The position numbers and the translations under genes are program-made. 58,432 nucleotides of DNA from an uncultured archaeon. Its GTDB lineage: Archaea; Hadarchaeota; Hadarchaeia; Hadarchaeales; Hadarchaeaceae. Positions 1-58,432 of the stretch are shown here, in pieces (within the stretch, counting starts at the first letter, position 1; every line of letters begins with the position of its first letter). The stretch lies in assembly GCA_937921735.1 (NCBI GenBank), contig CAKZTQ010000021.1, forward strand, positions 1 through 58,432, written 5' to 3'. Below the pieces are notes generated by a model, which did no database searches, was not told where the DNA came from, and saw only the letters and a list, made by a program, of their open reading frames with translations.

Positions 1-2
1 TT

Positions 3-968
3 TTAAAATGATATGAAGGTGCCCTCAAGCCGTCGGTTCAGCCCTTTGAGCTCGAGTTTCGCTTCTCTTTCCACCCTCTTCAGAACTTCCTTGCTCTTTT
101 CATCCTCCGCCACTTTAAGAGAGCTGCGAACGAACCTGAGCACGTCCTCGAGGTGACGCTCGGGCTTGAAGTTCCGGTCGCCCCAATCAAAGATCGCACA
201 CATGTTCCCCGCTAAAAAGCTCGTTTCGTAATCACCGTATAGCTTGCTCACTCGCTGCTTGGTTTCATCTGGCAGGATCGCCTCCCCCTCCCTCCTGAAG
301 AGCAAGTCGGTGCCGTTGTCTGCCAGCCCGAACAGGGCCTCGGCGACGAACACGTACATCTTAAACTCCGGCCACCACTCCTTGAAGCGCTGTTCCCACT
401 CGAGCAAACGAGAGCAGCCTTTAAAGGATGCGGCGATGCTGAAGATGAGCAGCTTTTGCACGCCGTAGTCGCGCCTTCGGAGCTCATCGCGGACCTCCGC
501 AAGCGTACGGCTCAACGAGACACCGGTCGCTATCGTGTCGCCCGTCAGCAACACGCCGTTGTTCGGCAACGGGTCGAAGTTGCGATAGTTGATCTCCGCC
601 CCGAACTCTCCACCGGAGATCCTGAACCTCCTCGCGCCGACGAAACACCTGGGCAAATAGCTCCCGAAGAGCTTCTCGAAGGCCTCGTCGAAGCAATAGC
701 CGAGGCTCCCCCGAAGCACCACGATCTCGCACACATCGCGTGAGCGAATTTTTCTCAAGGACGGTAAAAGGGTCCACGCCACCTTTAGGAAGACCTTGCT
801 GCACTCGAGCGAGAGCTTTTTAAGTCTATCGCCGCACACTACCGGGTTGAACAGGATCTTCCTCGCTTCGGGCATGCAGACGATGTAGGTATTTTTTGGC
901 AGCTCGGGATGATCAACTTTATAAATGCTTTCTTTCAGCGGGAGGTCGAGTTTCCTGAGGGCATCCAC
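3..968 (-). CDS. phosphoribosyltransferase-fold protein, unknown substrate
   Basis: A 321-aa protein. Around residues 140-158 it has the PRPP-binding loop signature of type I phosphoribosyltransferases (VLLTGDTIATG, two acidic-type positions followed by TGxS/T), so a PRTase fold is seen directly; the rest is not recognised and is longer than free purine PRTases. The C-terminal 60 residues are charged and probably helical. The start is a GTG at 968. A TATA-like box on the minus strand (ggtttataag read on plus at 999-1008) lies about 25-30 bases before it, so the message would be nearly leaderless. It is divergent from the Lhr helicase gene. The substrate is unknown; a nucleotide-salvage or nucleotide-sensing role is only an inference from the fold. 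Confidence 0.6.
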   Translation of the reverse strand: MDALRKLDLPLKESIYKVDHPELPKNTYIVCMPEARKILFNPVVCGDRLKKLSLECSKVFLKVAWTLLPSLRKIRSRDVCEIVVLRGSLGYCFDEAFEKLFGSYLPRCFVGARRFRISGGEFGAEINYRNFDPLPNNGVLLTGDTIATGVSLSRTLAEVRDELRRRDYGVQKLLIFSIAASFKGCSRLLEWEQRFKEWWPEFKMYVFVAEALFGLADNGTDLLFRREGEAILPDETKQRVSKLYGDYETSFLAGNMCAIFDWGDRNFKPERHLEDVLRFVRSSLKVAEDEKSKEVLKRVEREAKLELKGLNRRLEGTFISF

Positions 969-1087
969 GCCAACACCGTAAAGCCTTAACGTCCACGGTT
1001 TATAAGCCCTCTGAAGGAGCTGGCGATATCACGCAATTTTTGAACATCGGGGATATCTCTAATAGACTTTGACCCGAATTTTAAAAT

Positions 1088-3979
1088 GTGGTCGAATTGG
1101 AAGCCCCCAGCGTCTTGGAGCTCTTCTCAAAGCCCATGAGGGAAGCCATAAACCGAAGGGGATTTTTGGCCCTGACGGATCCCCAGAAGGAGGCCATACC
1201 CCACATCCTAAGGGGCGAAAACGTGCTGCTGATCGCTCCCTCGGGCACGGGAAAGACGGAAGCGGCGATGTTGCCCATCTTCGATTTGTTGCTTCGCTCC
1301 GAGAGGCCGCCTGGAATCAAGCTCCTCTACATAACCCCGCTCCGCGCCCTCAACCGGGACCTGCTCGAGAGACTGGAATGGTGGTGCAAAGCGCTCGACC
1401 TCCGCATAGCCATCAGACATGGCGACACCGAGATCAGGGAGAGGGCAAAACAGGCGCTGGCGCCACCTGACATCCTGATCACGACGCCCGAGACGCTTCA
1501 AGCGATCTTGGTGGGCAGGGTGCTCCAGCGCCACCTGAGGGCGTTGCGATGGGTGGTCGTCGACGAGGTGCACGAGCTTGTAAACAACAAACGAGGGAGC
1601 CAGCTCGCGGTATCGCTTGAGAGGCTCAGGATGGTGGCGGGCCAAGATTTCCAAATCGTCGGGCTCTCCGCGACCGTGGGCTCGCCGGAGGAAGTGGCGA
1701 GGGCACTCGTGGGCGAAGGGAGGAAGTGCGTCGTCTTGAGGGTCCCCGTCGCGAGGATGATGCGCCTGCAGATCCTGTACCCGAAACCTAAGAAAGGGGA
1801 TATGGAGCTCGCGGCCAGGCTCTACACGTATCCCGACGTCGCCGCCCGTTTGCGCGTGATGAGGGAGCTCATCGAAAGCCACCGTTCGACGCTTCTCTTC
1901 ACCAACACCCGCTCCATCGCCGAGATACTGGCCAGTCGCTTCAGGACCTGGGACTTAAGCGTGCCTATCAGCATCCATCATGGCAGCCTATCCAAGCCCT
2001 CGAGGCTTCAAGCCGAGGGTGGGCTCAAGGGGGGCACGTTGAGAGGGGTCGTCTGCACCTCCTCGCTCGAGCTGGGGATAGACGTGGGCTCCATAGAGCT
2101 CGTGATCCAGTACAACTCGCCTAGGCAAGTCAGCAGGCTGGTGCAGAGGGTGGGGAGGAGCGGTCACTGGCTAGAGTGGGTAGCGAAGGGAGCGATCGTC
2201 TGCATGGACTCCGACGACCTCTGGGAGGCTGCGGTCATAGCGAGACGAAGCCTGCAGGAGGACCTCGAGCCCATCAGGATACCAGAGAAGCCCCTCGACG
2301 TCCTAGCCCAGCAGATCGCCGGCTTGTTGATTCAACGGGAGACCTGGTCCACCAAGGAGATGCTTGAGCTCATCAGGAGAGCGTATCCATATCGCGACCT
2401 AGACGAGCGCGAGCTGAGGGAAGTCTTAACCTACATGAGCGGCAGAAGTCCACGCCTCGCCAACCTCTCCCGCGACGGGAGGATCGTCTCAAGGCCGCTA
2501 GGAAAAAAGCCGCTCTACGATTACTATTTCTCGAGGCTCTCCATGATCCCCGAGGAGAGACAATATCTGGCCGTGGACGAGGCGACGAACATGCCGGTTG
2601 GGCTGCTAGACGAGGTCTTCCTCGCCGAACACGGCGAGCCGGGGACGAGGCTCATCCTGGCGGGCTCGGCCTGGAAGATCCTCCACATCCATGAAAACGT
2701 GGTCTACCTGAAGCCTGAAGAGGACCCCACGGGAGCGATCCCAAGTTGGGCAGGAGAGGAGATCCCCGTGCCGCTAGAGGTGGCGATGGAGGTCGGGGCC
2801 ATCAGGAGGAAGGTGAATGAAGCGATCGCGAGCCATAAGCCGATATCCGAAATCGTGGGGGAGTTGACCTCGAGGTACCCCGTGGGGGAGGAAGAGGCCG
2901 AGCTGGGGATTTCCGAGATGTTGGAGCAATTGAAGCGTGGGCTGCCCCTGCCCACGGATCGAAGGGTGACGGTCGAAGGATGGGAGGAAATGGTGATCGT
3001 GAACTGCACGTTTGGTTTGTTGGTCAACAGGACCGTCGCCAGGCTTTTGGCCCACCTCCTCAGCGAACGCATCGGGGCATCCGTCGGCGTACATCAGGAC
3101 CCGTACAGGATCGTGCTGAAAAGTCCGGACATCAGCCCACAGGAGGTGATGTCCACGATGCGACAACTGGCCGCCTTGCCCATCGAACCCCTGCTCCGTC
3201 AAGCCGCGGCGAAGACCGGGCTATTCAAGCGCAGGTTCGTTCATGTCGCCAGGCGCTTTGGGGCCATAGAGGAGGGGGCAGAACTAAGCTCCGTGAGGAT
3301 GTCCAAGTTACTGAAGGCGTTTGAGGGTACCGTAGTTTACGAGGAAGCGCTGAAGGAGACGCTCTTCAACGACTTCGACCTCGAGGGAGCGAAAAAGGTG
3401 ATGAACATGATAAATCGTGGCGAGATAACGATCGAGCAAGTGGAAAACCACGGCGAGCTGACCCCCATCTCCAGAATAGGGATAATCGAGCTCACTTGGA
3501 AGAGCGACATAGTGCCGCCGGAGCGCATGAAGAAGGTGCTAATCGAATCCATGCGCGCTAGGATAATGGGTGAAAGCAAGGTCCTCGCGTGCGCCGAGTG
3601 TTGGAAATATTGTGAGCTCAAGGCAATCAAGGATATACCGCGCGAGCTTAAATGCCCCGCCTGCGGCTCGCGTTTGATAGGCGCCGTCGACGAGGATCAG
3701 GAGTTGGTCAAAGAAGTGTTGGAGAAGGTCTCGTGCGGCAAGAAGTTGGCCCCAGTTGAGGCGAGGATAAGGGGCGAGATATCCAAAACATCTAAATTAG
3801 TCGCAAAATATGGCTTAGCGGCGCTCGCGGCGCTCTCGGCGCGCGGTTTGGCGGCGAGCGAGGTCGAGTCCATCCTACATGAGGGGGGAAAGCTGAACCA
3901 GCGCTTCTTCGAGCTGCTCCTAGAGGCTGAAAGACAAGCGTTGAGAAGGAGGTTTTTATTCAGACCGAGGCGTCGATGA
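1088..3979 (+). CDS. lhr: Lhr-type superfamily 2 ATP-dependent helicase
   Basis: A 963-aa DNA helicase of the Lhr family, involved in DNA repair and recombination. Visible motifs: Walker A APSGTGKTEAA near residue 50, Walker B DEVH near 160, motif III LSATVG, motif VI QRVGRSGH near 355, then the long Lhr-specific C-terminal half. A four-cysteine zinc knuckle (CAECWKYC ... CPACGS) lies near 835-865; this is the type of Lhr that carries a zinc-binding insert. The start is GTG at 1088; the alignment-like start ELFSKPMREAINRRG matches the usual beginning of Lhr proteins, so the next in-frame ATG at 1136 would remove conserved sequence. The AT-rich run just before the GTG may be the promoter of an internal start, so the exact start is less certain than the identity. 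It is convergent with the SMC operon. Confidence 0.93.
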   Translation: MVELEAPSVLELFSKPMREAINRRGFLALTDPQKEAIPHILRGENVLLIAPSGTGKTEAAMLPIFDLLLRSERPPGIKLLYITPLRALNRDLLERLEWWCKALDLRIAIRHGDTEIRERAKQALAPPDILITTPETLQAILVGRVLQRHLRALRWVVVDEVHELVNNKRGSQLAVSLERLRMVAGQDFQIVGLSATVGSPEEVARALVGEGRKCVVLRVPVARMMRLQILYPKPKKGDMELAARLYTYPDVAARLRVMRELIESHRSTLLFTNTRSIAEILASRFRTWDLSVPISIHHGSLSKPSRLQAEGGLKGGTLRGVVCTSSLELGIDVGSIELVIQYNSPRQVSRLVQRVGRSGHWLEWVAKGAIVCMDSDDLWEAAVIARRSLQEDLEPIRIPEKPLDVLAQQIAGLLIQRETWSTKEMLELIRRAYPYRDLDERELREVLTYMSGRSPRLANLSRDGRIVSRPLGKKPLYDYYFSRLSMIPEERQYLAVDEATNMPVGLLDEVFLAEHGEPGTRLILAGSAWKILHIHENVVYLKPEEDPTGAIPSWAGEEIPVPLEVAMEVGAIRRKVNEAIASHKPISEIVGELTSRYPVGEEEAELGISEMLEQLKRGLPLPTDRRVTVEGWEEMVIVNCTFGLLVNRTVARLLAHLLSERIGASVGVHQDPYRIVLKSPDISPQEVMSTMRQLAALPIEPLLRQAAAKTGLFKRRFVHVARRFGAIEEGAELSSVRMSKLLKAFEGTVVYEEALKETLFNDFDLEGAKKVMNMINRGEITIEQVENHGELTPISRIGIIELTWKSDIVPPERMKKVLIESMRARIMGESKVLACAECWKYCELKAIKDIPRELKCPACGSRLIGAVDEDQELVKEVLEKVSCGKKLAPVEARIRGEISKTSKLVAKYGLAALAALSARGLAASEVESILHEGGKLNQRFFELLLEAERQALRRRFLFRPRRR

Positions 3980-4030
3980 TCATGGGTAACGTCTTCTACC
4001 CTTGTCGCTGATGAGTTAAAAAAAACGCCA

Positions 4031-4594
4031 TCATAATTTTACCTCTTTCCCCATCACCTGCCGAAGCAGAAGTCTGCTATCTATCTCCGCCCTGGCTTTC
4101 CAGCCCGTGTAAAGCATATCCTGCTCGTCCTGCATCAGATAACCCCGCCTAATGAAGCGGTCGAGCGTCATGCCAACCGCCCATTCCGGAAACTTCTCCT
4201 TTAAAAGCTGTTCCACCTCCGCCCTAGGTACCTTGCCATGTTTGGAATGGATGTAGGCCAGTGCAACCGCAAGCATCGCCAGTTCGTCCACCCTCCATCC
4301 CGAGAGCTGAGCCTCCGTGGCGGTTATTGCCTCCTTTGCGACGACGTAGAACCTAGCGCGCTCAAGCTGTTCCTCCGTCGGCTTCGTGGGCTCCTCGGCT
4401 TGCTCGTACACCACCTTGATATCCAAACCCAGCTCGTCGAGATGTCTTCGCGTGAGCTCAATTATCTTCACGTAATCTTTCCCCAAGCACTTCCTCAATT
4501 CCCAACCACGCACGCCAGGCGAGCGATGCCTCTGGAAGAGCAATAGACGGACCGCTCGCCTTACCTTCTGAATCAACTCAGCTTCCTCGGCCAT
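4031..4594 (-). CDS. MAGE/Nse3-like winged-helix (kite) subunit of an SMC complex
   Basis: A 187-aa protein, last gene of a three-gene overlapping operon (SMC-like, kleisin-like, this). The N-terminal half follows the pattern of the MAGE/Nse3 domain: a helix with VRRAVRLLLFQRH, a short Pro/Arg turn (SPGVRGWELRKCLG), then a helix of the form (IIELTRRHLDELGLDI), which in Nse3 reads as the helix ending in FGxxL/V. The C-terminal part (residues 105-185) looks like a second winged helix (KHGKVPRAEVEQLLKEKF ... FIRRGYLM). Two tandem winged helices are the architecture of kite proteins (ScpB, MukE, Nse1, Nse3) that bind the kleisin in SMC complexes. Family placement is by eye from pattern and operon context; a plain winged-helix regulator is the alternative. 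It overlaps the upstream gene by 17 bases, which indicates translational coupling. Confidence 0.6.
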   Translation of the reverse strand: MAEEAELIQKVRRAVRLLLFQRHRSPGVRGWELRKCLGKDYVKIIELTRRHLDELGLDIKVVYEQAEEPTKPTEEQLERARFYVVAKEAITATEAQLSGWRVDELAMLAVALAYIHSKHGKVPRAEVEQLLKEKFPEWAVGMTLDRFIRRGYLMQDEQDMLYTGWKARAEIDSRLLLRQVMGKEVKL

Positions 4595-5375
4595 GTTCCC
4601 TTGACCTCCTTTCCTTCCACCGCTCGTAGGTGAGGGCGATGGGCACAGAGCTGGTGGCGGCCGCCTTTCCCTCTAAGGGCTTGAGGTAAATCTCCTCGCT
4701 GAGGGGATCTAGCTCCAGCGTCGCGAGCCCCTGGGAGATCATGAACGCGACGTAGTAGGCCCTTTCGACCGACTTCTCGTAAGTATCCTGCACGACGAAA
4801 TCCCAGTAATCCACCTTCCCCGACCTCGCCTCCTCCTTGAGCCTCCGATGGAGCTCCTCGATCCTTCCCTGCAGCTCGGCCGTGGAGACGAACTTAAACC
4901 TCAGCAACTCCGAGAACGACACCGTCCCTGGGGAAGCCTCGACGACCTCCTCCATCCGCATTCGCTCTCGAAGCGGCGGCAAGGTATTCCAGTAGTCTAT
5001 GGCCTCCTGAAGCCTTTGAGGCGTGACCTGCTCGAGGGACATTATCGGCCTCCAAGCCGCCAGCAGGCAACGCGCTAGCTCCGCCGGCTCGAGGAGCTTG
5101 AGCTTGGCCTCCACCAGCTCCGGGTCGACGTAAAGCATGGCCGCCTGGCGCTTCAACCAATCGCCCTGAAGTTTGATGACCGTCGAGAGCTCGTTGAAGG
5201 CCTCGGCATCCAAAAGCAGCTCGTCTATCGCCTTCCATTTAGGCAAGTATTTCCTCAGCACCTCAAGCTTTTTCCTGACGTCGATCTCAAAGGGATCTAG
5301 GCCCTTGAGCCTCACGCTTTGGCAAAGGCTAATTATCCTCATGAGCTCCGCCAGAGCCACCTTTCTGCCCGACAT
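4578..5375 (-). CDS. kleisin-like subunit of an SMC complex (Nse4/ScpA-like)
   Basis: A 265-aa helical protein without membrane segments or catalytic motifs. Its start codon overlaps the end of the SMC-like gene and its end overlaps the kite-like gene, the usual order of SMC-complex operons. The C-terminal segment around residues 210-235 (a helix AYYVAFMISQG followed by LELDPLSEEIYLKP) has the shape of the kleisin C-terminal winged helix, in which a helix is followed by a short beta wing rich in acidic and hydrophobic residues. The N-terminus (residues 8-60) is helical and could bind the SMC neck. Kleisins diverge very fast, so the call rests on position, size and this C-terminal pattern rather than on conserved residues. 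The final 20 residues are basic. Confidence 0.5.
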   Translation of the reverse strand: MSGRKVALAELMRIISLCQSVRLKGLDPFEIDVRKKLEVLRKYLPKWKAIDELLLDAEAFNELSTVIKLQGDWLKRQAAMLYVDPELVEAKLKLLEPAELARCLLAAWRPIMSLEQVTPQRLQEAIDYWNTLPPLRERMRMEEVVEASPGTVSFSELLRFKFVSTAELQGRIEELHRRLKEEARSGKVDYWDFVVQDTYEKSVERAYYVAFMISQGLATLELDPLSEEIYLKPLEGKAAATSSVPIALTYERWKERRSREHGRGS

Positions 5376-7228
5376 CAGCTCACCACAGATACCTCGGATT
5401 TTCCTTGAACCTTCTGCACGAGTATCATGTTCGCTACCTCGCTGCTGAACACGACTTGGCTTGGGGTGATGAACACGTACTGGGCGTCGGAATCCGCGGC
5501 CGAGTCGATTATCAGCTTGGCCATCAGCTCGCGGTTGAGGGGATCCATGTGTATGTCGAACTCGTCCACCGCGCGGAAGGGGGAGCGCAGGTGTTGTTGA
5601 AGCGAGAGGAGAAAGGCCATCAGGGCGACGGTGCGCTCGCCGCCGCTTTGGGTATAGGCGTCCAGCACCAGCGGCTCGCCGCCCCTGTAGCCGACGAGCA
5701 GCTCAAGTCCAGCTCCCTCGATGTCTTCCATGTTCACCAGCCTGACGGAACCGGTTGCCCCCACCCTCGCGAGGTTAGCTTGATAAAGGGGGTTCACCTC
5801 GTCGATGAGCCTCTCGAGCGTCCTCCTCCACAGCGACTTCCTTAGCTCAACGTCCTCGAGCGCCCTCCGCCTGTTTTCTGAGACCTCCTTTATCCTATCG
5901 CTCAGCTTGCTGTAGATCTCCAAGTGATGGTTGTAGACCTCCTCCGCCTCCTCCGGCACCTCAGCTAGGGCGGCGAGCTGGGCGCTGACGTACTTGAGCT
6001 CCTCTAGCACTTCGCCGGGCGTCCTCTTCGTCTCTATCCTCACCCCCGCCTTCGCGCGCTCGGGCTCGAGCTGCCTCAGATCCTCCTCCTCTTCGGAAAG
6101 CCTCTTGTTGAGGTGGCGGATCTCCCTTTCCAACAACCCCTTCCGATATCTCGAGACCGCCTCGTCTACCTTAACGTCGACCACCTCGTCGAAAAGTTTG
6201 GAGATCTCCTTCTCCGACTCGGTTATCTGCCCCTCGATTTTTGCCTTGGCCCGTTGAAGCTTCCTCACCTCTTGGCGGACTTTAGATCGTTCGCCGGTGC
6301 TCTCGCCCGATGCCTCCAGCTGCGCCATTTGTCTCTCGATCGAGATCAGATCGTAGAAGAGTCCTCGGTACCTGAATCGCTCCTGCTCCAACCTTCGGGA
6401 GAGTGACTCATGGGCCAATCGCCTTTCGGATATCCTGCGCGCCAGCGACTCGAGCGTGGCCTCCATCCGTTTTATCCTTTCCTTAAGCTCCTCGATGTCC
6501 CTCTCGTGCTTTATTATCCTGGCCCAGATTTCCTCCCTCTCGAGCATGGCCTTGCGGGACCTGAGCTCTCGCTTCAACTTGAGCTTCTCGTATTGCTCCT
6601 TCCAGTAAGCTAGGGTTTGCTCGGCCGATTTCAGCAGGTTGGCCACCGCCTCCTCCTCGCCGACCAGCCTGTTCAGCTTCTCCTGCGCTTCCAGCACCCT
6701 GCGCCTGTAATCCTGAAACCCGACCGCCTCCTCGACGAGCTGCAGCCTCTCCTCCGGCGAGATGATGCCGAATTGCTCGATCATGTTTTGGTGCATTATG
6801 ACGAGCATGTTGTCGGGGTTCAAACCGATGCCCCTGAAGATGCGCTCGACCCTGCCCTTTGGCACCTGCTTGTAGTCCATCTCGTACCAGTAGGTGCCAT
6901 CGTCCTTGAGGTACCTAGACAGCGCGACGGAATCCGAACGGCTGAAGGGGAAAGGCCTTACCCCGTCGACGGGCGTATTATCGAACAGTAGAGTCACCCT
7001 CGCCGCCCTCTTGCCGTGCCTTATCAAATCTCGGAGCTTCCTGGCGCGCTCGGTGTAGCTTTGACCCATCGCGACGGATATCGCCACGAGGATCGCCGAT
7101 TTTCCGGCACCGTTGGGGCCACAGATGAGGTTGAGGCCCCGCTTGAAAGGTATCCTAGCGTACTCATAGGACATGAAGTTCTCCAGGATTACTTCCTGGA
7201 GGTAGGTCTTCGGAGCACGAATAGCCAT
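5375..7228 (-). CDS. short-arm SMC-type ATPase with Smc5/6-like signatures
   Basis: A 617-aa ABC-type ATPase of the SMC/Rad50 superfamily. Walker A GPNGAGKS is at residues 37-44, a Q-loop-like segment (VIMHQNMIEQF) near 145, and the ABC signature QSGGER near 527-532 followed at normal spacing by Walker B in FRAVDE (about 551-556). The run PFRAVDEFDIHMDP is characteristic of Smc5/Smc6, where the Walker B is followed by MDxxN; ordinary SMC and Rad50 have different sequences here. The N-terminal LENFM and KSAIL also resemble Smc6. Residues about 185-470 are heptad-rich coiled coil. The arm is far shorter than in true SMC proteins (about 1,100-1,200 aa) and I see no hinge domain, so it could dimerise through a coil tip. 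First gene of the operon; start ATG at 7228. Confidence 0.85.
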   Translation of the reverse strand: MAIRAPKTYLQEVILENFMSYEYARIPFKRGLNLICGPNGAGKSAILVAISVAMGQSYTERARKLRDLIRHGKRAARVTLLFDNTPVDGVRPFPFSRSDSVALSRYLKDDGTYWYEMDYKQVPKGRVERIFRGIGLNPDNMLVIMHQNMIEQFGIISPEERLQLVEEAVGFQDYRRRVLEAQEKLNRLVGEEEAVANLLKSAEQTLAYWKEQYEKLKLKRELRSRKAMLEREEIWARIIKHERDIEELKERIKRMEATLESLARRISERRLAHESLSRRLEQERFRYRGLFYDLISIERQMAQLEASGESTGERSKVRQEVRKLQRAKAKIEGQITESEKEISKLFDEVVDVKVDEAVSRYRKGLLEREIRHLNKRLSEEEEDLRQLEPERAKAGVRIETKRTPGEVLEELKYVSAQLAALAEVPEEAEEVYNHHLEIYSKLSDRIKEVSENRRRALEDVELRKSLWRRTLERLIDEVNPLYQANLARVGATGSVRLVNMEDIEGAGLELLVGYRGGEPLVLDAYTQSGGERTVALMAFLLSLQQHLRSPFRAVDEFDIHMDPLNRELMAKLIIDSAADSDAQYVFITPSQVVFSSEVANMILVQKVQGKSEVSVVS

Positions 7229-7301
7229 AGCATCGCCATGCCTCGGTCTCTTTAATTATTTTAGTCCTCCAGCCTTAAGAGATATGAGCTCAGGTGGGGA
7301 A
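7229..7301. promoter_or_regulatory. bidirectional promoter between the SMC operon and the 229-aa gene
   Basis: The 73-base gap contains one AT block, tttaattattttag (7250-7263). It sits about 20-30 bases before both the minus-strand SMC start at 7228 and a plausible plus-strand transcription start near 7285. A Shine-Dalgarno-like ggtgggg at 7292-7298 precedes the ATG at 7302. Shared control of the two transcription units is therefore plausible, but this is inferred from spacing only. Confidence 0.45.
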
Positions 7302-7991
7302 ATGGTCACCGCTGGAAAGATATTCACGCTCAGGGAGGAGATAGGGCTCAAGGCGATGGCGGCGAAGCTCAAGGGCTACAGGGAGGAGAGAGTTCAACCC
7401 CTCGAGGGGGGAGGAGAAGCCACGCTTTTAACCGAGATCTCCGACCTCACCCTTACGACGGACGAGCTGAAGGGCATCTTCTCCCAAGATAACGTCGTGG
7501 ACATCTACCAGCGAGGAAAGTTCATCCAACAGGTGAGGACGAGGGAGACGCCCTTCGTGTTTTCGCTTTACCGGGGACGCGTGCTCCTAACCGTGCTCGA
7601 GAGGAAGTTTCAAGCGAACAACATAGCCAACCAGCTCAGCAGGGCCCTGTTCGTCACCTCCGGACAAATAGTCGAGGCCAAGATCCCGCCGGAAACGCTC
7701 AAGGCATTTCACGAACGAAACCCCGAGGATACGAAGGTGATATTCTTCGACGAGGTCGACATGCCGAACATCAGCAAGCTCTCGCTCTACGGCTCTAGCT
7801 TGATAAACACCTCGCTGTACGAGAATTACTGCAGCCATGGAAAGATTTGGTACCTAGTTTTCAAGTCGAAGAAGCACGGGTATGTCGTGGGCGTGACGCG
7901 GAATGCTATTGTGACGATATTTAACAACGTCTCCGAGGAGGAATTCATGGATTACGTAAGGGGCGAGGTCTTTCCATTGTTATCTCTTTAG
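7302..7991 (+). CDS. conserved-looking protein of unknown function, divergent from the SMC operon
   Basis: A 229-aa soluble protein (235 aa if the ATG at 7284 is used). I prefer 7302 because ggtgggg lies 3-4 bases upstream of it and the longer start falls at the predicted transcription start. I do not recognise the family. Visible traits: no signal peptide or membrane span, a basic segment (YRGRVLLTVLERKF) near the centre, and a later segment rich in Asp/Glu and beta-like residues (TKVIFFDEVDMPN, KIWYLVFKSKKHGYVVG). It shares an AT-rich divergent promoter region with the SMC operon, so it may be a partner or effector of that complex. There is no recognisable nuclease motif, so a JetD-type role is not supported. 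Confidence 0.7.
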   Translation: MVTAGKIFTLREEIGLKAMAAKLKGYREERVQPLEGGGEATLLTEISDLTLTTDELKGIFSQDNVVDIYQRGKFIQQVRTRETPFVFSLYRGRVLLTVLERKFQANNIANQLSRALFVTSGQIVEAKIPPETLKAFHERNPEDTKVIFFDEVDMPNISKLSLYGSSLINTSLYENYCSHGKIWYLVFKSKKHGYVVGVTRNAIVTIFNNVSEEEFMDYVRGEVFPLLSL

Positions 7992-8068
7992 GCCACCTTT
8001 TGGTATGCATATTTTCACTAACATCAAGGAAGTCGAGGGTGCAGCCCAGCCCTAGGACTCGCTTAAAG

Positions 8069-8085
8069 TTAGGTGGACCGGGCGG
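8069..8085. repeat. partial copy of the tRNA-Ala 3' end (att-like direct repeat)
   Basis: TTAGGTGGACCGGGCGG here matches TTAAGTGGACCGGGCGG at 8610-8626 with one mismatch. The second copy is the 3' end of the tRNA-Ala gene on the minus strand (discriminator, acceptor strand and the start of the T stem). Such a displaced tRNA 3' fragment is what site-specific integration into a tRNA gene leaves. The DNA between the copies is AT-rich and carries one gene. Confidence 0.6.
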
Positions 8086-8134
8086 TATGATAAATAAATC
8101 CTGAAAAATATTTTTTGGTATGGGTGGGGTTAAA

Positions 8135-8554
8135 GTGAGGCTGTGGTTAATTCATCCTAAATATCTCGATTGTAAGGGTTTGATTGCTGTTTGGAGGGAA
8201 GGCCTTTTGGCAAAGAAGGTTCTGGAGGGAAAAACTAGGGGCTATACGAATCACCCACAACTCAAAATTTTTAAAGAGCACGAGAAGCCTGTTGATCTGA
8301 TTAACGCTTATTTATTTCAAATTTACCTCGAAGCCCAGAGGAGAGGCTATTCTTTTAATTTTTCAAAGATAGAGCCCTTGAACTTGAAAGAGGTTGTAAC
8401 TGTTGCAAGAGGACAATTGAAAGACGAGTTTCGGTTGTTACTGGAAAAGTTAAAAACAAGAGACAAAAAGAAGTTTGAAGAAATAAAGAACTTGGAACTT
8501 GATAGCGTAGAGCCAAATCCAATTTTCAGAGTGGCGGAGAAACAAAGGTTTTAA
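8135..8554 (+). CDS. pyrimidine-dimer DNA glycosylase (T4 endonuclease V type)
   Basis: A 139-aa protein beginning LWLIHPKYLDCKGL, followed by WREGLLAKKVLEGKT and GYTNHPQLKIF, which are typical of the T4 endonuclease V/Pyr_excise family. These enzymes cut the glycosyl bond of UV-induced pyrimidine dimers and nick the DNA. I prefer the GTG at 8135 over the ATG at 8120 because ggtgggg lies 5 bases upstream and the family starts with M-R-L-W. A TATA-like ataaataaa is at about 8090-8098. The gene is AT-rich compared with its GC-rich neighbours and lies inside the tRNA-Ala direct repeats, so it looks horizontally acquired. No integrase is present with it. Confidence 0.85.
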   Translation: MRLWLIHPKYLDCKGLIAVWREGLLAKKVLEGKTRGYTNHPQLKIFKEHEKPVDLINAYLFQIYLEAQRRGYSFNFSKIEPLNLKEVVTVARGQLKDEFRLLLEKLKTRDKKKFEEIKNLELDSVEPNPIFRVAEKQRF

Positions 8555-8614
8555 AATTATGTTATGATGTGGTAGAACCCTTTATGGTTTAATCATTATT
8601 AATAAAAAATTAAG

Positions 8615-8700
8615 TGGACCGGGCGGGATTCGAACCCGCGGCCTCCCGCTTTCTCGGGCACCATGCGAAGCGGGCGTTCATACCGCTGAACTACCGGCCC
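8615..8700 (-). tRNA. tRNA-Ala(CGC) with a 13-base intron
   Basis: On the minus strand a full cloverleaf folds: acceptor GGGCCGG pairs with CCGGTCC, with the G3:U70 pair diagnostic of alanine; D stem GTTC/GAAC; anticodon stem CCCGC/GCGGG; T arm with GGTTCGAATCC. The anticodon loop is 20 bases, so it must hold an intron. The anticodon is CGC at 8665-8667. Removing 8651-8663 leaves loop TTCGCAA, an intron at the canonical 37/38 site. A four-base-pair central helix (TTCG with CGAG) flanked by three-base bulges fits a minimal bulge-helix-bulge. CCA is not encoded. A TATA-like taaattta is about 25-30 bases upstream, in 8725-8733. Confidence 0.93.
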
Positions 8701-8807
8701 AAAATTAATTTTGACCGATGACTTAAATTTATGCCCCCCATTTGAACAAGAGAAATCCCAACCCGTGAAGCCTGCCAAAATAAGTCAAGTTCTCGCGGGC
8801 CGTTAGA

Positions 8808-9060
8808 TCATCGTAGGGGGTCGAATCCTTGCGGTACTACGCCTATTTTCTTTCTGACCTCCCTCGGATGTCGCCTGATATCATGGCCGCCGACCCACGC
8901 GGTCCCCGCGTAGGCGTAAGGACCGTTGCCAGCATCGCCACCCGTGGTGCTCTTGCCAGCGCCGTTGGGGCCGAGCAGACCGAAGATTTCCCCTTCCTCG
9001 ACCATCAGGTTTAGGCGATCCAACCGCCTTCCGTCCATCGAAACCTTGGTGAGCTCACGG
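8808..9060 (-). pseudogene. ABC transporter ATPase relic
   Basis: The minus strand codes the first part of an ABC ATPase ([21 protein letters not shown], Walker A) and then, after a break in homology ([12 protein letters not shown] where a continuous helix is expected), resumes as [26 protein letters not shown], which is the usual segment up to the Q-loop of DrrA-type exporter ATPases. It then stops. The signature motif, Walker B and H-loop are missing. The broken middle suggests a pair of compensating frameshifts, and the gene is cut to about a third. It lies between two tRNA genes, a common graveyard for integrated DNA. Not expected to be functional. Confidence 0.7.
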
Positions 9061-9139
9061 TTTCTACGATTGCCATAATGACCGATAGGTATCCCTTTTC
9101 GCTCAAAAAGTAAAAACATTGGGGCACCCAAACCGCACA

Positions 9140-9147
9140 TTTATAAG
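9140..9147 (+). promoter_or_regulatory. TATA box for the structured leader and zinc-ribbon gene
   Basis: TTTATAAG at 9140-9147. Archaeal transcription starts about 25 bases after the TATA centre, which predicts a start at 9169, exactly the first base of the self-complementary structure described next. Confidence 0.6.
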
Positions 9148-9168
9148 CAACCTTGGAGCAGTCAAAGC

Positions 9169-9229
9169 GGATACAACGGGGTAAAAACCCTTAGGAAAAC
9201 AGCTGGGCTGTTTTTCTTGAGTTGTATCC
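9169..9229 (+). ncRNA. three-way-junction RNA, leader of the zinc-ribbon gene or free small RNA
   Basis: Sixty-one bases fold almost completely. The outer stem GGATACAAC (9169-9177) pairs perfectly with GTTGTATCC (9221-9229). Hairpin one pairs GGGT (9179-9182) with ACCC (9187-9190) around AAAA. Hairpin two pairs 9194-9203 with 9207-9216, ten pairs with one G-U, around TGG. The junction strands are G, TTA and TTGA. The predicted transcription start falls on its first base. It lies 23 bases before the ATG of the zinc-ribbon gene, with the ribosome site ggag between. I match it to no riboswitch I know. It could act as a leader switch, or as a small RNA processed from the transcript. Confidence 0.6.
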
Positions 9230-9252
9230 AGAAAAGAAAGAGGAGAGTAGGA

Positions 9253-9423
9253 ATGGCGTACAGACAGTTTGGGCGCAGGGAAGGTTTCAAGCGAGAGATG
9301 TACAAAGCGATCTGCTCCGATTGCGGGGCCGAAACCGAGGTCCCATTTAAGCCGACCGAGGGCAGACCGGTGTACTGTAGGGCTTGCTTCCAAAAGCGCC
9401 GAGGGTCAAGGGGCCGGTACTAG
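9253..9423 (+). CDS. small zinc-ribbon protein (CxxC...CxxC)
   Basis: A 56-aa basic protein. It has one zinc-ribbon, CSDCGAETEVPFKPTEG followed by VYCRACF, i.e. CxxC, about 17 residues, CxxC, and a basic Lys/Arg/Gly tail (KRRGSRGRY). Proteins of this type are widespread in archaea and some bacteria; their function is not known to me beyond probable nucleic-acid binding. I choose the ATG at 9253 because gaggagag (9240-9247) is a good ribosome site and the longer start at 9217 lies inside the RNA stem. It is preceded by the three-way-junction RNA and followed by tRNA-Ile. Confidence 0.8.
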   Translation: MAYRQFGRREGFKREMYKAICSDCGAETEVPFKPTEGRPVYCRACFQKRRGSRGRY

Positions 9424-9552
9424 GGCTATTTAAAGAGCTTTAGTTCTGGGCGCTGAGCGCTGGACTAGTGGTGGATATCTTTCAAAGTGGCGAACGTTCG
9501 CCAGCTCCAACCCGGAATCGATTTTAAATAGAACAACGAAAATTCTCGTGGT

Positions 9553-9628
9553 GGGCCCGTAGCTCAGCTTGGCTCGGAGCGCTCGGCTGATAACCGGGAG
9601 GTCCGGGGTTCGAATCCCCGCGGGCCCA
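9553..9628 (+). tRNA. tRNA-Ile(GAT)
   Basis: Cloverleaf on the plus strand: acceptor GGGCCCG with CGGGCCC, D arm GCTC...GAGC with the GG pair in the loop, anticodon stem CTCGG/CCGGG with loop CTGATAA (anticodon GAT), T arm CCGGGGTTCGAATCCCCG. No intron; discriminator A at 9628; CCA not encoded. A TATA-like ttttaaata is about 25-30 bases upstream (9523-9531). It marks the left edge of the AT-rich island, but I found no copy of its 3' end at the other edge near 27.6 kb. Confidence 0.95.
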
Positions 9629-9757
9629 CTCTTCGAGCAACTTGCTGTCGATAAGCGAGCTTTAAACACCAAATGGGGCTATTTGAATCTTTTAAAGAGA
9701 AGCTTCTATCCACAAATCTTTTAAATATACAACATAAAGAGGGATGGAGGGTGAAAA

Positions 9758-10282
9758 ATGGCCAGAAAATTTGGGATGTTAGACGTTGTCCTCACCATTG
9801 TCGGCGCAGTGATCTATGGACTAGGATGCTACGCTACAATGGGCATCGCAATCGGTTTCATCACCCTCAGACCAGCTTCGTTCATAGCCTGCCTTTGGGG
9901 AGTGCTCTTCGGTCCATGGGTCGGTGGTTTAGCTGCTGGAATAGGTAATACCTTTATCTCGGATATCCTCGCTGGCTGGTTCGGAGTTGGCGGAGTAGGG
10001 GGCTTCGTCGGAAACTTCATGATGGGATTCATCCCGGGACTACTAGTTAGGGACGCTCGAAACTGGAAAGCGGTGGCCCTTTGGTCCGGTGTGTCGGCGG
10101 TGGTCTGTGCCTTCTTCGTTGGGGGTTGGATTGCCCTCATGGGCTACGCTCCCTTCTGGGTACTCTTCTGGACGGTGATCCTCGTCGATGTACCACCCAA
10201 CGTCATAGCGACGCCGATTGCCGTTAACTATCTGCTGGAGCCCATAAGGAAAAGAGGCTTATACTGGAGAGAGAGGAAATAG
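9758..10282 (+). CDS. ECF transporter substrate-binding S component
   Basis: A 174-aa membrane protein with about five to six hydrophobic segments and short loops, the size and layout of ECF S components. The first span (VVLTIVGAVIYGLGCYATMG) and the Gly/Pro-rich FGPWVGGLAAGIGN are typical of the family. S components give substrate specificity and dock with a T-A-A' energising module; that module is coded at 23583-26072 on the other side of the same island. The substrate is unknown; context suggests an N-heterocycle, vitamin-like or nucleobase-like compound. A TATA-like ttttaaatata (9719-9729) and a strong ggagggtga ribosome site precede the ATG at 9758. Composition is AT-rich like the following genes. 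Confidence 0.85.
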   Translation: MARKFGMLDVVLTIVGAVIYGLGCYATMGIAIGFITLRPASFIACLWGVLFGPWVGGLAAGIGNTFISDILAGWFGVGGVGGFVGNFMMGFIPGLLVRDARNWKAVALWSGVSAVVCAFFVGGWIALMGYAPFWVLFWTVILVDVPPNVIATPIAVNYLLEPIRKRGLYWRERK

Positions 10283-10306
10283 CCCCGTAAAGCTCCATAC
10301 TAGCTA

Positions 10307-10327
10307 TGTTATTTTTTATTTTTTTTA
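10307..10327 (+). terminator. T-rich terminator after the ECF S gene
   Basis: Two runs of six and eight T residues lie 25-45 bases after the stop codon, with no stem before them. Archaeal RNA polymerase terminates on such runs. Just after, aaatgactct and aaatgactca form a short tandem repeat (10372-10391) of unknown meaning. The rest of the 350-base gap holds the small ORF below and the promoter of the next gene. Confidence 0.45.
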
Positions 10328-10426
10328 AAGTGAAGAGATTTTTCTCTATCAAAATAAAAATCGTCTAAAATAAATGACTCTAAATGACTCACAGCCTTGA
10401 TGGAACTTTGCTATGGTTTTAAAAAT

Positions 10427-10519
10427 CTAAGCAATAGAAGCAAGCCAAGCCACTAAAGCGCTCACAACGAAAGCAGCTATTATTGCACCTATAATCCCAG
10501 CTACTACTTTCCAGGACAT
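10427..10519 (-). CDS. 30-aa single-pass membrane peptide
   Basis: A small ORF in the gap between the S component and the AOR gene. It codes 30 residues: MSWK, then an unbroken hydrophobic stretch of Val, Ile, Ala, Gly and Phe with one Trp, ending ASIA. That is one membrane helix. A full Shine-Dalgarno aaggaggt lies 5 bases before the ATG at 10519, and a TATA-like tttttatatgg (on plus 10552-10562 as ccatataaaaa) lies at the proper distance. Three independent signals (promoter, ribosome site, hydrophobic content) support a real gene despite the size. The function is unknown; it may be a small subunit or regulator of the transporter or the oxidoreductase beside it. Confidence 0.6.
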   Translation of the reverse strand: MSWKVVAGIIGAIIAAFVVSALVAWLASIA

Positions 10520-10634
10520 TTTTACCTCCTTACACCCCTTAAATTCTCCATATAAAAATGTTTTCTTTTTTGAAAAGAAGGAGATAAGGAGATAAAATCT
10601 TTATATTCCGAAATTTCAATTAATCAAAGATAAC

Positions 10635-12569
10635 ATGTACGGATGGGCAGGAAACGTTCTTTGGGTAAATCTTTCGTCGGAGAAAATTATAAAAAAACCG
10701 TTAGATGAGAAGATTGCCCACGATTTTTTGGGGGGAAGAGGATTCAACTCGAAGGTACTTTTTGACAATGTTGGGTCAAAAACCGACCCCCTCTCTCCTG
10801 AAAACGTTCTCTGTTTCGGAGTCGGTCCCATAACTGGTACCCCTTTTCCGAATAATGGAAGAATTCAAGTCAGCACCTTATCTCCCCTTTCCGGAATACT
10901 GGGAGATGGGAGCGCGGGGGGGTTCTTTCCCGCCTCCCTGAAGTTCGCAGGCTATGATCAAATAGTTGTAATTGGAAAAGCTGTTAAACCCAAATACTTG
11001 CTGATCGATGATGACCACGTGGAGTTAAGAGATGCTGGAGATCTGTGGGAAAGAAACGTGTGGGAAACTACGGATATGCTGCAGGAGGAACACGGCGATG
11101 ACTTTTGCGTCGCTGCAATCGGGCAAGCTGGCGAACATCTCGTGAGATTTGCATCGGTGATGTTCGATAAATATAGCTCCGCGGCTAGGGGGAGCGGGGC
11201 GGTCGCGGGCTCGAAGAACTTAAAGGCAATTGCCGTTCGTGGCACAAAAGAAGTGAAAATAGCTAGACCAGAAGAATTTGATACGATGGTGGAAGAGTCC
11301 AAGGAATTTTTCCTGAACGATGAGTTGCAGAAAGAAATAGCAACCTATGGATCTCATCTGGGGATGGTCCGATGGTGGCCCGGTTACAAATATTTTAAAA
11401 AACGCCTTGCACCGGACGAAGTTCCTTCCCCGCTTAAACCCGAAAGCTGGAAAAAATATGAAGTGGGTAGGATTAAGTGCTATGGATGTGTTGTTCCTTG
11501 CAAAAATGTTTACAAAATCCCAGATGAAAAGTATAATAACGAAATCGGTAAGGGCCTTCAGTTCGAGACCATCTATTGCTTAGGGACAAATTGTGGAGTA
11601 GTTGACCCAGTAGCTATCATGATCATGGGGAACTTAGCTGATAAATATGGGATGGATGCTATTGCTCTCGGAAATGCTATAGCGTTTGCCAAACAGCTTT
11701 ACGAACTTGGTATAATAACAAAAGAACATACCGGCGGACTCTCGCTCGAATGGGATGCGAAAGACGATCAAATAGAGCTCATCCATCAGATTGCAATGAG
11801 AGAGGGTTTTGGAAATATCGTTGCAGAGGGCATGTATTATATCGCGAAGAAATTCGGGGAAAAAGCCATGGAGTACTGTTATCATGTTAAGGGATTATGT
11901 CGAGGCCCTGGCAACGATATGCCGCCCTTATGGGGGCTGGGGAACGCCACTTCAACTCGGGGTGCAGATCACCTTCGTGGACGGACGCTAGCGATATCGC
12001 CGAACGACAAACACATTTTTTCAAAGCTGATACAAGCTGGGCATTTACCTCGAGATCCGGTCCCTCTGTTGATTACCGCGGAGAATGCTAGCACGCTCGC
12101 AGATTCGCTGGGATGCTGTAAGGGTTCCGTTATAACGTGGTCAAGTACCCTCCCGCTAATCTACAAATATCCACTTTGGGAAGGGGTAGTGAAACTTTTG
12201 GCGGTTGTTACCGGTGTAGAATTTAGTATTCATGCCATCGTTGATTGTTTAGAAAGGATATATGCCATAGAAAGAGCACTGTTGGTAAAAAGAGGGATAA
12301 AGCGAAAACATGATAGGCTCCCACTACATCCTTCGGTTAGCAAAACAGAGGGAAAAAATCTCCAAATAGAACACGAAAAACTCCTAACCGAGTATTATAC
12401 GCTTCGAGGTTGGGATCCGCACTCTGGCGCCCCTACAAGGGAAAATCTTGAAAGGCTTGGTTTGAAATATGTTGCGGACGAGCTAGAGTCTCACGGGCCA
12501 TATCCTGACTGGGACGGTCCACCCTATTGGCCCCTCGAGAAGTATCCTACCGGTGGCGCTAGAGCTTAG
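10635..12569 (+). CDS. aldehyde:ferredoxin oxidoreductase, tungsten-type
   Basis: A 644-aa AOR-family protein, slightly longer than the usual 600-620. It begins MYGWAGNVLWVNLSS and carries GGRGFNSKVLFD and the AOR N-terminal pterin-binding pattern. The 4Fe-4S ligands are seen as CYGCVVPC near residue 281 and a distal Cys in LADSLGCC near 492. AORs oxidise aldehydes to acids (or reduce acids) with ferredoxin, using a tungsten or molybdenum bis-pterin. It is the first catabolic gene of the AT-rich island, followed 6-36 bases later by the ureohydrolase-like gene. The real substrate may not be a simple aldehyde; the family includes members of unknown function. A TATA-like tctttatattcc lies about 30 bases before the ATG. 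Confidence 0.9.
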   Translation: MYGWAGNVLWVNLSSEKIIKKPLDEKIAHDFLGGRGFNSKVLFDNVGSKTDPLSPENVLCFGVGPITGTPFPNNGRIQVSTLSPLSGILGDGSAGGFFPASLKFAGYDQIVVIGKAVKPKYLLIDDDHVELRDAGDLWERNVWETTDMLQEEHGDDFCVAAIGQAGEHLVRFASVMFDKYSSAARGSGAVAGSKNLKAIAVRGTKEVKIARPEEFDTMVEESKEFFLNDELQKEIATYGSHLGMVRWWPGYKYFKKRLAPDEVPSPLKPESWKKYEVGRIKCYGCVVPCKNVYKIPDEKYNNEIGKGLQFETIYCLGTNCGVVDPVAIMIMGNLADKYGMDAIALGNAIAFAKQLYELGIITKEHTGGLSLEWDAKDDQIELIHQIAMREGFGNIVAEGMYYIAKKFGEKAMEYCYHVKGLCRGPGNDMPPLWGLGNATSTRGADHLRGRTLAISPNDKHIFSKLIQAGHLPRDPVPLLITAENASTLADSLGCCKGSVITWSSTLPLIYKYPLWEGVVKLLAVVTGVEFSIHAIVDCLERIYAIERALLVKRGIKRKHDRLPLHPSVSKTEGKNLQIEHEKLLTEYYTLRGWDPHSGAPTRENLERLGLKYVADELESHGPYPDWDGPPYWPLEKYPTGGARA

Positions 12570-12605
12570 TTTTATTTGAGGTGCACAATATTGAAGGGGG
12601 AATAC

Positions 12606-13586
12606 TTGAACTACAAATACAGGAAATCGATGGACGAATTCGAGAAACTTTTGGTACCTACAATAAATGGGCGCACACCCACATTTCTCGGCGTGCCACG
12701 GGCAAAAAACAAGGAAGATCTAAAAAGTGCTGATGCCGCAATAATTGGTATCCCATTTTTGCGTTCCCCCCCAGTCGGTAGAGAACTTCAACCTTCAATA
12801 CTTGACGTTTACAATCTGCGACGAGCGTCTTTGAAGTATGGGGGATATTTACCTGAGCTAGATCTAGAAGTATTCGAATACGTAAAACTCGTGGACTATG
12901 GAAACATCGAAGTCATACAAGGGAACGTCGAAAAATCTATCGACCAAACGGCGAACAAAATCTGTGAAATATTGGAGGCGGGATGTGTTCCGATCACCAT
13001 AGGCACCCCTCCCGCTGGATGTTATCCAGTAGCCAAAGCGATGGTAGAGAAACTAAACAAGGTTGGCATAGTCCATTTGGATGCCCATTGCGATAACCTA
13101 GAAGAGCACGCCGGGGGCAAATGGTCCGGAGCATGTTGGGTCGCTAGGCTTTCTGAACTTGAGAACTTTGATATGAAAAATTTCGTCCAGATCGGCATCA
13201 GAGGGCCTAGGATCTCCAAAGAACAAATAGACTGGCATAAAAAGAAAGGCAGCCATTTTTTTACCATTCGAGACATCAGAGAAAAAGGCGTTGAGGAAAT
13301 TCTAGATGACACATTACGTCACATCTCCGGTAACAAAGTTCTCCTTGCTATCGATTTCGATGTTTTGGATTTGGGCGCCGGACCTGGTCTCGACGAGCCC
13401 GCCGGAATTTCAACATGGGAGTTGCTAAAAATTTCCTATGAAATTGGAAAAAGTAACTTTGGCGGATTATGTGTGGAGTGGATACCTTCTTCCATCACTC
13501 CCTTGTACTGGATAGTTACATGGACTATTTTATATACGTTGGCCGGGATGGCTATGGGAAAGATCGGGATCTCTCAAAGTCCTTAG
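12606..13586 (+). CDS. arginase/agmatinase-family protein with an incomplete metal site
   Basis: A ureohydrolase-fold protein of 326 aa (336 if TTG 12576 is used). The dimetal motifs DAHCD and DFDVLD are present, which give five of the six usual manganese ligands. The first motif, GGDH in active members, reads IGTPPAG here, so the ligand histidine is missing. The product may hydrolyse an unusual amidine or be a non-catalytic relative. The start is uncertain: TTG 12606 has ggggg 6 bases upstream; TTG 12576 and ATG 12630 are alternatives. The gene follows AOR closely and precedes the dihydropyrimidinase-like gene, so the three are probably one operon. Active family members release urea from guanidino compounds. 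Confidence 0.72.
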   Translation: MNYKYRKSMDEFEKLLVPTINGRTPTFLGVPRAKNKEDLKSADAAIIGIPFLRSPPVGRELQPSILDVYNLRRASLKYGGYLPELDLEVFEYVKLVDYGNIEVIQGNVEKSIDQTANKICEILEAGCVPITIGTPPAGCYPVAKAMVEKLNKVGIVHLDAHCDNLEEHAGGKWSGACWVARLSELENFDMKNFVQIGIRGPRISKEQIDWHKKKGSHFFTIRDIREKGVEEILDDTLRHISGNKVLLAIDFDVLDLGAGPGLDEPAGISTWELLKISYEIGKSNFGGLCVEWIPSSITPLYWIVTWTILYTLAGMAMGKIGISQSP

Positions 13587-13625
13587 ACCAAAAATCGTAA
13601 TCGTGCGAAGGAAAACGGGACCGTG

Positions 13626-14996
13626 ATGAAGGTAGACATGGTAATAGAAAATGGCAAGATTTTCGTTGATGGGAAAATAGTAAAAGCAGCGATCGGCATA
13701 AATGAAGGCAAAATAGTTGCTATAAAGAAAGACCTAAATCAATTCGTGCCCAATCAAACTGTGAACGCTGGCGGAAATCTGGTCATACCAGGTCCAATAG
13801 ATGCGCACGTCCATGCCCATATTTTTGGTCTACTTCACCGAGATGATTTCAAAACAGTGACGGAAGCAGCGGCGGCCGGCGGGACTACTACAATTGTGGA
13901 TTTTGTTAACCCTACAAATAGAACGCTCAGAAAAGCTTTTCTCAAGAAAAAGGCGGCTGGTGAGAAAAAATGTCTTATCGACTTTGGCTTACATGCTTAC
14001 GTTTGTAGTGAAAGAAACCTAGCCGAGATAGGGGAACTAACAAAATTAGGAGTGTTTTCATTTAAACACTTCATGGCAAGCCCTGATGGCGTTCCAGCTG
14101 TAAATGATGACCTTTTATTGCGATCCTTTGAGGTAATAAAAAAATATAGGGCCATGGCCTCTGTACATGCTGAAGATGAAGACCTTTGTTCAAAACTAAA
14201 ACAAAAATTTATCGAGATCGGTAGAAGAGATCCATTATCTCACTGCTTATCCAGACCGCCAATAACGGAAACTAGGGCGATCTCGAAAGCTATCGCTTTC
14301 GCAATTAAAGTAGGGGTTCCACTTCATGTCTTCCACGTAAGTACTGGAAAAGGATCAGCGCTAATAGGCGAAGCCAAGAGAAAGGGAAGACCCATTACTG
14401 CGGAGACTTGTCCTCATTATTTAATTTTTACCCGCAATGACTTAAAAAAACTCGGCCCTTTTCTACAGGTGACACCGCCATTAAGATCCTCAAAAGATAA
14501 AGCTAAGCTCTGGCAAGCCCTTACAAATGGGACTATAGATTTTGTTACTTCTGATCATTATGCCCCGCTCTTTGATGAAAAGAAAAAGGGCTGGGAAAAT
14601 ATTTGGGAAGTCGAAGCTGGCATTCCAGGTGTTGAAACAAGAGTTCCACTGATTTTTGGAGAAGGATTCCATAAACGTGGGGTTCCAATAAAAAGAATAA
14701 TAGAGATGCTTTCAACTTCCCCGGCGAAAGTTTTTGGCATTTACCCAAAAAAAGGTACGATCAGATCTGGTTCTGATGCCGATTTGGTGATAATAGACCT
14801 TAAAAGAAAGCTCAAAATAGAGGCCACTAAACTGCATCAACAAGCGAATTGGACCCCATTTGAGGGAATGGAGGTGAGGGGGATCCCAATTCGGACTATA
14901 GTAAGGGGAGAAATGATCGCGGTAGAGGGAGAAGTGATAGGGAAGCCTGGTTATGGGAGATTCATCAAAAAGTCAGATATTAACATAACTATTTGA
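13626..14996 (+). CDS. dihydropyrimidinase/allantoinase-type cyclic amidohydrolase
   Basis: A 456-aa amidohydrolase that opens cyclic imide or ureide rings. Metal ligands are visible: HVH in DAHVHAH near residue 60, the carbamylated Lys in FSFKHFMAS near 149, His in FHVSTGKG, His in ETCPHYL, and Asp in TSDHYAP near 317. The spacing fits D-hydantoinase, dihydropyrimidinase, allantoinase or dihydroorotase; it has AAAAGGTTTIVDF like hydantoinases and allantoinases. I cannot tell the ring from sequence. With a DHOD/PreA-like enzyme and two further amidohydrolases in the island, reductive pyrimidine or hydantoin breakdown is the best guess. Start ATG 13626, three bases after an in-frame GTG. It overlaps the end of the convergent DUF1152 gene by 8 bases. 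Confidence 0.85.
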   Translation: MKVDMVIENGKIFVDGKIVKAAIGINEGKIVAIKKDLNQFVPNQTVNAGGNLVIPGPIDAHVHAHIFGLLHRDDFKTVTEAAAAGGTTTIVDFVNPTNRTLRKAFLKKKAAGEKKCLIDFGLHAYVCSERNLAEIGELTKLGVFSFKHFMASPDGVPAVNDDLLLRSFEVIKKYRAMASVHAEDEDLCSKLKQKFIEIGRRDPLSHCLSRPPITETRAISKAIAFAIKVGVPLHVFHVSTGKGSALIGEAKRKGRPITAETCPHYLIFTRNDLKKLGPFLQVTPPLRSSKDKAKLWQALTNGTIDFVTSDHYAPLFDEKKKGWENIWEVEAGIPGVETRVPLIFGEGFHKRGVPIKRIIEMLSTSPAKVFGIYPKKGTIRSGSDADLVIIDLKRKLKIEATKLHQQANWTPFEGMEVRGIPIRTIVRGEMIAVEGEVIGKPGYGRFIKKSDINITI

Positions 14997-15948
14997 GGAT
15001 CCTTACGAAATGTTTGTACCTCGATTCAGGAAATATACCCATTTTTAGAAGGATCGTTTCTGCTTCTTGAATAGAAGTCGTTGAAGATAATTTGTTTGCG
15101 ATCCCCATTTCAGCCACTACATTTGGATCGAAAAAGAGGATGACCGCCGCTAGAGGATTTGGCTTAACTATTCTCGATCCTAGCACTCGATATGTTCGAT
15201 GATCGCCCTTGGCAGCGGCAATTATTAGAGGATTGATCGGATCCGAGACCACGGAATGAGCTTTTTCTAAGTCGAGAACGTCTTTTTGCGTGAGTCCATA
15301 TGCCCCGAGAAAGCCTCCCAGTTTCATTATTTTTGACACTATTGAGTCCAGCTCCTCTACTGAAAGCTCCCCGTCCATGGCATAGTTGCTGAGCGCAAGA
15401 AATGAAGGTATGTTGGTTTGAACTATCGCCGATAAAAGCAATGAATCATGGAGGGGGGTCTGAACGGCGCCCGTTTTTCCGTCATATAGAGAGTCTGATC
15501 CCGAATCGATGTCAATGAGTATATCCAAATTCAGTTTTTTGATCACTTCTCGTAAACCGCTAACAATTCCCATGACACCTTGTCGGGCCGAGATGACCAA
15601 ACAGCGAATGCCAAAGAGTTTGGAGATCTTAGCTTCGGGCGGTACTCCCTCAAAAACGCGCGTTTTTATCCACGTTTTTTCTGATACAAAAGCCACAGTA
15701 TCCGACAATATTTCCACATTTTTCATGTGTTTTATCGAATAAAATTCCGGCCCAAAAGTTTCGTAATTTTTTTTCTTCCACCACTGACAGGCCAAGTTGC
15801 CTAAATAAATATTTTCAACCCCTAGACGACGGAGATAATTCACCAACGGAATGCCATTAACAAAGTCGGTCGCTCCCGCACCTATTATCAATGCGCTTCT
15901 AGACTTGAGCGCAACCTCATCTAAGCTAGCTTTTGGTATTTTAGCCAT
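14989..15948 (-). CDS. DUF1152-family protein
   Basis: A 319-aa protein recognised by its family pattern: an N-terminal nucleotide-binding-like start (SALIIGAGATDFVNGIPLVNYLRRLGVENIYLGNL) and the central DIDSGSDSL followed by TPLHDSLLL. The family is archaeal and bacterial, of unknown biochemical function; the Asp-rich motif suggests a metal or sugar/nucleotide site. It is divergent from the KARI-like gene and convergent with the cyclic amidohydrolase, so it belongs to the island by position. Gene composition is AT-rich like its neighbours. No membrane spans or signal peptide are seen. Confidence 0.75.
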   Translation of the reverse strand: MAKIPKASLDEVALKSRSALIIGAGATDFVNGIPLVNYLRRLGVENIYLGNLACQWWKKKNYETFGPEFYSIKHMKNVEILSDTVAFVSEKTWIKTRVFEGVPPEAKISKLFGIRCLVISARQGVMGIVSGLREVIKKLNLDILIDIDSGSDSLYDGKTGAVQTPLHDSLLLSAIVQTNIPSFLALSNYAMDGELSVEELDSIVSKIMKLGGFLGAYGLTQKDVLDLEKAHSVVSDPINPLIIAAAKGDHRTYRVLGSRIVKPNPLAAVILFFDPNVVAEMGIANKLSSTTSIQEAETILLKMGIFPESRYKHFVRILK

Positions 15949-16020
15949 GGACCCGCCGCCTTTTTCATTTCAATCTAAGATTTATATACCGTATCGTAAC
16001 TTCAGTAAAAGGGGAAAAAT

Positions 16021-17022
16021 TTGACCAAAGTGTACTACGACAAACATGCGGACATCTCAATTTTGAAAGATAAGCGGATAGCGGTTATCGGATATGGAAA
16101 CCAGGGAAGATCACAAGCATTAAATATGCGGGATAGTGGGCTCGATGTAATCGTGGGAGGAATTAGAGATAAGAGCTGGAGGATTGCTAAAAAAGATGGT
16201 TTTGAAACCTATCCGATCAAAAAAGCATCGGAAATAGCAGATATCATTTGCTTGTTAATCCCGGATGAGGTACAACCGGCAGTTTATGAGAAGGAAATTA
16301 AGGATAAACTTCAGGAGGAGGATGTTCTGTATTTCTCCCATGGATACAATATTTACTACGGATTCATTAAACCTCCGTCCTTCGTTGATGTCATAATGGT
16401 TGCCCCAAAAATGATTGGGGTGGGAGTAAGGGAACTATTTGTCAAAGGTTTGGGTGTACCCGCTATGATGGCGGTTCATCAGGATTTTTCCGGGAAGGCC
16501 AAAAAGATAGCTTTAGCCATAGCAAAAGCAATAGGGGCCACTAGGGTCGGAGTCATTGAGTCCTCTTTTGAAGAAGAAACGGTTTTGGATATTTTTGGTG
16601 AACAAATGATGGCCGGCGGTTCTCTCTTTATGACAAAGCTGGCCTTTGAAGTTTTAGTAAATGCTGGATACGATCCACTTACAGTTATTTTTAATCTTTA
16701 CTTATCGGGGGAGAGCATCGAGGAAGCTAAATTGCGAGCAAAACACGGTTTATTTAAACAACTAAAGTTTCACTCCACTACAAGTCAATACGGACAACTT
16801 ACTCGAGGTGCTTCCTTGGTTTCCGAGGAATTGAAAAAGAAGCTCCAAGATACTATCGATGAAATCAAGTCGGGGAAATTTGCGAAGGAATGGGCAAAAG
16901 AAATACATAACAATTACTCGTACTTCAACAAGCTGTGGGAGGATGTGTTGAAACATCCGATAAATAAACTTGAAGAAGAGGCCAAAAAGAGGATAAAAAT
17001 GGAGTACTTGTTAGGGTCCTAA
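16021..17022 (+). CDS. ketol-acid reductoisomerase paralog
   Basis: A 333-aa protein of the IlvC family. The Rossmann loop GYGNQGRSQALNMRDSG and the acidic magnesium motif EETVLDIFGEQ (Asp and Glu ligands kept) are clear, as is FSHGYNIYYGFIKPP. It departs from true KARI at MVAPKMIGVGVREL, where KARI has APKGPGHxVR, and in the C-terminal domain, where LHELKLI is replaced by LSGESIEEAK. No other branched-chain amino acid genes are nearby. It is therefore likely a reductase or isomerase for another 2-keto or 2-hydroxy acid made in the island. TTG start at 16021, supported by aaagggga 4-10 bases upstream and TATA-like gatttatatacc at 15978-15989. Confidence 0.8.
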   Translation: MTKVYYDKHADISILKDKRIAVIGYGNQGRSQALNMRDSGLDVIVGGIRDKSWRIAKKDGFETYPIKKASEIADIICLLIPDEVQPAVYEKEIKDKLQEEDVLYFSHGYNIYYGFIKPPSFVDVIMVAPKMIGVGVRELFVKGLGVPAMMAVHQDFSGKAKKIALAIAKAIGATRVGVIESSFEEETVLDIFGEQMMAGGSLFMTKLAFEVLVNAGYDPLTVIFNLYLSGESIEEAKLRAKHGLFKQLKFHSTTSQYGQLTRGASLVSEELKKKLQDTIDEIKSGKFAKEWAKEIHNNYSYFNKLWEDVLKHPINKLEEEAKKRIKMEYLLGS

Positions 17023-17032
17023 ACTATGGGCC

Positions 17033-18880
17033 TCAAAGTTCAGATAATTCTAGCTCAGAAAGTTTTTCAGCCTTGGGCATACCTGTCTGCGCATCCCAGC
17101 CACGAAGTCTATAATATTCAGACAGCATTTCGTCCAATTTTACCACGACGTTCGCTACCGGACCTTGTTTTAAAGGTTCGCGGAGCAGGCGTGTAGGAAG
17201 TGTATCCTCAGAGGGTAGACAGCCGTGTTTTAAATTGAAAATTCTTTTAAGATTAAATATCCGTTCCCCTACTTTCATGAACTCGTCAACATCCATTGAT
17301 ATTCCGGTAACATGTTTAAATAGGTTGAGATTGTCGGCCACCGTAAACCATCCAATTTCCATGAATTGACAGAATCCCATGGCACTAAAGCCGGCGACAT
17401 AATTTTGTCTTTTTATGACCACTTCAGCTTTCCCCTCGGTAGAAAATCTGTCCATGGGTTTTATCCCCAGTTCAGGCGGGCCCCCGAACCACTCCCAAAA
17501 TGAAGGTAGCCCCTCCGTATGCCTTCCCCCTGTGTTTGCGGTAGCATAGTGGAGTCCCGCTCCCTGTGCTGCCAGAGGGCTATGCATCGCAATTTCTATA
17601 CCCTTAACGTGGATCGCGAATTCTTCGCCACCTAAAACTTTTGATGCTCCCCTAACCCCTTCAGCAAGGATGTTTCCTATTCCCTCCCTTAGTGATATCT
17701 TTCGAAGCATTTCGATGGCTGCCTCAGCATTGCCAAACATCAGTTTTACATCGCCAACATCTTTCTTGGTGATTAACCCCCGTTCATAGCATTCCATTGC
17801 CCAGGCTATCACAGATCCGGTGGAAATCGTGTCCAGACCCAACACGTTGCAAAGGTCGTTGATCTTTGCGATGGCTTCGATATCGGTTATTCCACAATTA
17901 GCACCAAAAACAGCTACGGTCTCATATTCCGGTCCTTCCACTTCCCCATCTATTTTATAAGGACCCGAAGTTACTTTTACTACTCTCCGGCAGCCGATTG
18001 GACAGCTGTAGCAAGCTCTCTTCCCTGAAAATATTTTCTCATAACCCCCTGGCATACATAGGTTTTCGTACCCATTCAAAATTCCTTTCGACCAGTTGTG
18101 TATTGGGACATCGCCGAGCTCATAAACTGAAGCGAAATCACCCGGAGTTCCATATTTGCTGAAATTCTGAGAAAGTTCATTTTCTTTCCATCGGGAGAGA
18201 AGTTTTCTTACGTACTCTCTCAAACTATCCTCATCTGCTACGGGCACCTTCTTCTCACCATTTATAGCGACGGCCTTGAGTTTTTTTGAGCCCATCACGG
18301 CGCCTAAGCCACACCTTCCTGCAAATCTTTCTGCATTGTCATTTGTTATGCAGGCAAATTTAACGAGATTTTCTCCTGCGAGGCCTATTGTCGCCACTTT
18401 AGTGTTTTTTTCACCATGATCCTGTCTGATGATTCGATCGGTTTCTCTGGCGTCTTTTCCCCATAAATGGCTAGCATCTAATATCTCTATTTCGTCTTCA
18501 TTGATCCAAAGGTATACGGGCTTCTCAGCACGACCGCTGATAATAATCATATCATAACCAGCAAATTTGATGGTGGGGCCGAAGAAACCACCACCATTTG
18601 CATCACCAAAATATCCAGTTTGCGGAGATTTTGCGACCACCGTATAGCGAGAAGCGGCCGGAGATTGAGTTCCTGTGACGGGCCCTGTACTGAATATCAG
18701 CAAGTTTTGGGGATCAAAGGGTTTCACTTCCGGTAAAACCTCCTTGTATAGAATTTCTCCAGCAGTTCCATAACCGCCTATGAACTTTTTGATAGACTTC
18801 GCATTAAGTTCCTCTTTTCTAATCATGCCGCTACTTAAATCCACTCTAAGGATTTTCCCCATGTATCCTCCTTTAAACAT
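17033..18880 (-). CDS. aldehyde:ferredoxin oxidoreductase, tungsten-type (second copy)
   Basis: A 615-aa AOR-family protein, normal length. Iron-sulfur ligands CYSCPIGC near residue 285 and Cys in AMGFCQF near 500 are visible, as are GGYGTAGEILY and AGRCGLGAVMGSKKLKA in the pterin region. It differs clearly from the first copy in this island, so they are not a recent duplication. It is the last gene of a minus-strand run with a two-base gap from the amidohydrolase upstream, so it shares an operon with that enzyme and the DHOD-like protein. Electrons would pass to or from ferredoxin in the cytoplasm. No dedicated ferredoxin gene is present. Confidence 0.92.
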   Translation of the reverse strand: MFKGGYMGKILRVDLSSGMIRKEELNAKSIKKFIGGYGTAGEILYKEVLPEVKPFDPQNLLIFSTGPVTGTQSPAASRYTVVAKSPQTGYFGDANGGGFFGPTIKFAGYDMIIISGRAEKPVYLWINEDEIEILDASHLWGKDARETDRIIRQDHGEKNTKVATIGLAGENLVKFACITNDNAERFAGRCGLGAVMGSKKLKAVAINGEKKVPVADEDSLREYVRKLLSRWKENELSQNFSKYGTPGDFASVYELGDVPIHNWSKGILNGYENLCMPGGYEKIFSGKRACYSCPIGCRRVVKVTSGPYKIDGEVEGPEYETVAVFGANCGITDIEAIAKINDLCNVLGLDTISTGSVIAWAMECYERGLITKKDVGDVKLMFGNAEAAIEMLRKISLREGIGNILAEGVRGASKVLGGEEFAIHVKGIEIAMHSPLAAQGAGLHYATANTGGRHTEGLPSFWEWFGGPPELGIKPMDRFSTEGKAEVVIKRQNYVAGFSAMGFCQFMEIGWFTVADNLNLFKHVTGISMDVDEFMKVGERIFNLKRIFNLKHGCLPSEDTLPTRLLREPLKQGPVANVVVKLDEMLSEYYRLRGWDAQTGMPKAEKLSELELSEL

Positions 18881-18882
18881 GG

Positions 18883-20211
18883 CTAACCTCCGGATTTTGC
18901 CCTTTCATATAAATCCTGAGCCGCCTTCTCAGCCTTTCGCAGAACCTCCTCTTCACGTAAACTTTTAACTTTTCTATCCTCCATTAGAATCCTTCCATCC
19001 ACAATAGTCGTATCAACATCTCCAGCGTTTGCAGAATACACTAAATTTTCCACTAAGTTGGTAGGACCCCTTAGAAAAAGTGGATAGAGATGGGGAGAAC
19101 TTAAATTTACCAGGATTATATCGGCTTTTTTACCCACTTCTAGACTCCCGATTTCTTTGTCCATATCCAAACATGCAGCACTCCCCAACGTCGCCATTTT
19201 TAGCATTTCTCTACAAGGCAATGCAGAAGCGCTAGTTTGGTATAACTTTTGAAGATACGAACCGATCCTCATTTCCTCAAACATGTCTAAATTATTGTTG
19301 CTGAGAAAGGAGTCTGTCCCCAAACCGATGATTATCCCATTTGCCTGCATTTTTAAAATGGGAGCTACACCTGAGGCCAACTTCATATTACTCGTCGGGT
19401 TATACGCAACTGTTACCCTTCTTTTTTTGAGTATAGCTATATCTTTCGCGGTTAAATGTACGCAATGAGCTGCGTGGACTCTGCTCTTTAAAAAATCTAT
19501 TTTATCGAGATATTCGACTGGCGTGACCCCATGCTCTTTTTTAATCCTTTTAACTTCATCACGAGTTTCAGCGATATGGATGTGTATCCCCACGCGATAT
19601 CTCTCCGCCATCTCTTTTACCCTCAGAAGAGTTTCCTCGGAGCAAGTATATGGTGAATGTGCTCCGAACCATGTTATAATTCTCCCGTTTGCCTTGCCGT
19701 TCCATTCTTTTACCAGCCTCTCATTTGTAACGATGGTTTCAGTTCGATAAGATTCGTCCATAATCTGGCAACTCAAAACAGCGCGAAGCCCTGAAATTTT
19801 AACCACTTTTGCGACCTCTTCCTGAAATCTAAAAATGTCTATAAAAGTGGTGGTGCCTGATTTTATCATCTCCAACTGATTCAAAAGCGCGGCAGCCCGC
19901 ATATGCTCTCGTCGGAGCGCTCGCTCCGCTGGTAAACATATCTTACTTAACCAACTCATCAAAGGGAGGTCTTCGCACAGACCGCGAAGCAGACATTCGT
20001 GCATGTGGGCATTTACTAAACCGGGCAAGACAGCTTTTCCTTTTGCATTTAAATATTTTTCAGCCTTAAATGTCCGGGAAATTCGTGAAGGTCGACCTAT
20101 AGCAACTATTTTGTTACCCTTTATGCATACGCTGCCCTCGAATGGCTCTGAATCGTATTTTGTTAGAAGAATCCCGTCGCAAATCATTAGGTCCACTTTT
20201 TCCTTTTCCAT
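18883..20211 (-). CDS. ATZ/TRZ-family amidohydrolase (nucleobase or SAH/MTA deaminase-like)
   Basis: A 442-aa member of the amidohydrolase superfamily, TRZ/ATZ branch. Metal and catalytic residues are seen: NAHMH near residue 69, HIHIAET near 213 with the catalytic Glu, HCVH near 250, and GTDSFLSNNNLD near 299. Related enzymes deaminate S-adenosylhomocysteine, methylthioadenosine, guanine, cytosine or triazines. The substrate cannot be fixed from sequence. Its start codon directly abuts the stop of the DHOD-like gene, so the two are coupled. A role in removing an amino group from a ring before reduction or hydrolysis fits the island. Confidence 0.85.
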   Translation of the reverse strand: MEKEKVDLMICDGILLTKYDSEPFEGSVCIKGNKIVAIGRPSRISRTFKAEKYLNAKGKAVLPGLVNAHMHECLLRGLCEDLPLMSWLSKICLPAERALRREHMRAAALLNQLEMIKSGTTTFIDIFRFQEEVAKVVKISGLRAVLSCQIMDESYRTETIVTNERLVKEWNGKANGRIITWFGAHSPYTCSEETLLRVKEMAERYRVGIHIHIAETRDEVKRIKKEHGVTPVEYLDKIDFLKSRVHAAHCVHLTAKDIAILKKRRVTVAYNPTSNMKLASGVAPILKMQANGIIIGLGTDSFLSNNNLDMFEEMRIGSYLQKLYQTSASALPCREMLKMATLGSAACLDMDKEIGSLEVGKKADIILVNLSSPHLYPLFLRGPTNLVENLVYSANAGDVDTTIVDGRILMEDRKVKSLREEEVLRKAEKAAQDLYERAKSGG

Positions 20212-21108
20212 TTAGCCCCTCCTCTTATGTTGTCTAAAGGCTAACCCGGTTAGCTCCCTTATCTCAGTAAAGCCTTTCCGATGCATAAAGGTTAGTATCT
20301 CGTCCACTATGTTACCAAAAATGTTTCTATTACTTATCGCAGCGGTATGTAAACTGATGAGCGTGGCCCCCGCCATCAGCATTTCGATCGCATCTTTTCC
20401 GCTTGCTATGCCTCCTCCTCCGAATATCGGACAATCGGTATTCATGTATACCTTGGCTACGCATGCTAAGGCCACCGGTTTAATCGCCGGCCCTGAAAGA
20501 TACCCAAATCCATATTCTCCACCTAACAAAGGTTTCCCTAATTCGATGTCGATCGCCAAGGCTGGACCAATAGTATTGATGCAAGAAAAGGCATCAGCGC
20601 CTGCTTGTTGGAATTTTCGAAGAAAAATGGGTAAGTCTAGGAGATTTGGACCAAATTTAACTACTAGAGGAATACCGATCCTCTTTTTCACGGTTTTAAT
20701 GAGCCTCACTAACGATGGAAGGGAGGCAGATGGGACAGGTACCTCTATCATCGAAGCTCCCGCATCTTGGAACGATTTGGCTAGCTCCGAAGTTTCCTTG
20801 GGCGTTTTTCCTTTTACGCTCGCTATTATTGGTAAATTACATTTTTTAGCTATTTCAAATTCTTGGAGCCATCTTTCTCTACCTATATCAGACCAGTCTA
20901 TGTTGAGGAGCCCGTGATTAACTTTGATAATGGAAGGTTTGGGAGCTTCTGCTGGCTCAGGATAAATAGTCTTGGTTACTACGCCACCCACTCCCCTTTG
21001 TGAAGCTATTGCTAGAATTGATTTCCCATCTTTAGTCAACGGGCCCGCTGAGATCACTGTTGGATACCTGAAATTAACTCCTGCCACCTCGACTTGGAGC
21101 TTGGACAT
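20212..21108 (-). CDS. dihydroorotate/dihydropyrimidine dehydrogenase-like flavoprotein
   Basis: A 298-aa TIM-barrel protein of the DHOD/PreA class. FMN-binding patterns are visible: TVISAGPLTKDG at the N-terminus, PLVVKFGPN near 155 (Lys), and IFGGGGIASGKDAIEMLMAGAT near 228-250. In typical members the catalytic base lies in NxSCP; here the equivalent is EVPVPSASLP, with no Cys. There are no iron-sulfur cysteine clusters. No partner subunit like PreT or PyrK is next to it. Upstream and downstream genes are the two ATZ/TRZ amidohydrolases. It could reduce a pyrimidine or related ring, feeding the ring-opening hydrolase; a different substrate is possible given the changed base. Confidence 0.78.
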   Translation of the reverse strand: MSKLQVEVAGVNFRYPTVISAGPLTKDGKSILAIASQRGVGGVVTKTIYPEPAEAPKPSIIKVNHGLLNIDWSDIGRERWLQEFEIAKKCNLPIIASVKGKTPKETSELAKSFQDAGASMIEVPVPSASLPSLVRLIKTVKKRIGIPLVVKFGPNLLDLPIFLRKFQQAGADAFSCINTIGPALAIDIELGKPLLGGEYGFGYLSGPAIKPVALACVAKVYMNTDCPIFGGGGIASGKDAIEMLMAGATLISLHTAAISNRNIFGNIVDEILTFMHRKGFTEIRELTGLAFRQHKRRG

Positions 21109-21118
21109 TCGACTTCAC

Positions 21119-22510
21119 CTACATAGGGAGAGACCAGGGGGGAGCAATGGGTTTTGCGATGGCTCGCTCTTGATATTTTTCCGCACATTCGATAGCTCTG
21201 TTGATCACTTCCTGCTCATCAACCGTGAGCACTTTCCCTTTCCTAGCTACAATGTTCCCATCGACCATCACGATTTCAACGTCGGATGCCCTTGCTCCAA
21301 ATGCCAGAACGCTCATTTTATCGAATGCTGGGGTCAGATGGGATTTTCCTGAAATATCTACTACAATAATATCAGCTTTTTTCCCGACTTCTAACGAACC
21401 AATTTCTTTTTCTAGCCTCAAAGCTTTTGCACCCCCTAAAGTAGCAAGTTCAAGAACTTGGGAGGGCGGCAAAATCGTGCGATCGAGGTGATGAACCCGG
21501 AGAAGGGCAGCAGCTAGAAGCATGAGTTCAAACATGTCAAAAACGTTAACTCCATCAATACCCAAGCCTACCGTGCATCCTCTCCGAAGCAACTCCACAA
21601 CAGGAGCGACGCCATTTCCTCCGAGCATATTGCTTTTGACGTTAAAAGCCAACTTAATATCATTTCTCTGCCATATGTCGAGTTCCTTCTTTGAGATGTA
21701 AATTCCATGAGCTGCAACCAAATCCGGACCTAAAAAGTTTAAACTGTCCAAGTATTCTATGGGGCCATTAAATCCTCGATGCCGTTTAATGAATTCTACT
21801 TCAAATGGTCCTTGGGCCACGTGTAGCTGGATACCGCATCCGTACTTGTTCGCGATTTCCCTAGTTTTAATAAGCGTTTCTGGATGACATGAGAAAGCCG
21901 TATGGACACACATCATTCCTTTTATTCTGGAATCTTTTCTCATATTCATTTTTCTCACGAAATTTTCATTTTCTTTTACCCCGAGCTCCCCGTTTTCTCT
22001 GCTTATCCTATCCGTTGCTTCAAAAGAACACACCGCACGAATGCCTACTTCCTCAACTGCCTTAGCAACATGATCCAATACTCCTGGCAGAGCATTCGGT
22101 GCTTCAATGATATCCGCCGTGCAAGTGATGCCACGTTTTAGCATTTCAACCGCAGCGAGAAGTGTTCCAACATAAGCGTCTTCCTTGGTACATGTCTCCT
22201 CTATCTTTGGCCACCACCACCGAGTCAATCGCTCGCCGAAGTCGGAGAAGTTTATTTCAGATGGAATGGGCAACTGCATATATCTCGTTAAGGAATTGTA
22301 CATGTGGTTATGGCAGGAAACAAATCCAGGTAATATAGCCCTTCCAGTTGCATCGATATGCTCATCTGCCCTCCACTCCTTTTTGATTTGTGATGTTTCA
22401 CCAACCGCTACTATCCTATTTTCCTCCACCACGACAGCGCCCTTTTCTATGATCCTCCTTTTTTCATCCATTGTGACAACATATCCATTCTCGAGAATGA
22501 CTGAAGCCAT
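21119..22510 (-). CDS. ATZ/TRZ-family amidohydrolase with a substituted catalytic Glu
   Basis: A 463-aa amidohydrolase. Ligands SCHNHMY near residue 67, a His in QLHVAQG, His in AAHGIYIS and Asp in LGIDGVN are present. At the place where the family has HxxE with the catalytic Glu, this protein has HVAQG, a Gln. It may use another residue or a different chemistry. The ATG at 22510 (MASVILENGYV) is preferred over the TTG at 22522 because the family starts this way. It is 10 bases from the DHOD-like gene and 61 bases after the F420-type gene; an inverted repeat lies in that gap. Confidence 0.82.
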   Translation of the reverse strand: MASVILENGYVVTMDEKRRIIEKGAVVVEENRIVAVGETSQIKKEWRADEHIDATGRAILPGFVSCHNHMYNSLTRYMQLPIPSEINFSDFGERLTRWWWPKIEETCTKEDAYVGTLLAAVEMLKRGITCTADIIEAPNALPGVLDHVAKAVEEVGIRAVCSFEATDRISRENGELGVKENENFVRKMNMRKDSRIKGMMCVHTAFSCHPETLIKTREIANKYGCGIQLHVAQGPFEVEFIKRHRGFNGPIEYLDSLNFLGPDLVAAHGIYISKKELDIWQRNDIKLAFNVKSNMLGGNGVAPVVELLRRGCTVGLGIDGVNVFDMFELMLLAAALLRVHHLDRTILPPSQVLELATLGGAKALRLEKEIGSLEVGKKADIIVVDISGKSHLTPAFDKMSVLAFGARASDVEIVMVDGNIVARKGKVLTVDEQEVINRAIECAEKYQERAIAKPIAPPWSLPM

Positions 22511-22542
22511 CAGCAAAAGCAAAGCAATACGACAATAAAAAG

Positions 22543-22561
22543 ATTGTGCTTAAAGCACAAT
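22543..22561. repeat. perfect inverted repeat between the F420-type and amidohydrolase genes
   Basis: ATTGTGCTTAAAGCACAAT, two 9-base arms around one base. Read on the minus strand it is followed by ctttttatt, so it can be a terminator hairpin for the upstream gene. It also lies 33 bases before the amidohydrolase start and next to a TATA-like box, so an operator is the alternative. Confidence 0.5.
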
Positions 22562-22583
22562 AGTAAGAAAAACTAATGCTTGA

Positions 22584-23570
22584 TCACGTTTCTCTGAGCC
22601 TCTGGAAAGTTCTCCCCAGAATCCCGATAGCCCTTTCTGGGTCTTTACCAATAGGGGCCGAACAAACAAGCTGAGTTACTCCGGCAGATATATGTTCCTT
22701 AACTTTTTTTAAACACTCATCAGGCGTGCCTGCTATAGCAAAGTTTTCAATCATTTCATCCGTCACGTGCTCTGAAGCTTTTTTCTCATCGGGTAAAGCG
22801 TCGATAATAGGTTTAATATCCTGCGCCGACATGTCAACACTTTTCAATACATACTGGGGCGTCACGGCCATACTGTAAACCAAGTAGGGGCGAGCCATTT
22901 GGAAAGCCTCTTCACGTGTATCAGCGACCGAAAAGATTACGGAGTTGGCAACATCGAAATTCGTTTTCTCCCGAGCCGAAGTTTCCAGACCTTTTTCGAT
23001 ATATTCGCGCGCGATCTCCACATACTTTGGTGGAACACTGCCAAGTAGCACACCATCTGCAATTTCACCAGCGAGTTTTAACATCTGGGGGCCCCTGCAT
23101 GCCAGATAAACTGGAATCTGCACGGGAGGAAAAGATAAACGAACATTTTCTATATTTATCATCTCTCCTTTAAAGCTTGTTTCATGTCCACTTATAACGG
23201 ATCTAAATACGTGCACAAATTCTCTTAAAACTTTCAAAGGTTTTCGAACGGCAAACTGAAGTGGGTTGAGTAAGTTTAATCCACCGATTCCCACCGCGAA
23301 AACCGCTCGTCCCCTCGCCAATTCTTGTAAAGAGGCCATAGCGATGGCGGTGATAACTGGGTGTCGCGTATAAGGATTTGTACATCCTGGGCCGACCAAC
23401 ACTTTGGAAGTCCGGAGTACGATCGCGCTCATCGTCACATAAACATCTCTATAAAAATCCTCGTCTGCAATCCAAATGTATTTAAAACCATTTTCTTCTG
23501 CAACTTGAGAAAGACGAACGAGATTTGTTATCTCCATATTTGGGATAAATAACAAACCAAACTCGACCAT
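22584..23570 (-). CDS. F420-dependent (luciferase-like) oxidoreductase
   Basis: A 328-aa member of the luciferase-like/Mer family. It begins VEFGLLFIPNMEITNLVRLSQVAEENGF, has the conserved GPGCTNPYTRHP and VFAVGIGG, and RPLKVLREFVHVFR-type helix. In archaea such proteins use coenzyme F420; the best known is methylenetetrahydromethanopterin reductase, and others act on unrelated substrates. The C-terminal AGTPDECLKKVKEHISAGV is usual for the family. It sits in the minus-strand run between the ECF T component and the amidohydrolase, 12 bases from the former. I infer a reductive step in the island. The presence of F420 itself is not shown by any gene here. Confidence 0.85.
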   Translation of the reverse strand: MVEFGLLFIPNMEITNLVRLSQVAEENGFKYIWIADEDFYRDVYVTMSAIVLRTSKVLVGPGCTNPYTRHPVITAIAMASLQELARGRAVFAVGIGGLNLLNPLQFAVRKPLKVLREFVHVFRSVISGHETSFKGEMINIENVRLSFPPVQIPVYLACRGPQMLKLAGEIADGVLLGSVPPKYVEIAREYIEKGLETSAREKTNFDVANSVIFSVADTREEAFQMARPYLVYSMAVTPQYVLKSVDMSAQDIKPIIDALPDEKKASEHVTDEMIENFAIAGTPDECLKKVKEHISAGVTQLVCSAPIGKDPERAIGILGRTFQRLRET

Positions 23571-23582
23571 GACAGTCCCTGA

Positions 23583-24401
23583 TTACAAATATCGCCAGAA
23601 GAAAACTCCTGACAAATTCGTTCGCACCTTGAAATAAATAGCGACCGCTAGAATGAAAATACCCGTGATCATGAAAAGGTAATCTTTCCAAGTATATACA
23701 TTCGGTTTTAAAAAGGTTCTCCTTTTTTCGGCGCCGAACCCTTTTAGTTGTAAGGCTATTGCCATCTGTCTAGCTTTATCGAGAAAAGTAAGAATAAGCG
23801 GAATGAAAATTGGCACGTATGCCTTGATCCTTTGAACTAGTCCACCTGTATCAAATTTTTGACCCCTGCATGCGAAGGAATCCTTTATGTTAGAAAAGTG
23901 TGCAAATGATTCCGGCAAGAACTTAAAGCTAGAAATCACCATAAATGGCCCGGTATAAGAAAAGCCTAAGTGCTCTTGGGCAAACTGTCCAACTGAGCAA
24001 GCCAAATCAGTCATATCCGTTACCATAACGAAAAACAAACAAATCGTAACTGACGTTATTATCCGGAGACCCATAGCTAGAGCATAAATAACGCCATCTA
24101 CAGTTATAAGGCCGCCCAATATTGGTGTGCCGGTTCTATAGAAGAATGGCCAAACGACTATGATAAACGCTACCAGGAGTGGGTACGCTATCTTTACTAC
24201 TTTAGCGAATTCCCTCCCAATCCTAGCCATTTTAGTCATGCTAAGAACCAAAATTAGGACGGCCGATAGGAAAATGGGGTTAGTAATGATAATGGGTACA
24301 ATGATAAGACAAATCCACCAAATTGCCTTCACGAGCGGATTAAGGAGGTGGAAGGGAGAATCCCTTTTTGCTGCATCAACTACGATGTCAACTATTCGCA
24401 T
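23583..24401 (-). CDS. ECF transporter transmembrane T component
   Basis: A 272-aa integral membrane protein with about five to six spans. It has the T-component hallmark cytoplasmic region: SFACRGQKFDTGG near residue 175 and LDKARQMAIALQLKGFG near 210-226, with the two short Ala-Arg-Gly/Ala-x-Gly motifs that couple to the ATPases. It overlaps the A component gene by 14 bases. With A and A' it forms the energising module; the only S component I see in the window is at 9758. Confidence 0.9.
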   Translation of the reverse strand: MRIVDIVVDAAKRDSPFHLLNPLVKAIWWICLIIVPIIITNPIFLSAVLILVLSMTKMARIGREFAKVVKIAYPLLVAFIIVVWPFFYRTGTPILGGLITVDGVIYALAMGLRIITSVTICLFFVMVTDMTDLACSVGQFAQEHLGFSYTGPFMVISSFKFLPESFAHFSNIKDSFACRGQKFDTGGLVQRIKAYVPIFIPLILTFLDKARQMAIALQLKGFGAEKRRTFLKPNVYTWKDYLFMITGIFILAVAIYFKVRTNLSGVFFWRYL

Positions 24402-25221
24402 GTTTCTCTCTCCTCAATTTTTTGATTAGCTCGGCGGATATTTTTTCAATTGTAAAGTCGTCTACATTGATAAATTTAGATAAATAAGGCTGTAACAAGT
24501 AGCTCGTCGGAGGAATTATATGTGCGTTTTTCAGCGTTTCAAATTTAAGAAACGCCTCACGGGTCTGGCCGTCTATCAGGATCTGCCCTCTCGCCATAAC
24601 TACCACCCGTTCAACAAATTGGGCAACTACTTTCATGTTGTGGGTAATTACTATTACTGTCTTTCCCTCTTTTTGCAGCTTTTTAAGAAGCTCCATCATT
24701 TGGATGCTCTCCCTCCAGTCAAGTCCAGTGGTTGGTTCGTCCACTATTAGCACGGAAGGTTGCATCGTCAGAATTGAAGCGACTGCTACCTTCTGTCTTT
24801 GGCCCCTACTTAGGTTATAGGGTGCCTCATCTAGGAACTCGTATAATCCAAGTGTTTTTGCCACCTCTTCAACTACCTCTTTTATTCTTTTCTCAGAGAA
24901 TCCTAAGTTCCGAGGACCAAAGCTCATCTCCTCTCTAACCGACTCAGCGAAAATTTGATGATCAGGATTTTGAAATACGTATCCTATCCGCCCCGCCAAC
25001 TGTGAGATCTTATATTCCCTTATATCACGCCCGTCGATCAAAACTTGTCCTTTAGTGGGCTTTAATAAGCCAACAAAATGTTTCACGAGGGTGGTTTTAC
25101 CCGAACCATTGTGCCCTACTATTGCTAAAAACTCCCCATCTCTAATCTTAAGATTGACATCGCGAAGGGCGACGACACCCGATGGTTGATATACATACCA
25201 TAAATTTTTTACTTCAATCAT
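24388..25221 (-). CDS. ECF transporter ATPase (A component)
   Basis: A 277-aa ABC ATPase. Walker A GHNGSGKTT near residue 36, Q-loop YVFQNPDHQIF near 87 (the QNPD form typical of ECF/CbiO ATPases), signature LSRGQRQ near 138 and Walker B VLIVDEPTTGLD near 157-168, with the H-loop ITHN near 196. It overlaps T and A' by a few bases. It hydrolyses ATP to drive uptake. Confidence 0.93.
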   Translation of the reverse strand: MIEVKNLWYVYQPSGVVALRDVNLKIRDGEFLAIVGHNGSGKTTLVKHFVGLLKPTKGQVLIDGRDIREYKISQLAGRIGYVFQNPDHQIFAESVREEMSFGPRNLGFSEKRIKEVVEEVAKTLGLYEFLDEAPYNLSRGQRQKVAVASILTMQPSVLIVDEPTTGLDWRESIQMMELLKKLQKEGKTVIVITHNMKVVAQFVERVVVMARGQILIDGQTREAFLKFETLKNAHIIPPTSYLLQPYLSKFINVDDFTIEKISAELIKKLRREKHANS

Positions 25222-26072
25222 TTTTTCGCCTTTATAAGTTTTGTAAACAACTCTACCCCTTCCTCAAATCTAACGGGAATTTTAGGAAGGCGGACGCCCG
25301 CCTTTAACAAATTATAGGCTATTTGGGCAACTGCAGGAGGATCTAATCCATGCTTTTTTAAGAAGTCAACTTGAGATAATACCTCGTCCGGAGAACCCAT
25401 CGCAACTATCTTACCCTCACTTATCACCACAATTTTGTCTGCAAACTCAGCGAGTATCTCTATGTTGTGATCCACCATCACTATTGTTTTACCTTCCTTT
25501 TTAAGACGCGCAACTACTTCCATTACTTCCTCGACACCTAACGGATCCAAATCGGATAGGGTCTCATCTAAAACCAGTACTTCTGGGCGAAAAGCTAAGA
25601 TTGTAGCTATTACTACCCTTTGTTTTTCTCCCCCGGAGAGAAAGAAAGGATGTCTTTTTCGATATCCCTCTAAGCGCGTAATTTTAAGGGCTTCGTCTAC
25701 CCTTTTCTGGATTTCTTCCCGTGGATATGCAAAGTTTTCTAATTGGAAAGCTACTTCTTTTTCCACATCCGTCATAAAGAGCTGAGATTCTGCATCTTGT
25801 AAACATATCCCCACGGTTTTCAATATTTCCTTAAGAGAGAGTTCTTTGGTATCTTTTCCCTTAATCAGAATTTTGCCGCTCAACTCACCTTCTACCGCAT
25901 GAGGTATAACACCAGCGAGACAATAGCATAATGTTGTCTTCCCAGCCCCTGATGCACCACATATCCCAACAAATTCTCCTTTTTTGATCTCTAGAGATAC
26001 CCGCTCAAGCGCTTTTTTGCTGCTTTGTTTGTACGTGAAACTTACGTCCTGAAGTTCGAGCAGTGCCCCCAT
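25218..26072 (-). CDS. ECF transporter ATPase (A' component)
   Basis: A 284-aa ABC ATPase. Walker A GASGAGKTT, the Q-loop CLQDAESQLF, signature LSGGEKQ and Walker B VLVLDETLSDLDP with the H-loop VDHN are complete. Together with the overlapping A gene it gives the ATPase heterodimer of the ECF module. It is the first gene of the minus-strand run that continues through the T component, F420-type enzyme, two amidohydrolases, DHOD-like protein and second AOR. It is divergent from glycerate kinase; the 145-base gap is AT-rich and should hold both promoters. Confidence 0.93.
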   Translation of the reverse strand: MGALLELQDVSFTYKQSSKKALERVSLEIKKGEFVGICGASGAGKTTLCYCLAGVIPHAVEGELSGKILIKGKDTKELSLKEILKTVGICLQDAESQLFMTDVEKEVAFQLENFAYPREEIQKRVDEALKITRLEGYRKRHPFFLSGGEKQRVVIATILAFRPEVLVLDETLSDLDPLGVEEVMEVVARLKKEGKTIVMVDHNIEILAEFADKIVVISEGKIVAMGSPDEVLSQVDFLKKHGLDPPAVAQIAYNLLKAGVRLPKIPVRFEEGVELFTKLIKAKK

Positions 26073-26217
26073 CTTTATCTCACGACCATTGTTTTTCTGT
26101 ATTTTTATCTTTTTCCGATTCTAATTTGGTCAATTTGACAAACGGTCTTAAAATAGAAAGTGGAAGAAAAAAATATTTTTCATTTTGTCTCACATAATCT
26201 AATGGCAAGGGGTTAAC

Positions 26218-27582
26218 ATGATCGTAAAAAATGCGACGGAAATCATTGATAACGCAAAAAATAAAAAACTGCAAAAAGCGAGAAAAATCTTAGTAGAACT
26301 AGTCGATTATGTCATAAAAAATGTTGATCCTTACCTTGCGGTAAAGAAAAATGTGAAAGTAGAAGGCAGAAAACTTAAAGTGAAAAAACGTGTTTTTGAT
26401 CTATCCAAGATCGAAAGAGTTCTTGTCATAGGAGGAGGCAAGGCGAGCGTAAGAATGGCAGAAGCTTTAGAGGAGCTTTTAGATGAAAAAATTACCGATG
26501 GAATTATCGTTGCACCTAAGAGAAAATCTTTGAGAAAGATAGAAGTGGTTGAAGCCGGACATCCAATTCCTACGTTGGACGGAATAAAAGGAACCGAAAA
26601 AATGCTCTCTTTGCTGGAACAAGTGAATGAGAAAGATCTAGTTTTCTGTTTATTGAGTGGCGGTGGCTCCGCGCTAATATGCCTGCCCTCGACAGATCTA
26701 ACGCTAGAGGACCTAAGAGAAACCACCGATCTTTTATTAAAAAGCGGTGCTACGATCCATGAAATAAACATCGTTAGAAAACACTTATCCCAAGTAAAAG
26801 GAGGACAACTAGCGGCTAAAGCCCAACCTGCTCAAGTCGTTAGTTTAATCATCTCCGATGTTCTTGGAAACAGGATCGATACGATCGCTAGTGGCCCTAC
26901 CTCCCCAGATCCGAGCACGTATGCGGACGCCCTCCGCGTTTTAAAAAAACGTGAGATCCTCAAAAAAATTCCAAGCAGGGTTTTAACGCATTTGAGGAAA
27001 GGAGCTGATGGAAAAATTCCTGAGACCCCTAAGCCAAATGATCCCTTGTTCAAAAATGTGGTAAATTTAATCATTGCGGATAATTCCGACGCTCTCAAGG
27101 CAGCTGCTGAAGTTGGAAAAATCCATCGCTTAAACGTGCACGTATTTTCGAAAAACATGTCAGGAGAAGCTAGGAAATTCGGTGAGAGATTCGCTGGTGT
27201 AGCAAAAAATGTGATCGCATCGGGAGCTCCGGTGAAAAGACCTGCCCTCCTCTTATGTGGAGGAGAGACAACGGTCAAAGTCGAGGGAGAAGGAAAGGGT
27301 GGACGCAATCAAGAATTAGTACTGGGCGCAGCACTTCAGATCGACGGTTTAAACGTGGCGATCGCCTCATTTGGAACAGATGGAATAGATGGGCCAACCG
27401 ATGCTGCAGGAGCAGTGGCGGATGGGTTCACCCTTTGGAGAGCGAGGCATCTGGGATTAGATCCCGTCGCTTTCCTCGAAAGGAATGATTCATATAATTT
27501 CTTCAAACATCTAGACGACCTGATCATCACCGGGCCAACCGAGACCAATGTAATGGATGTCGCCTTAGCCATAATACCCTAA
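26218..27582 (+). CDS. glycerate 2-kinase, MOFRL family
   Basis: A 454-aa protein with the GckA/TtuD pattern: GGGKASVRMAEALE near residue 72, GHPIPTLDG near 115, LLSGGGSALICLP near 144, SDVLGNRIDTIASGPTSPD near 212-231, and the C-terminal MOFRL domain with GGETTVKVEG, GGRNQELVL, SFGTDGIDGPTDAAGA. It phosphorylates D-glycerate to 2-phosphoglycerate, feeding glycolysis. As the right end of the island it may take up carbon from glyoxylate or tartronate-semialdehyde made in ureide or serine-type breakdown. Start ATG 26218. Codon composition is AT-rich like the rest of the island; GC content rises just after it. Confidence 0.93.
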   Translation: MIVKNATEIIDNAKNKKLQKARKILVELVDYVIKNVDPYLAVKKNVKVEGRKLKVKKRVFDLSKIERVLVIGGGKASVRMAEALEELLDEKITDGIIVAPKRKSLRKIEVVEAGHPIPTLDGIKGTEKMLSLLEQVNEKDLVFCLLSGGGSALICLPSTDLTLEDLRETTDLLLKSGATIHEINIVRKHLSQVKGGQLAAKAQPAQVVSLIISDVLGNRIDTIASGPTSPDPSTYADALRVLKKREILKKIPSRVLTHLRKGADGKIPETPKPNDPLFKNVVNLIIADNSDALKAAAEVGKIHRLNVHVFSKNMSGEARKFGERFAGVAKNVIASGAPVKRPALLLCGGETTVKVEGEGKGGRNQELVLGAALQIDGLNVAIASFGTDGIDGPTDAAGAVADGFTLWRARHLGLDPVAFLERNDSYNFFKHLDDLIITGPTETNVMDVALAIIP

Positions 27583-27676
27583 AATCCAGAATAGTTCATA
27601 CATTGCTATTGTCATGTGCGGTTAGCGAAAATTTTATGTGACTTTTAAAGGATTTCCTAAGAGATTGGGAGTATCG

Positions 27677-29041
27677 ATGGAGGAGATCAGGGAAGCGCCT
27701 GAGGCCGTTAGGGAGTGGGAAAGGATCTCAGCCCACTCGCACATCACTGGGCTGGGACTAGAGGGCCTAAAGGCGAAACCAGTAGCTGGAGGCATGGTCG
27801 GCCAAGTCGAGGCGAGGGAAGCTGCTGGCATAATCGTCGACATGGTGAAGAAGGGAAAGTTCGCCGGCAGGGCGATACTGTTGGCCGGTCCCCCCGGCAC
27901 CGGCAAGACAGCGCTGGCGACGGCTATAGCAAAGGAATTGGGGCGAGATGTACCCTTCGTGCCGATAGCTGCGAGCGAGATCTACTCGGCGGAGATCAAG
28001 AAGACCGAGTTCCTCACACAAGCGTTGAGGAAGGCGATAGGCGTGCGCATACATGAGATGCGCAGGATCTACGAGGGTGAGGTCAAGGAGCTCTCGGTGA
28101 AGGAACAACCCCACCCATACAATCCTTACGTGAAGGTGCCCACGGGAGCGACGATAAAGCTCGCCACCACCGACGCCTCCCAGAAGCTAACCATGGATCA
28201 GTCCTTCGCCATCTCCCTAATCAGGCAAGGGGTCGAAACGGGCGACGTCGTGCAGATCGACGCGGACAGCGGGAGGATAGTCAAGCTCGGTAAGTCCAAA
28301 GAGGCGGCGGAGAGGGAGAAGCTCGACCTGAGCTCGGTCCAAGTTGTTGACGTCCCCAGCGGGCCGGTGTTGAAGCACAAGGAATTCGTCTACACCCTGA
28401 CGCTGCACAACCTCGACGTCGCTCAATCTCGTGCTGGCATGAGCATGTTCAGCCTCCTCTTCGGCGGCGAGGAGAGGAAGGAGATATCCGACGAAACTAG
28501 AAGGAGCGTAGACGAAGCGGTCAAATCTTGGGTCGAGGAGGGGCGAGCGGAGATCATCCCTGGCGTGGTCTTCATCGACGAATGCTCGATGCTGGACATA
28601 GAAACTTTTTCCTTCTTGAATAGGGCGATGGAACAGGAGCTAGCGCCAATAATCATCTTCGCCACCAATCGCGGCGTCACGGTCGTTAGGGGAACCGACC
28701 TAAAAGCGCCCCATGGCATGCCGCTCGACCTCTTGGATCGAATGCTGATCATAAGCACCAAGCCCTACTCGCGCGACGAGATACTCGAGATCCTGAAGAT
28801 AAGGGCAAGGGCGGAGAAGATCGAGATCACAAAAGATGCGCTTGAGTACCTCGCGGACATAGGCGAGGAATCCTCGCTGAGGTATGCGGTTCAACTATTA
28901 GCGCCAGCCGCGAATTATGCGGAAGCGGAGGGATCGAAGAAGATAACCAAGGAGCATGTGGAGAGGGTTAAGCAACTTTTCGCGGACGTAAAGAGGTCAG
29001 TGACATATCTACAGGAATACGAGGAGAAAATGCTCAAGTGA
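27677..29041 (+). CDS. TIP49/RuvBL-type AAA+ ATPase
   Basis: A 454-aa AAA+ protein. Walker A GPPGTGKTAL at residues 71-80, Walker B FIDECSMLDIETFSFLNRAME, sensor ATNRG and the arginine-finger region DLLDRMLII match RuvBL1/2 and archaeal TIP49, including the OB-like insertion between the Walker motifs (residues about 120-270). RuvBL has DEVHMLD; here it is DECSMLD. The family acts in chromatin remodelling and in assembly of large complexes in eukaryotes; the archaeal role is less clear. I use ATG 27677: a TATA-like acttttaaagg (27641-27651) is about 25-30 bases upstream and gggag precedes the ATG, whereas the upstream GTG 27638 lies before that box. Confidence 0.93.
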   Translation: MEEIREAPEAVREWERISAHSHITGLGLEGLKAKPVAGGMVGQVEAREAAGIIVDMVKKGKFAGRAILLAGPPGTGKTALATAIAKELGRDVPFVPIAASEIYSAEIKKTEFLTQALRKAIGVRIHEMRRIYEGEVKELSVKEQPHPYNPYVKVPTGATIKLATTDASQKLTMDQSFAISLIRQGVETGDVVQIDADSGRIVKLGKSKEAAEREKLDLSSVQVVDVPSGPVLKHKEFVYTLTLHNLDVAQSRAGMSMFSLLFGGEERKEISDETRRSVDEAVKSWVEEGRAEIIPGVVFIDECSMLDIETFSFLNRAMEQELAPIIIFATNRGVTVVRGTDLKAPHGMPLDLLDRMLIISTKPYSRDEILEILKIRARAEKIEITKDALEYLADIGEESSLRYAVQLLAPAANYAEAEGSKKITKEHVERVKQLFADVKRSVTYLQEYEEKMLK

Positions 29042-29053
29042 ACTCATGAGCGG

Positions 29054-29803
29054 TCAACGGATCTGAATCCTCCTTATCAATTCCTCGCTTAGCCCTTCGG
29101 CGATTACCAACCTCGGCAAATCGCCCCAACTCCCGAGGTAAGCACCACATATGACTACAGCCGCTTTGACGCCGAATATCTTTTTCGCGTGCTCCAAGCC
29201 AGCCCTCACGGCTCGCTCAGGTTCGCCTCGCGTTTGGTTGCACACCGCCGTCGCAGCTGCGTCAGCCAATGCCCCGGAGTCAGCTAGCACCGTTGCCGCG
29301 TCCGCTTCCCCAAAGCTCAAGGACGGTCCCACCGTGGCTGAGCTCGTGCAAACCGCGATCGGAAGCTTTTCGGGAGGGATCTCCAATGCAAGTTTGTTCG
29401 ATAAGGGGCTTGTACCCGCATGAATTGCGACGACATAGTCTTGGTCTCCATGGATGAAGATATCCCCACCGTTGTCCACCAGCACGTTCTTTGCCCCGGC
29501 GGCGACGGCCTCTTCGACGGCGAGTTGCGCCAGCGCCCCCGCGACGGCAGCCATCGGCCCCACGCCGGCCAGACTAGCTGCCTCAGCCATTAGTTGTACT
29601 ACCTTTGGGGCATTCCCGTTTACCTCGATGGGCTCCAAAGATAGCTCAAAAAAGGGGTTGCGCGCGATGTACCGTTCCAATGCGCTTCGGTTCCTCAGGA
29701 TGGAGCGTTTTACCGCCTCGATCGCCTCTGAACTATCTGCCTTTATCAGGACGTCTGTCTGCCTGCACGTCCAGTGTTCCGAGAGTAAGGGCTTCGCGTG
29801 CAA
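29054..29803 (-). CDS. COG2122/UPF0280 ApbE-like protein (sulfide assimilation)
   Basis: A 249-aa protein with the UPF0280 pattern: NGNAPKVVQLMAEAASLAGVGPMAAVAGALA near residues 62-92, VDNGGDIFIHGD near 110, VGPSLSFGEADAATVLA near 160-175, LADAAATAVCN near 181. In methanogens this family aids sulfide assimilation into homocysteine, together with the HcyBio and NIL-ferredoxin proteins. Both of those are coded about 1 kb away here, which supports the same role. It is convergent with TIP49 with a 12-base gap. Residues that bind the substrate are not known to me. Confidence 0.88.
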   Translation of the reverse strand: MHAKPLLSEHWTCRQTDVLIKADSSEAIEAVKRSILRNRSALERYIARNPFFELSLEPIEVNGNAPKVVQLMAEAASLAGVGPMAAVAGALAQLAVEEAVAAGAKNVLVDNGGDIFIHGDQDYVVAIHAGTSPLSNKLALEIPPEKLPIAVCTSSATVGPSLSFGEADAATVLADSGALADAAATAVCNQTRGEPERAVRAGLEHAKKIFGVKAAVVICGAYLGSWGDLPRLVIAEGLSEELIRRIQIR

Positions 29804-29902
29804 GGATGACCCATATCTGTAATCGCTTGGGTAGGATAAACGCTTTAGCTATCCAACGAAACTTTCAAGTCGAATGGGCTATAGTTGTCAGGCGATGGTA
29901 AA

Positions 29903-30706
29903 ATGGCCCTGAACGAGAAGATGCGGCACCTTAAATCCATCGTGACCAACTGTGAAAGTGCAGTCGTAGCCTTTTCCGGAGGCGTCGATTCCTCTCTAGT
30001 TTGTGCGGTCGCACGTGAAACCTTGGGCGACCGAGCCATCGCCGTCACGGCGGTCTCTCCTACTTATCCCCCCGACGAGCTGGAGGTCGCCAAGAGCGTT
30101 GCCAAATTCATCGGCATCGACCACCGGATCATCGCCACGGATGAGCTCCGGAACCCGAAGTTCGTGGCGAATCCAGTGGAGCGATGCTACTTTTGCAAAA
30201 GCGAACTTTATAGGAAGCTAGATGGGATTCGAAGGGAACTGGGCTTCAAGAAGATCCTCGATGGAACGAACTACGACGATCTTTCGGATTTCAGGCCAGG
30301 GCTGAAGGCGGCTGAGGAGTTTGAAGTCGTGAGTCCCCTTGCCCTAGCAGAGCTTACCAAAGCGGAAGTGCGAGAGCTGGCCTCCATGTACGGCTTACCC
30401 AACGCCGATAAACCGGCAAACCCCTGCCTCGCCTCTAGGATACCCTTTGGCTGTACGATCACGGCCGAAAAACTCGAAAGGATCTCGAAGGGCGAAAGAT
30501 TCTTGCGCTCGCTCGGCTTCAGGATCGTGCGCCTCCGGGATCACGGCGATTTGGCTAAAATAGAAGTAGGGGAAGACGAGCTACCGAAAGTGCTAGAGCT
30601 AAAAGATGCGATCGTGGAAGAACTCAAAAAGTTGGGTTACACCTATGTCCTGCTTGACCTCGAGGGCTATCGCCCTGGAAGCTTGGTGAAAACTAAAAAG
30701 GTTTGA
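29903..30706 (+). CDS. larE: LarE-type ATP-dependent sulfur transferase
   Basis: A 267-aa PP-loop enzyme. The ATP pyrophosphatase loop FSGGVDSSL is near residue 24-32; PVERCYFCKSELY near 91-103 has the CxxC pair; PCLASRIPFG near 175-184; and DLEGYRPGSL near the end, all typical of LarE. Classical LarE sacrifices a Cys sulfur to make the nickel-pincer cofactor; other members with three cysteines bind an iron-sulfur cluster and use external sulfide. No lactate racemase genes are nearby. Being placed between COG2122 and the homocysteine genes, it may supply sulfur for that route. ATG 29903 is preferred over the TTG at 29885. Its last 14 bases overlap the convergent NIL-ferredoxin gene. Confidence 0.85.
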   Translation: MALNEKMRHLKSIVTNCESAVVAFSGGVDSSLVCAVARETLGDRAIAVTAVSPTYPPDELEVAKSVAKFIGIDHRIIATDELRNPKFVANPVERCYFCKSELYRKLDGIRRELGFKKILDGTNYDDLSDFRPGLKAAEEFEVVSPLALAELTKAEVRELASMYGLPNADKPANPCLASRIPFGCTITAEKLERISKGERFLRSLGFRIVRLRDHGDLAKIEVGEDELPKVLELKDAIVEELKKLGYTYVLLDLEGYRPGSLVKTKKV

Positions 30707-31097
30707 AGACCTTGATGGCCCTCACCGGACAAGCTGGGACGCAAACCTCGCACATGATACATTTGCCCTCGTCCAACTTCACCGAATAGTCCTCCCCCAT
30801 GCTCAGCGCTCCGGTTGGACACAGCGAGAGACAAGCGCCGCAGTGCATGCACGTCTCCTCATCGAGCTCCACCGTGCGCTCTAGTCTTTGGGCATCGACC
30901 CCCCGCTCCTTGAATAGTTTTATCATCCTCTCGATCTCCCCTTCCTCGGCCTCCACGCCTATCAAGATCTCACCCTTCCTTGCGTTCAGCTCCGCATGCA
31001 AGATGTTTATCTCCGCCGACGTCTGCCTGATCACCTCGGCCAATATCGGTTTGTCAAGCGCCTCGGCCGAGTACTTCAGCAGCATCTTAACGTTCAC
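30693..31097 (-). CDS. NIL-domain ferredoxin of homocysteine biosynthesis
   Basis: A 134-aa protein with an N-terminal NIL domain (residues 1-75) and a C-terminal 2[4Fe-4S] ferredoxin: CMHCGACLSLCP near 84 and CIMCEVCVPACP near 113. This is the partner of the HcyBio protein in converting aspartate semialdehyde and sulfide to homocysteine in methanogens and relatives. It overlaps the HcyBio gene by four bases (ATGA type), so the two are made together. Electrons presumably come from cellular ferredoxin. Confidence 0.92.
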   Translation of the reverse strand: MNVKMLLKYSAEALDKPILAEVIRQTSAEINILHAELNARKGEILIGVEAEEGEIERMIKLFKERGVDAQRLERTVELDEETCMHCGACLSLCPTGALSMGEDYSVKLDEGKCIMCEVCVPACPVRAIKVFKPF

Positions 31098-32626
31098 CTG
31101 ATCCTCCTCCCGATCAACTTCGAGATGTCTTGGCTGGTTATTATGCCTTTAACCAGGCCAGCTGCGTCCACCACGGGTAGGCCCGAGATATTGTGCTGCT
31201 CTAACTTCCTAGCCGCGGCCTCGATGGGCTCGTCCTCATGCGCTGTTATCACCCTCCGTGTCATTATCTCCTCCAGCTTTTCCTTTCCGGTGCCGAGCGC
31301 CACGGCGATATCCCAAGAAGTTACTATGCCTAGCAGCCTCCCTTGCTCGTCGACGATCGGCAGGTGGTTGAACTCCCTTTCAGCGAAGATCTTGGCGGCA
31401 TGCGCTATCGTATCGTCAGGCTTAGCTGTCGTTGCTGGCCTCGTCATCACGTCCTTTACGAGCACCACCTCGACGACCTGCCTCATCGGTTTAAACGTGG
31501 TATCACGGGACAGGAGCTCAACTGGGGAGCTGAGGAAGAACTCGCCTCGTTCGATCCATCGCTTCAACTTCTCCGCGATCTCCCTAGCCATCTTAAAGCT
31601 GCTGAGGGGACTGACCGGCACCTCCTTGCCCATGACCTCTATCCTGCCCGACCTGAGCTCGGCATAGGTGACCTCTCGCACGACCGGCCTCTCGCGTCGG
31701 GCGACGCCGTAATCGAGCAGATCGATTTTTATTTGGTCTTCGTCTAGGCTTACGCTCCGCGCGACCCTTTCGTTGAGGATCGGTATGGGTATCCCCAAAC
31801 CTACGTAAAGGGAAGTCCCGTAGGCTTGGATGGTACAACCGCGGAGGTAGCGGGGATCCATCTCCTTTAGGTTGCCTATCGCCATTATCGTGCCCATTCC
31901 TTTGACTGGGTTGTGTTGGGTACCCTCCCAAATGATGTAGCCCTGGGCACCGGCCAAAAATATCCGCGTCCCGACGCCGATCGTCTCGTAATTCGGATCC
32001 CTTTGAAGCGGGCTGAGCACCCCCGTGCCGGAGAACGTGACGTTGCCGTAGTTTGGCAATAACGTGCCCATGTAGGTGTGGATGGTCTCGTCTCGGGAAT
32101 TCGTCGCCGCCACGTAGCGCTGGTATGCGTTTCGCGGGTTACATAGTACCGCTTGGTTCAAGTCGTCTATGGTGATGGTCGTCTTGATCTCCTTCCTCGG
32201 GTAGCAATCCGTACCGTACGCGGTCGCACGGAGCTCGATTTCCTTCCCTCGCACCAAGTCCTCAATAACATGACCGCCGCCGTACTCCATGCCCCTCGTC
32301 TCGCTGAGCTGCGTTGCGCCGATGTAGGCGTCGACTGCTGCTACGCCAGTGTAAGCCTCCACGTCGTTGAGCCAGACGCGCTGCATTTTTATCGGGGGAT
32401 CGGCATGTCCGAAGTTCAGCCAGGCGCCGGAACTACACATCGCGCCAAAGGTGCCCGTGGTGACGACGTCGACCTCTTTAGCCACGGCTTCCGGTCCCTT
32501 TTCCCGTGCTAGCTTTACGACCTCTTCGGCCGTTAGCACCACCACATCGCCGTCGCGGATCTTTTGGTTGATCTCCTCGTACGTTCGAAGCATCTCCAAG
32601 GTTACCCCGATGCAAGGGGGTTTCAT
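31094..32626 (-). CDS. homocysteine biosynthesis protein (HcyBio domain plus two CBS domains)
   Basis: A 510-aa protein. Residues 1-380 are the HcyBio (DUF39) domain, with Cys in GAMCSSGAWLNFGHADPP near 63 and Cys in YGTDCYPRKE near 140; these two positions match the conserved catalytic-type cysteines of the family. Residues about 390-510 are two CBS domains (VKDVMTRPATTAKPDDTIAHA; IMTRRVITAHEDEPIEA), which probably sense adenosyl ligands. The protein makes homocysteine from aspartate semialdehyde and sulfide. Asd and aspartate kinase are coded 3-8 kb away. A TATA-like stretch on the minus strand (ttatatttt region, 32630-32645) is close to the start. Confidence 0.93.
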   Translation of the reverse strand: MKPPCIGVTLEMLRTYEEINQKIRDGDVVVLTAEEVVKLAREKGPEAVAKEVDVVTTGTFGAMCSSGAWLNFGHADPPIKMQRVWLNDVEAYTGVAAVDAYIGATQLSETRGMEYGGGHVIEDLVRGKEIELRATAYGTDCYPRKEIKTTITIDDLNQAVLCNPRNAYQRYVAATNSRDETIHTYMGTLLPNYGNVTFSGTGVLSPLQRDPNYETIGVGTRIFLAGAQGYIIWEGTQHNPVKGMGTIMAIGNLKEMDPRYLRGCTIQAYGTSLYVGLGIPIPILNERVARSVSLDEDQIKIDLLDYGVARRERPVVREVTYAELRSGRIEVMGKEVPVSPLSSFKMAREIAEKLKRWIERGEFFLSSPVELLSRDTTFKPMRQVVEVVLVKDVMTRPATTAKPDDTIAHAAKIFAEREFNHLPIVDEQGRLLGIVTSWDIAVALGTGKEKLEEIMTRRVITAHEDEPIEAAARKLEQHNISGLPVVDAAGLVKGIITSQDISKLIGRRIR

Positions 32627-32715
32627 CTTTATTTATATTTTTCGCTAAAAAATATTCCTATTAGTAATTTCAGCGCGCCGGAAACCATTTTAAATCGCGA
32701 CGATGAGCTTAAAGC

Positions 32716-33258
32716 ATGGACGAATTCACGCTTCGGGTGACCTACTGCGCGTATTCAGCGATCTTGGTTGCGCTCCTTCTATTCCTGTTATCCAAAGGGC
32801 TCAAAAGAGGGCTCCTCCTACGGCCCGTGCTGCTGGGGTTTTTGGCGGGCATGGGTTGTTACATGCTACTCGGGGCAGGTACGTTCGCCCTCCTAGTGAG
32901 CGGGCTGATCACGGGCTATCTCTTCTCGGATAAGGTTGAGGGGTGGGGCAAGCACATGCGCGCCGGGGGATTAACTGGCATGCTGTTCCTTCCAAACCTC
33001 TCGCTAGTCCCGATCGCCTATGTGCTCTTTAGGTATAGCATCGCGGAAATAGCGAAAAAGCTCGAGCGGGCGGTGGGCGGTGGGGAGCTGCTGACAAACC
33101 TATGTGGGCGGACGTTGCTAGATGCCCTTTTCCTGATCGCCCTTGTGGGGCTGAGCGCGGTTTTAGGCGGATTTCTGCGTAAAACATTAAAGCCGAGGTA
33201 CCCAACTAAAAATGGTAGCGGGGTAGGGCAGATAGGAGTGCCCGCCGGTCGTGGGTAA
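32716..33258 (+). CDS. small integral membrane protein, function unknown
   Basis: A 180-aa protein with about four to five hydrophobic segments (residues 10-28, 33-60, 86-108, 132-155) and charged loops. I do not recognise the family. TATA-like cattttaaatc at 32686-32696 lies about 25 bases before the ATG, so the message should be leaderless. Its 3' end is odd: the last 14 codons fall in the initiator tRNA gene, and the stop codon TAA at 33256-33258 is inside the first intron of that tRNA. Either the tail is real and the genes share DNA, or the end of an older gene was replaced by the tRNA. Confidence 0.65.
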   Translation: MDEFTLRVTYCAYSAILVALLLFLLSKGLKRGLLLRPVLLGFLAGMGCYMLLGAGTFALLVSGLITGYLFSDKVEGWGKHMRAGGLTGMLFLPNLSLVPIAYVLFRYSIAEIAKKLERAVGGGELLTNLCGRTLLDALFLIALVGLSAVLGGFLRKTLKPRYPTKNGSGVGQIGVPAGRG

Positions 33259-33377
33259 CCACGGGCGAAGCTCATAAGGCGTCGAGCCGTGAGTTCGGCG
33301 CTCCTGTGAGACCCGGAGGTCGGTGGTTCAAGGGAGGGATGGTAAACCTTCCTCTGAGATTCCACCCCCCGCTACCA
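33217..33377 (+). tRNA. initiator tRNA-Met(CAT) with three introns
   Basis: Acceptor AGCGGGG (33217-33223) pairs with CCCCGCT (33367-33373), then A and an encoded CCA. D arm GGGC/GCCC with AGG in the loop. Anticodon CAT at 33273-33275 in loop CTCATAA. Three introns must go: 33249-33269 (21 bases, between positions 30 and 31), 33278-33311 (34 bases, at 37/38 or 38/39; the two give the same product), and 33333-33360 (28 bases, T loop, 59/60). Removal leaves 78 bases with anticodon stem CCGGG/CCCGG, T arm GGTGG TTCAAGT CCACC. Intron 1 has a strict bulge-helix-bulge: CGCC with GGCG, bulges GGT and AAG. Intron 3: TTCA with TGAG, bulges AGG and ATT, inner stem GAGG with CCTC. Intron 2 is looser: TCAT with GTGA. 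Confidence 0.92.
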
Positions 33378-33380
33378 CAC

Positions 33381-35498
33381 TCATAGGATCGACGAATCGA
33401 ACTTGCTCCTCAGGCGGAACTCCTCCTGTTTTCCTGCGTTCCACCGCCTGACGGGACGGTAATATCCAACCACGCGGGAGTAAACCTCGCACTCCTTACC
33501 GCACACTGGGCAGTTGAAATGCTCACCGGACATGTAACCGTGATTTTCGCAAAGCGAGAAAGTCGGCGTTAAGGTGAAGTACGGTACCCTAAAACCACCG
33601 ACGATTTTTCGGACCACGTCTGAACAGCCTCGGGGAGACGATATAAGGTCTCCCACCATAACTGGTACCTTCAAATCGGGCAACCTCTCAAATGCCCCCG
33701 AAAGGTAAACATGAAAGACCGTCCCGCCGCTGTAGAGGCACTGAAGCTCCTCCTGGTGCCGGAGCGCTTCCCTAAGGCTTAGGTCATGGTTCACTGGAAG
33801 GCAGGTCGAGTTTGTATAAAATGGTTCGCGCTCACCAGCGGTGATTATTTCCGGATATTTTCGCTTGTCTATCCTAGCCAGTCTGTAGCTCGTCCCCTCA
33901 GCGGGTGTCGCCTCGAGGTTATAGAGGTTTCCGGTCTCCTCCTGAAATTCGCGCAACTTTTCACGCATGAACTTAAGGACTTTAACCGCAAATCTACGTC
34001 CATCCTCGCCCACGATACCTCGATCGATATCCATGTTCAAAAGCGCCTCGTGCATTCCGACTAGGCCCACCGTGGAGAAGTGGTTCCTGAGCGTCCCCAA
34101 GTAGCGCTTCGTGTAGGGCAGCAACCCGTTTTGAATGTTTCTCTCCACCAACTTACGCTTGATCTCCAGTGCCTCCTTTGCTAGCTGCATGAGCCATTCC
34201 AAGCGCTCGAAGAACTCGTCTTCGTCCTTCGAAAGATGCCCCAGGCGGGGCATGTTCAACGTCACCACTCCCACGCTGCCCGTGGCATCAGACGAGCCAA
34301 AGAGCCCTCCTGTGACATTTCGACGAAGCTCCCTCAAGTCAAGCTGTAGCCGGCAGCACATGGCGCGGACGTCGCTTGGCTTCATATCGCTGTTGACGAA
34401 GTTCTGGAAATAAGGCGATCCGTACTTCGCGGTGAGTTTGAAGAGGGCAGCCGCCAGCTCCGAGTCCCAAGGAAACTCTTTTGTTATACCATAGGTCGGG
34501 ATTGGGAAGGTAAAGACGCGCCCTGCGGGATCGCCCTCCAACATGACCTCTATGAACGCCTTGTTGAGCATTTCGATTTCCTCCGAGAATTCTGAGTATG
34601 TCCTGTCCTGAGGCTTTCCTCCGACGATGGCGGGCTTATCCGCTAAATCCTCCGGGCAGGTCAGGGCAAAGGTTAAGTTCGTGAAGGGGGTCTGCCCGCC
34701 CCACCGCGAGCTGATGTTGAGGTTGAACACAAACATCTGTACGGCCTGTTTTACCTCCTCGTAGCTGAGCCCATCTGCCCGGATGAATGGAGCGAGCAAG
34801 ACGTCCATGTGATTGAAGGCCTGTGCTCCCGCCCATTCGTTTTGGAGTGAGCCTATGAAATTGACCATCTGCATGAGCGCGGTATCGAGGTGCTTGGGCG
34901 GATTGCAGTGTATTTTGCCCGGAGCATTGAAGCCCTCCGCGAGCAACATCTCAAGCGACCAGCCCGCGCAGTAGCCGCATAGCGACATTTGAAGATCGTG
35001 GATGTGTAGATCGCCGTTAACGTGGGCATCCGCAACCTCGGGCGGATATACTTTCACCAACGCATAGTTCGCCAACACGGCGTTGGAGGCGTGAAACATC
35101 AGCCCTGGGACGGTCTGCCCGTTGATGTTTGCGTTCTCGCGGACTCGCCAGTCAAGACCATTGAGGTAGGAGTCCACAAGCCCGACGACCGACAATTCCG
35201 CATCGCGCAGTTTTCTCAGCTCTTCCCTTTGCCTTCTGTATAAGATGAAAGCCTTTGCGGTTTTAGCATGACCATGATCAATCAGGACCTTTTCGATCAC
35301 ATCTTGGATGTCCTCGACGCTCGGTATCTTGTCGGCGAACCTTTGCTCGAGAATCCTCGCGACCTCGTCCGCAAGCCTTTCGGCGATCCTCCTATCTTTC
35401 CCACCCACGGCCTGTGCCGCCCTGAAAATTGCGTTGGTTATGCGGTTTTTATCGAAATCAACTAAGCTGCCATCGCGCTTTCGCACTTTCTCGATCAT
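33381..35498 (-). CDS. nrdD: anaerobic ribonucleoside-triphosphate reductase
   Basis: A 705-aa class III ribonucleotide reductase that makes deoxynucleotides without oxygen. An ATP-cone (residues 1-90, VRKRDGSLVDFDKNRI) is at the N-terminus. Radical-site cysteines are seen in the core (LCGYCAGWS, STCLPVN). Near the C-terminus a zinc site CENHGYMSGEHFNCPVCG is followed by the glycyl-radical segment VVGYYRPVRRWN with GK and an Arg close behind. No activase gene (NrdG) is next to it. Its stop codon lies three bases after the convergent tRNA-Met. Length and motifs are complete. A ribosome-site-like aaggagag lies about 20 bases before the start ATG 35498. Confidence 0.96.
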   Translation of the reverse strand: MIEKVRKRDGSLVDFDKNRITNAIFRAAQAVGGKDRRIAERLADEVARILEQRFADKIPSVEDIQDVIEKVLIDHGHAKTAKAFILYRRQREELRKLRDAELSVVGLVDSYLNGLDWRVRENANINGQTVPGLMFHASNAVLANYALVKVYPPEVADAHVNGDLHIHDLQMSLCGYCAGWSLEMLLAEGFNAPGKIHCNPPKHLDTALMQMVNFIGSLQNEWAGAQAFNHMDVLLAPFIRADGLSYEEVKQAVQMFVFNLNISSRWGGQTPFTNLTFALTCPEDLADKPAIVGGKPQDRTYSEFSEEIEMLNKAFIEVMLEGDPAGRVFTFPIPTYGITKEFPWDSELAAALFKLTAKYGSPYFQNFVNSDMKPSDVRAMCCRLQLDLRELRRNVTGGLFGSSDATGSVGVVTLNMPRLGHLSKDEDEFFERLEWLMQLAKEALEIKRKLVERNIQNGLLPYTKRYLGTLRNHFSTVGLVGMHEALLNMDIDRGIVGEDGRRFAVKVLKFMREKLREFQEETGNLYNLEATPAEGTSYRLARIDKRKYPEIITAGEREPFYTNSTCLPVNHDLSLREALRHQEELQCLYSGGTVFHVYLSGAFERLPDLKVPVMVGDLISSPRGCSDVVRKIVGGFRVPYFTLTPTFSLCENHGYMSGEHFNCPVCGKECEVYSRVVGYYRPVRRWNAGKQEEFRLRSKFDSSIL

Positions 35499-35607
35499 TT
35501 ATACCGCTCTCGGTTTACTCTCCTTGTGCTCATTTAACCCTTTTTAGGAGAGATCACCGAAAATGACTTCCACATCAGAAACTATGAGAAGATCGTCCGA
35601 GCTACGG

Positions 35608-36675
35608 TTACTTCAAGTAACCCCTCGCCCTCAGCAGCTCAGCGTTGAGCACTGCTGCCCCCGCCGCCCCGCGGATCACGTTGTGGCTACAGCACACGAA
35701 CTTAATGCCGTTGGGGAGGGCTCGATCGCCGCGGACCCTGCCCACGACCACCGCCATACCCGGCACGGAGCCGGCGTTCCTCGCGTACCTAGGCTGTGGC
35801 ATGTCCTCCTCCGGCGACACGATGACGGGTTGCCTAGGCGCCGTCGGCAGCTCCAACTCCTGCGGCAGGCCCCTGAAGTTGCTCAATACCTCTACTACCT
35901 CAGCGGGCGTAGCTTCTCGCCCCAGCTCCACGAACACCGCTATCGTGTGCCCGTCGAGCACTGGGACGCGATGGCAACTCGCGCTCACCCGAATGGGCGC
36001 GAGCTCGACGCGACCATCCCTAAGCGAGCCGAGGAGTTTGAGCGGCTCCTCCTCGCACTTGTCCTCCTCCTTGGCGATGAATGGGATGATGTTGTCCTCT
36101 ATCGCCATGGAGGGCACGCCCGCCCATCCGGCGCCCGATAAGGCCTGCATCGAGGAGATGAAGACCCGACGGATGCCGAATTCATCGTACAGGGGCTTGA
36201 GCGGCAACACGAAGGTGATGGTGGTGCAGTTGGGGTTCTTCACTATGTAGCCATCCCAGCCTCGTCTTTCCCTCTGCACGTCGATGAGCGCGAGGTGATC
36301 GGGGTTGACTTCTGGAATTATCAGAGGGATATCTGAGTCCATCCGGAAGTTGCTCGAGTTGGAGCTCACGACGAAGCCGGCCTCCGCGCAGGCCGGCTCG
36401 ACCCTTTGCGCCTCGTCGGCCGGCATGGCGGAAAACAGCAACTCCACATCCTCCACGGCCTTTGGGTCGGTGGGCCTCACCTCTATATCGGCCACCTCTC
36501 GAGGCACCTCTTCGCTGAGGTACCACTTCGCCACCTCGGCGTAGCGCTTGCCGGCGGAGCGCTCAGACGCGGTCAGCGCCGCGAGCTCGAACCAAGGGTG
36601 ATCTAACAACAATTTGACGAAGTGCTGTCCCACCGTGCCCGTGGCGCCCAACACGCCGACCGGGATCTTGGCCAT
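35608..36675 (-). CDS. asd: aspartate-semialdehyde dehydrogenase
   Basis: A 355-aa enzyme that reduces aspartyl phosphate to aspartate semialdehyde with NADPH. GATGTVGQHFVKLL is the cofactor loop; the catalytic Cys is in KNPNCTT near residue 147; SASCHRVPVLDGHT near 231-245 contains the active-site His; the archaeal/fungal subclass pattern is clear. Its product feeds lysine (the operon at 37.7-43.3 kb) and homocysteine (31-32.6 kb). It is separated from that operon only by the small zinc ORF and Lon-like gene. A TATA box (plus strand atttatacc, minus strand ggtataaat, 36709-36717) lies about 35-40 bases before the ATG at 36675. Confidence 0.96.
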   Translation of the reverse strand: MAKIPVGVLGATGTVGQHFVKLLLDHPWFELAALTASERSAGKRYAEVAKWYLSEEVPREVADIEVRPTDPKAVEDVELLFSAMPADEAQRVEPACAEAGFVVSSNSSNFRMDSDIPLIIPEVNPDHLALIDVQRERRGWDGYIVKNPNCTTITFVLPLKPLYDEFGIRRVFISSMQALSGAGWAGVPSMAIEDNIIPFIAKEEDKCEEEPLKLLGSLRDGRVELAPIRVSASCHRVPVLDGHTIAVFVELGREATPAEVVEVLSNFRGLPQELELPTAPRQPVIVSPEEDMPQPRYARNAGSVPGMAVVVGRVRGDRALPNGIKFVCCSHNVIRGAAGAAVLNAELLRARGYLK

Positions 36676-36745
36676 GGAAACCCCCGGCTACCTTCATACG
36701 TAAGTAGATTTATACCTCTCGGGACTTACTGAAGTCGGTGCCCCA

Positions 36746-36868
36746 TTGCCTAGGCGGAAGTATGGACGCATGGTGAAACCCTTACCCCAGCCACCACCCC
36801 CGGAAAAGTGCCGATTTTGCAAGCTGGGGAGGCCCTGCCCGATCCACGGGCGAAAGGATCGCGCTTGA
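36746..36868 (+). CDS. tiny CxxC...CxxH zinc-knuckle protein
   Basis: An ORF of 40 residues if it starts at TTG 36746, or 32 residues from ATG 36770. It contains CRFCKLGRPCPIH, a CxxC...CxxH zinc-binding pattern, after a Pro-rich stretch, with a basic C-terminus. The plus-strand TATA-like atttatacc at 36709-36717 puts transcription near 36738, just upstream. It ends 25 bases before the Lon-like ATG, so the two may be one operon. I do not recognise it; it is too short for confident family assignment. Confidence 0.4.
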   Translation: MPRRKYGRMVKPLPQPPPPEKCRFCKLGRPCPIHGRKDRA

Positions 36869-36893
36869 GCGAGATCTAAGGACAGTGAGCAAC

Positions 36894-37712
36894 ATGAGGA
36901 AAAAACGTGGGGCAAAAGCTCCGGTGATCGTGCTTTCGTTGGCCGTCGCGATATTGGCTTGCGCCTCCCTTTTTCTCTGGCTCAACGCGCGTCAACTCAG
37001 CCGAGAGCTCGAGCGGCGCGAGGAGGAGCTGCTCGAAATCAGCCGGGCGGTGGAGGAGGCCAGGGCGCTCATCGAGAGGCTGGCGGAGAACCTGAGGGCA
37101 AGCAAGGCAACGCTGGAGGTACTGCGTGGACGGGTGGATAAGCTCAGCGAGGAGATAGGGGAACTCGAGTCTAGGTTGGAGGCTCTCAGGCCCAAGGTCA
37201 CGGAGTACTTTGCCATCGGTATCTCGGAGGAGAACGTCGGGGAGGTCATTTCGGTGCGCGTGACGCTGATCGGGGAGGACAACTGGGTGTCGGTCGACCT
37301 CTCCTACGTCTCCTACGGTGAGGACCTCCAAAGGTCCGCGAGGGAGGCGGTGGTAGCCGTCGCCTTTCTGGAGAACAAAAGCTCGCTCGGCGTGGGGGTC
37401 GTGGTCAGGTTTGGAAGTCCAGGTAAGTCGATCAGGGTGGACGGACCTAGCGCGGGGGCAGCGATCGCGATCGCCATCTACGCCTGCCTGCACGGCAAGC
37501 AGGTGGACAACCGAGTGCTGATCACCGGAGCCATAAGGCCCAACGCTACTATAGGCTGGGTTGGCTCGGTCGAGGAGAAGGCGATCGCCGCTCGCGACTG
37601 GGGCGCCAAACTGCTGCTCGTCCCCCGAGGGCAGCACGTAGACGTGCAGGGGATCGAGATCGTCGAGGTCTCCGACCTGCGGGAGGCGCTCGCCTACGTG
37701 TTGAGGGATTGA
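36894..37712 (+). CDS. membrane-anchored Lon-like serine protease (S16) without AAA domain
   Basis: A 272-aa protein. A basic N-terminus and one membrane helix (residues 10-30, VIVLSLAVAILACASLFLWL), then a coiled coil of about 70 residues, then a Lon-type S16 protease domain. The Ser nucleophile is in DGPSAGAAIAI near 184 and the Lys is in VGSVEEKAIAA near 228, the Ser-Lys dyad. There is no ATPase domain, so it is not a true Lon; it would need no ATP or a partner. The coil suggests oligomers with the protease outside or inside the membrane depending on topology (positive-inside predicts the protease outside). ATG 36894 is used; an in-frame GTG is at 36885. Confidence 0.85.
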   Translation: MRKKRGAKAPVIVLSLAVAILACASLFLWLNARQLSRELERREEELLEISRAVEEARALIERLAENLRASKATLEVLRGRVDKLSEEIGELESRLEALRPKVTEYFAIGISEENVGEVISVRVTLIGEDNWVSVDLSYVSYGEDLQRSAREAVVAVAFLENKSSLGVGVVVRFGSPGKSIRVDGPSAGAAIAIAIYACLHGKQVDNRVLITGAIRPNATIGWVGSVEEKAIAARDWGAKLLLVPRGQHVDVQGIEIVEVSDLREALAYVLRD

Positions 37713-37717
37713 GGGGT

Positions 37718-38542
37718 TCATCGACGCAGGCCGAGCACGTCCTGCATGTCGTGCACCTCTCCAGCCCCGCACTTGACGACGTGACGTATCGCCAGCATCG
37801 CTCCCCTCGCGAAGGCCTCCCTGCTGTGGGCGCGGTGCACGAGCTCGAGGCGCTCGCCTGGGGCGGCGAAGGTCACGATGTGCTCGCCTACGATATCGCC
37901 GGCGCGGATGGAGTGGATGCAGATTTCCTCCTTGGTCCTGGGCTGCCTACCCTTCGGCCTGCCGCACCTTATGCTGTCCTTATCCAGCCCCAGCTTCTCG
38001 GCGATTATCTCCGCCGCCCTCAGCGCCGTCCCGCTTGGGGAGTCAACCTTGTGCGAGTGGTGTGCCTCCACGATCTCCACGTCGTAGCCCTTTCCCAGCA
38101 GTTCGGCGGCCACCTCCAGGAGCTTGAAGAAAACGTTCACGCCTATCGACATGTTGGGCGCCACTACCGCGGCGATGCCGGCCTCCCTTATCGTCCTTAA
38201 CATCTCCTCTCTCTGCTCCGGGGTGAAACCGGTGGTCCCCACGACGACCCTCACGCCGCTCTCGGCCGCTGCTCGAACGTTCTCGAGCGCCGCCTCTGGG
38301 TTCGTGAAGTCCACCAGCACATCCGGCCTCACCTCCGCAAGCACCTCCCTCAGCCTCTCCGCGCCCACCGTGCGCACGCCGAGTCCTTCGATGCCCGCGA
38401 GCTCACCGGCGTCCTTACCCGCAAGCGGGGTGTGGGGCGCATCCACGGCCGCGACGAGCTTCATATCAGGCTGTCCCGCGATTTCCCTAACTACTAGCTT
38501 ACCCATCCGCCCGCCCGCGCCACAGACCGCGACCCTAATCAC
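37718..38542 (-). CDS. dapB: 4-hydroxy-tetrahydrodipicolinate reductase
   Basis: A 274-aa reductase of the lysine pathway. VAVCGAGGRMGKL is the NAD(P) loop at residues 4-16; the core EAHHSHKVDSPSGTA near 158-172 holds the catalytic His and Lys; DFTNPEAALENV and VGTTGF are typical. It overlaps DapA by 8 bases and is the last gene of the lysine operon. It is convergent with the Lon-like gene (5-base gap). Confidence 0.96.
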   Translation of the reverse strand: MIRVAVCGAGGRMGKLVVREIAGQPDMKLVAAVDAPHTPLAGKDAGELAGIEGLGVRTVGAERLREVLAEVRPDVLVDFTNPEAALENVRAAAESGVRVVVGTTGFTPEQREEMLRTIREAGIAAVVAPNMSIGVNVFFKLLEVAAELLGKGYDVEIVEAHHSHKVDSPSGTALRAAEIIAEKLGLDKDSIRCGRPKGRQPRTKEEICIHSIRAGDIVGEHIVTFAAPGERLELVHRAHSREAFARGAMLAIRHVVKCGAGEVHDMQDVLGLRR

Positions 38543-39428
38543 CCTTCATCAACCCCATGTCCATCAATACCCTGCGCAGCTTCTCCCTGTTCTCAGGCTG
38601 GAGCTCCACCAGCGGGAGCCTGGGCTTGCCGGCTGGCATGCCCATCATCTCCATCGCCGCCTTCACGGGCGAGGGGTTGGTCTCGATGAACAGCGCCTTG
38701 AACAAGGGCATCAGCTCGTAGTGGATTCGCCTGGCCTCCTCCAGCCTGCCCTCGAAGAAGGCGTCCACCAACCTCGCGACCCTCTCCGGCACCAGGTTGG
38801 ACGCCACAGAGATCACGCCCACCCCCCCGAGCGCCAGGATGGGGAAGGTCAGCGAGTCTTCGCCTGCGGTCACGAAGAACTCCCTGTCGTGGGTCAGCTG
38901 AATGATCCTCATCACCTGATCCAAGTTGCCGCTAGCCTCCTTCACGCCGACCACGTTTTTTAGCTCCGCTAGCTTGGCCATGGTCTCTGGCTCGATGTTG
39001 ACGCCGGTGCGGGATGGGATGTTGTACAGCACTTGCGGAATGTCCACCGTTTCCGCGATCTTCTTGAAGTGCTCGTAGAGGCCTCGCTGGGTGGGCTTGT
39101 TGTAGTAGGGCGCCACCAGCAGCGCTCCATCCGCGCCTATCTCCTTGGCGTGCTCGGTCAGCATTATCGCCTCCCAAGTGCTGTTGCTTCCCGTGCCCGC
39201 GAGGACGGGAACCCTACCCTTGGCGGCGTCCACGGTGATCTCTATCACCCTCTTGTGTTCCTCGTACGAGAGCGTCGCGCACTCGCCCGTCGTGCCAACT
39301 GGCACCAAGCCGTGGATGCCCTTCCTTATTTGAAACTCGACGTTCGCGCGCAGCCCCTCCTCATCAACCTCGCCCCTCGCGTCGAAGGGCGTAACCATGG
39401 CCGTGTAGGCCCCTCTAAACACCCTCAA
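38535..39428 (-). CDS. dapA: 4-hydroxy-tetrahydrodipicolinate synthase
   Basis: A 297-aa TIM-barrel aldolase that condenses pyruvate with aspartate semialdehyde. PVGTTGECATLSYEEH near 42-57 holds the Thr pair; YNIPSRTGV near 136 the Tyr; and the Schiff-base Lys is in VGVKEASGN near 163. The subfamily includes other pyruvate aldolases, but the neighbours LysC, LysA and DapB support the lysine role. Four-base overlap with LysC. Confidence 0.95.
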   Translation of the reverse strand: MRVFRGAYTAMVTPFDARGEVDEEGLRANVEFQIRKGIHGLVPVGTTGECATLSYEEHKRVIEITVDAAKGRVPVLAGTGSNSTWEAIMLTEHAKEIGADGALLVAPYYNKPTQRGLYEHFKKIAETVDIPQVLYNIPSRTGVNIEPETMAKLAELKNVVGVKEASGNLDQVMRIIQLTHDREFFVTAGEDSLTFPILALGGVGVISVASNLVPERVARLVDAFFEGRLEEARRIHYELMPLFKALFIETNPSPVKAAMEMMGMPAGKPRLPLVELQPENREKLRRVLMDMGLMKGD

Positions 39429-40663
39429 CTACCCACCTCCTTCATGGCTTGCTCCAAGAGCTCGACCGCCCGCTCCCTATCGGCCCAATTCACGAAGAAG
39501 GTGATCGAGGCCCTGCTCGAGAAGATCTCGATGATGTTTATGCCTTCCTTGGCCAGCGGCTCCGTCAGCTTGGCGATGACCCCCGGGGTCTCGATGAACT
39601 TCTCGCTCTCCGCGATGATCATGGCGATGTCCTCCTCGCTCGTCACCGACTTCATCACCTTGTTCCTCACCACGACTCGATGCAGGAGCTCGATCGCGCG
39701 TTTGGCCTCGCGCTTGTTGACGTAGAGCGAGAAGGACCTGGGACCTATCGAGACGCCGAAGATGTTTATTTTTTCCCTGCTGAGCGGCTCCACCGCCCTC
39801 TTCAGCACACCCGGCGTCGATTGCATCTCCTCCCCTACCACCGTCAGCATCGCTAACGGCTTCTCGTACAGGCTCACCCCCATGCTACCACCCCTTGGCC
39901 CAGTTATCACCGTGCCGCGCGCCGAGAGGTCGCCGTGGCGGAAGTGTATCACCTTAGCATTTATCTTTGGGTCCTTATAATCCAGCGCACGCGGGTGAAG
40001 GACTTTGGCGCCATACCTCGCCAAGTCCCGCATTTCCTCCACGGAGATGCTCTCCAACAACCTCGGATCCTTGACCGTGTTCGGGTCGCCGCTCATCACC
40101 CCCTCCACGTCCTTGACCAAGATCACCTCGTCCGCGTCGAGGCAGGCGCCGATGAGGAATGCCGTGATATCGCTCCCTCCCCTGCCCAAAGTTGTGATGC
40201 GACCCTCGGCGTCCTTGCCCAAGAAACCGCAGATCACCGGGATCGCTCCCTCCTCTAGCAGGGGTAGGATGAACCTCCGCACCCTCCGCCGGGTTTCGGG
40301 CAAATCCACCCTCGCGTTGCCGAACGAGCTATCCGTGACCACCGGCCATTCCTCACGGGCGGGGTCTATGCAGCGCGCATCCGCGCCAAAGCTGCGAAGG
40401 GCGGAGGCGAATATTCTGGCGCTCGTTCGCTCGCCCATTGCCAAGATGTCGTCCAACTCCGCGGGGCTGATCCTATCGCCAGTGCTCGACCTGGCCGCCT
40501 CGAGCAACTCATCGGTGGCGTGGCCCATCGCCGACACTACCACCGCCACCTGTGCTCCCCTCTCGACCTCGCGCGCGACGGACCTCGCGGCCAAGCGTAC
40601 CCTCTCGCCGTCGCCCACGCTCATCCCGCCGAACTTCACTACGATCCGCCTCACGTCAACCAC
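39425..40663 (-). CDS. lysC: aspartate kinase
   Basis: A 412-aa kinase that phosphorylates aspartate, first step of the aspartate family. KFGGMSVGDGERV at the N-terminus (the usual KFGGTSV with Thr changed to Met), TTLGRGGSDITAFLIG near 155-172, and two C-terminal ACT domains (residues about 268-335 and 345-410) that usually bind lysine or threonine as feedback inhibitors. It serves lysine, homocysteine and presumably threonine. The Met change at the ATP-side loop is unusual and worth noting. Overlaps LysA by 13 bases. Confidence 0.94.
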   Translation of the reverse strand: MVDVRRIVVKFGGMSVGDGERVRLAARSVAREVERGAQVAVVVSAMGHATDELLEAARSSTGDRISPAELDDILAMGERTSARIFASALRSFGADARCIDPAREEWPVVTDSSFGNARVDLPETRRRVRRFILPLLEEGAIPVICGFLGKDAEGRITTLGRGGSDITAFLIGACLDADEVILVKDVEGVMSGDPNTVKDPRLLESISVEEMRDLARYGAKVLHPRALDYKDPKINAKVIHFRHGDLSARGTVITGPRGGSMGVSLYEKPLAMLTVVGEEMQSTPGVLKRAVEPLSREKINIFGVSIGPRSFSLYVNKREAKRAIELLHRVVVRNKVMKSVTSEEDIAMIIAESEKFIETPGVIAKLTEPLAKEGINIIEIFSSRASITFFVNWADRERAVELLEQAMKEVGS

Positions 40664-41964
40664 CCAGGTATGCGATCCAAGCGGGTGAGGTCCTCGCAGG
40701 TCTCGCGCAGCCTCACCACCTCCGCCCTGCCAGAATTCACCAGCACCATCGCGGGGCGAGGTTGGGCCGTGTGCTGGTTGGACATCGCCAGCCCATAAGC
40801 CCCCACGTCGAAGATCGCGAGCAGGTCACCGGGCTCCACTCGCGGCAGCCTTCGCTCCTTGCCCAGGAAATCGCCGGACTCGCACAGGGGACCTGCGACG
40901 TTCACCACCTGCTCGGGCTCGGCGGTCATCTTGTTCGCGACCTCGATGTGATGGTAGGCCCCATAGAGCGCTGGCCTTATCAGCGCGTTCATGCCCGCAT
41001 CGACCGCCACCCAGCCGGGCATCCCTTGCCTCTCCTTACAGTAGCCGACCCTGGCGAGGAGCACGCCGGCATCGCCTACGATGTAGCGCCCCGGCTCGAA
41101 GGCGAGCGTGGGGGGCACCAGCCCGTGCTCGTCCACCTCCCGCTCGATTATCGGCACCACTCTGGAGGCCAGCTGCTCGGGATGCAATTCCACATCGCCT
41201 GGCTTGTAGGGGATGCCGAGGCCGCCGCCCATATCGAGGAAACGGATGTCCACGTCGAGCTCAGCCTTCAGCTGGGCGACGAGCGCCATTAGCCTCTCCG
41301 CCTCCTCCTCGAACGGCGCGGGGTCCAAGATCTGGGAGCCGATGTGGCAGTGGATGCCCACCACCTCCACGGTTTCCATCCCGGAGGCCATGCGGTACGC
41401 CTCAAGGGCTTGGCCGCTGGCGACGTCGAGGCCGAACTTGCTCTCCCTCAAGCCAGTGGCGATGTAGGGATGGGTGGGCGCGCTGATATCTGGGTTCACC
41501 CTAAAGCCGATGCGCGCGCGGCGTCCGAGCCTAGACGCGATGCGGTCGACGGTGTGGAGCTCCTGGAGGCTGTCGACGTTTACCAACACGTCCTCCGCTA
41601 TCGCCAGCTCCAGCTCGGCTGACGACTTGTTGTTGCCGTTGAAGACCGTCCGCTCGCCGGGCACGCCCACGCGGCGGGCTATGTTGAGCTCGCAGAGAGA
41701 GCTGACCTCCGCGCCGGCGCCCTCGCTCTGCAATATCTTGCAGATCGCGAGGTTGGAGTTCGCCTTGTAGGCGTAGCAGACCATGACGTCCCGCCAACGC
41801 CGAGCGAAGGCGCGGTAAAAGCGCCTGTAGTTCTCGCGGACCCGCTGCTCGTCGACGACGTAAAGTGGCGTGCCGAAGCGCTCCGCCAGCTCGACGGAGT
41901 CGCAGCCCCCGATTATCAGGTGTCCCTGCTCGTCGACCTCGAAATGGGATTTCAACATCAGCAT
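40651..41964 (-). CDS. lysA: diaminopimelate decarboxylase
   Basis: A 437-aa PLP enzyme, last step of lysine synthesis. The PLP Lys is in CYAYKANSN near residue 48; GIHCHIGSQ near 198, [10 protein letters not shown] near 239, [11 protein letters not shown] near 288, [11 protein letters not shown] near 361 are family motifs. The start may be ATG 41964 or the in-frame ATG six bases later. It overlaps the aminotransferase-type gene by 7 bases. With DapA, DapB and LysC this shows a diaminopimelate route rather than the LysW route seen in many archaea. Confidence 0.96.
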
Positions 41965-43331
41965 GCCCTCTCCACCTCCTCGAGCGCCCGCCCGAACAGG
42001 TCTAGCCCCAGCTCCAGCTCCTTCCTGCTTATGATCAGGGGAGGGGCTATGCGGATGGTCGAGCGCCCCCCGCGGAAGACTATCACCCCCCTGTTCAAGG
42101 CCTTGCGCACCACGGCGTCGCGCTCCTCCACCGCTGGCTGCTTACGCTCGCGATCCTTCACGAGCTCCACCGCCAGCAGCAGGCCCTTGCCCCTGACCTC
42201 GCCCACGAGCTTGCTTTTTTCAGCCATCTCCTGCAGCCTCGCCAGCGCCAGCCTGCCAAGCTTCTCCGCCCGCTCGACCAATTTTTGCCGCTTCAGGACC
42301 TTCAGGCCCGCGAGGGCCGCGGCGCAGGCGAGGAGGTTGCCGCCGAAGGTGCTGGCGTGGGCGCCAGGCGACCAATCCATGACGTCGGCGCGCGCTACGG
42401 TGGCGCCCATGGGCACCATTCCCCCCGCTAGGGCTTTAGCCAGGCAGATGATGTCCGGCGCCACGCGCCAGTGCTCCATCGCGAACATCTTGCCCGTCCT
42501 GCCCAGGCCCGTCTGGATCTCGTCCGCTATCAGCAGCCAGCCGTGCTCCTCGCACAGCTCCTTGAGCATGGGGTAGAACTCGGGCGGGGGGATGATGTAG
42601 CCCGCGTTGCCCTGGATGGGCTCGGTTATCACCGCCGCCACCTCCTCGGGGGGCGTGGTGGTGGCTAGCGAGCTTCGGAGGTACTCGAAGCACAGGAAGT
42701 CGCAGCCGGGGTAGCTCTGCCCGAACTGGCAGCGGTAGCAGTAGGGGAAAGGCGCAAAGCTCACGCCCGGCACCAAGGGCTCGAAGAACCTCCGGTGCGT
42801 CGCGCTGCTCGACGACAAGCTCATCGCGCCGAAGGTTCGGCCGTGAAAGGCGCCCGCGAACGCGATCATGCGTGGGCGGCGGGTGTGCCAGCGAGCGCAC
42901 TTGAACGCCGCCTCCACCGCCTCGGTGCCGCTGTTGGCGAAGAACACGCGCTTCTCGAAGCTGCCCGGCGCGAGCGAAACCAGCTCCTCCGCGAGCTCCA
43001 CCTGAAGCTCATAGTAGAAGTCGGTGCCCGCGAAGTGCGTCAGCCTGGCGGCCTGCCTCTGCACCGCTCGAACCAGCGCGGGGTGGGAATAACCGTAGTT
43101 GAGCACGAACATGCCGGACGAGAGATCGAGGAAGACATTGCCGTCGACGTCGCGCACGTAAACGCCCCAGCCCTCCTCCCCCACCAGCGGGTCGGCTCGC
43201 GTGTAGGAAGGCGAGATCACGCGCTCGTCGCGCTCGATGATCCTCCTCGCTCTTGGGCCTGGGATCTGTTTGATCACGCGCGGCCCACCCCTGACCCAAC
43301 TCGGCCTGGACAAGGAGATCACCGACGGCAT
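41958..43331 (-). CDS. class III PLP aminotransferase or amino-acid racemase, first gene of the lysine operon
   Basis: A fold-type I PLP protein of 457 aa. [19 protein letters not shown] near 110-130, [12 protein letters not shown] near 255-267 (Asp contacting PLP) and [13 protein letters not shown] near 282 (Lys) are visible. It resembles archaeal GABA/ornithine aminotransferases and the related broad-range racemases ([14 protein letters not shown]). ATG 43331 is preferred over 43403 because ttattaaat (minus strand, near 43350) lies about 25 bases upstream. The operon lacks DapL, DapD/C/E and DapF, so this protein may supply the amino-transfer or the stereo-inversion step between tetrahydrodipicolinate and meso-diaminopimelate. 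A GABA or lysine-degrading role cannot be excluded. Confidence 0.85.
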
Positions 43332-43403
43332 TAATGAAAACGAGCAGGTATTTAATAAGCTCGATGAGGGCGGGCTAGCTAGCGACGAGCACCTTAAAGC
43401 CAT

Positions 43404-43638
43404 CAGCCCTTAAAGCCCTCACCCATCTTCTGCCCCAGCTAGCTATTCGGCGCGGGTTTAAAAAAGCTTTCGTTGCGGCGATGATCATTCGTGGTGAAGC
43501 TCCTATCGCTTGGCCCGCCGGACGAGCTGATCGGCTGCTACTCCCGAGCGATTTCCTCGCCATCTACGGGGTCCGTGACGCCACTTCCCCTAGGCACCTA
43601 CCTTTTTTATACTGCAGGACAACTTGCTTTGGAGGCAA
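43404..43638. other. intergenic region with two promoter-like boxes
   Basis: Plus-strand tttaaaaaag at 43457-43466 and ttttttatac at 43602-43611. The second fits the Nnr gene (ATG 43639, ggagg 3 bases upstream). The first would start a transcript near 43490 that contains a weak ORF (GTG 43491 to TGA 43670, 59 codons) overlapping the Nnr start. I do not call it a gene: no recognisable motif and no ribosome site. Confidence 0.35.
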
Positions 43639-45159
43639 ATGATAACCCCGCAGCGCATGCGAGCGCTTGAGGCGAACGCCGCCTGGCTGGGCGTCCCCCG
43701 GCTGTTGCTGATGGAGAACGCGGGTGCAGCGGTGGCTAGGGAGGTGGCTAGGCGAGGCGTCGTCGGCAAGCGCGTGGTGGTGTTCGCAGGACTAGGCAAC
43801 AACGGCGGCGACGGCCTCGTGGCGGCGAGGCACCTGGCCAACGCGGGCGCAAGCGTCGAGGTTGTGCTCCTCGGCGACCCTAAGCTCATCGCCACCCCCG
43901 AGGCGAGGGCCAATTGGCAGGTGCTCCAGAACCTGCGGAGGAGCGTGAAGTGCCTCGTGGTCAAGGACTCGTCGGAGCTTCGGGCGCTCGGTGAGAAAAA
44001 GGCCGACGTGGTGATCGACGCGATGCTCGGCACCGGGGCGGCAGGGAGGCTGCGGGAGCCCATCGCCAGCGCCGCTAGGGCGATCAACTCCATGAGGGCC
44101 TACAAGGTGGCCGTCGACGTGCCCACCGGCGTGGATCCGCTGACCGGCGAGGCCTCGCCCGAAGCGGTAAAGTGCCATCTGACGGTCACCTTCCACGACG
44201 TGAAACCCGGGCTGAAGAAGGGCAAGCGCTACGCCGGCGAGGTGGTCATAGCCGACATAGGACTGCCTCGGGAGGCCGAGACCACCGCGGGCCCGGGCGA
44301 CGTGCTCATGGCGCTGCCCGAGCGGAGGCCGGAGTCGCACAAGGGCGAACACGGAAGGCTGCTGGTCGTGGGGGGGAGTTCGAGCTACACGGGCGCTCCC
44401 GCTCTCGTGGGGCTGGCGGCGCTTAGGGCTGGCGTCGACCTGGCGACGATAGCCGCACCCGCCGAGGTGGCGACGGTCATAAGCTCCTTCTCGCCAGACC
44501 TCATCGTGGCCAAGCTTCCGGGCAAGGACCTGACGCCGGAGGCCCTCCCAGCGCTGCGGGCGCAACTCGAGCGCTCCAGCGCCGTAGTGGTGGGGCCGGG
44601 CTTGGGCACCTCGAACGCCACGAGGGATGCCGTGGTCGAGCTGGCCCGCCTGCTATCGCAGAGGCATCCCGAGCTCCCGGCGTTGTTCGACGCCGACGGA
44701 CTGAAGGCAATCGCGTCCGAGCGAAAGCTGTTGCGCGGGCGGGGATGGGTGCTCACGCCCCACGCGAGGGAGTTCGAGCTGCTCACGGGCATCGACCTTC
44801 CCGCGGACGTCGAGGGCAGGCTCGAGCAGGTGAGGGCTGCCGCGAAGGAGCTCGATTGCGTGATGCTGCTGAAGGCTCACGTCGACGTCATCGCCTCCCC
44901 CAACGGCGAGTTCGCCCTCAACTACACCGGCAACCCTGGCATGACCGTGGGCGGCACGGGCGACGTGCTCGCGGGCATAGTAGGCGCCTTTCTATCGCAG
45001 GGGGTGGAACCCTTCCGCGCCGCCGTGGCAGGAGCCTTCGCCTGCGGCAGGGCGGGCGACCTTTGCAAGCTGGAGAAGGGATACGAGTTCACCGCCAGCG
45101 ACGTCATCGAGAAGCTGCCGGCGGTCTTCTCCGAGGCTAGGACAGCTGCAAATTTATAG
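43639..45159 (+). CDS. nnr: bifunctional NAD(P)HX epimerase/dehydratase
   Basis: A 506-aa two-domain enzyme that repairs hydrated NADH and NADPH. The N-terminal epimerase domain has [30 protein letters not shown] near 53-68 and [11 protein letters not shown] near 130. The C-terminal dehydratase (ribokinase-like) has VVGPGLGT near 320 and [15 protein letters not shown] near 433-447 with the catalytic Asp. ATG 43639 follows ggagg at 43631-43635; the TTG at 43624 is 5' of it. Confidence 0.95.
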
Positions 45160-45190
45160 CTCGGGCGAGATATCGATTCCGGGGTCTGCC

Positions 45191-45337
45191 ATGGCGAGGT
45201 TCGAGGTCGCCGAGAGGCGTCTGTTCAACGTCAAGATATGCAGGCGCTGCAACGCACGTAACCCTTGGAAGGCGACGAAGTGTAGGAAGTGCGGCTACGG
45301 TGCGTTGCGCCCGAAGGCTAAGGAGCCGAGGGGATGA
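45191..45337 (+). CDS. rpl40e: ribosomal protein eL40
   Basis: A 48-aa zinc ribbon: [19 protein letters not shown] fixes the family, with CxxC...CxxC and a basic tail. It is part of the large ribosomal subunit in archaea and eukaryotes (where it is fused to ubiquitin). TATA-like aaatttata (45150-45158) is about 35 bases upstream. The stop overlaps the ATG of GGGP synthase (ATGA). Seen directly on the plus strand. Confidence 0.95.
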
Positions 45338-46113
45338 AGGTAGAGAAGTATTTGCTGAGGATCATCGAGCGCGAGGGGGCCGCGCACCTCTCGCTCATAG
45401 ACCCGGCAAAGCAGTCGCCGGAGGTCGCCGGGAGGATGGCCTCGAGCGTGGCCGAGGGGGGAAGCGATGGGATAATGGTTGGGGGCTCCACCGGCGCCGG
45501 CGGCGAGCTGCTCGACGAGACCGTGCTCGCGATAAAGGACGCGGTGGACCTGCCGGTGATACTCTTCCCCGCGAGCGAGCTCTGCATAAGCGGGCATGCG
45601 GACGCCATCTTTTTCATGAGCATGCTGAACTCGGCCGACCCCTACTACATAACCGGTGCTCAGAGGCTGGGCGCCCCACGCGTCAAGGAGTTCGGGCTGG
45701 AAGCGATACCCATGGCTTACTTGGTGGTGGAGCCGGGCGGCGCCGCTGGAAGGGTGGGGAAGGCGAACCTGATCCCCCGCGATGAGCCGGAGCTCGCGGC
45801 TTCGTATGCGCTCGCGGCGCAGTACCTAGGCATGAGGTTCATTTACTTGGAGGCGGGCTCGGGCGCCGAGGCACCTGTGCCGGTCGAGATGGTCCGAGCG
45901 GTCAGGCGGGCGGTGGACTCAACGCTACTCGTGGGAGGAGGCATAAGGACACCCGAGGCCGCGGCTGAGCGCGTCGAGGCGGGGGCTGATATCGTGGTGA
46001 CGGGGACCTTGGTGGAGGAGGTCAAAAACAGGGCCGAGAGGATAAGGGGGATCGTCAGGGCGATCAAATCAGGCCGCGGTGCTTCGCGCAGGAGATGCAA
46101 GCGTAGCCCTTGA
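45334..46113 (+). CDS. geranylgeranylglyceryl-phosphate synthase
   Basis: A 259-aa TIM-barrel prenyltransferase that makes the first ether bond of archaeal membrane lipids from glycerol-1-phosphate and [14 protein letters not shown] near 18-27, [13 protein letters not shown] near 43-55, FFMSMLNS near 92, YLEAGSGA near 169 and VGGGIRTPE near 199 are all typical. The last 50 bases overlap the eS26 gene on the other strand. The C-terminal tail [14 protein letters not shown] is read through that overlap. It supports an archaeal host. Confidence 0.96.
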
Positions 46114-46282
46114 TGCCGGAGGTGAAGACGCGGCGCCTGTCTATGCCCGGGATCTTGGGATCGATCCTGAACCCCTTGTGGACGACGATCGCCTTGATGC
46201 GAGGCGTGAGGCGACCGCAGTAAATGCACGGCACCGGCTGACTTCGACCACCCGCCTTGTAGTGTCCCCACTTCTTGCCCAT
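46064..46282 (-). CDS. rps26e: ribosomal protein eS26
   Basis: A 72-aa protein with CIYCGRLTPRIKAI and [11 protein letters not shown], the zinc ribbon of eS26, after a basic start (KKWGHYKAGGRSQPV). eS26 is found in eukaryotes and the TACK/Asgard side of archaea, which helps place the host. It starts 18 bases after the end of RNase P RNA and on the same strand, so the two may be transcribed together. It overlaps GGGP synthase by 50 bases in convergent orientation. Confidence 0.93.
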   Translation of the reverse strand: MGKKWGHYKAGGRSQPVPCIYCGRLTPRIKAIVVHKGFRIDPKIPGIDRRRVFTSGIKGYACISCAKHRGLI

Positions 46283-46300
46283 TCTCCCACCCTTCCGAGC

Positions 46301-46596
46301 GCCGACGAGTCGGCCGTAACCCGTCTTCTGTTTTCAGGCGGCATTCTGCTGAGCGGGCTACCACCCGCCTCAGGCGGGCGCTCATCGGCGGCGACTTGCC
46401 CTTGCATCTCGCGGATTGGCCGTTTCACCCTCGCTCGGCCCGACCTCAACGTCCCCGCATCATCGCGCGGGCCGGGAGGTGTCGTTTCTGTGCCAGGGTC
46501 TGGCCTCTCGGCCAGGTCCTCGCGGACCCGCGAGCCCGCCGGATGGACGGAGTTTCCTCAGGCCTTCGCCCGACGGCCGCCCACCGACTCGCCGGC
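46301..46596 (-). ncRNA. rnpB: RNase P RNA, archaeal type
   Basis: On the minus strand about 296 bases fold as RNase P RNA. P1 is GCCGGCGAGTCGG at the 5' end with CCGACTCGTCGGC at the 3' end. The conserved GAGGAAACTCCGTCC (CR I, P4 5' strand), ACAGAAACGAC (CR IV region) and the ending ACAGAAGACGGGTTACGG (P4 3' strand) are all present. It processes the 5' ends of tRNAs. eS26 follows 18 bases downstream. A TATA-like ttcttaacc is about 25 bases upstream of the 5' end. Confidence 0.95.
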
Positions 46597-46719
46597 ATAC
46601 AACTTTAGCCTCAACTCGGTTAAGAAGGTTTCCCTTAGCGCTTCAGAGCAGCGCGGACATACCCCACGGGCATCTGCATGCCTTTTAAAAATCGCACGCA
46701 AAGGTTGAGCGGTGGTGAC

Positions 46720-47142
46720 TTGAAGATCTTCATCGCCGGGCCGCTCTTCTCACAAGCCGAGAGGGAGTTCAACCTCAAGGTCGACGAGCACCTTCGCGAG
46801 CAGGGCTTCGAGACCTTCCTGCCCCAGCGCGACGTGGGCGAGCTGGACGAGCTCCTCCGCAAGAAGGGCAGGCGGGCCTACCGCGAGGTCTTCGAGCGGG
46901 ACCTAGCCGGCATGGATCGGTCGGACGTCGTCGTCGCCATCCTCGATGGAGCGGACGTCGACAGCGGTACCGCCTTCGAGGTCGGCTACGCCTTCGCGAA
47001 GGGCAAGCCGGTGATCGGCCTCAAGACGGACATGAGGGTGTTCGCGAAGGGCGAGGAGCTCAACAACATGCTGGCCCAAGCCATACGTGCGCTGGCGAGG
47101 AACTTGGACGAGCTCGTCGAGGAGCTGAGGAGGCTTGGTTGA
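46720..47142 (+). CDS. nucleoside 2-deoxyribosyltransferase-like protein
   Basis: A 140-aa protein: KIFIAGPLFSQAER at the start, then VVAILDGADVDSGTAFEVGYAFAKGKPVIGLKTD near 75-108, the pattern of the NDT family, where the Glu in TAFEVG is catalytic. These enzymes swap or hydrolyse nucleobases on deoxyribose or related compounds. I use the TTG at 46720: the box ccttttaaaa (46681-46690) is about 30 bases before it and ggtggtga is the ribosome site. The ATG at 46678 lies in that promoter. Overlaps the next gene by 8 bases. Confidence 0.85.
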   Translation: MKIFIAGPLFSQAEREFNLKVDEHLREQGFETFLPQRDVGELDELLRKKGRRAYREVFERDLAGMDRSDVVVAILDGADVDSGTAFEVGYAFAKGKPVIGLKTDMRVFAKGEELNNMLAQAIRALARNLDELVEELRRLG

Positions 47143-47425
47143 TCCCGCGTTCGCGAACGTCGAGCAGCGAGCGAACATGTTCCTCATCAGGCTCGCCCCT
47201 GGAAAATATGCGTACCTGAAGTACCACCTGGAGGGCGAGACCATGCACATCGATGCCACCTTCACGCCCGAGGAACATCGCGGCCGAGGCTTGGCGGAGA
47301 GGCTCACCAGGGCCGCCATCGAATACGCGAGGGAGAAGGGGTTCAAGGTCATGCCCAACTGCAGCTACGCTAAGCGCTACTTCGAGCGACACCCGGAGCT
47401 TCGAGAGATGCTCGCGAGCGAGTAG
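47135..47425 (+). CDS. GNAT-like N-acetyltransferase (YjdJ type)
   Basis: A 96-aa small acetyltransferase-type protein: DATFTPEEHRGRGLAERLTRAAIEYAREKG holds the acetyl-CoA loop (RGRGLA) and PNCSYAKRYFERHPEL follows at the C-terminus. This is the short GNAT_YjdJ pattern, in which the substrate is unknown. TTG start at 47135, overlapping the upstream gene, so coupled translation is likely. Confidence 0.85.
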   Translation: MVDPAFANVEQRANMFLIRLAPGKYAYLKYHLEGETMHIDATFTPEEHRGRGLAERLTRAAIEYAREKGFKVMPNCSYAKRYFERHPELREMLASE

Positions 47426-47515
47426 GCCTGCCTTGACATGAGCTGCGGCATGAAGGATAAGTCAACCAGATTTCTCGGGAAGCGAACGAGCCGCTGCGAA
47501 GCGAAGTTATTTTTA

Positions 47516-47531
47516 TGTTACATATGTAACA
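47516..47531. promoter_or_regulatory. 16-base perfect palindrome, probable operator
   Basis: TGTTACATATGTAACA is perfectly self-complementary. It follows ttatttttat (47508-47517), a TATA-like box, and lies between it and the expected start near 47536, where a repressor would block initiation. The zinc-type gene at 47564 is downstream. The regulator is not visible in the window. Confidence 0.55.
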
Positions 47532-47563
47532 AAAAATTTAAAAAAATCGCCGCGGTGGTAGCG

Positions 47564-47695
47564 ATGAAGTCGCTGTGCAAGAGGTGCTGGCGGAGGCAGG
47601 AGTGCAGACCCAACTACCCCCTCGTCGGCGGCGCCGGGGTGGTGGTCTGCGACAGGTTCAAGGGGGGAGAAGGCGCGGCGGATAAAAGCTTATAG
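47564..47695 (+). CDS. small four-cysteine protein
   Basis: A 43-aa protein from ATG 47564: MKSLCKRCWRRQECRP at the start and VVVCDRF later, four cysteines able to bind zinc or iron. I do not recognise the family. The ATG is preferred over 47438 because ggtggt lies 4-9 bases upstream and the operator/promoter is just before it. PorG begins 27 bases later, so it could lead the Por operon. Confidence 0.6.
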   Translation: MKSLCKRCWRRQECRPNYPLVGGAGVVVCDRFKGGEGAADKSL

Positions 47696-47721
47696 CCCGG
47701 CGATGAGTGTAAGATGGTCGC

Positions 47722-48255
47722 ATGATAGAGGTGAGGTTCCACGGCCGCGGTGGCCAGGGAGCGGTGACCGCCGCCAGGCTGCTGGTGGAGGCGGCCTTCC
47801 TCGAGGGCAAGTACGGCCAAGCGTTCCCCTTCTTCGGCGCCGAGCGCAGGGGGGCACCGATCGTGGCCTTCGCGCGGATCGACGACAAGCCCATAAGGAC
47901 GAGGACGCAGGTGTACGAGCCGAGCCACGTCGTCGTGCTAGACCCCACGTTGCTCGAGGTGACGAACGTCGCGGCTGGCTTGAAAGCTGGCGGCATCGTC
48001 GTGGTGAACGCCAAGGAAGCACCCACCGGCCTCCCCGCGGGGAGGCTCGCCGTCGTCGACGCCACGGGCATCGCCCTCGAGACCCTCGGCGCGCCCATAA
48101 CCAACACGGCGATCCTCGGGGCCCTCGCGAGGGCGACGAAGCTCGTGTCGCTGGACTCCCTCGTGAGGGCGGTCGGGAACTACTTCGGCGACAAGCTCGC
48201 GGAGAAGAACATAGCCGCCGTCAGGGTCGCGTACGAGCGGACGAAGCTTTTGTGA
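47722..48255 (+). CDS. porG: 2-oxoacid:ferredoxin oxidoreductase gamma subunit
   Basis: A 177-aa protein: [18 protein letters not shown] at the N-terminus and [20 protein letters not shown] near 33-52 are the gamma-subunit signatures of pyruvate/2-oxoacid oxidoreductases. It forms part of the four-subunit enzyme with D, A and B coded downstream. TATA-like taaaagctt is about 40 bases upstream. Confidence 0.94.
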
Positions 48256-48313
48256 GAGGACCAACGCGGCTGAGCGCACAAAAAACTTTTTAGCGAGTTA
48301 CGTAGCCTCTTGG

Positions 48314-48592
48314 ATGGTTGAGGGCGATATATTGAAGATAATCGCCGGAGCCGTCATAACCGAGCCGGGCAACACCGCGCAGACCGAGACCGGGAGCTGG
48401 CGCAACTTCAGGCCCGTGATCGACGAGGCGAAGTGCACGGGCTGCGGCATGTGCTGGATGTTCTGCCCGGAGCCCGCGATCTCCAAGGGCAAGCCCGCGA
48501 GGGTAGACTACCGCTACTGCAAGGGCTGCGGCATTTGCGCCAACGAGTGTCCCTTCAAGGCCATAACCATGGTCCCGGAGGGGAGGGATTGA
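48314..48592 (+). CDS. porD: 2-oxoacid:ferredoxin oxidoreductase delta subunit
   Basis: A 92-aa 2[4Fe-4S] ferredoxin-type protein: CTGCGMCWMFCPE near 41-53 and CKGCGICANECP near 69-80. It passes electrons from the A/B core to free ferredoxin. A promoter-like actttttag lies about 30 bases before the ATG. Its stop overlaps the PorA start (TTGA). Confidence 0.94.
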   Translation: MVEGDILKIIAGAVITEPGNTAQTETGSWRNFRPVIDEAKCTGCGMCWMFCPEPAISKGKPARVDYRYCKGCGICANECPFKAITMVPEGRD

Positions 48593-49773
48593 AGCAGGTG
48601 CTGACCGGCAACGAGGCGGCCGCGATCGCCGCGAAGCTGGCTCGCGTCAAGGTGATCTCCGCCTACCCGATAACCCCCCAGACGGCCATCGTGGAGAAGC
48701 TCGCGGAGTTCGTGGCCAACGGCGAGCTGGACGCGGAGTTCATGAAGGTCGAGTCGGAGCACAGCGCCATGAGCGCCTGCATAGGCGCCGCCGCCGTGGG
48801 GGCCAGAGCCTTTACCGCCACCTCCTCGCAGGGGCTAATGCTCATGAGCGAGATGCTCTACATCGCGGCCGGCCTGAGGCTGCCCATCGTCATGGCCAAC
48901 GCCAACCGGGCGCTTTCGGCACCGCTTAACATCTGGTGCGACCAGCAGGACTCCATGGCCGTGCGAGACAGCGGCTGGGTGCAGCTCTACTGCGAGGACA
49001 ATCAGGAGATCCTCGACTCGATACTGCAGGCCTATCGCGTGGCCGAGGAGCTGATGCTGCCCGTGATGGTGTGCTTCGACGGCTACATCCTATCGCACAC
49101 GGCCGAGCCCGTGGACGTGCCAGAGCAGGAGGAGGTCGACGACTTTCTGCCGCCCTACAGGCCTCGCCACCCCTTGGATCCAGCCATGCCCGTCACCATG
49201 GGGCCCGTGGGCGTGCCGGAGTACTACCAGGAGATAAGGTATATGCTGCACGAGGCGGTGCGTGCGGCGAGGGACAAGATAGTCGAGGTGGACAGGGAAT
49301 ACGGCAAGCGGTTCGGCAGGCGCTATGGCCTGGTCGAGTGCTACCGAAGCGATGACGCGGAGATAATCCTCCTCACGCTGGGCTCGCTGAGCGGCACCGC
49401 GAAGGACCTCATCGACCGCTCCCGCAAGCGGGGGGAGAGGGTGGGGCTGGTGAGGGTGCGCGCCTACAGGCCCTTCCCGCGAGAGGTGCTGGTGAAGGCT
49501 TTGGAGCACGCGAAGGTGGTCGCCGTGCTCGAGAAGGACATCTCGCTGGGCTGGGCCGGGGCGCTTTTCGCCGACGTCTCCTGTGCGCTGGCCAACGTCG
49601 AGGGGGCGCCCCTCCTCATGAACTTCATCTGCGGGCTCGGAGGGCGCGATGTATCGCCCCTCCAAATCAGGGAGGCGCTGCGCGCGGCGGCGAGGGCGGC
49701 GGAGGTGGGGGAGGTGAAGAGGCCCGTGCGCTGGCTTGGGCTCAGGGAGAAGCTCGTGGGGCTGGGGATATGA
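48589..49773 (+). CDS. porA: 2-oxoacid:ferredoxin oxidoreductase alpha subunit
   Basis: A 394-aa subunit beginning KQVLTGNEAAAIAAKLARV and AYPITPQTAIVEKLAE, which is the standard start. ESEHSAMSACIGAAAVGARAFTATSSQGL near 48-76 and the domain II/III follow. Specificity for pyruvate is likely (WCDQQDSMAVRD, as in pyruvate enzymes). I use the TTG at 48589; the longer frame back to 48433 lies in the PorD gene. The ATGA overlap at its end couples it to PorB. Confidence 0.95.
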   Translation: MKQVLTGNEAAAIAAKLARVKVISAYPITPQTAIVEKLAEFVANGELDAEFMKVESEHSAMSACIGAAAVGARAFTATSSQGLMLMSEMLYIAAGLRLPIVMANANRALSAPLNIWCDQQDSMAVRDSGWVQLYCEDNQEILDSILQAYRVAEELMLPVMVCFDGYILSHTAEPVDVPEQEEVDDFLPPYRPRHPLDPAMPVTMGPVGVPEYYQEIRYMLHEAVRAARDKIVEVDREYGKRFGRRYGLVECYRSDDAEIILLTLGSLSGTAKDLIDRSRKRGERVGLVRVRAYRPFPREVLVKALEHAKVVAVLEKDISLGWAGALFADVSCALANVEGAPLLMNFICGLGGRDVSPLQIREALRAAARAAEVGEVKRPVRWLGLREKLVGLGI

Positions 49774-50654
49774 CGGCAGCGCCGCCCGGCATTCCAGAGG
49801 AGGAGCTCCTAGCTCCTGGCCACCGCGCCTGCGCGGGCTGCGGTTGCGTGCTGGCGATGAGGTACCTGCTGAAGGCGCTGGGGAGGAACATCGTCGTCAG
49901 CATGGCGACGGGCTGCATGGAGGTGGTGACGACCCCCTACCCCGAGACGTCTTGGAGGGTGCCTTGGATCCACTCGGCCTTCGAGAACGCCGCGGCCACG
50001 GCGGCGGGCATAGCGGCTGGGTTGAAGGCGTTGGGGAAAAAGGGGGTAAAATCCGTGGCGATCGCCGGCGACGGCGGCACGGCGGACATAGGCCTGCAGG
50101 CGCTCTCGGGCGCGGTGGAGAGGGGGGACAACGTGTTGTTCTGCTGCTACGACAACGAGGCCTACCAGAACACGGGCATCCAGCGCAGCGGGGCCACGCC
50201 GTTCGGCGCGTGGACGACCACCACCCCCATAGGCAGGGTCAAGAGGGGGGAGGACAGGCCCAAGAAGGACGTGCCGGCGATCATCGCCGCCCACGGCGCC
50301 CCCTACGTGGCCACCGCCTCGGTCGCCTACCCTCTGGACTTCATCAACAAGCTCAGGAGGGCCGCCGCCATAGAGGGGCCCACCTACGTGCACGTGCACG
50401 CGCCCTGCGTGCCAGGTTGGCGCATAGAGACGAGCAAGACCATCGAGGTGGCTAGGCTGGCGGTGCTCACCGGCGCATGGGTGCTCTACGAGATCGAGCG
50501 GGGGCAGCTGAGGGTCACCTTCAAGCCCCCCAAGCGCAGGCCCGTCGCCGACTACCTCAAGCTCCAGGGGAGGTTCAGGCACCTCACCGAAGAGGAGATC
50601 GCCCAGATCCAGCGAATGGTGGACGAGCAGTGCAGGCGCTTCGGCATCGAGTGA
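49770..50654 (+). CDS. porB: 2-oxoacid:ferredoxin oxidoreductase beta subunit
   Basis: A 294-aa thiamine-diphosphate subunit: HRACAGCGCVLAMRYLLKAL near 19-38 with iron-sulfur Cys, GDGGTADIGLQALSGAVERGDNVLFCCYDNEAYQNTG near 99-135 (the GDG...N ThDP motif), and PCVPGW with the fourth Cys. Oxidises pyruvate to acetyl-CoA or the reverse in autotrophs. Complete with PorG, D and A in the order G-D-A-B. Confidence 0.95.
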   Translation: MTAAPPGIPEEELLAPGHRACAGCGCVLAMRYLLKALGRNIVVSMATGCMEVVTTPYPETSWRVPWIHSAFENAAATAAGIAAGLKALGKKGVKSVAIAGDGGTADIGLQALSGAVERGDNVLFCCYDNEAYQNTGIQRSGATPFGAWTTTTPIGRVKRGEDRPKKDVPAIIAAHGAPYVATASVAYPLDFINKLRRAAAIEGPTYVHVHAPCVPGWRIETSKTIEVARLAVLTGAWVLYEIERGQLRVTFKPPKRRPVADYLKLQGRFRHLTEEEIAQIQRMVDEQCRRFGIE

Positions 50655-50692
50655 ACCACCGAAGCACCTCGAAGCGGGCTGAGGCTGGCAAC

Positions 50693-53038
50693 ATGCGAGC
50701 GCGAGCGGAGATCGCGGTCACCGGCATCGTCCAAGGTGTCGGCTTCAGGCCCTTCGTCTACAGGCTTGCCACCCGCTACGGCCTCGTCGGCTTCGTCCGC
50801 AACATGGGCGACGCCGGCGTGCAGGTGGTGGTGGAGGGGGAGAGGGAGGCGATCGAGGGCTTCCTCAGCTCCTTGAGGGCGGAGCGGCCGCCCCTCTCCA
50901 GGGTGGACGACGTCCGCGTCCTCTGGGGGGAGGCGAAGGGCGAGTTCAAGCGCTTCGAGGTGGCGCCGAGCGAGCGCGGTGGGCTTGGGCTGCCCTCCGT
51001 GGTGCCCCCTGACCTGGCGCTGTGCGACGACTGCTTGAGGGAGATGCTCGACCCCCGCGACAGGCGCTACCGCTACCCCTTCATCACCTGCGTCAACTGC
51101 GGCCCCCGGTTCACCATCATAGAGGAGCTTCCCTACGACCGCTCGAGGACCTCGATGAGGGCCTTCCCGCTCTGCGCCGACTGCGAGAGGGAGTACCACG
51201 ACCCAGGCGACAGGCGCTACCGCGCGGAGCCGACGTGCTGCCCCGCCTGCGGGCCCAAGCTGCAGCTCTACTCGGCCAGCGGGGAGGCCCTCGAGAACGA
51301 GGAGCCGCTGCGGGAGGTGGCCGAGCTGCTAGACGAGGGGAACGTCGTGGCGATAAAGGGCATAGGGGGCATCCACGTGGCCGCCGACGCTACCGACGAC
51401 GGGGTGCTCGAGCGCCTCCGACGGTCCTTCAGCCGCCCGCAACAGCCGTTCGCGGTGATGTCCAGGGACTTGGAGGCGGTGCGAACGTTCGCCAGGGTCA
51501 GCGAGGCGGAGGCGGAGCTCCTGACCTCATACAGGAGGCCCATCGTGGTGCTCGAGCGCCTCCCGAGCTGCGAGCTCTCGGAGCTGGTGGCGCCGGGGCT
51601 CGACAGCGTGGGGGTGATGCTGCCTTACTCCGGCATCCACTACCTCATCCTTCGCCACGGCAGGAGGCCGGCCTACGTCATGACCAGCGCCAACCCGCCC
51701 GGCCTGCCGATGATCATCGACAACGCCCAGGCGCTCGCCGAGCTGCGGGACAAGGTGGACTACCTCCTCCTCCACGACCGCGAGATAGTGAACAGGTGCG
51801 ACGACTCCGTGGTGAAGGTGGTCGACGGCAGGGCGACTTTCCTCAGGCGCTCCCGCGGCTACGTGCCCGAGCCCATAAAGCTGGCGTTCGAGAGCGACGT
51901 CGTGGTGCTGGCGCTCGGCGCCGAGCTCAACGTCACCACCTGCCTACTCGTCGGCGACAGGTGCTTCGTGAGCCAGCACATAGGCGATGCCACGAAGGTG
52001 GAGACCCTTGAGTACCTTCGAGTCGCCGCGCAGCGGCTCATGCGCCTCTTGGGCATCGAACGCGTCGATGTGGTCGCGCATGACCTGCACCCGAGCTACT
52101 CGACGACGAGGCTAGCGCCAAAGCTGGCGGGGGAGCTGGGGGCGAGGATGGCGGCTGTTCAGCACCACCACGCCCACCTCTGTTCGCTGCTGGCGGAGCA
52201 GGGCCTAGACGAGCTCGTGGGGATAGCTGCGGACGGGGTGGGCTACGGCGAGGATGGCACGGTTTGGGGGGGAGAGGTGATGGTCGTCAGCTGCGGCTCC
52301 TACGCCCGCGTGGGAGGGCTGATGAGGCAGCCCATGCCCGGCGGCGACTTGGCGACGAGGTTCCCCGCGCGGATGGTGGCGGGCATGCTCTGGCAAGTGC
52401 TCTCGCCCGCTGAGGTGGAGGGGGTTTTGCGAGAGTTCTGCGCCGATGGCTTAAAGCGAGGCGAGATCGAGGTGCGGGCGATATTGAGGCAGCTGGAGCG
52501 CGGGCTCCTGGTGCACTGGACGAGCAGCTGCGGCAGGGTGCTCGACGCCGTCTCCTGCCTGCTCGGCTTCTGCCGCGAGCGCACGTACGAGGGCGAACCG
52601 GCGATCAAGCTCGAGGCGGCGGCGAACGGCGGAGACCCCTATCGGCTCGAGCTGAAGCCCATCGTGAGCGAGGTCGACGGGATGCGGGTGGTCGACACCT
52701 CGGAGCTCCTGCTTGGGGTGCTGGGGGCGCTTCGAGAGAGGGTGCCCCGCAGGCACATCGCCGCCGCCGCGCAGCGCGCGCTGGCGGAGGGGCTGGCGGA
52801 GGTGGCCATAGAAGCGGCGCTGGAGGAGGGGATAAAAGCGGTCGGCGCCTCGGGGGGCGTTTTCTACAATCGGGCGATCACAAAGGTCGTCAGGGAGGCG
52901 GTGGAGGGGGCCGGGCTGAGGTTTTTCTCGCACCGGCTCCTGCCGCCGGGCGACGGGGGGATCTCGGTGGGACAAGCCGTCGTCGCAGCCAAAGGAGCCC
53001 TGAGCGCGAGCTCGCCCGTGCGAGGCGTTAACCTTTAG
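50693..53038 (+). CDS. hypF: carbamoyltransferase HypF
   Basis: A 781-aa enzyme that makes the cyanide ligands of [NiFe]-hydrogenase. Domains in order: acylphosphatase (VQGVGFRPFVYRLA, residues 14-27), two zinc fingers (CDDCLREMLD ... CVNCG; CADCEREYHD ... CPACG, about 109-185), YrdC-like (KGIGGIHVAADA near 225), and the Kae1-like C-terminus with HHHAHLCSLL and DGVGYGEDGTVWGGE. No hydrogenase or other Hyp gene is in the window. I start at ATG 50693, where MRARAEIAVTGIVQG matches the family; the longer frame back to 50477 lies in PorB. The window shows only this one step of maturation. Confidence 0.95.
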   Translation: MRARAEIAVTGIVQGVGFRPFVYRLATRYGLVGFVRNMGDAGVQVVVEGEREAIEGFLSSLRAERPPLSRVDDVRVLWGEAKGEFKRFEVAPSERGGLGLPSVVPPDLALCDDCLREMLDPRDRRYRYPFITCVNCGPRFTIIEELPYDRSRTSMRAFPLCADCEREYHDPGDRRYRAEPTCCPACGPKLQLYSASGEALENEEPLREVAELLDEGNVVAIKGIGGIHVAADATDDGVLERLRRSFSRPQQPFAVMSRDLEAVRTFARVSEAEAELLTSYRRPIVVLERLPSCELSELVAPGLDSVGVMLPYSGIHYLILRHGRRPAYVMTSANPPGLPMIIDNAQALAELRDKVDYLLLHDREIVNRCDDSVVKVVDGRATFLRRSRGYVPEPIKLAFESDVVVLALGAELNVTTCLLVGDRCFVSQHIGDATKVETLEYLRVAAQRLMRLLGIERVDVVAHDLHPSYSTTRLAPKLAGELGARMAAVQHHHAHLCSLLAEQGLDELVGIAADGVGYGEDGTVWGGEVMVVSCGSYARVGGLMRQPMPGGDLATRFPARMVAGMLWQVLSPAEVEGVLREFCADGLKRGEIEVRAILRQLERGLLVHWTSSCGRVLDAVSCLLGFCRERTYEGEPAIKLEAAANGGDPYRLELKPIVSEVDGMRVVDTSELLLGVLGALRERVPRRHIAAAAQRALAEGLAEVAIEAALEEGIKAVGASGGVFYNRAITKVVREAVEGAGLRFFSHRLLPPGDGGISVGQAVVAAKGALSASSPVRGVNL

Positions 53039-53070
53039 AAAGCCGGCGGCGTTGTGCTATTGGCGATGGG

Positions 53071-53925
53071 TTGTGGTTCACGCTCGCTACGCCTAGGCTC
53101 GAGCTCAAGCTGGGGCTCGAGGAGCTGGCCAAGGTCAAGATCCACGAGGAGATCATACCCGAGCTGCTCGACGCCCTCATGAGGGAGATAAGGTCAGACG
53201 GAGAGATGAGGCATCCCGTCATCGTCGACGCCTCGACCCTCGTGGTGCTGGACGGCATGCACCGCGTCGCCGCCCTCCGCGAGCTGGGCTGCGCCTACCT
53301 GCCCGTCTGCCTCGTGGACTATAGGAATCCCCACATCCACGTCGGCTCCTGGTATCGCTCGGTGCGCGGCGAGGCCGACGCCGCCGAACTTCTGGAGGCG
53401 ATGACCTCGCTGGGCCTAAAAGCGGCGCCATCCTCGTCGGAGGCGGCGCTTCAAGCCCTGGACGAGCGCTCCGCGAGCTTCGCCCTGCTGACGAAGGAGG
53501 GCTGCCACCTGCTCAAGGGGGAGGGGAGGAGCATCAGGGAGAGCTACGCTTGGGTCAAGAGGGCCGAGGATGTCCTCAGGGGTAAGGGGCTGGAGGTGCG
53601 CTACGAGGCGGAGAGGGACGCCAAGAGGATGGTGGACTCAGGCGAGGCGATCGCGGCCCTAGCGACGCCCAAGGCCAAGAAGGAGGAGGTGATAGCCGCT
53701 GCCCTGAGGGGCGAGCCCTTCGCGCATAAGACGACGAGGCACGTGGTGCCCGCCAGGCCCATGGGCGTGGATGTTCCGCTGGAGTGGCTGCTAGGCGGGA
53801 GGCCGCTGAGGGAGGCGAACGAGCTCCTGCTGAGGCGGCTCTCCGAGCGAAGGGTCAGGCGCTTACCCAAGGGGAGCGAGTTGGAGGGAAGGCGCTACGA
53901 GGAGGAGCTCTGGGTCTTCGAGTGA
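53071..53925 (+). CDS. ParB/Srx-fold protein, possibly an ADP/ATP-dependent serine kinase (SerK/SbnI-like)
   Basis: A 284-aa protein. The N-terminal fold has HPVIVDASTLVVLDGMHRVAALRELGC near 50-76, which has the DGxHR signature shared by ParB, sulfiredoxin, SbnI and the archaeal free-serine kinase SerK. The C-terminal half (AALRGEPFAHKTTRHVVPARP) is typical of the SerK-like group rather than plasmid ParB, and I see no DNA-binding helix-turn-helix. A free-serine kinase is the best guess; the TTG start at 53071 is uncertain because no clear ribosome site is visible. Confidence 0.7.
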   Translation: MWFTLATPRLELKLGLEELAKVKIHEEIIPELLDALMREIRSDGEMRHPVIVDASTLVVLDGMHRVAALRELGCAYLPVCLVDYRNPHIHVGSWYRSVRGEADAAELLEAMTSLGLKAAPSSSEAALQALDERSASFALLTKEGCHLLKGEGRSIRESYAWVKRAEDVLRGKGLEVRYEAERDAKRMVDSGEAIAALATPKAKKEEVIAAALRGEPFAHKTTRHVVPARPMGVDVPLEWLLGGRPLREANELLLRRLSERRVRRLPKGSELEGRRYEEELWVFE

Positions 53926-54024
53926 CCGCCCGACGGCTACCCCTTCAGCCGCGGCACTCGATGCCTCGTCCTGCGCGGCGACCGGCAATCGAATGATTTA
54001 AATACAAGTTCTGTATATGAAAAG

Positions 54025-54086
54025 CAAATCTCAGAAGCGGCGTTGGCCGCAATCTACGGCGATAGCAGCTACTATTCTGAGGTTTG
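54025..54086 (+). ncRNA. second three-way-junction RNA at a promoter
   Basis: CAAATCTCAGAA (54025-54036) pairs with TTCTGAGGTTTG (54075-54086), twelve pairs with one G-U. Inside, GCGGC (54037-54041) pairs with GCCGC (54046-54050) around GTTG, and ATAG (54062-54065) can pair with CTAT (54072-54075). A TATA-like atttaaata at 53996-54004 predicts a start at about 54025, exactly the first base of the outer stem. The 3' strand of the stem ends at the first base of the ribosome-site-like gaggtggt (54086-54093) before the tiny ORF at 54098. No homology to a known riboswitch is seen. The fold is by eye. Confidence 0.5.
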
Positions 54087-54097
54087 AGGTGGTCAAG

Positions 54098-54193
54098 ATG
54101 AAGAGCATCTATCCTAGACTAGGTCGCATCGCGGGCAAGAACGCCCGCAAGAACTTGGATAGGCTGAAGAATCTTTCGCTCGTGTATCCTTAG
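54098..54193 (+). CDS. 31-aa basic peptide
   Basis: ATG 54098 is preceded by gaggtggt, a strong ribosome site with 4 bases of spacing. The peptide (MKSIYPRLGR ... RLKNLSLVYP) has nine Lys/Arg and no acidic residue except one Asp, which would suit nucleic-acid or ribosome binding. The frame is open further upstream to an ATG at 54017, but that lies before the predicted start. It is short, so the call is weak, but the ribosome site and leader structure support it. After it come 87 bases with no gene up to the convergent MFS gene. Confidence 0.4.
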   Translation: MKSIYPRLGRIAGKNARKNLDRLKNLSLVYP

Positions 54194-54280
54194 CTGGGCC
54201 TCTCTCTCGAATTTTTCCACCTGCTCGCGCGCGGTCTTCTTCGGAGGACCCCTCGCCCCCTTGTCGGATATTCGACATCG

Positions 54281-55450
54281 TCACGCCCGACGCCGCTCCC
54301 TAAGCACCACGAGCAGAACAGCCGCAGCAGCGAACGACAGCGCCGCCCCGTACGCGAAGGCCGCGCCGGAGCTTACCTCCGCCCAGATGACGCCCGCGAT
54401 GAGGCTCGAGGGAAACGTCGCTAGCCCGACGAAGGTGTCGAACGCCCCCATCGCCGTCCCCCTGAGTTCGGGAGTTACCAGATCGGCGACGTACGCCTTC
54501 TGCACCCCCTCGACGATGCCCCTGGAGAGGCCATAGGCGGCGAAGAGCAGCAGGGCATGCCAGGCGCTGGAAGCGAGGGCGAAGCCGACGCAGGTCAGGG
54601 CGAAGGTGCAGTAGCCCAGCGCGATCACCGGACGCCTGCCCACGCGGTCGGAGAGCACGCCCGCCGGCAGCGAGGCGAACGCGTACACCACGTTGTGGAA
54701 CATGTAGAGCAGGACCGCGTGCGCGGCGGCGATGCCCAGCTCCCTCGCCCTAAGCATGAGGAAGGCCCAGCTGAAGTTGCCTAGCGCGAAAATCGTCGCC
54801 ACCGCCACGTAGAGCCTGAACTCGGGGCTCAGGGACCCGACGCCCAGCCCGAGCGAGGTGCCGACCGCCCGCCTCCGCACCTCCCCCACGAACAAAGCCA
54901 GCACGAGGACGGCCAGGGCGGCGGGCAGGACCGACGCGAGGAAGACGCGCCTGTAGCCGAGGATCGGCAGGAGGGCGAACGCCAGACCTGGCCCCAGCAC
55001 CGCGCCGAGGGTGTCGAGCGTACGGTGAAGGCCGAAGGCCTTGCCCCTCACGTGAGCTTCGCTGGAATCCGCGATCATGGCATCCCTCGGCGCGGTCCTC
55101 ATGCCCTTCCCCACGCGGTCAGCGAACCTCACGCCAAGCGCGTGGGGCCAGGAGGTGGCGAGCGCGAGCATCGGCTTCGCCGCCGTCGAGAGCCCGTAGC
55201 CAAAGAGCAGGAAGGGCTTCCGCCTGCCCACCTTGTCCGACCACCAGCCCGAGACCACCCTCAGCAGGCTGGCCGCGCTCTCCGCGAGCCCCTCCATCAG
55301 CCCCAGCAGGGCCGGACTGGCGAGGAGCACCTCGGTGACGAAGAGGGGAAAGAGGGGGAGGATCATCTCCGTGCTCACGTCGGTCAGGAAGCTGGCGACG
55401 CCCAGCACGAGGACGTTGAGGCCCAAGCCAGCAAGCAGGCCGCGGCGCAT
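54281..55450 (-). CDS. major facilitator superfamily transporter
   Basis: A 389-aa protein with about 12 hydrophobic spans. The loop 2-3 motif GWWSDKVGRRKPFLLFGYG near 69-87 and the matching motif in the second half (GVLSDRVGRRPVIALGYC near 263) are the MFS A-motifs. The substrate is unknown. It is 20 bases from the nitroreductase gene on the same strand, so they may be one operon. Confidence 0.93.
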   Translation of the reverse strand: MRRGLLAGLGLNVLVLGVASFLTDVSTEMILPLFPLFVTEVLLASPALLGLMEGLAESAASLLRVVSGWWSDKVGRRKPFLLFGYGLSTAAKPMLALATSWPHALGVRFADRVGKGMRTAPRDAMIADSSEAHVRGKAFGLHRTLDTLGAVLGPGLAFALLPILGYRRVFLASVLPAALAVLVLALFVGEVRRRAVGTSLGLGVGSLSPEFRLYVAVATIFALGNFSWAFLMLRARELGIAAAHAVLLYMFHNVVYAFASLPAGVLSDRVGRRPVIALGYCTFALTCVGFALASSAWHALLLFAAYGLSRGIVEGVQKAYVADLVTPELRGTAMGAFDTFVGLATFPSSLIAGVIWAEVSSGAAFAYGAALSFAAAAVLLVVLRERRRA

Positions 55451-55470
55451 GATATCAGCTGCTCGTTTGC

Positions 55471-56160
55471 CTAACGGCCTTGACCCTCGGGCGAGGAGTA
55501 GATGTCCGGTTCCCTCCTCGCGCGGAGCAGGCGCTCGATCTCCTCGTCGCCCCGCAGCTTGCTAGCGTCGAGACGCTCGAGGTGGGTGAAGTCGCCCGTG
55601 GCCCTTCTAAACCTGGGCCTCGCCTCCTCCCCGGGGTAGCCCAGCTGGAGGACCTCCAGCACCCGTAAATGCTGGGGCAGGCCGAGGAGCCGGGCAAGCG
55701 CCCCCTCGCAGAGGCGGTCGACGGTGCCCCAGCTAAGCGCCAGCCCGCAAGCCCTCGCGGCGAGCATCATGTTCTGGATCGCCGCCGCCACGCTGACGTG
55801 CAATATCCTCTCCCTGTACCCCACCTTCGGGTAGGCCCTCTTGAAGCGTGAGTCGGCGCAGACCGCGATGAGCAAGGGCGCCTCGGTGAACCTCGCCCGC
55901 AGCCGCTCTTCCCCCTCGTAGGGGAAGCCCAAGTCGACCTCCCTCGCCTTCCGATGGGCGGCGGCGAAGATCCTCGCGACCTCGCGCTTGAGCTCAGGAG
56001 CCCCGATCACCACCAGCTCCCAGGGCTGGGTGTTGGCGCCCGAGGGGGCCCAACGAGCCGCCTCGAGAATCTTCTGCAGGCAATCGTCGGGCACTCGGTC
56101 TGGCCTGAAGCTCCTGACGGTGCCCTTGGCCATGAGCTCGAGGAGATCGTCGACCCGCAT
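55471..56160 (-). CDS. nitroreductase-family flavoprotein
   Basis: A 229-aa FMN protein: TVRSFRPDRVPDDCLQKILEAARWAPSGANTQPW near 14-47 is the FMN-binding start, with Arg and Asn/Gln contacts, and AACGLALSWG-like LAARACGLALSWGTVDR near 133. I use the ATG at 56160; the frame continues to 56307 but through the end of ThrRS. In archaea these reduce quinones, nitro compounds or serve unknown roles. It is 16 bases after ThrRS. Confidence 0.9.
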   Translation of the reverse strand: MRVDDLLELMAKGTVRSFRPDRVPDDCLQKILEAARWAPSGANTQPWELVVIGAPELKREVARIFAAAHRKAREVDLGFPYEGEERLRARFTEAPLLIAVCADSRFKRAYPKVGYRERILHVSVAAAIQNMMLAARACGLALSWGTVDRLCEGALARLLGLPQHLRVLEVLQLGYPGEEARPRFRRATGDFTHLERLDASKLRGDEEIERLLRARREPDIYSSPEGQGR

Positions 56161-56176
56161 TGACCTCGCCACAGCG

Positions 56177-58027
56177 TTACCCCACGAAAGCCGGCCGCCT
56201 GGAGAGCAGCCTAGGCAGGGGCAGGGACCTGAAGGGGTAACCCTTGGTCCTCTCCTCGACGTAGCGGACGAGCTCCTGCAGCCCCATCTCCACCATCCTG
56301 CCCTCATCCCTGAGCCTCACCTGAAACCTGCCGGTCCCCCTCTCCCTCTCGCCCACCACGACGATGACGTTGATCCACTCCACCTCCGCGTCCCTCACCT
56401 TCCTCGCCACGCTCTCGTCCCTGTCGTCGATGTCCACGCGTATGCCGTGCGCCTCCAGCTTCGAGGCGACCTCCTCGGCGAAGGACACGAGCGACTCGTT
56501 GACGGGGCAGAGCCTAACTTGCGTGGGCGAGAGCCAGAGCGGCAGGCTCGGACGACCCCCGGCCTTCATGCGCTTGGCCGCCTCCTCCAAAAGGGCGTAG
56601 ATCCATCGCTCTATCGACCCCATCGAGGAGTGGAGGATGATGCAGCCCCTCCTCTCTCCGCGCTCGTCGACGTAGAAGATGCCGTAGCGCTCGGAGTCCT
56701 CGACGTCGAGCTGCACCGTCGCCAGCTGGGCGTTGCCGCCCACGGAGTCGATCGCCTGAAGCTCGTGCTTCATCACCCAGTAGTGCTTCCGCTCGGGGAG
56801 GAGCTCGATGAGCGCGGGCTTGCCCATGCGCCCGACTAGGCCGGCGATGAAGTCCTTGTTGCCCTCGTAGAACTCCTTGACCACGCGGAAGGCGACGACG
56901 TACTCCACCCCCATGGCGTCGACGAGCTCAGCGTACTTCAGGAAGAGCCTCTCGTATTCCTCCAGCCCCTGCTTTAAGTCGCGGCAGAAGCAGTGCACGT
57001 CGGGCATGGTGAAGGCACGAAGGCGTTTGAGGCCCACGCACTCGCCGCTCTGCTCCAGGCGATAGGACGGCGAGAGCTCGAACACCCTCAGGGGCAAGTG
57101 GCGGTAGCTGAGCACGGCGTCCCTCATCATCCGAAACAGCCCGAAGTCGCCGGCGAACCGCAGCAGCAGCGACCTGCCCGGCAGCTCGACCTTGTACTCC
57201 CGCTGGAGGAACCTCGAAGCCTGCTCGCCTATGTCGGGCTCGTCCGCCCGGTAGAGCGCCGGGGTCTCTATCCTCACCGCCCCCAGCTGCTCGGCGAACC
57301 TCGCCGCCAGGTCCTCGAGAAGGCCCTTCACGAGGGCCCCCTTGGGGTAGAAGCGGAGGTGGCCGACGTCGCTCGCCGGCTCGCGGTCGACCAACTCCAG
57401 GCGGCGCATCAGCTTGACGTGCGGCGGCTCCTCCCCCGGCCTCACGCCGAGCTCCTCGCTGAGCACGAACTGCTTGAGCAGGGGATGTTCGCGGAGCACC
57501 TCGCAGGCCTCGATGTTGCCCAAGTCGAGCCGGTGCTCCCCGCCGTCGGGCGTCAGCAGGAGGTACTCGCTCGGCGGCTTGGCCTCCCTAGGCGCCGGAG
57601 CCGCCTCCGCGGTTATCGTGCGGGAGAGCTCGCTCAGCGGGTGCCCCTTGCAGCTGAGCTTGAAGGCCTTGTACCAGCCGAACGGTAGGCGGAGCACCTC
57701 CAGCCCCCTAGCGAGAAGCCCCTCGCGGATCAGCTCGAGGACCCTCATCGCCGCCGCGGGAGAGGCGAGGGAGGGGCTGAGGTGGGCGTAGGGATAGAGC
57801 ACGACCCTCTCGGCGCCCACGCGCTCGCGGACGCTGGCTATCTCCTCCGCCGCCCTCTCCGCGACGCCCTCTGGGTTCGAGCCATCGGCCTCCTCGACCG
57901 CCACGAACGCGACCAGCGCCTCCTCCGCCCTCCCCCGCTTGAGCTCCTCCGGCAGGGGCTCCGCTGCAGGGGTGGGTTGCGTGGCCTCGAACTCCAGGTG
58001 ATCCACGTGGATCAACAACATGCGCAA
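56177..58027 (-). CDS. thrS: threonyl-tRNA synthetase, archaeal type
   Basis: A 616-aa enzyme with the archaeal N-terminal editing domain (residues 1-140, D-aminoacyl deacylase-like, VVLYPYAHLSPSLASPA) that removes mischarged serine. The class II catalytic core has motif 2 (FRMMRDAVLSYRHLPLRVFELSPSYRLEQSG near 300-330), CHCF-type MPDVHCFCRD near 346-355, motif 3 GSIERWIYALLEE near 478-490, and the anticodon-binding domain at the C-terminus. It charges tRNA-Thr. Start ATG at 58027 or 58021. Confidence 0.95.
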   Translation of the reverse strand: MRMLLIHVDHLEFEATQPTPAAEPLPEELKRGRAEEALVAFVAVEEADGSNPEGVAERAAEEIASVRERVGAERVVLYPYAHLSPSLASPAAAMRVLELIREGLLARGLEVLRLPFGWYKAFKLSCKGHPLSELSRTITAEAAPAPREAKPPSEYLLLTPDGGEHRLDLGNIEACEVLREHPLLKQFVLSEELGVRPGEEPPHVKLMRRLELVDREPASDVGHLRFYPKGALVKGLLEDLAARFAEQLGAVRIETPALYRADEPDIGEQASRFLQREYKVELPGRSLLLRFAGDFGLFRMMRDAVLSYRHLPLRVFELSPSYRLEQSGECVGLKRLRAFTMPDVHCFCRDLKQGLEEYERLFLKYAELVDAMGVEYVVAFRVVKEFYEGNKDFIAGLVGRMGKPALIELLPERKHYWVMKHELQAIDSVGGNAQLATVQLDVEDSERYGIFYVDERGERRGCIILHSSMGSIERWIYALLEEAAKRMKAGGRPSLPLWLSPTQVRLCPVNESLVSFAEEVASKLEAHGIRVDIDDRDESVARKVRDAEVEWINVIVVVGERERGTGRFQVRLRDEGRMVEMGLQELVRYVEERTKGYPFRSLPLPRLLSRRPAFVG

Positions 58028-58157
58028 GGCGCCACCGGGCGTACTTGGGCTGAAAGGCTAAAATAGGTTGCCCCCGCCTAAGTCGCCCATGCGCTATTTC
58101 GTCCCTGACAGGCACCGTCGGAAAAGTGATCGAATGCGCATAACCTGTCCAATTAAC

Positions 58158-58194
58158 CTTTCAATTGTCACTTTCTGGGCACCCTCACTGAACC
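58158..58194 (+). repeat. degenerate CRISPR repeat at the array end
   Basis: CTTTCAATTGTCACTTT is followed by a diverged middle and CACTGAACC. It is aligned with the 37-base repeat but has about ten changes. It lies 36 bases before the first intact repeat, a normal spacer length. Decayed repeats mark the old, leader-distal end of arrays. Confidence 0.75.
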
Positions 58195-58230
58195 TAAGTT
58201 ATTGCAGTTAACGGTTCCCTTTACATCGCA

Positions 58231-58432
58231 CTTTCAATCCTCACTTTACGAGGCCACCTACTGAAACCGGCCGGCTGGAGGTCAGCGGCAGCGGCCCCGA
58301 GCCTTTCAATCCTCACTTTACGAGGCCACCTACTGAAACCCTCAAGCTCGTGGGGGTGAGGTGGCGGTGGCTGTCTTTCAATCCTCACTTTACGAGGCCA
58401 CCTACTGAAACGTACTCGGCGAAGGTGACCGA
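58231..58432 (-). CRISPR. CRISPR array end, three 37-base repeats, running off the window
   Basis: Repeats at 58231-58267, 58303-58339 and 58375-58411 are identical. Spacers at 58268-58302 and 58340-58374 are 35 bases each; a third begins at 58412. The repeat starts CTTTCAATCC and ends CTACTGAAAC on plus. On minus it ends GGATTGAAAG, the usual 5' handle (ATTGAAAG) of archaeal type I/III crRNAs, so transcription is most likely right to left, with leader and newer spacers beyond the window. The decayed repeat on the left supports this. No cas genes are in the window. Confidence 0.95.

Follow-up and report, generated by a model that had tools for sequence, protein, structure and literature searches.

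The segment at positions 9169-9229 of the window, by which we mean the whole 58,432-nucleotide stretch of Hadarchaeota DNA that was analysed, is almost certainly a real element, apparently a cis-acting leader RNA that has not been described before. Its structure is conserved, specific to the sense strand and specific to one gene. As expected of a cis-acting leader, it covaries and holds a constant position ahead of the coding sequence in a single gene family. This supports the reading given in a preliminary description, made from the sequence alone, of a real RNA at the +1 of a zinc-ribbon gene, and the leader very probably helps control that gene. To our knowledge, only a small number of structured mRNA leaders have been described in archaea. 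The present one is backed by covariation across the phylum and by a fixed promoter position, and it points to a candidate partner, the small zinc protein encoded downstream.

Anatomy and identity of the leader RNA

All features of the leader lie on the forward strand. A putative TATA box (tttataag, 9140-9147) precedes the RNA, which folds into a three-way junction. The 5' strand of the outer stem P1 (GGAUACAAC, 9169-9177), with a probable +1 at 9169, pairs with the 3' strand (GUUGUAUCC, 9221-9229). Inside P1 lie the P2 hairpin (9178-9191, 5 bp, loop AAAA), whose helix is kept while its sequence varies among relatives, and the P3 hairpin (9193-9217, 11 bp, loop UGG), whose AAAC/GUUU core is the best-conserved sequence of the element. 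A 23-base gap separates the end of P1 from the ATG at 9253; it is an A-rich linker carrying a predicted Shine-Dalgarno motif, GAGGAG (9240-9245), outside the RNA fold. The gene itself (9253-9423) encodes a 56-residue zinc-ribbon protein with a CxxC-x17-CxxC pattern, assigned to TIGR04272 / PF23477 (zf_Tbcl_2). The coordinates, TATA box and gap to the ATG had all been given exactly in the preliminary description. It had also counted stems of 9, 4 and 10 base pairs using 46 bases; the three-way junction stands, and the minimum free energy fold is slightly larger, with stems of 9, 5 and 11 bp and 50 of the 61 bases paired.

The folding energy of the leader is -28.2 kcal/mol, compared with a mean of -12.4 for shuffled sequences (z -5.9), and none of 200 shuffles was as good. 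A chance control over the 58-kb window, with 116,742 windows of 61 nt on both strands, returned about 12 other end-closed three-way junctions of similar or better energy. The 61-nt windows at or below -28.2 have a mean GC content of 0.73, and 9169-9229 is the only one among them with a GC content of 0.46 or less. The single fold is thus suggestive and no proof, and the earlier statement that chance formation is very unlikely was too strong for one sequence. It is the comparative data, namely 28 homologous leaders that fold alike and their covariation, that we find convincing.

An Rfam search detects an archaeal RNase P RNA in the 58-kb window. Over 9169-9229, Rfam 15 gives no family above its gathering cut-off, and the best matches under relaxed settings lie far below theirs (sucA on the antisense strand, 19.5 bits against 40; MIR9486, 12.6 against 100), which agrees with the earlier remark that no known riboswitch has this shape.

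Conservation and covariation across Hadarchaeota

Homologues of the zinc-ribbon gene were gathered by protein search and their leaders were then inspected. When each Hadarchaeota leader was folded alone, the three-way junction appeared in 28 of 28, comprising the family of the window and a second family of the same order, with paralogues included. Among these leaders the P2 sequence and the junction bases drift and the helices are kept. A covariance model was built from ten of the leaders; the window leader, itself among the sources of the model, scores 58 bits. In 28 genomes of the phylum the model gives 22 matches at E <= 0.01, and every one lies directly upstream of a zinc-ribbon gene, including the second and third gene copies of four genomes (G004, G005, G006 and G010). 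In G020, the contig stops right after the ATGGCATA start downstream of the leader match. The four genomes in which no zinc-ribbon gene was detected (G011, G019, G022 and G027) have no model match. Two weak matches (G006:C10 and G007:C2, E 0.4 and 0.7) were dismissed because they are not upstream of a zinc-ribbon gene.

The model is insensitive to distant members: two of the four leaders of the second family are marginal (E 0.04 to 0.9) and the other two are missed at the cut-off. Its search found no copy of the element among the non-Hadarchaeota loci. Among 297 relatives searched, the only match outside the family (G189, E 0.0072) was dismissed as about what chance would give over so many genomes. 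Three gene copies within the phylum (G009:C36, G001:C23 and G006:C35) have a reduced or altered element or none; in two reduced leaders (L146 of G009 and L140 of G001:C23), the P1-like arms seem to close one hairpin and not two.

This distribution bears on two ways in which the RNA might serve something beyond its own gene. A different RNA-binding protein or a small RNA could use the leader as its site, and the conserved sequence of the P3 core would suit such recognition. However, further target genes would then be expected, and none was found at E <= 0.01 in the 28 phylum genomes, so that this is an improbable account. The leader might also be cut off and act in trans as a small RNA, in keeping with its compactness and its start at the promoter. 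However, no copy stands alone, each being followed 13-27 nt later by the start codon of a zinc-ribbon gene, and we regard a role in trans as very unlikely.

In an alignment of the 22 copies that was fitted to the model, and in which 10 copies had served to build it, 88.7% of the cells are paired; displacing the partners by 1-3 columns lowers this to 43-55%. The same alignment holds two-sided changes in 14 pairs, a number reached by 2 of 500 shuffles, and its covariation score exceeds that of all 500. Independently of the model, we took the first seven pairs of P1 straight from the sequences of 27 leaders and placed them on a gene tree by plain parsimony reconstruction, the tree being drawn from the coding sequence of a short gene. 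The tree gives 11 two-sided compensatory changes in P1, with 17 one-sided changes in which pairing is retained and 2 in which it is lost. Both P1 and P3 covary. The compensatory changes whose absence the preliminary description had named as a refutation are abundant, and the covariance model of relatives that it had proposed as a check recovers copies across the phylum. Since MAFFT misaligned P2 and the second family, the support for P2 rests on the per-sequence folds; RNAalifold on the raw MAFFT alignment gave a partial structure only.

The nested inverted repeats of P1 and P3, placed 3' of the TATA box, could in principle form an operator in the DNA with no role for the RNA. The pairs themselves are asymmetric: G.U outnumbers A.C by 16 to 1 in P1 and by 30 to 10 in P3. 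In all 28 leaders, the sense strand also gives a more stable fold than the complementary strand. The G.U excess and the stability of the sense strand indicate selection on the sense RNA and not on DNA palindromes, and this strand bias disfavours the operator, which we consider most improbable.

Promoter position and possible modes of control

Each of the 27 copies that extend far enough upstream has a TATA-like motif whose end precedes P1 by 19-25 nt (mode 21), the motif list having been drawn up after the sequences were viewed. Given this fixed spacing, transcription probably starts at the first base of P1 or within a few bases of it. The start proposed earlier for the window is thereby supported from promoter spacing, as distinct from a mapped 5' end. 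Between the end of P1 and the start codon lie 21-27 nt in 26 copies; the other two have 13-16 nt there, and in them the Shine-Dalgarno site comes immediately after P1. In folded regions spanning leader and start, the site has a mean unpaired probability of 0.72 at 37 C and 0.83 at 75 C, the lowest value at 37 C, in one copy, being 0.10. Raising the temperature to 75 C reduces mean P1 pairing from 0.77 to 0.43 in a folding model that ignores salt and modification. Since the fold does not take in the Shine-Dalgarno site, we dropped the idea of an RNA thermometer that masks it; we also dropped transcription attenuation at a U-run, as a run of at least five U after P3 is missing from several copies.

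5'-terminal stem-loops can stabilise mRNA, and the Hadarchaeota stem resembles such stem-loops in starting at or near +1. The main rival to the explanation we favour takes the element as a stabiliser or insulator of the 5' end, in which a stem at +1 would block a 5'-to-3' exonuclease of the archaeal RNase J type and keep the linker and Shine-Dalgarno site open, with no specific ligand. P1 sits at the probable +1 in every copy with a readable promoter, pairing in the fold largely spares the Shine-Dalgarno region, and the drift of P2 and junction bases under kept helices fits such a role. However, a plain stem would suffice for it. Unlike the known stem-loops, the leader forms a three-way junction that covaries and has a conserved core in P3, and its retention across two families at this gene only suggests recognition. 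Stabilisation by itself is therefore rather unlikely, and it comes next after feedback control.

A riboswitch would instead have the junction bind a small molecule or metal and so control the zinc-ribbon gene. Like archaeal riboswitch classes and candidates such as crcB (PMC2864571), the element is a structured RNA in an archaeal 5' UTR, here a compact junction that matches no known class. In contrast to them, it lacks an Rfam match and serves a single, non-metabolic gene family. The junction segments are 0 to 6 nt long and vary in sequence, with no conserved bases in the 28 leaders, where a riboswitch would have highly conserved unpaired bases in its pocket, and no alternative fold that hides the Shine-Dalgarno site was found. 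The unconserved junction and a Shine-Dalgarno site that the fold does not include make a riboswitch less likely, and we give it little credence.

The protein offers a more specific partner. Its match to TIGR04272 scores 78 bits against the NCBI cut-off of 36. It is basic (14 K/R, 6 D/E, pI 9.9) with an R/G-rich N-terminus, and the median net charge of its relatives is +5. A structure model of moderate quality (pLDDT 74) has no significant structural match in the PDB, and a sequence search of the PDB gave only weak matches to unrelated zinc proteins. In the open-access literature, we found no function for the protein family and no publication on TIGR04272 or on the leader of this gene.

We tentatively favour feedback control, a reading that we hold somewhat short of probable, in which the zinc-ribbon protein, basic and rich in Arg and Gly, binds the leader of its own mRNA. 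Segment 9169-9229 probably forms the 5' end of that mRNA, with P1 beginning at about +1, P2 and P3 branching off, and the A-rich linker with the Shine-Dalgarno site following. When abundant, the protein would bind this leader, and once bound it could lower initiation at the Shine-Dalgarno site just 3' of P1 or alter mRNA decay, a mode of control comparable to that of ribosomal-protein leaders. We infer this from the exclusive linkage to one gene, the retention of the element at paralogues, the basic Arg/Gly-rich protein and the structured leaders of other phyla. As in autogenous elements, the RNA is linked to the gene of a presumed RNA-binding protein in 22 of 22 phylum matches, paralogues included. 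Against feedback, repression would need steric or decay effects, given that the fold does not include the Shine-Dalgarno site; the reduced, altered or absent element at three gene copies and the missing PDB match also count against it.

The element is a new RNA family whose nearest kind is the r-leader. A few archaeal r-leader candidates have been described, including those of S15, eL15 and L4, and unrelated leaders have been reported for one r-protein (PMC7247131). Like r-leaders, the Hadarchaeota RNA is a conserved structured 5' leader of one gene family encoding a small basic protein, with support from covariation and promoter position. It differs in that the gene downstream, a TIGR04272 / PF23477 zinc ribbon, is no known ribosomal protein gene, and in that binding is here a proposal. 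Should the protein indeed bind the leader of its mRNA, a function would be assigned to a widespread but unnamed family of archaeal proteins, and archaeal feedback control would gain a new example outside the ribosomal proteins.

Leaders in other archaea and gene neighbourhood

In other archaeal phyla, leaders of the zinc-ribbon gene family have z below -3 in 18% of 73 cases, against 1% of 317 control upstream regions; in Hadarchaeota, where several loci represent the same genome twice, the figures are 61% and 4%. The family may be feedback-controlled through its own leaders across archaea, each phylum having evolved a fold of its own: Hadarchaeota the three-way junction, Bathyarchaeota and Thermoplasmata-like archaea their hairpins. 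We regard this generalisation as unlikely. If it is true, the zinc-ribbon protein would be a general archaeal RNA-binding regulator.

Six Bathyarchaeota loci (L111, L098, L082, L054, L043 and L069) have their own leader hairpin of the GUAUAC..GUAUAC type with an inner stem, a plausible structure whose covariation was not above that of shuffles. Five Thermoplasmata-like and Euryarchaeota loci (L052, L063, L067, L090 and L109) share a GCG..GAGYGC hairpin just before AGGAG, with weak covariation over these five sequences. In two Methanocalculaceae loci (L104 and L088), the predicted leader hairpin contains the GGAG Shine-Dalgarno motif of the gene, an arrangement that would permit direct translational control.

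Around the zinc-ribbon gene, we found no protein-coding neighbour common to most loci that could be an operon partner. A tRNA-Ile gene lies just downstream of the zinc-ribbon gene in the window (9553-9629, forward strand) and, in five relatives (L115, L121, L123, L125 and L132), about 360-600 nt 3' of where the leader begins, so the gene order is partly old. On the reverse strand at 8808-9140, the window holds what appears to be a decayed, divergent ABC-transporter ATPase with a Walker A motif after which a stretch is missing, and longer divergent ABC ATPase frames occupy the same place in several relatives (L115, L118, L121, L128 and L133).
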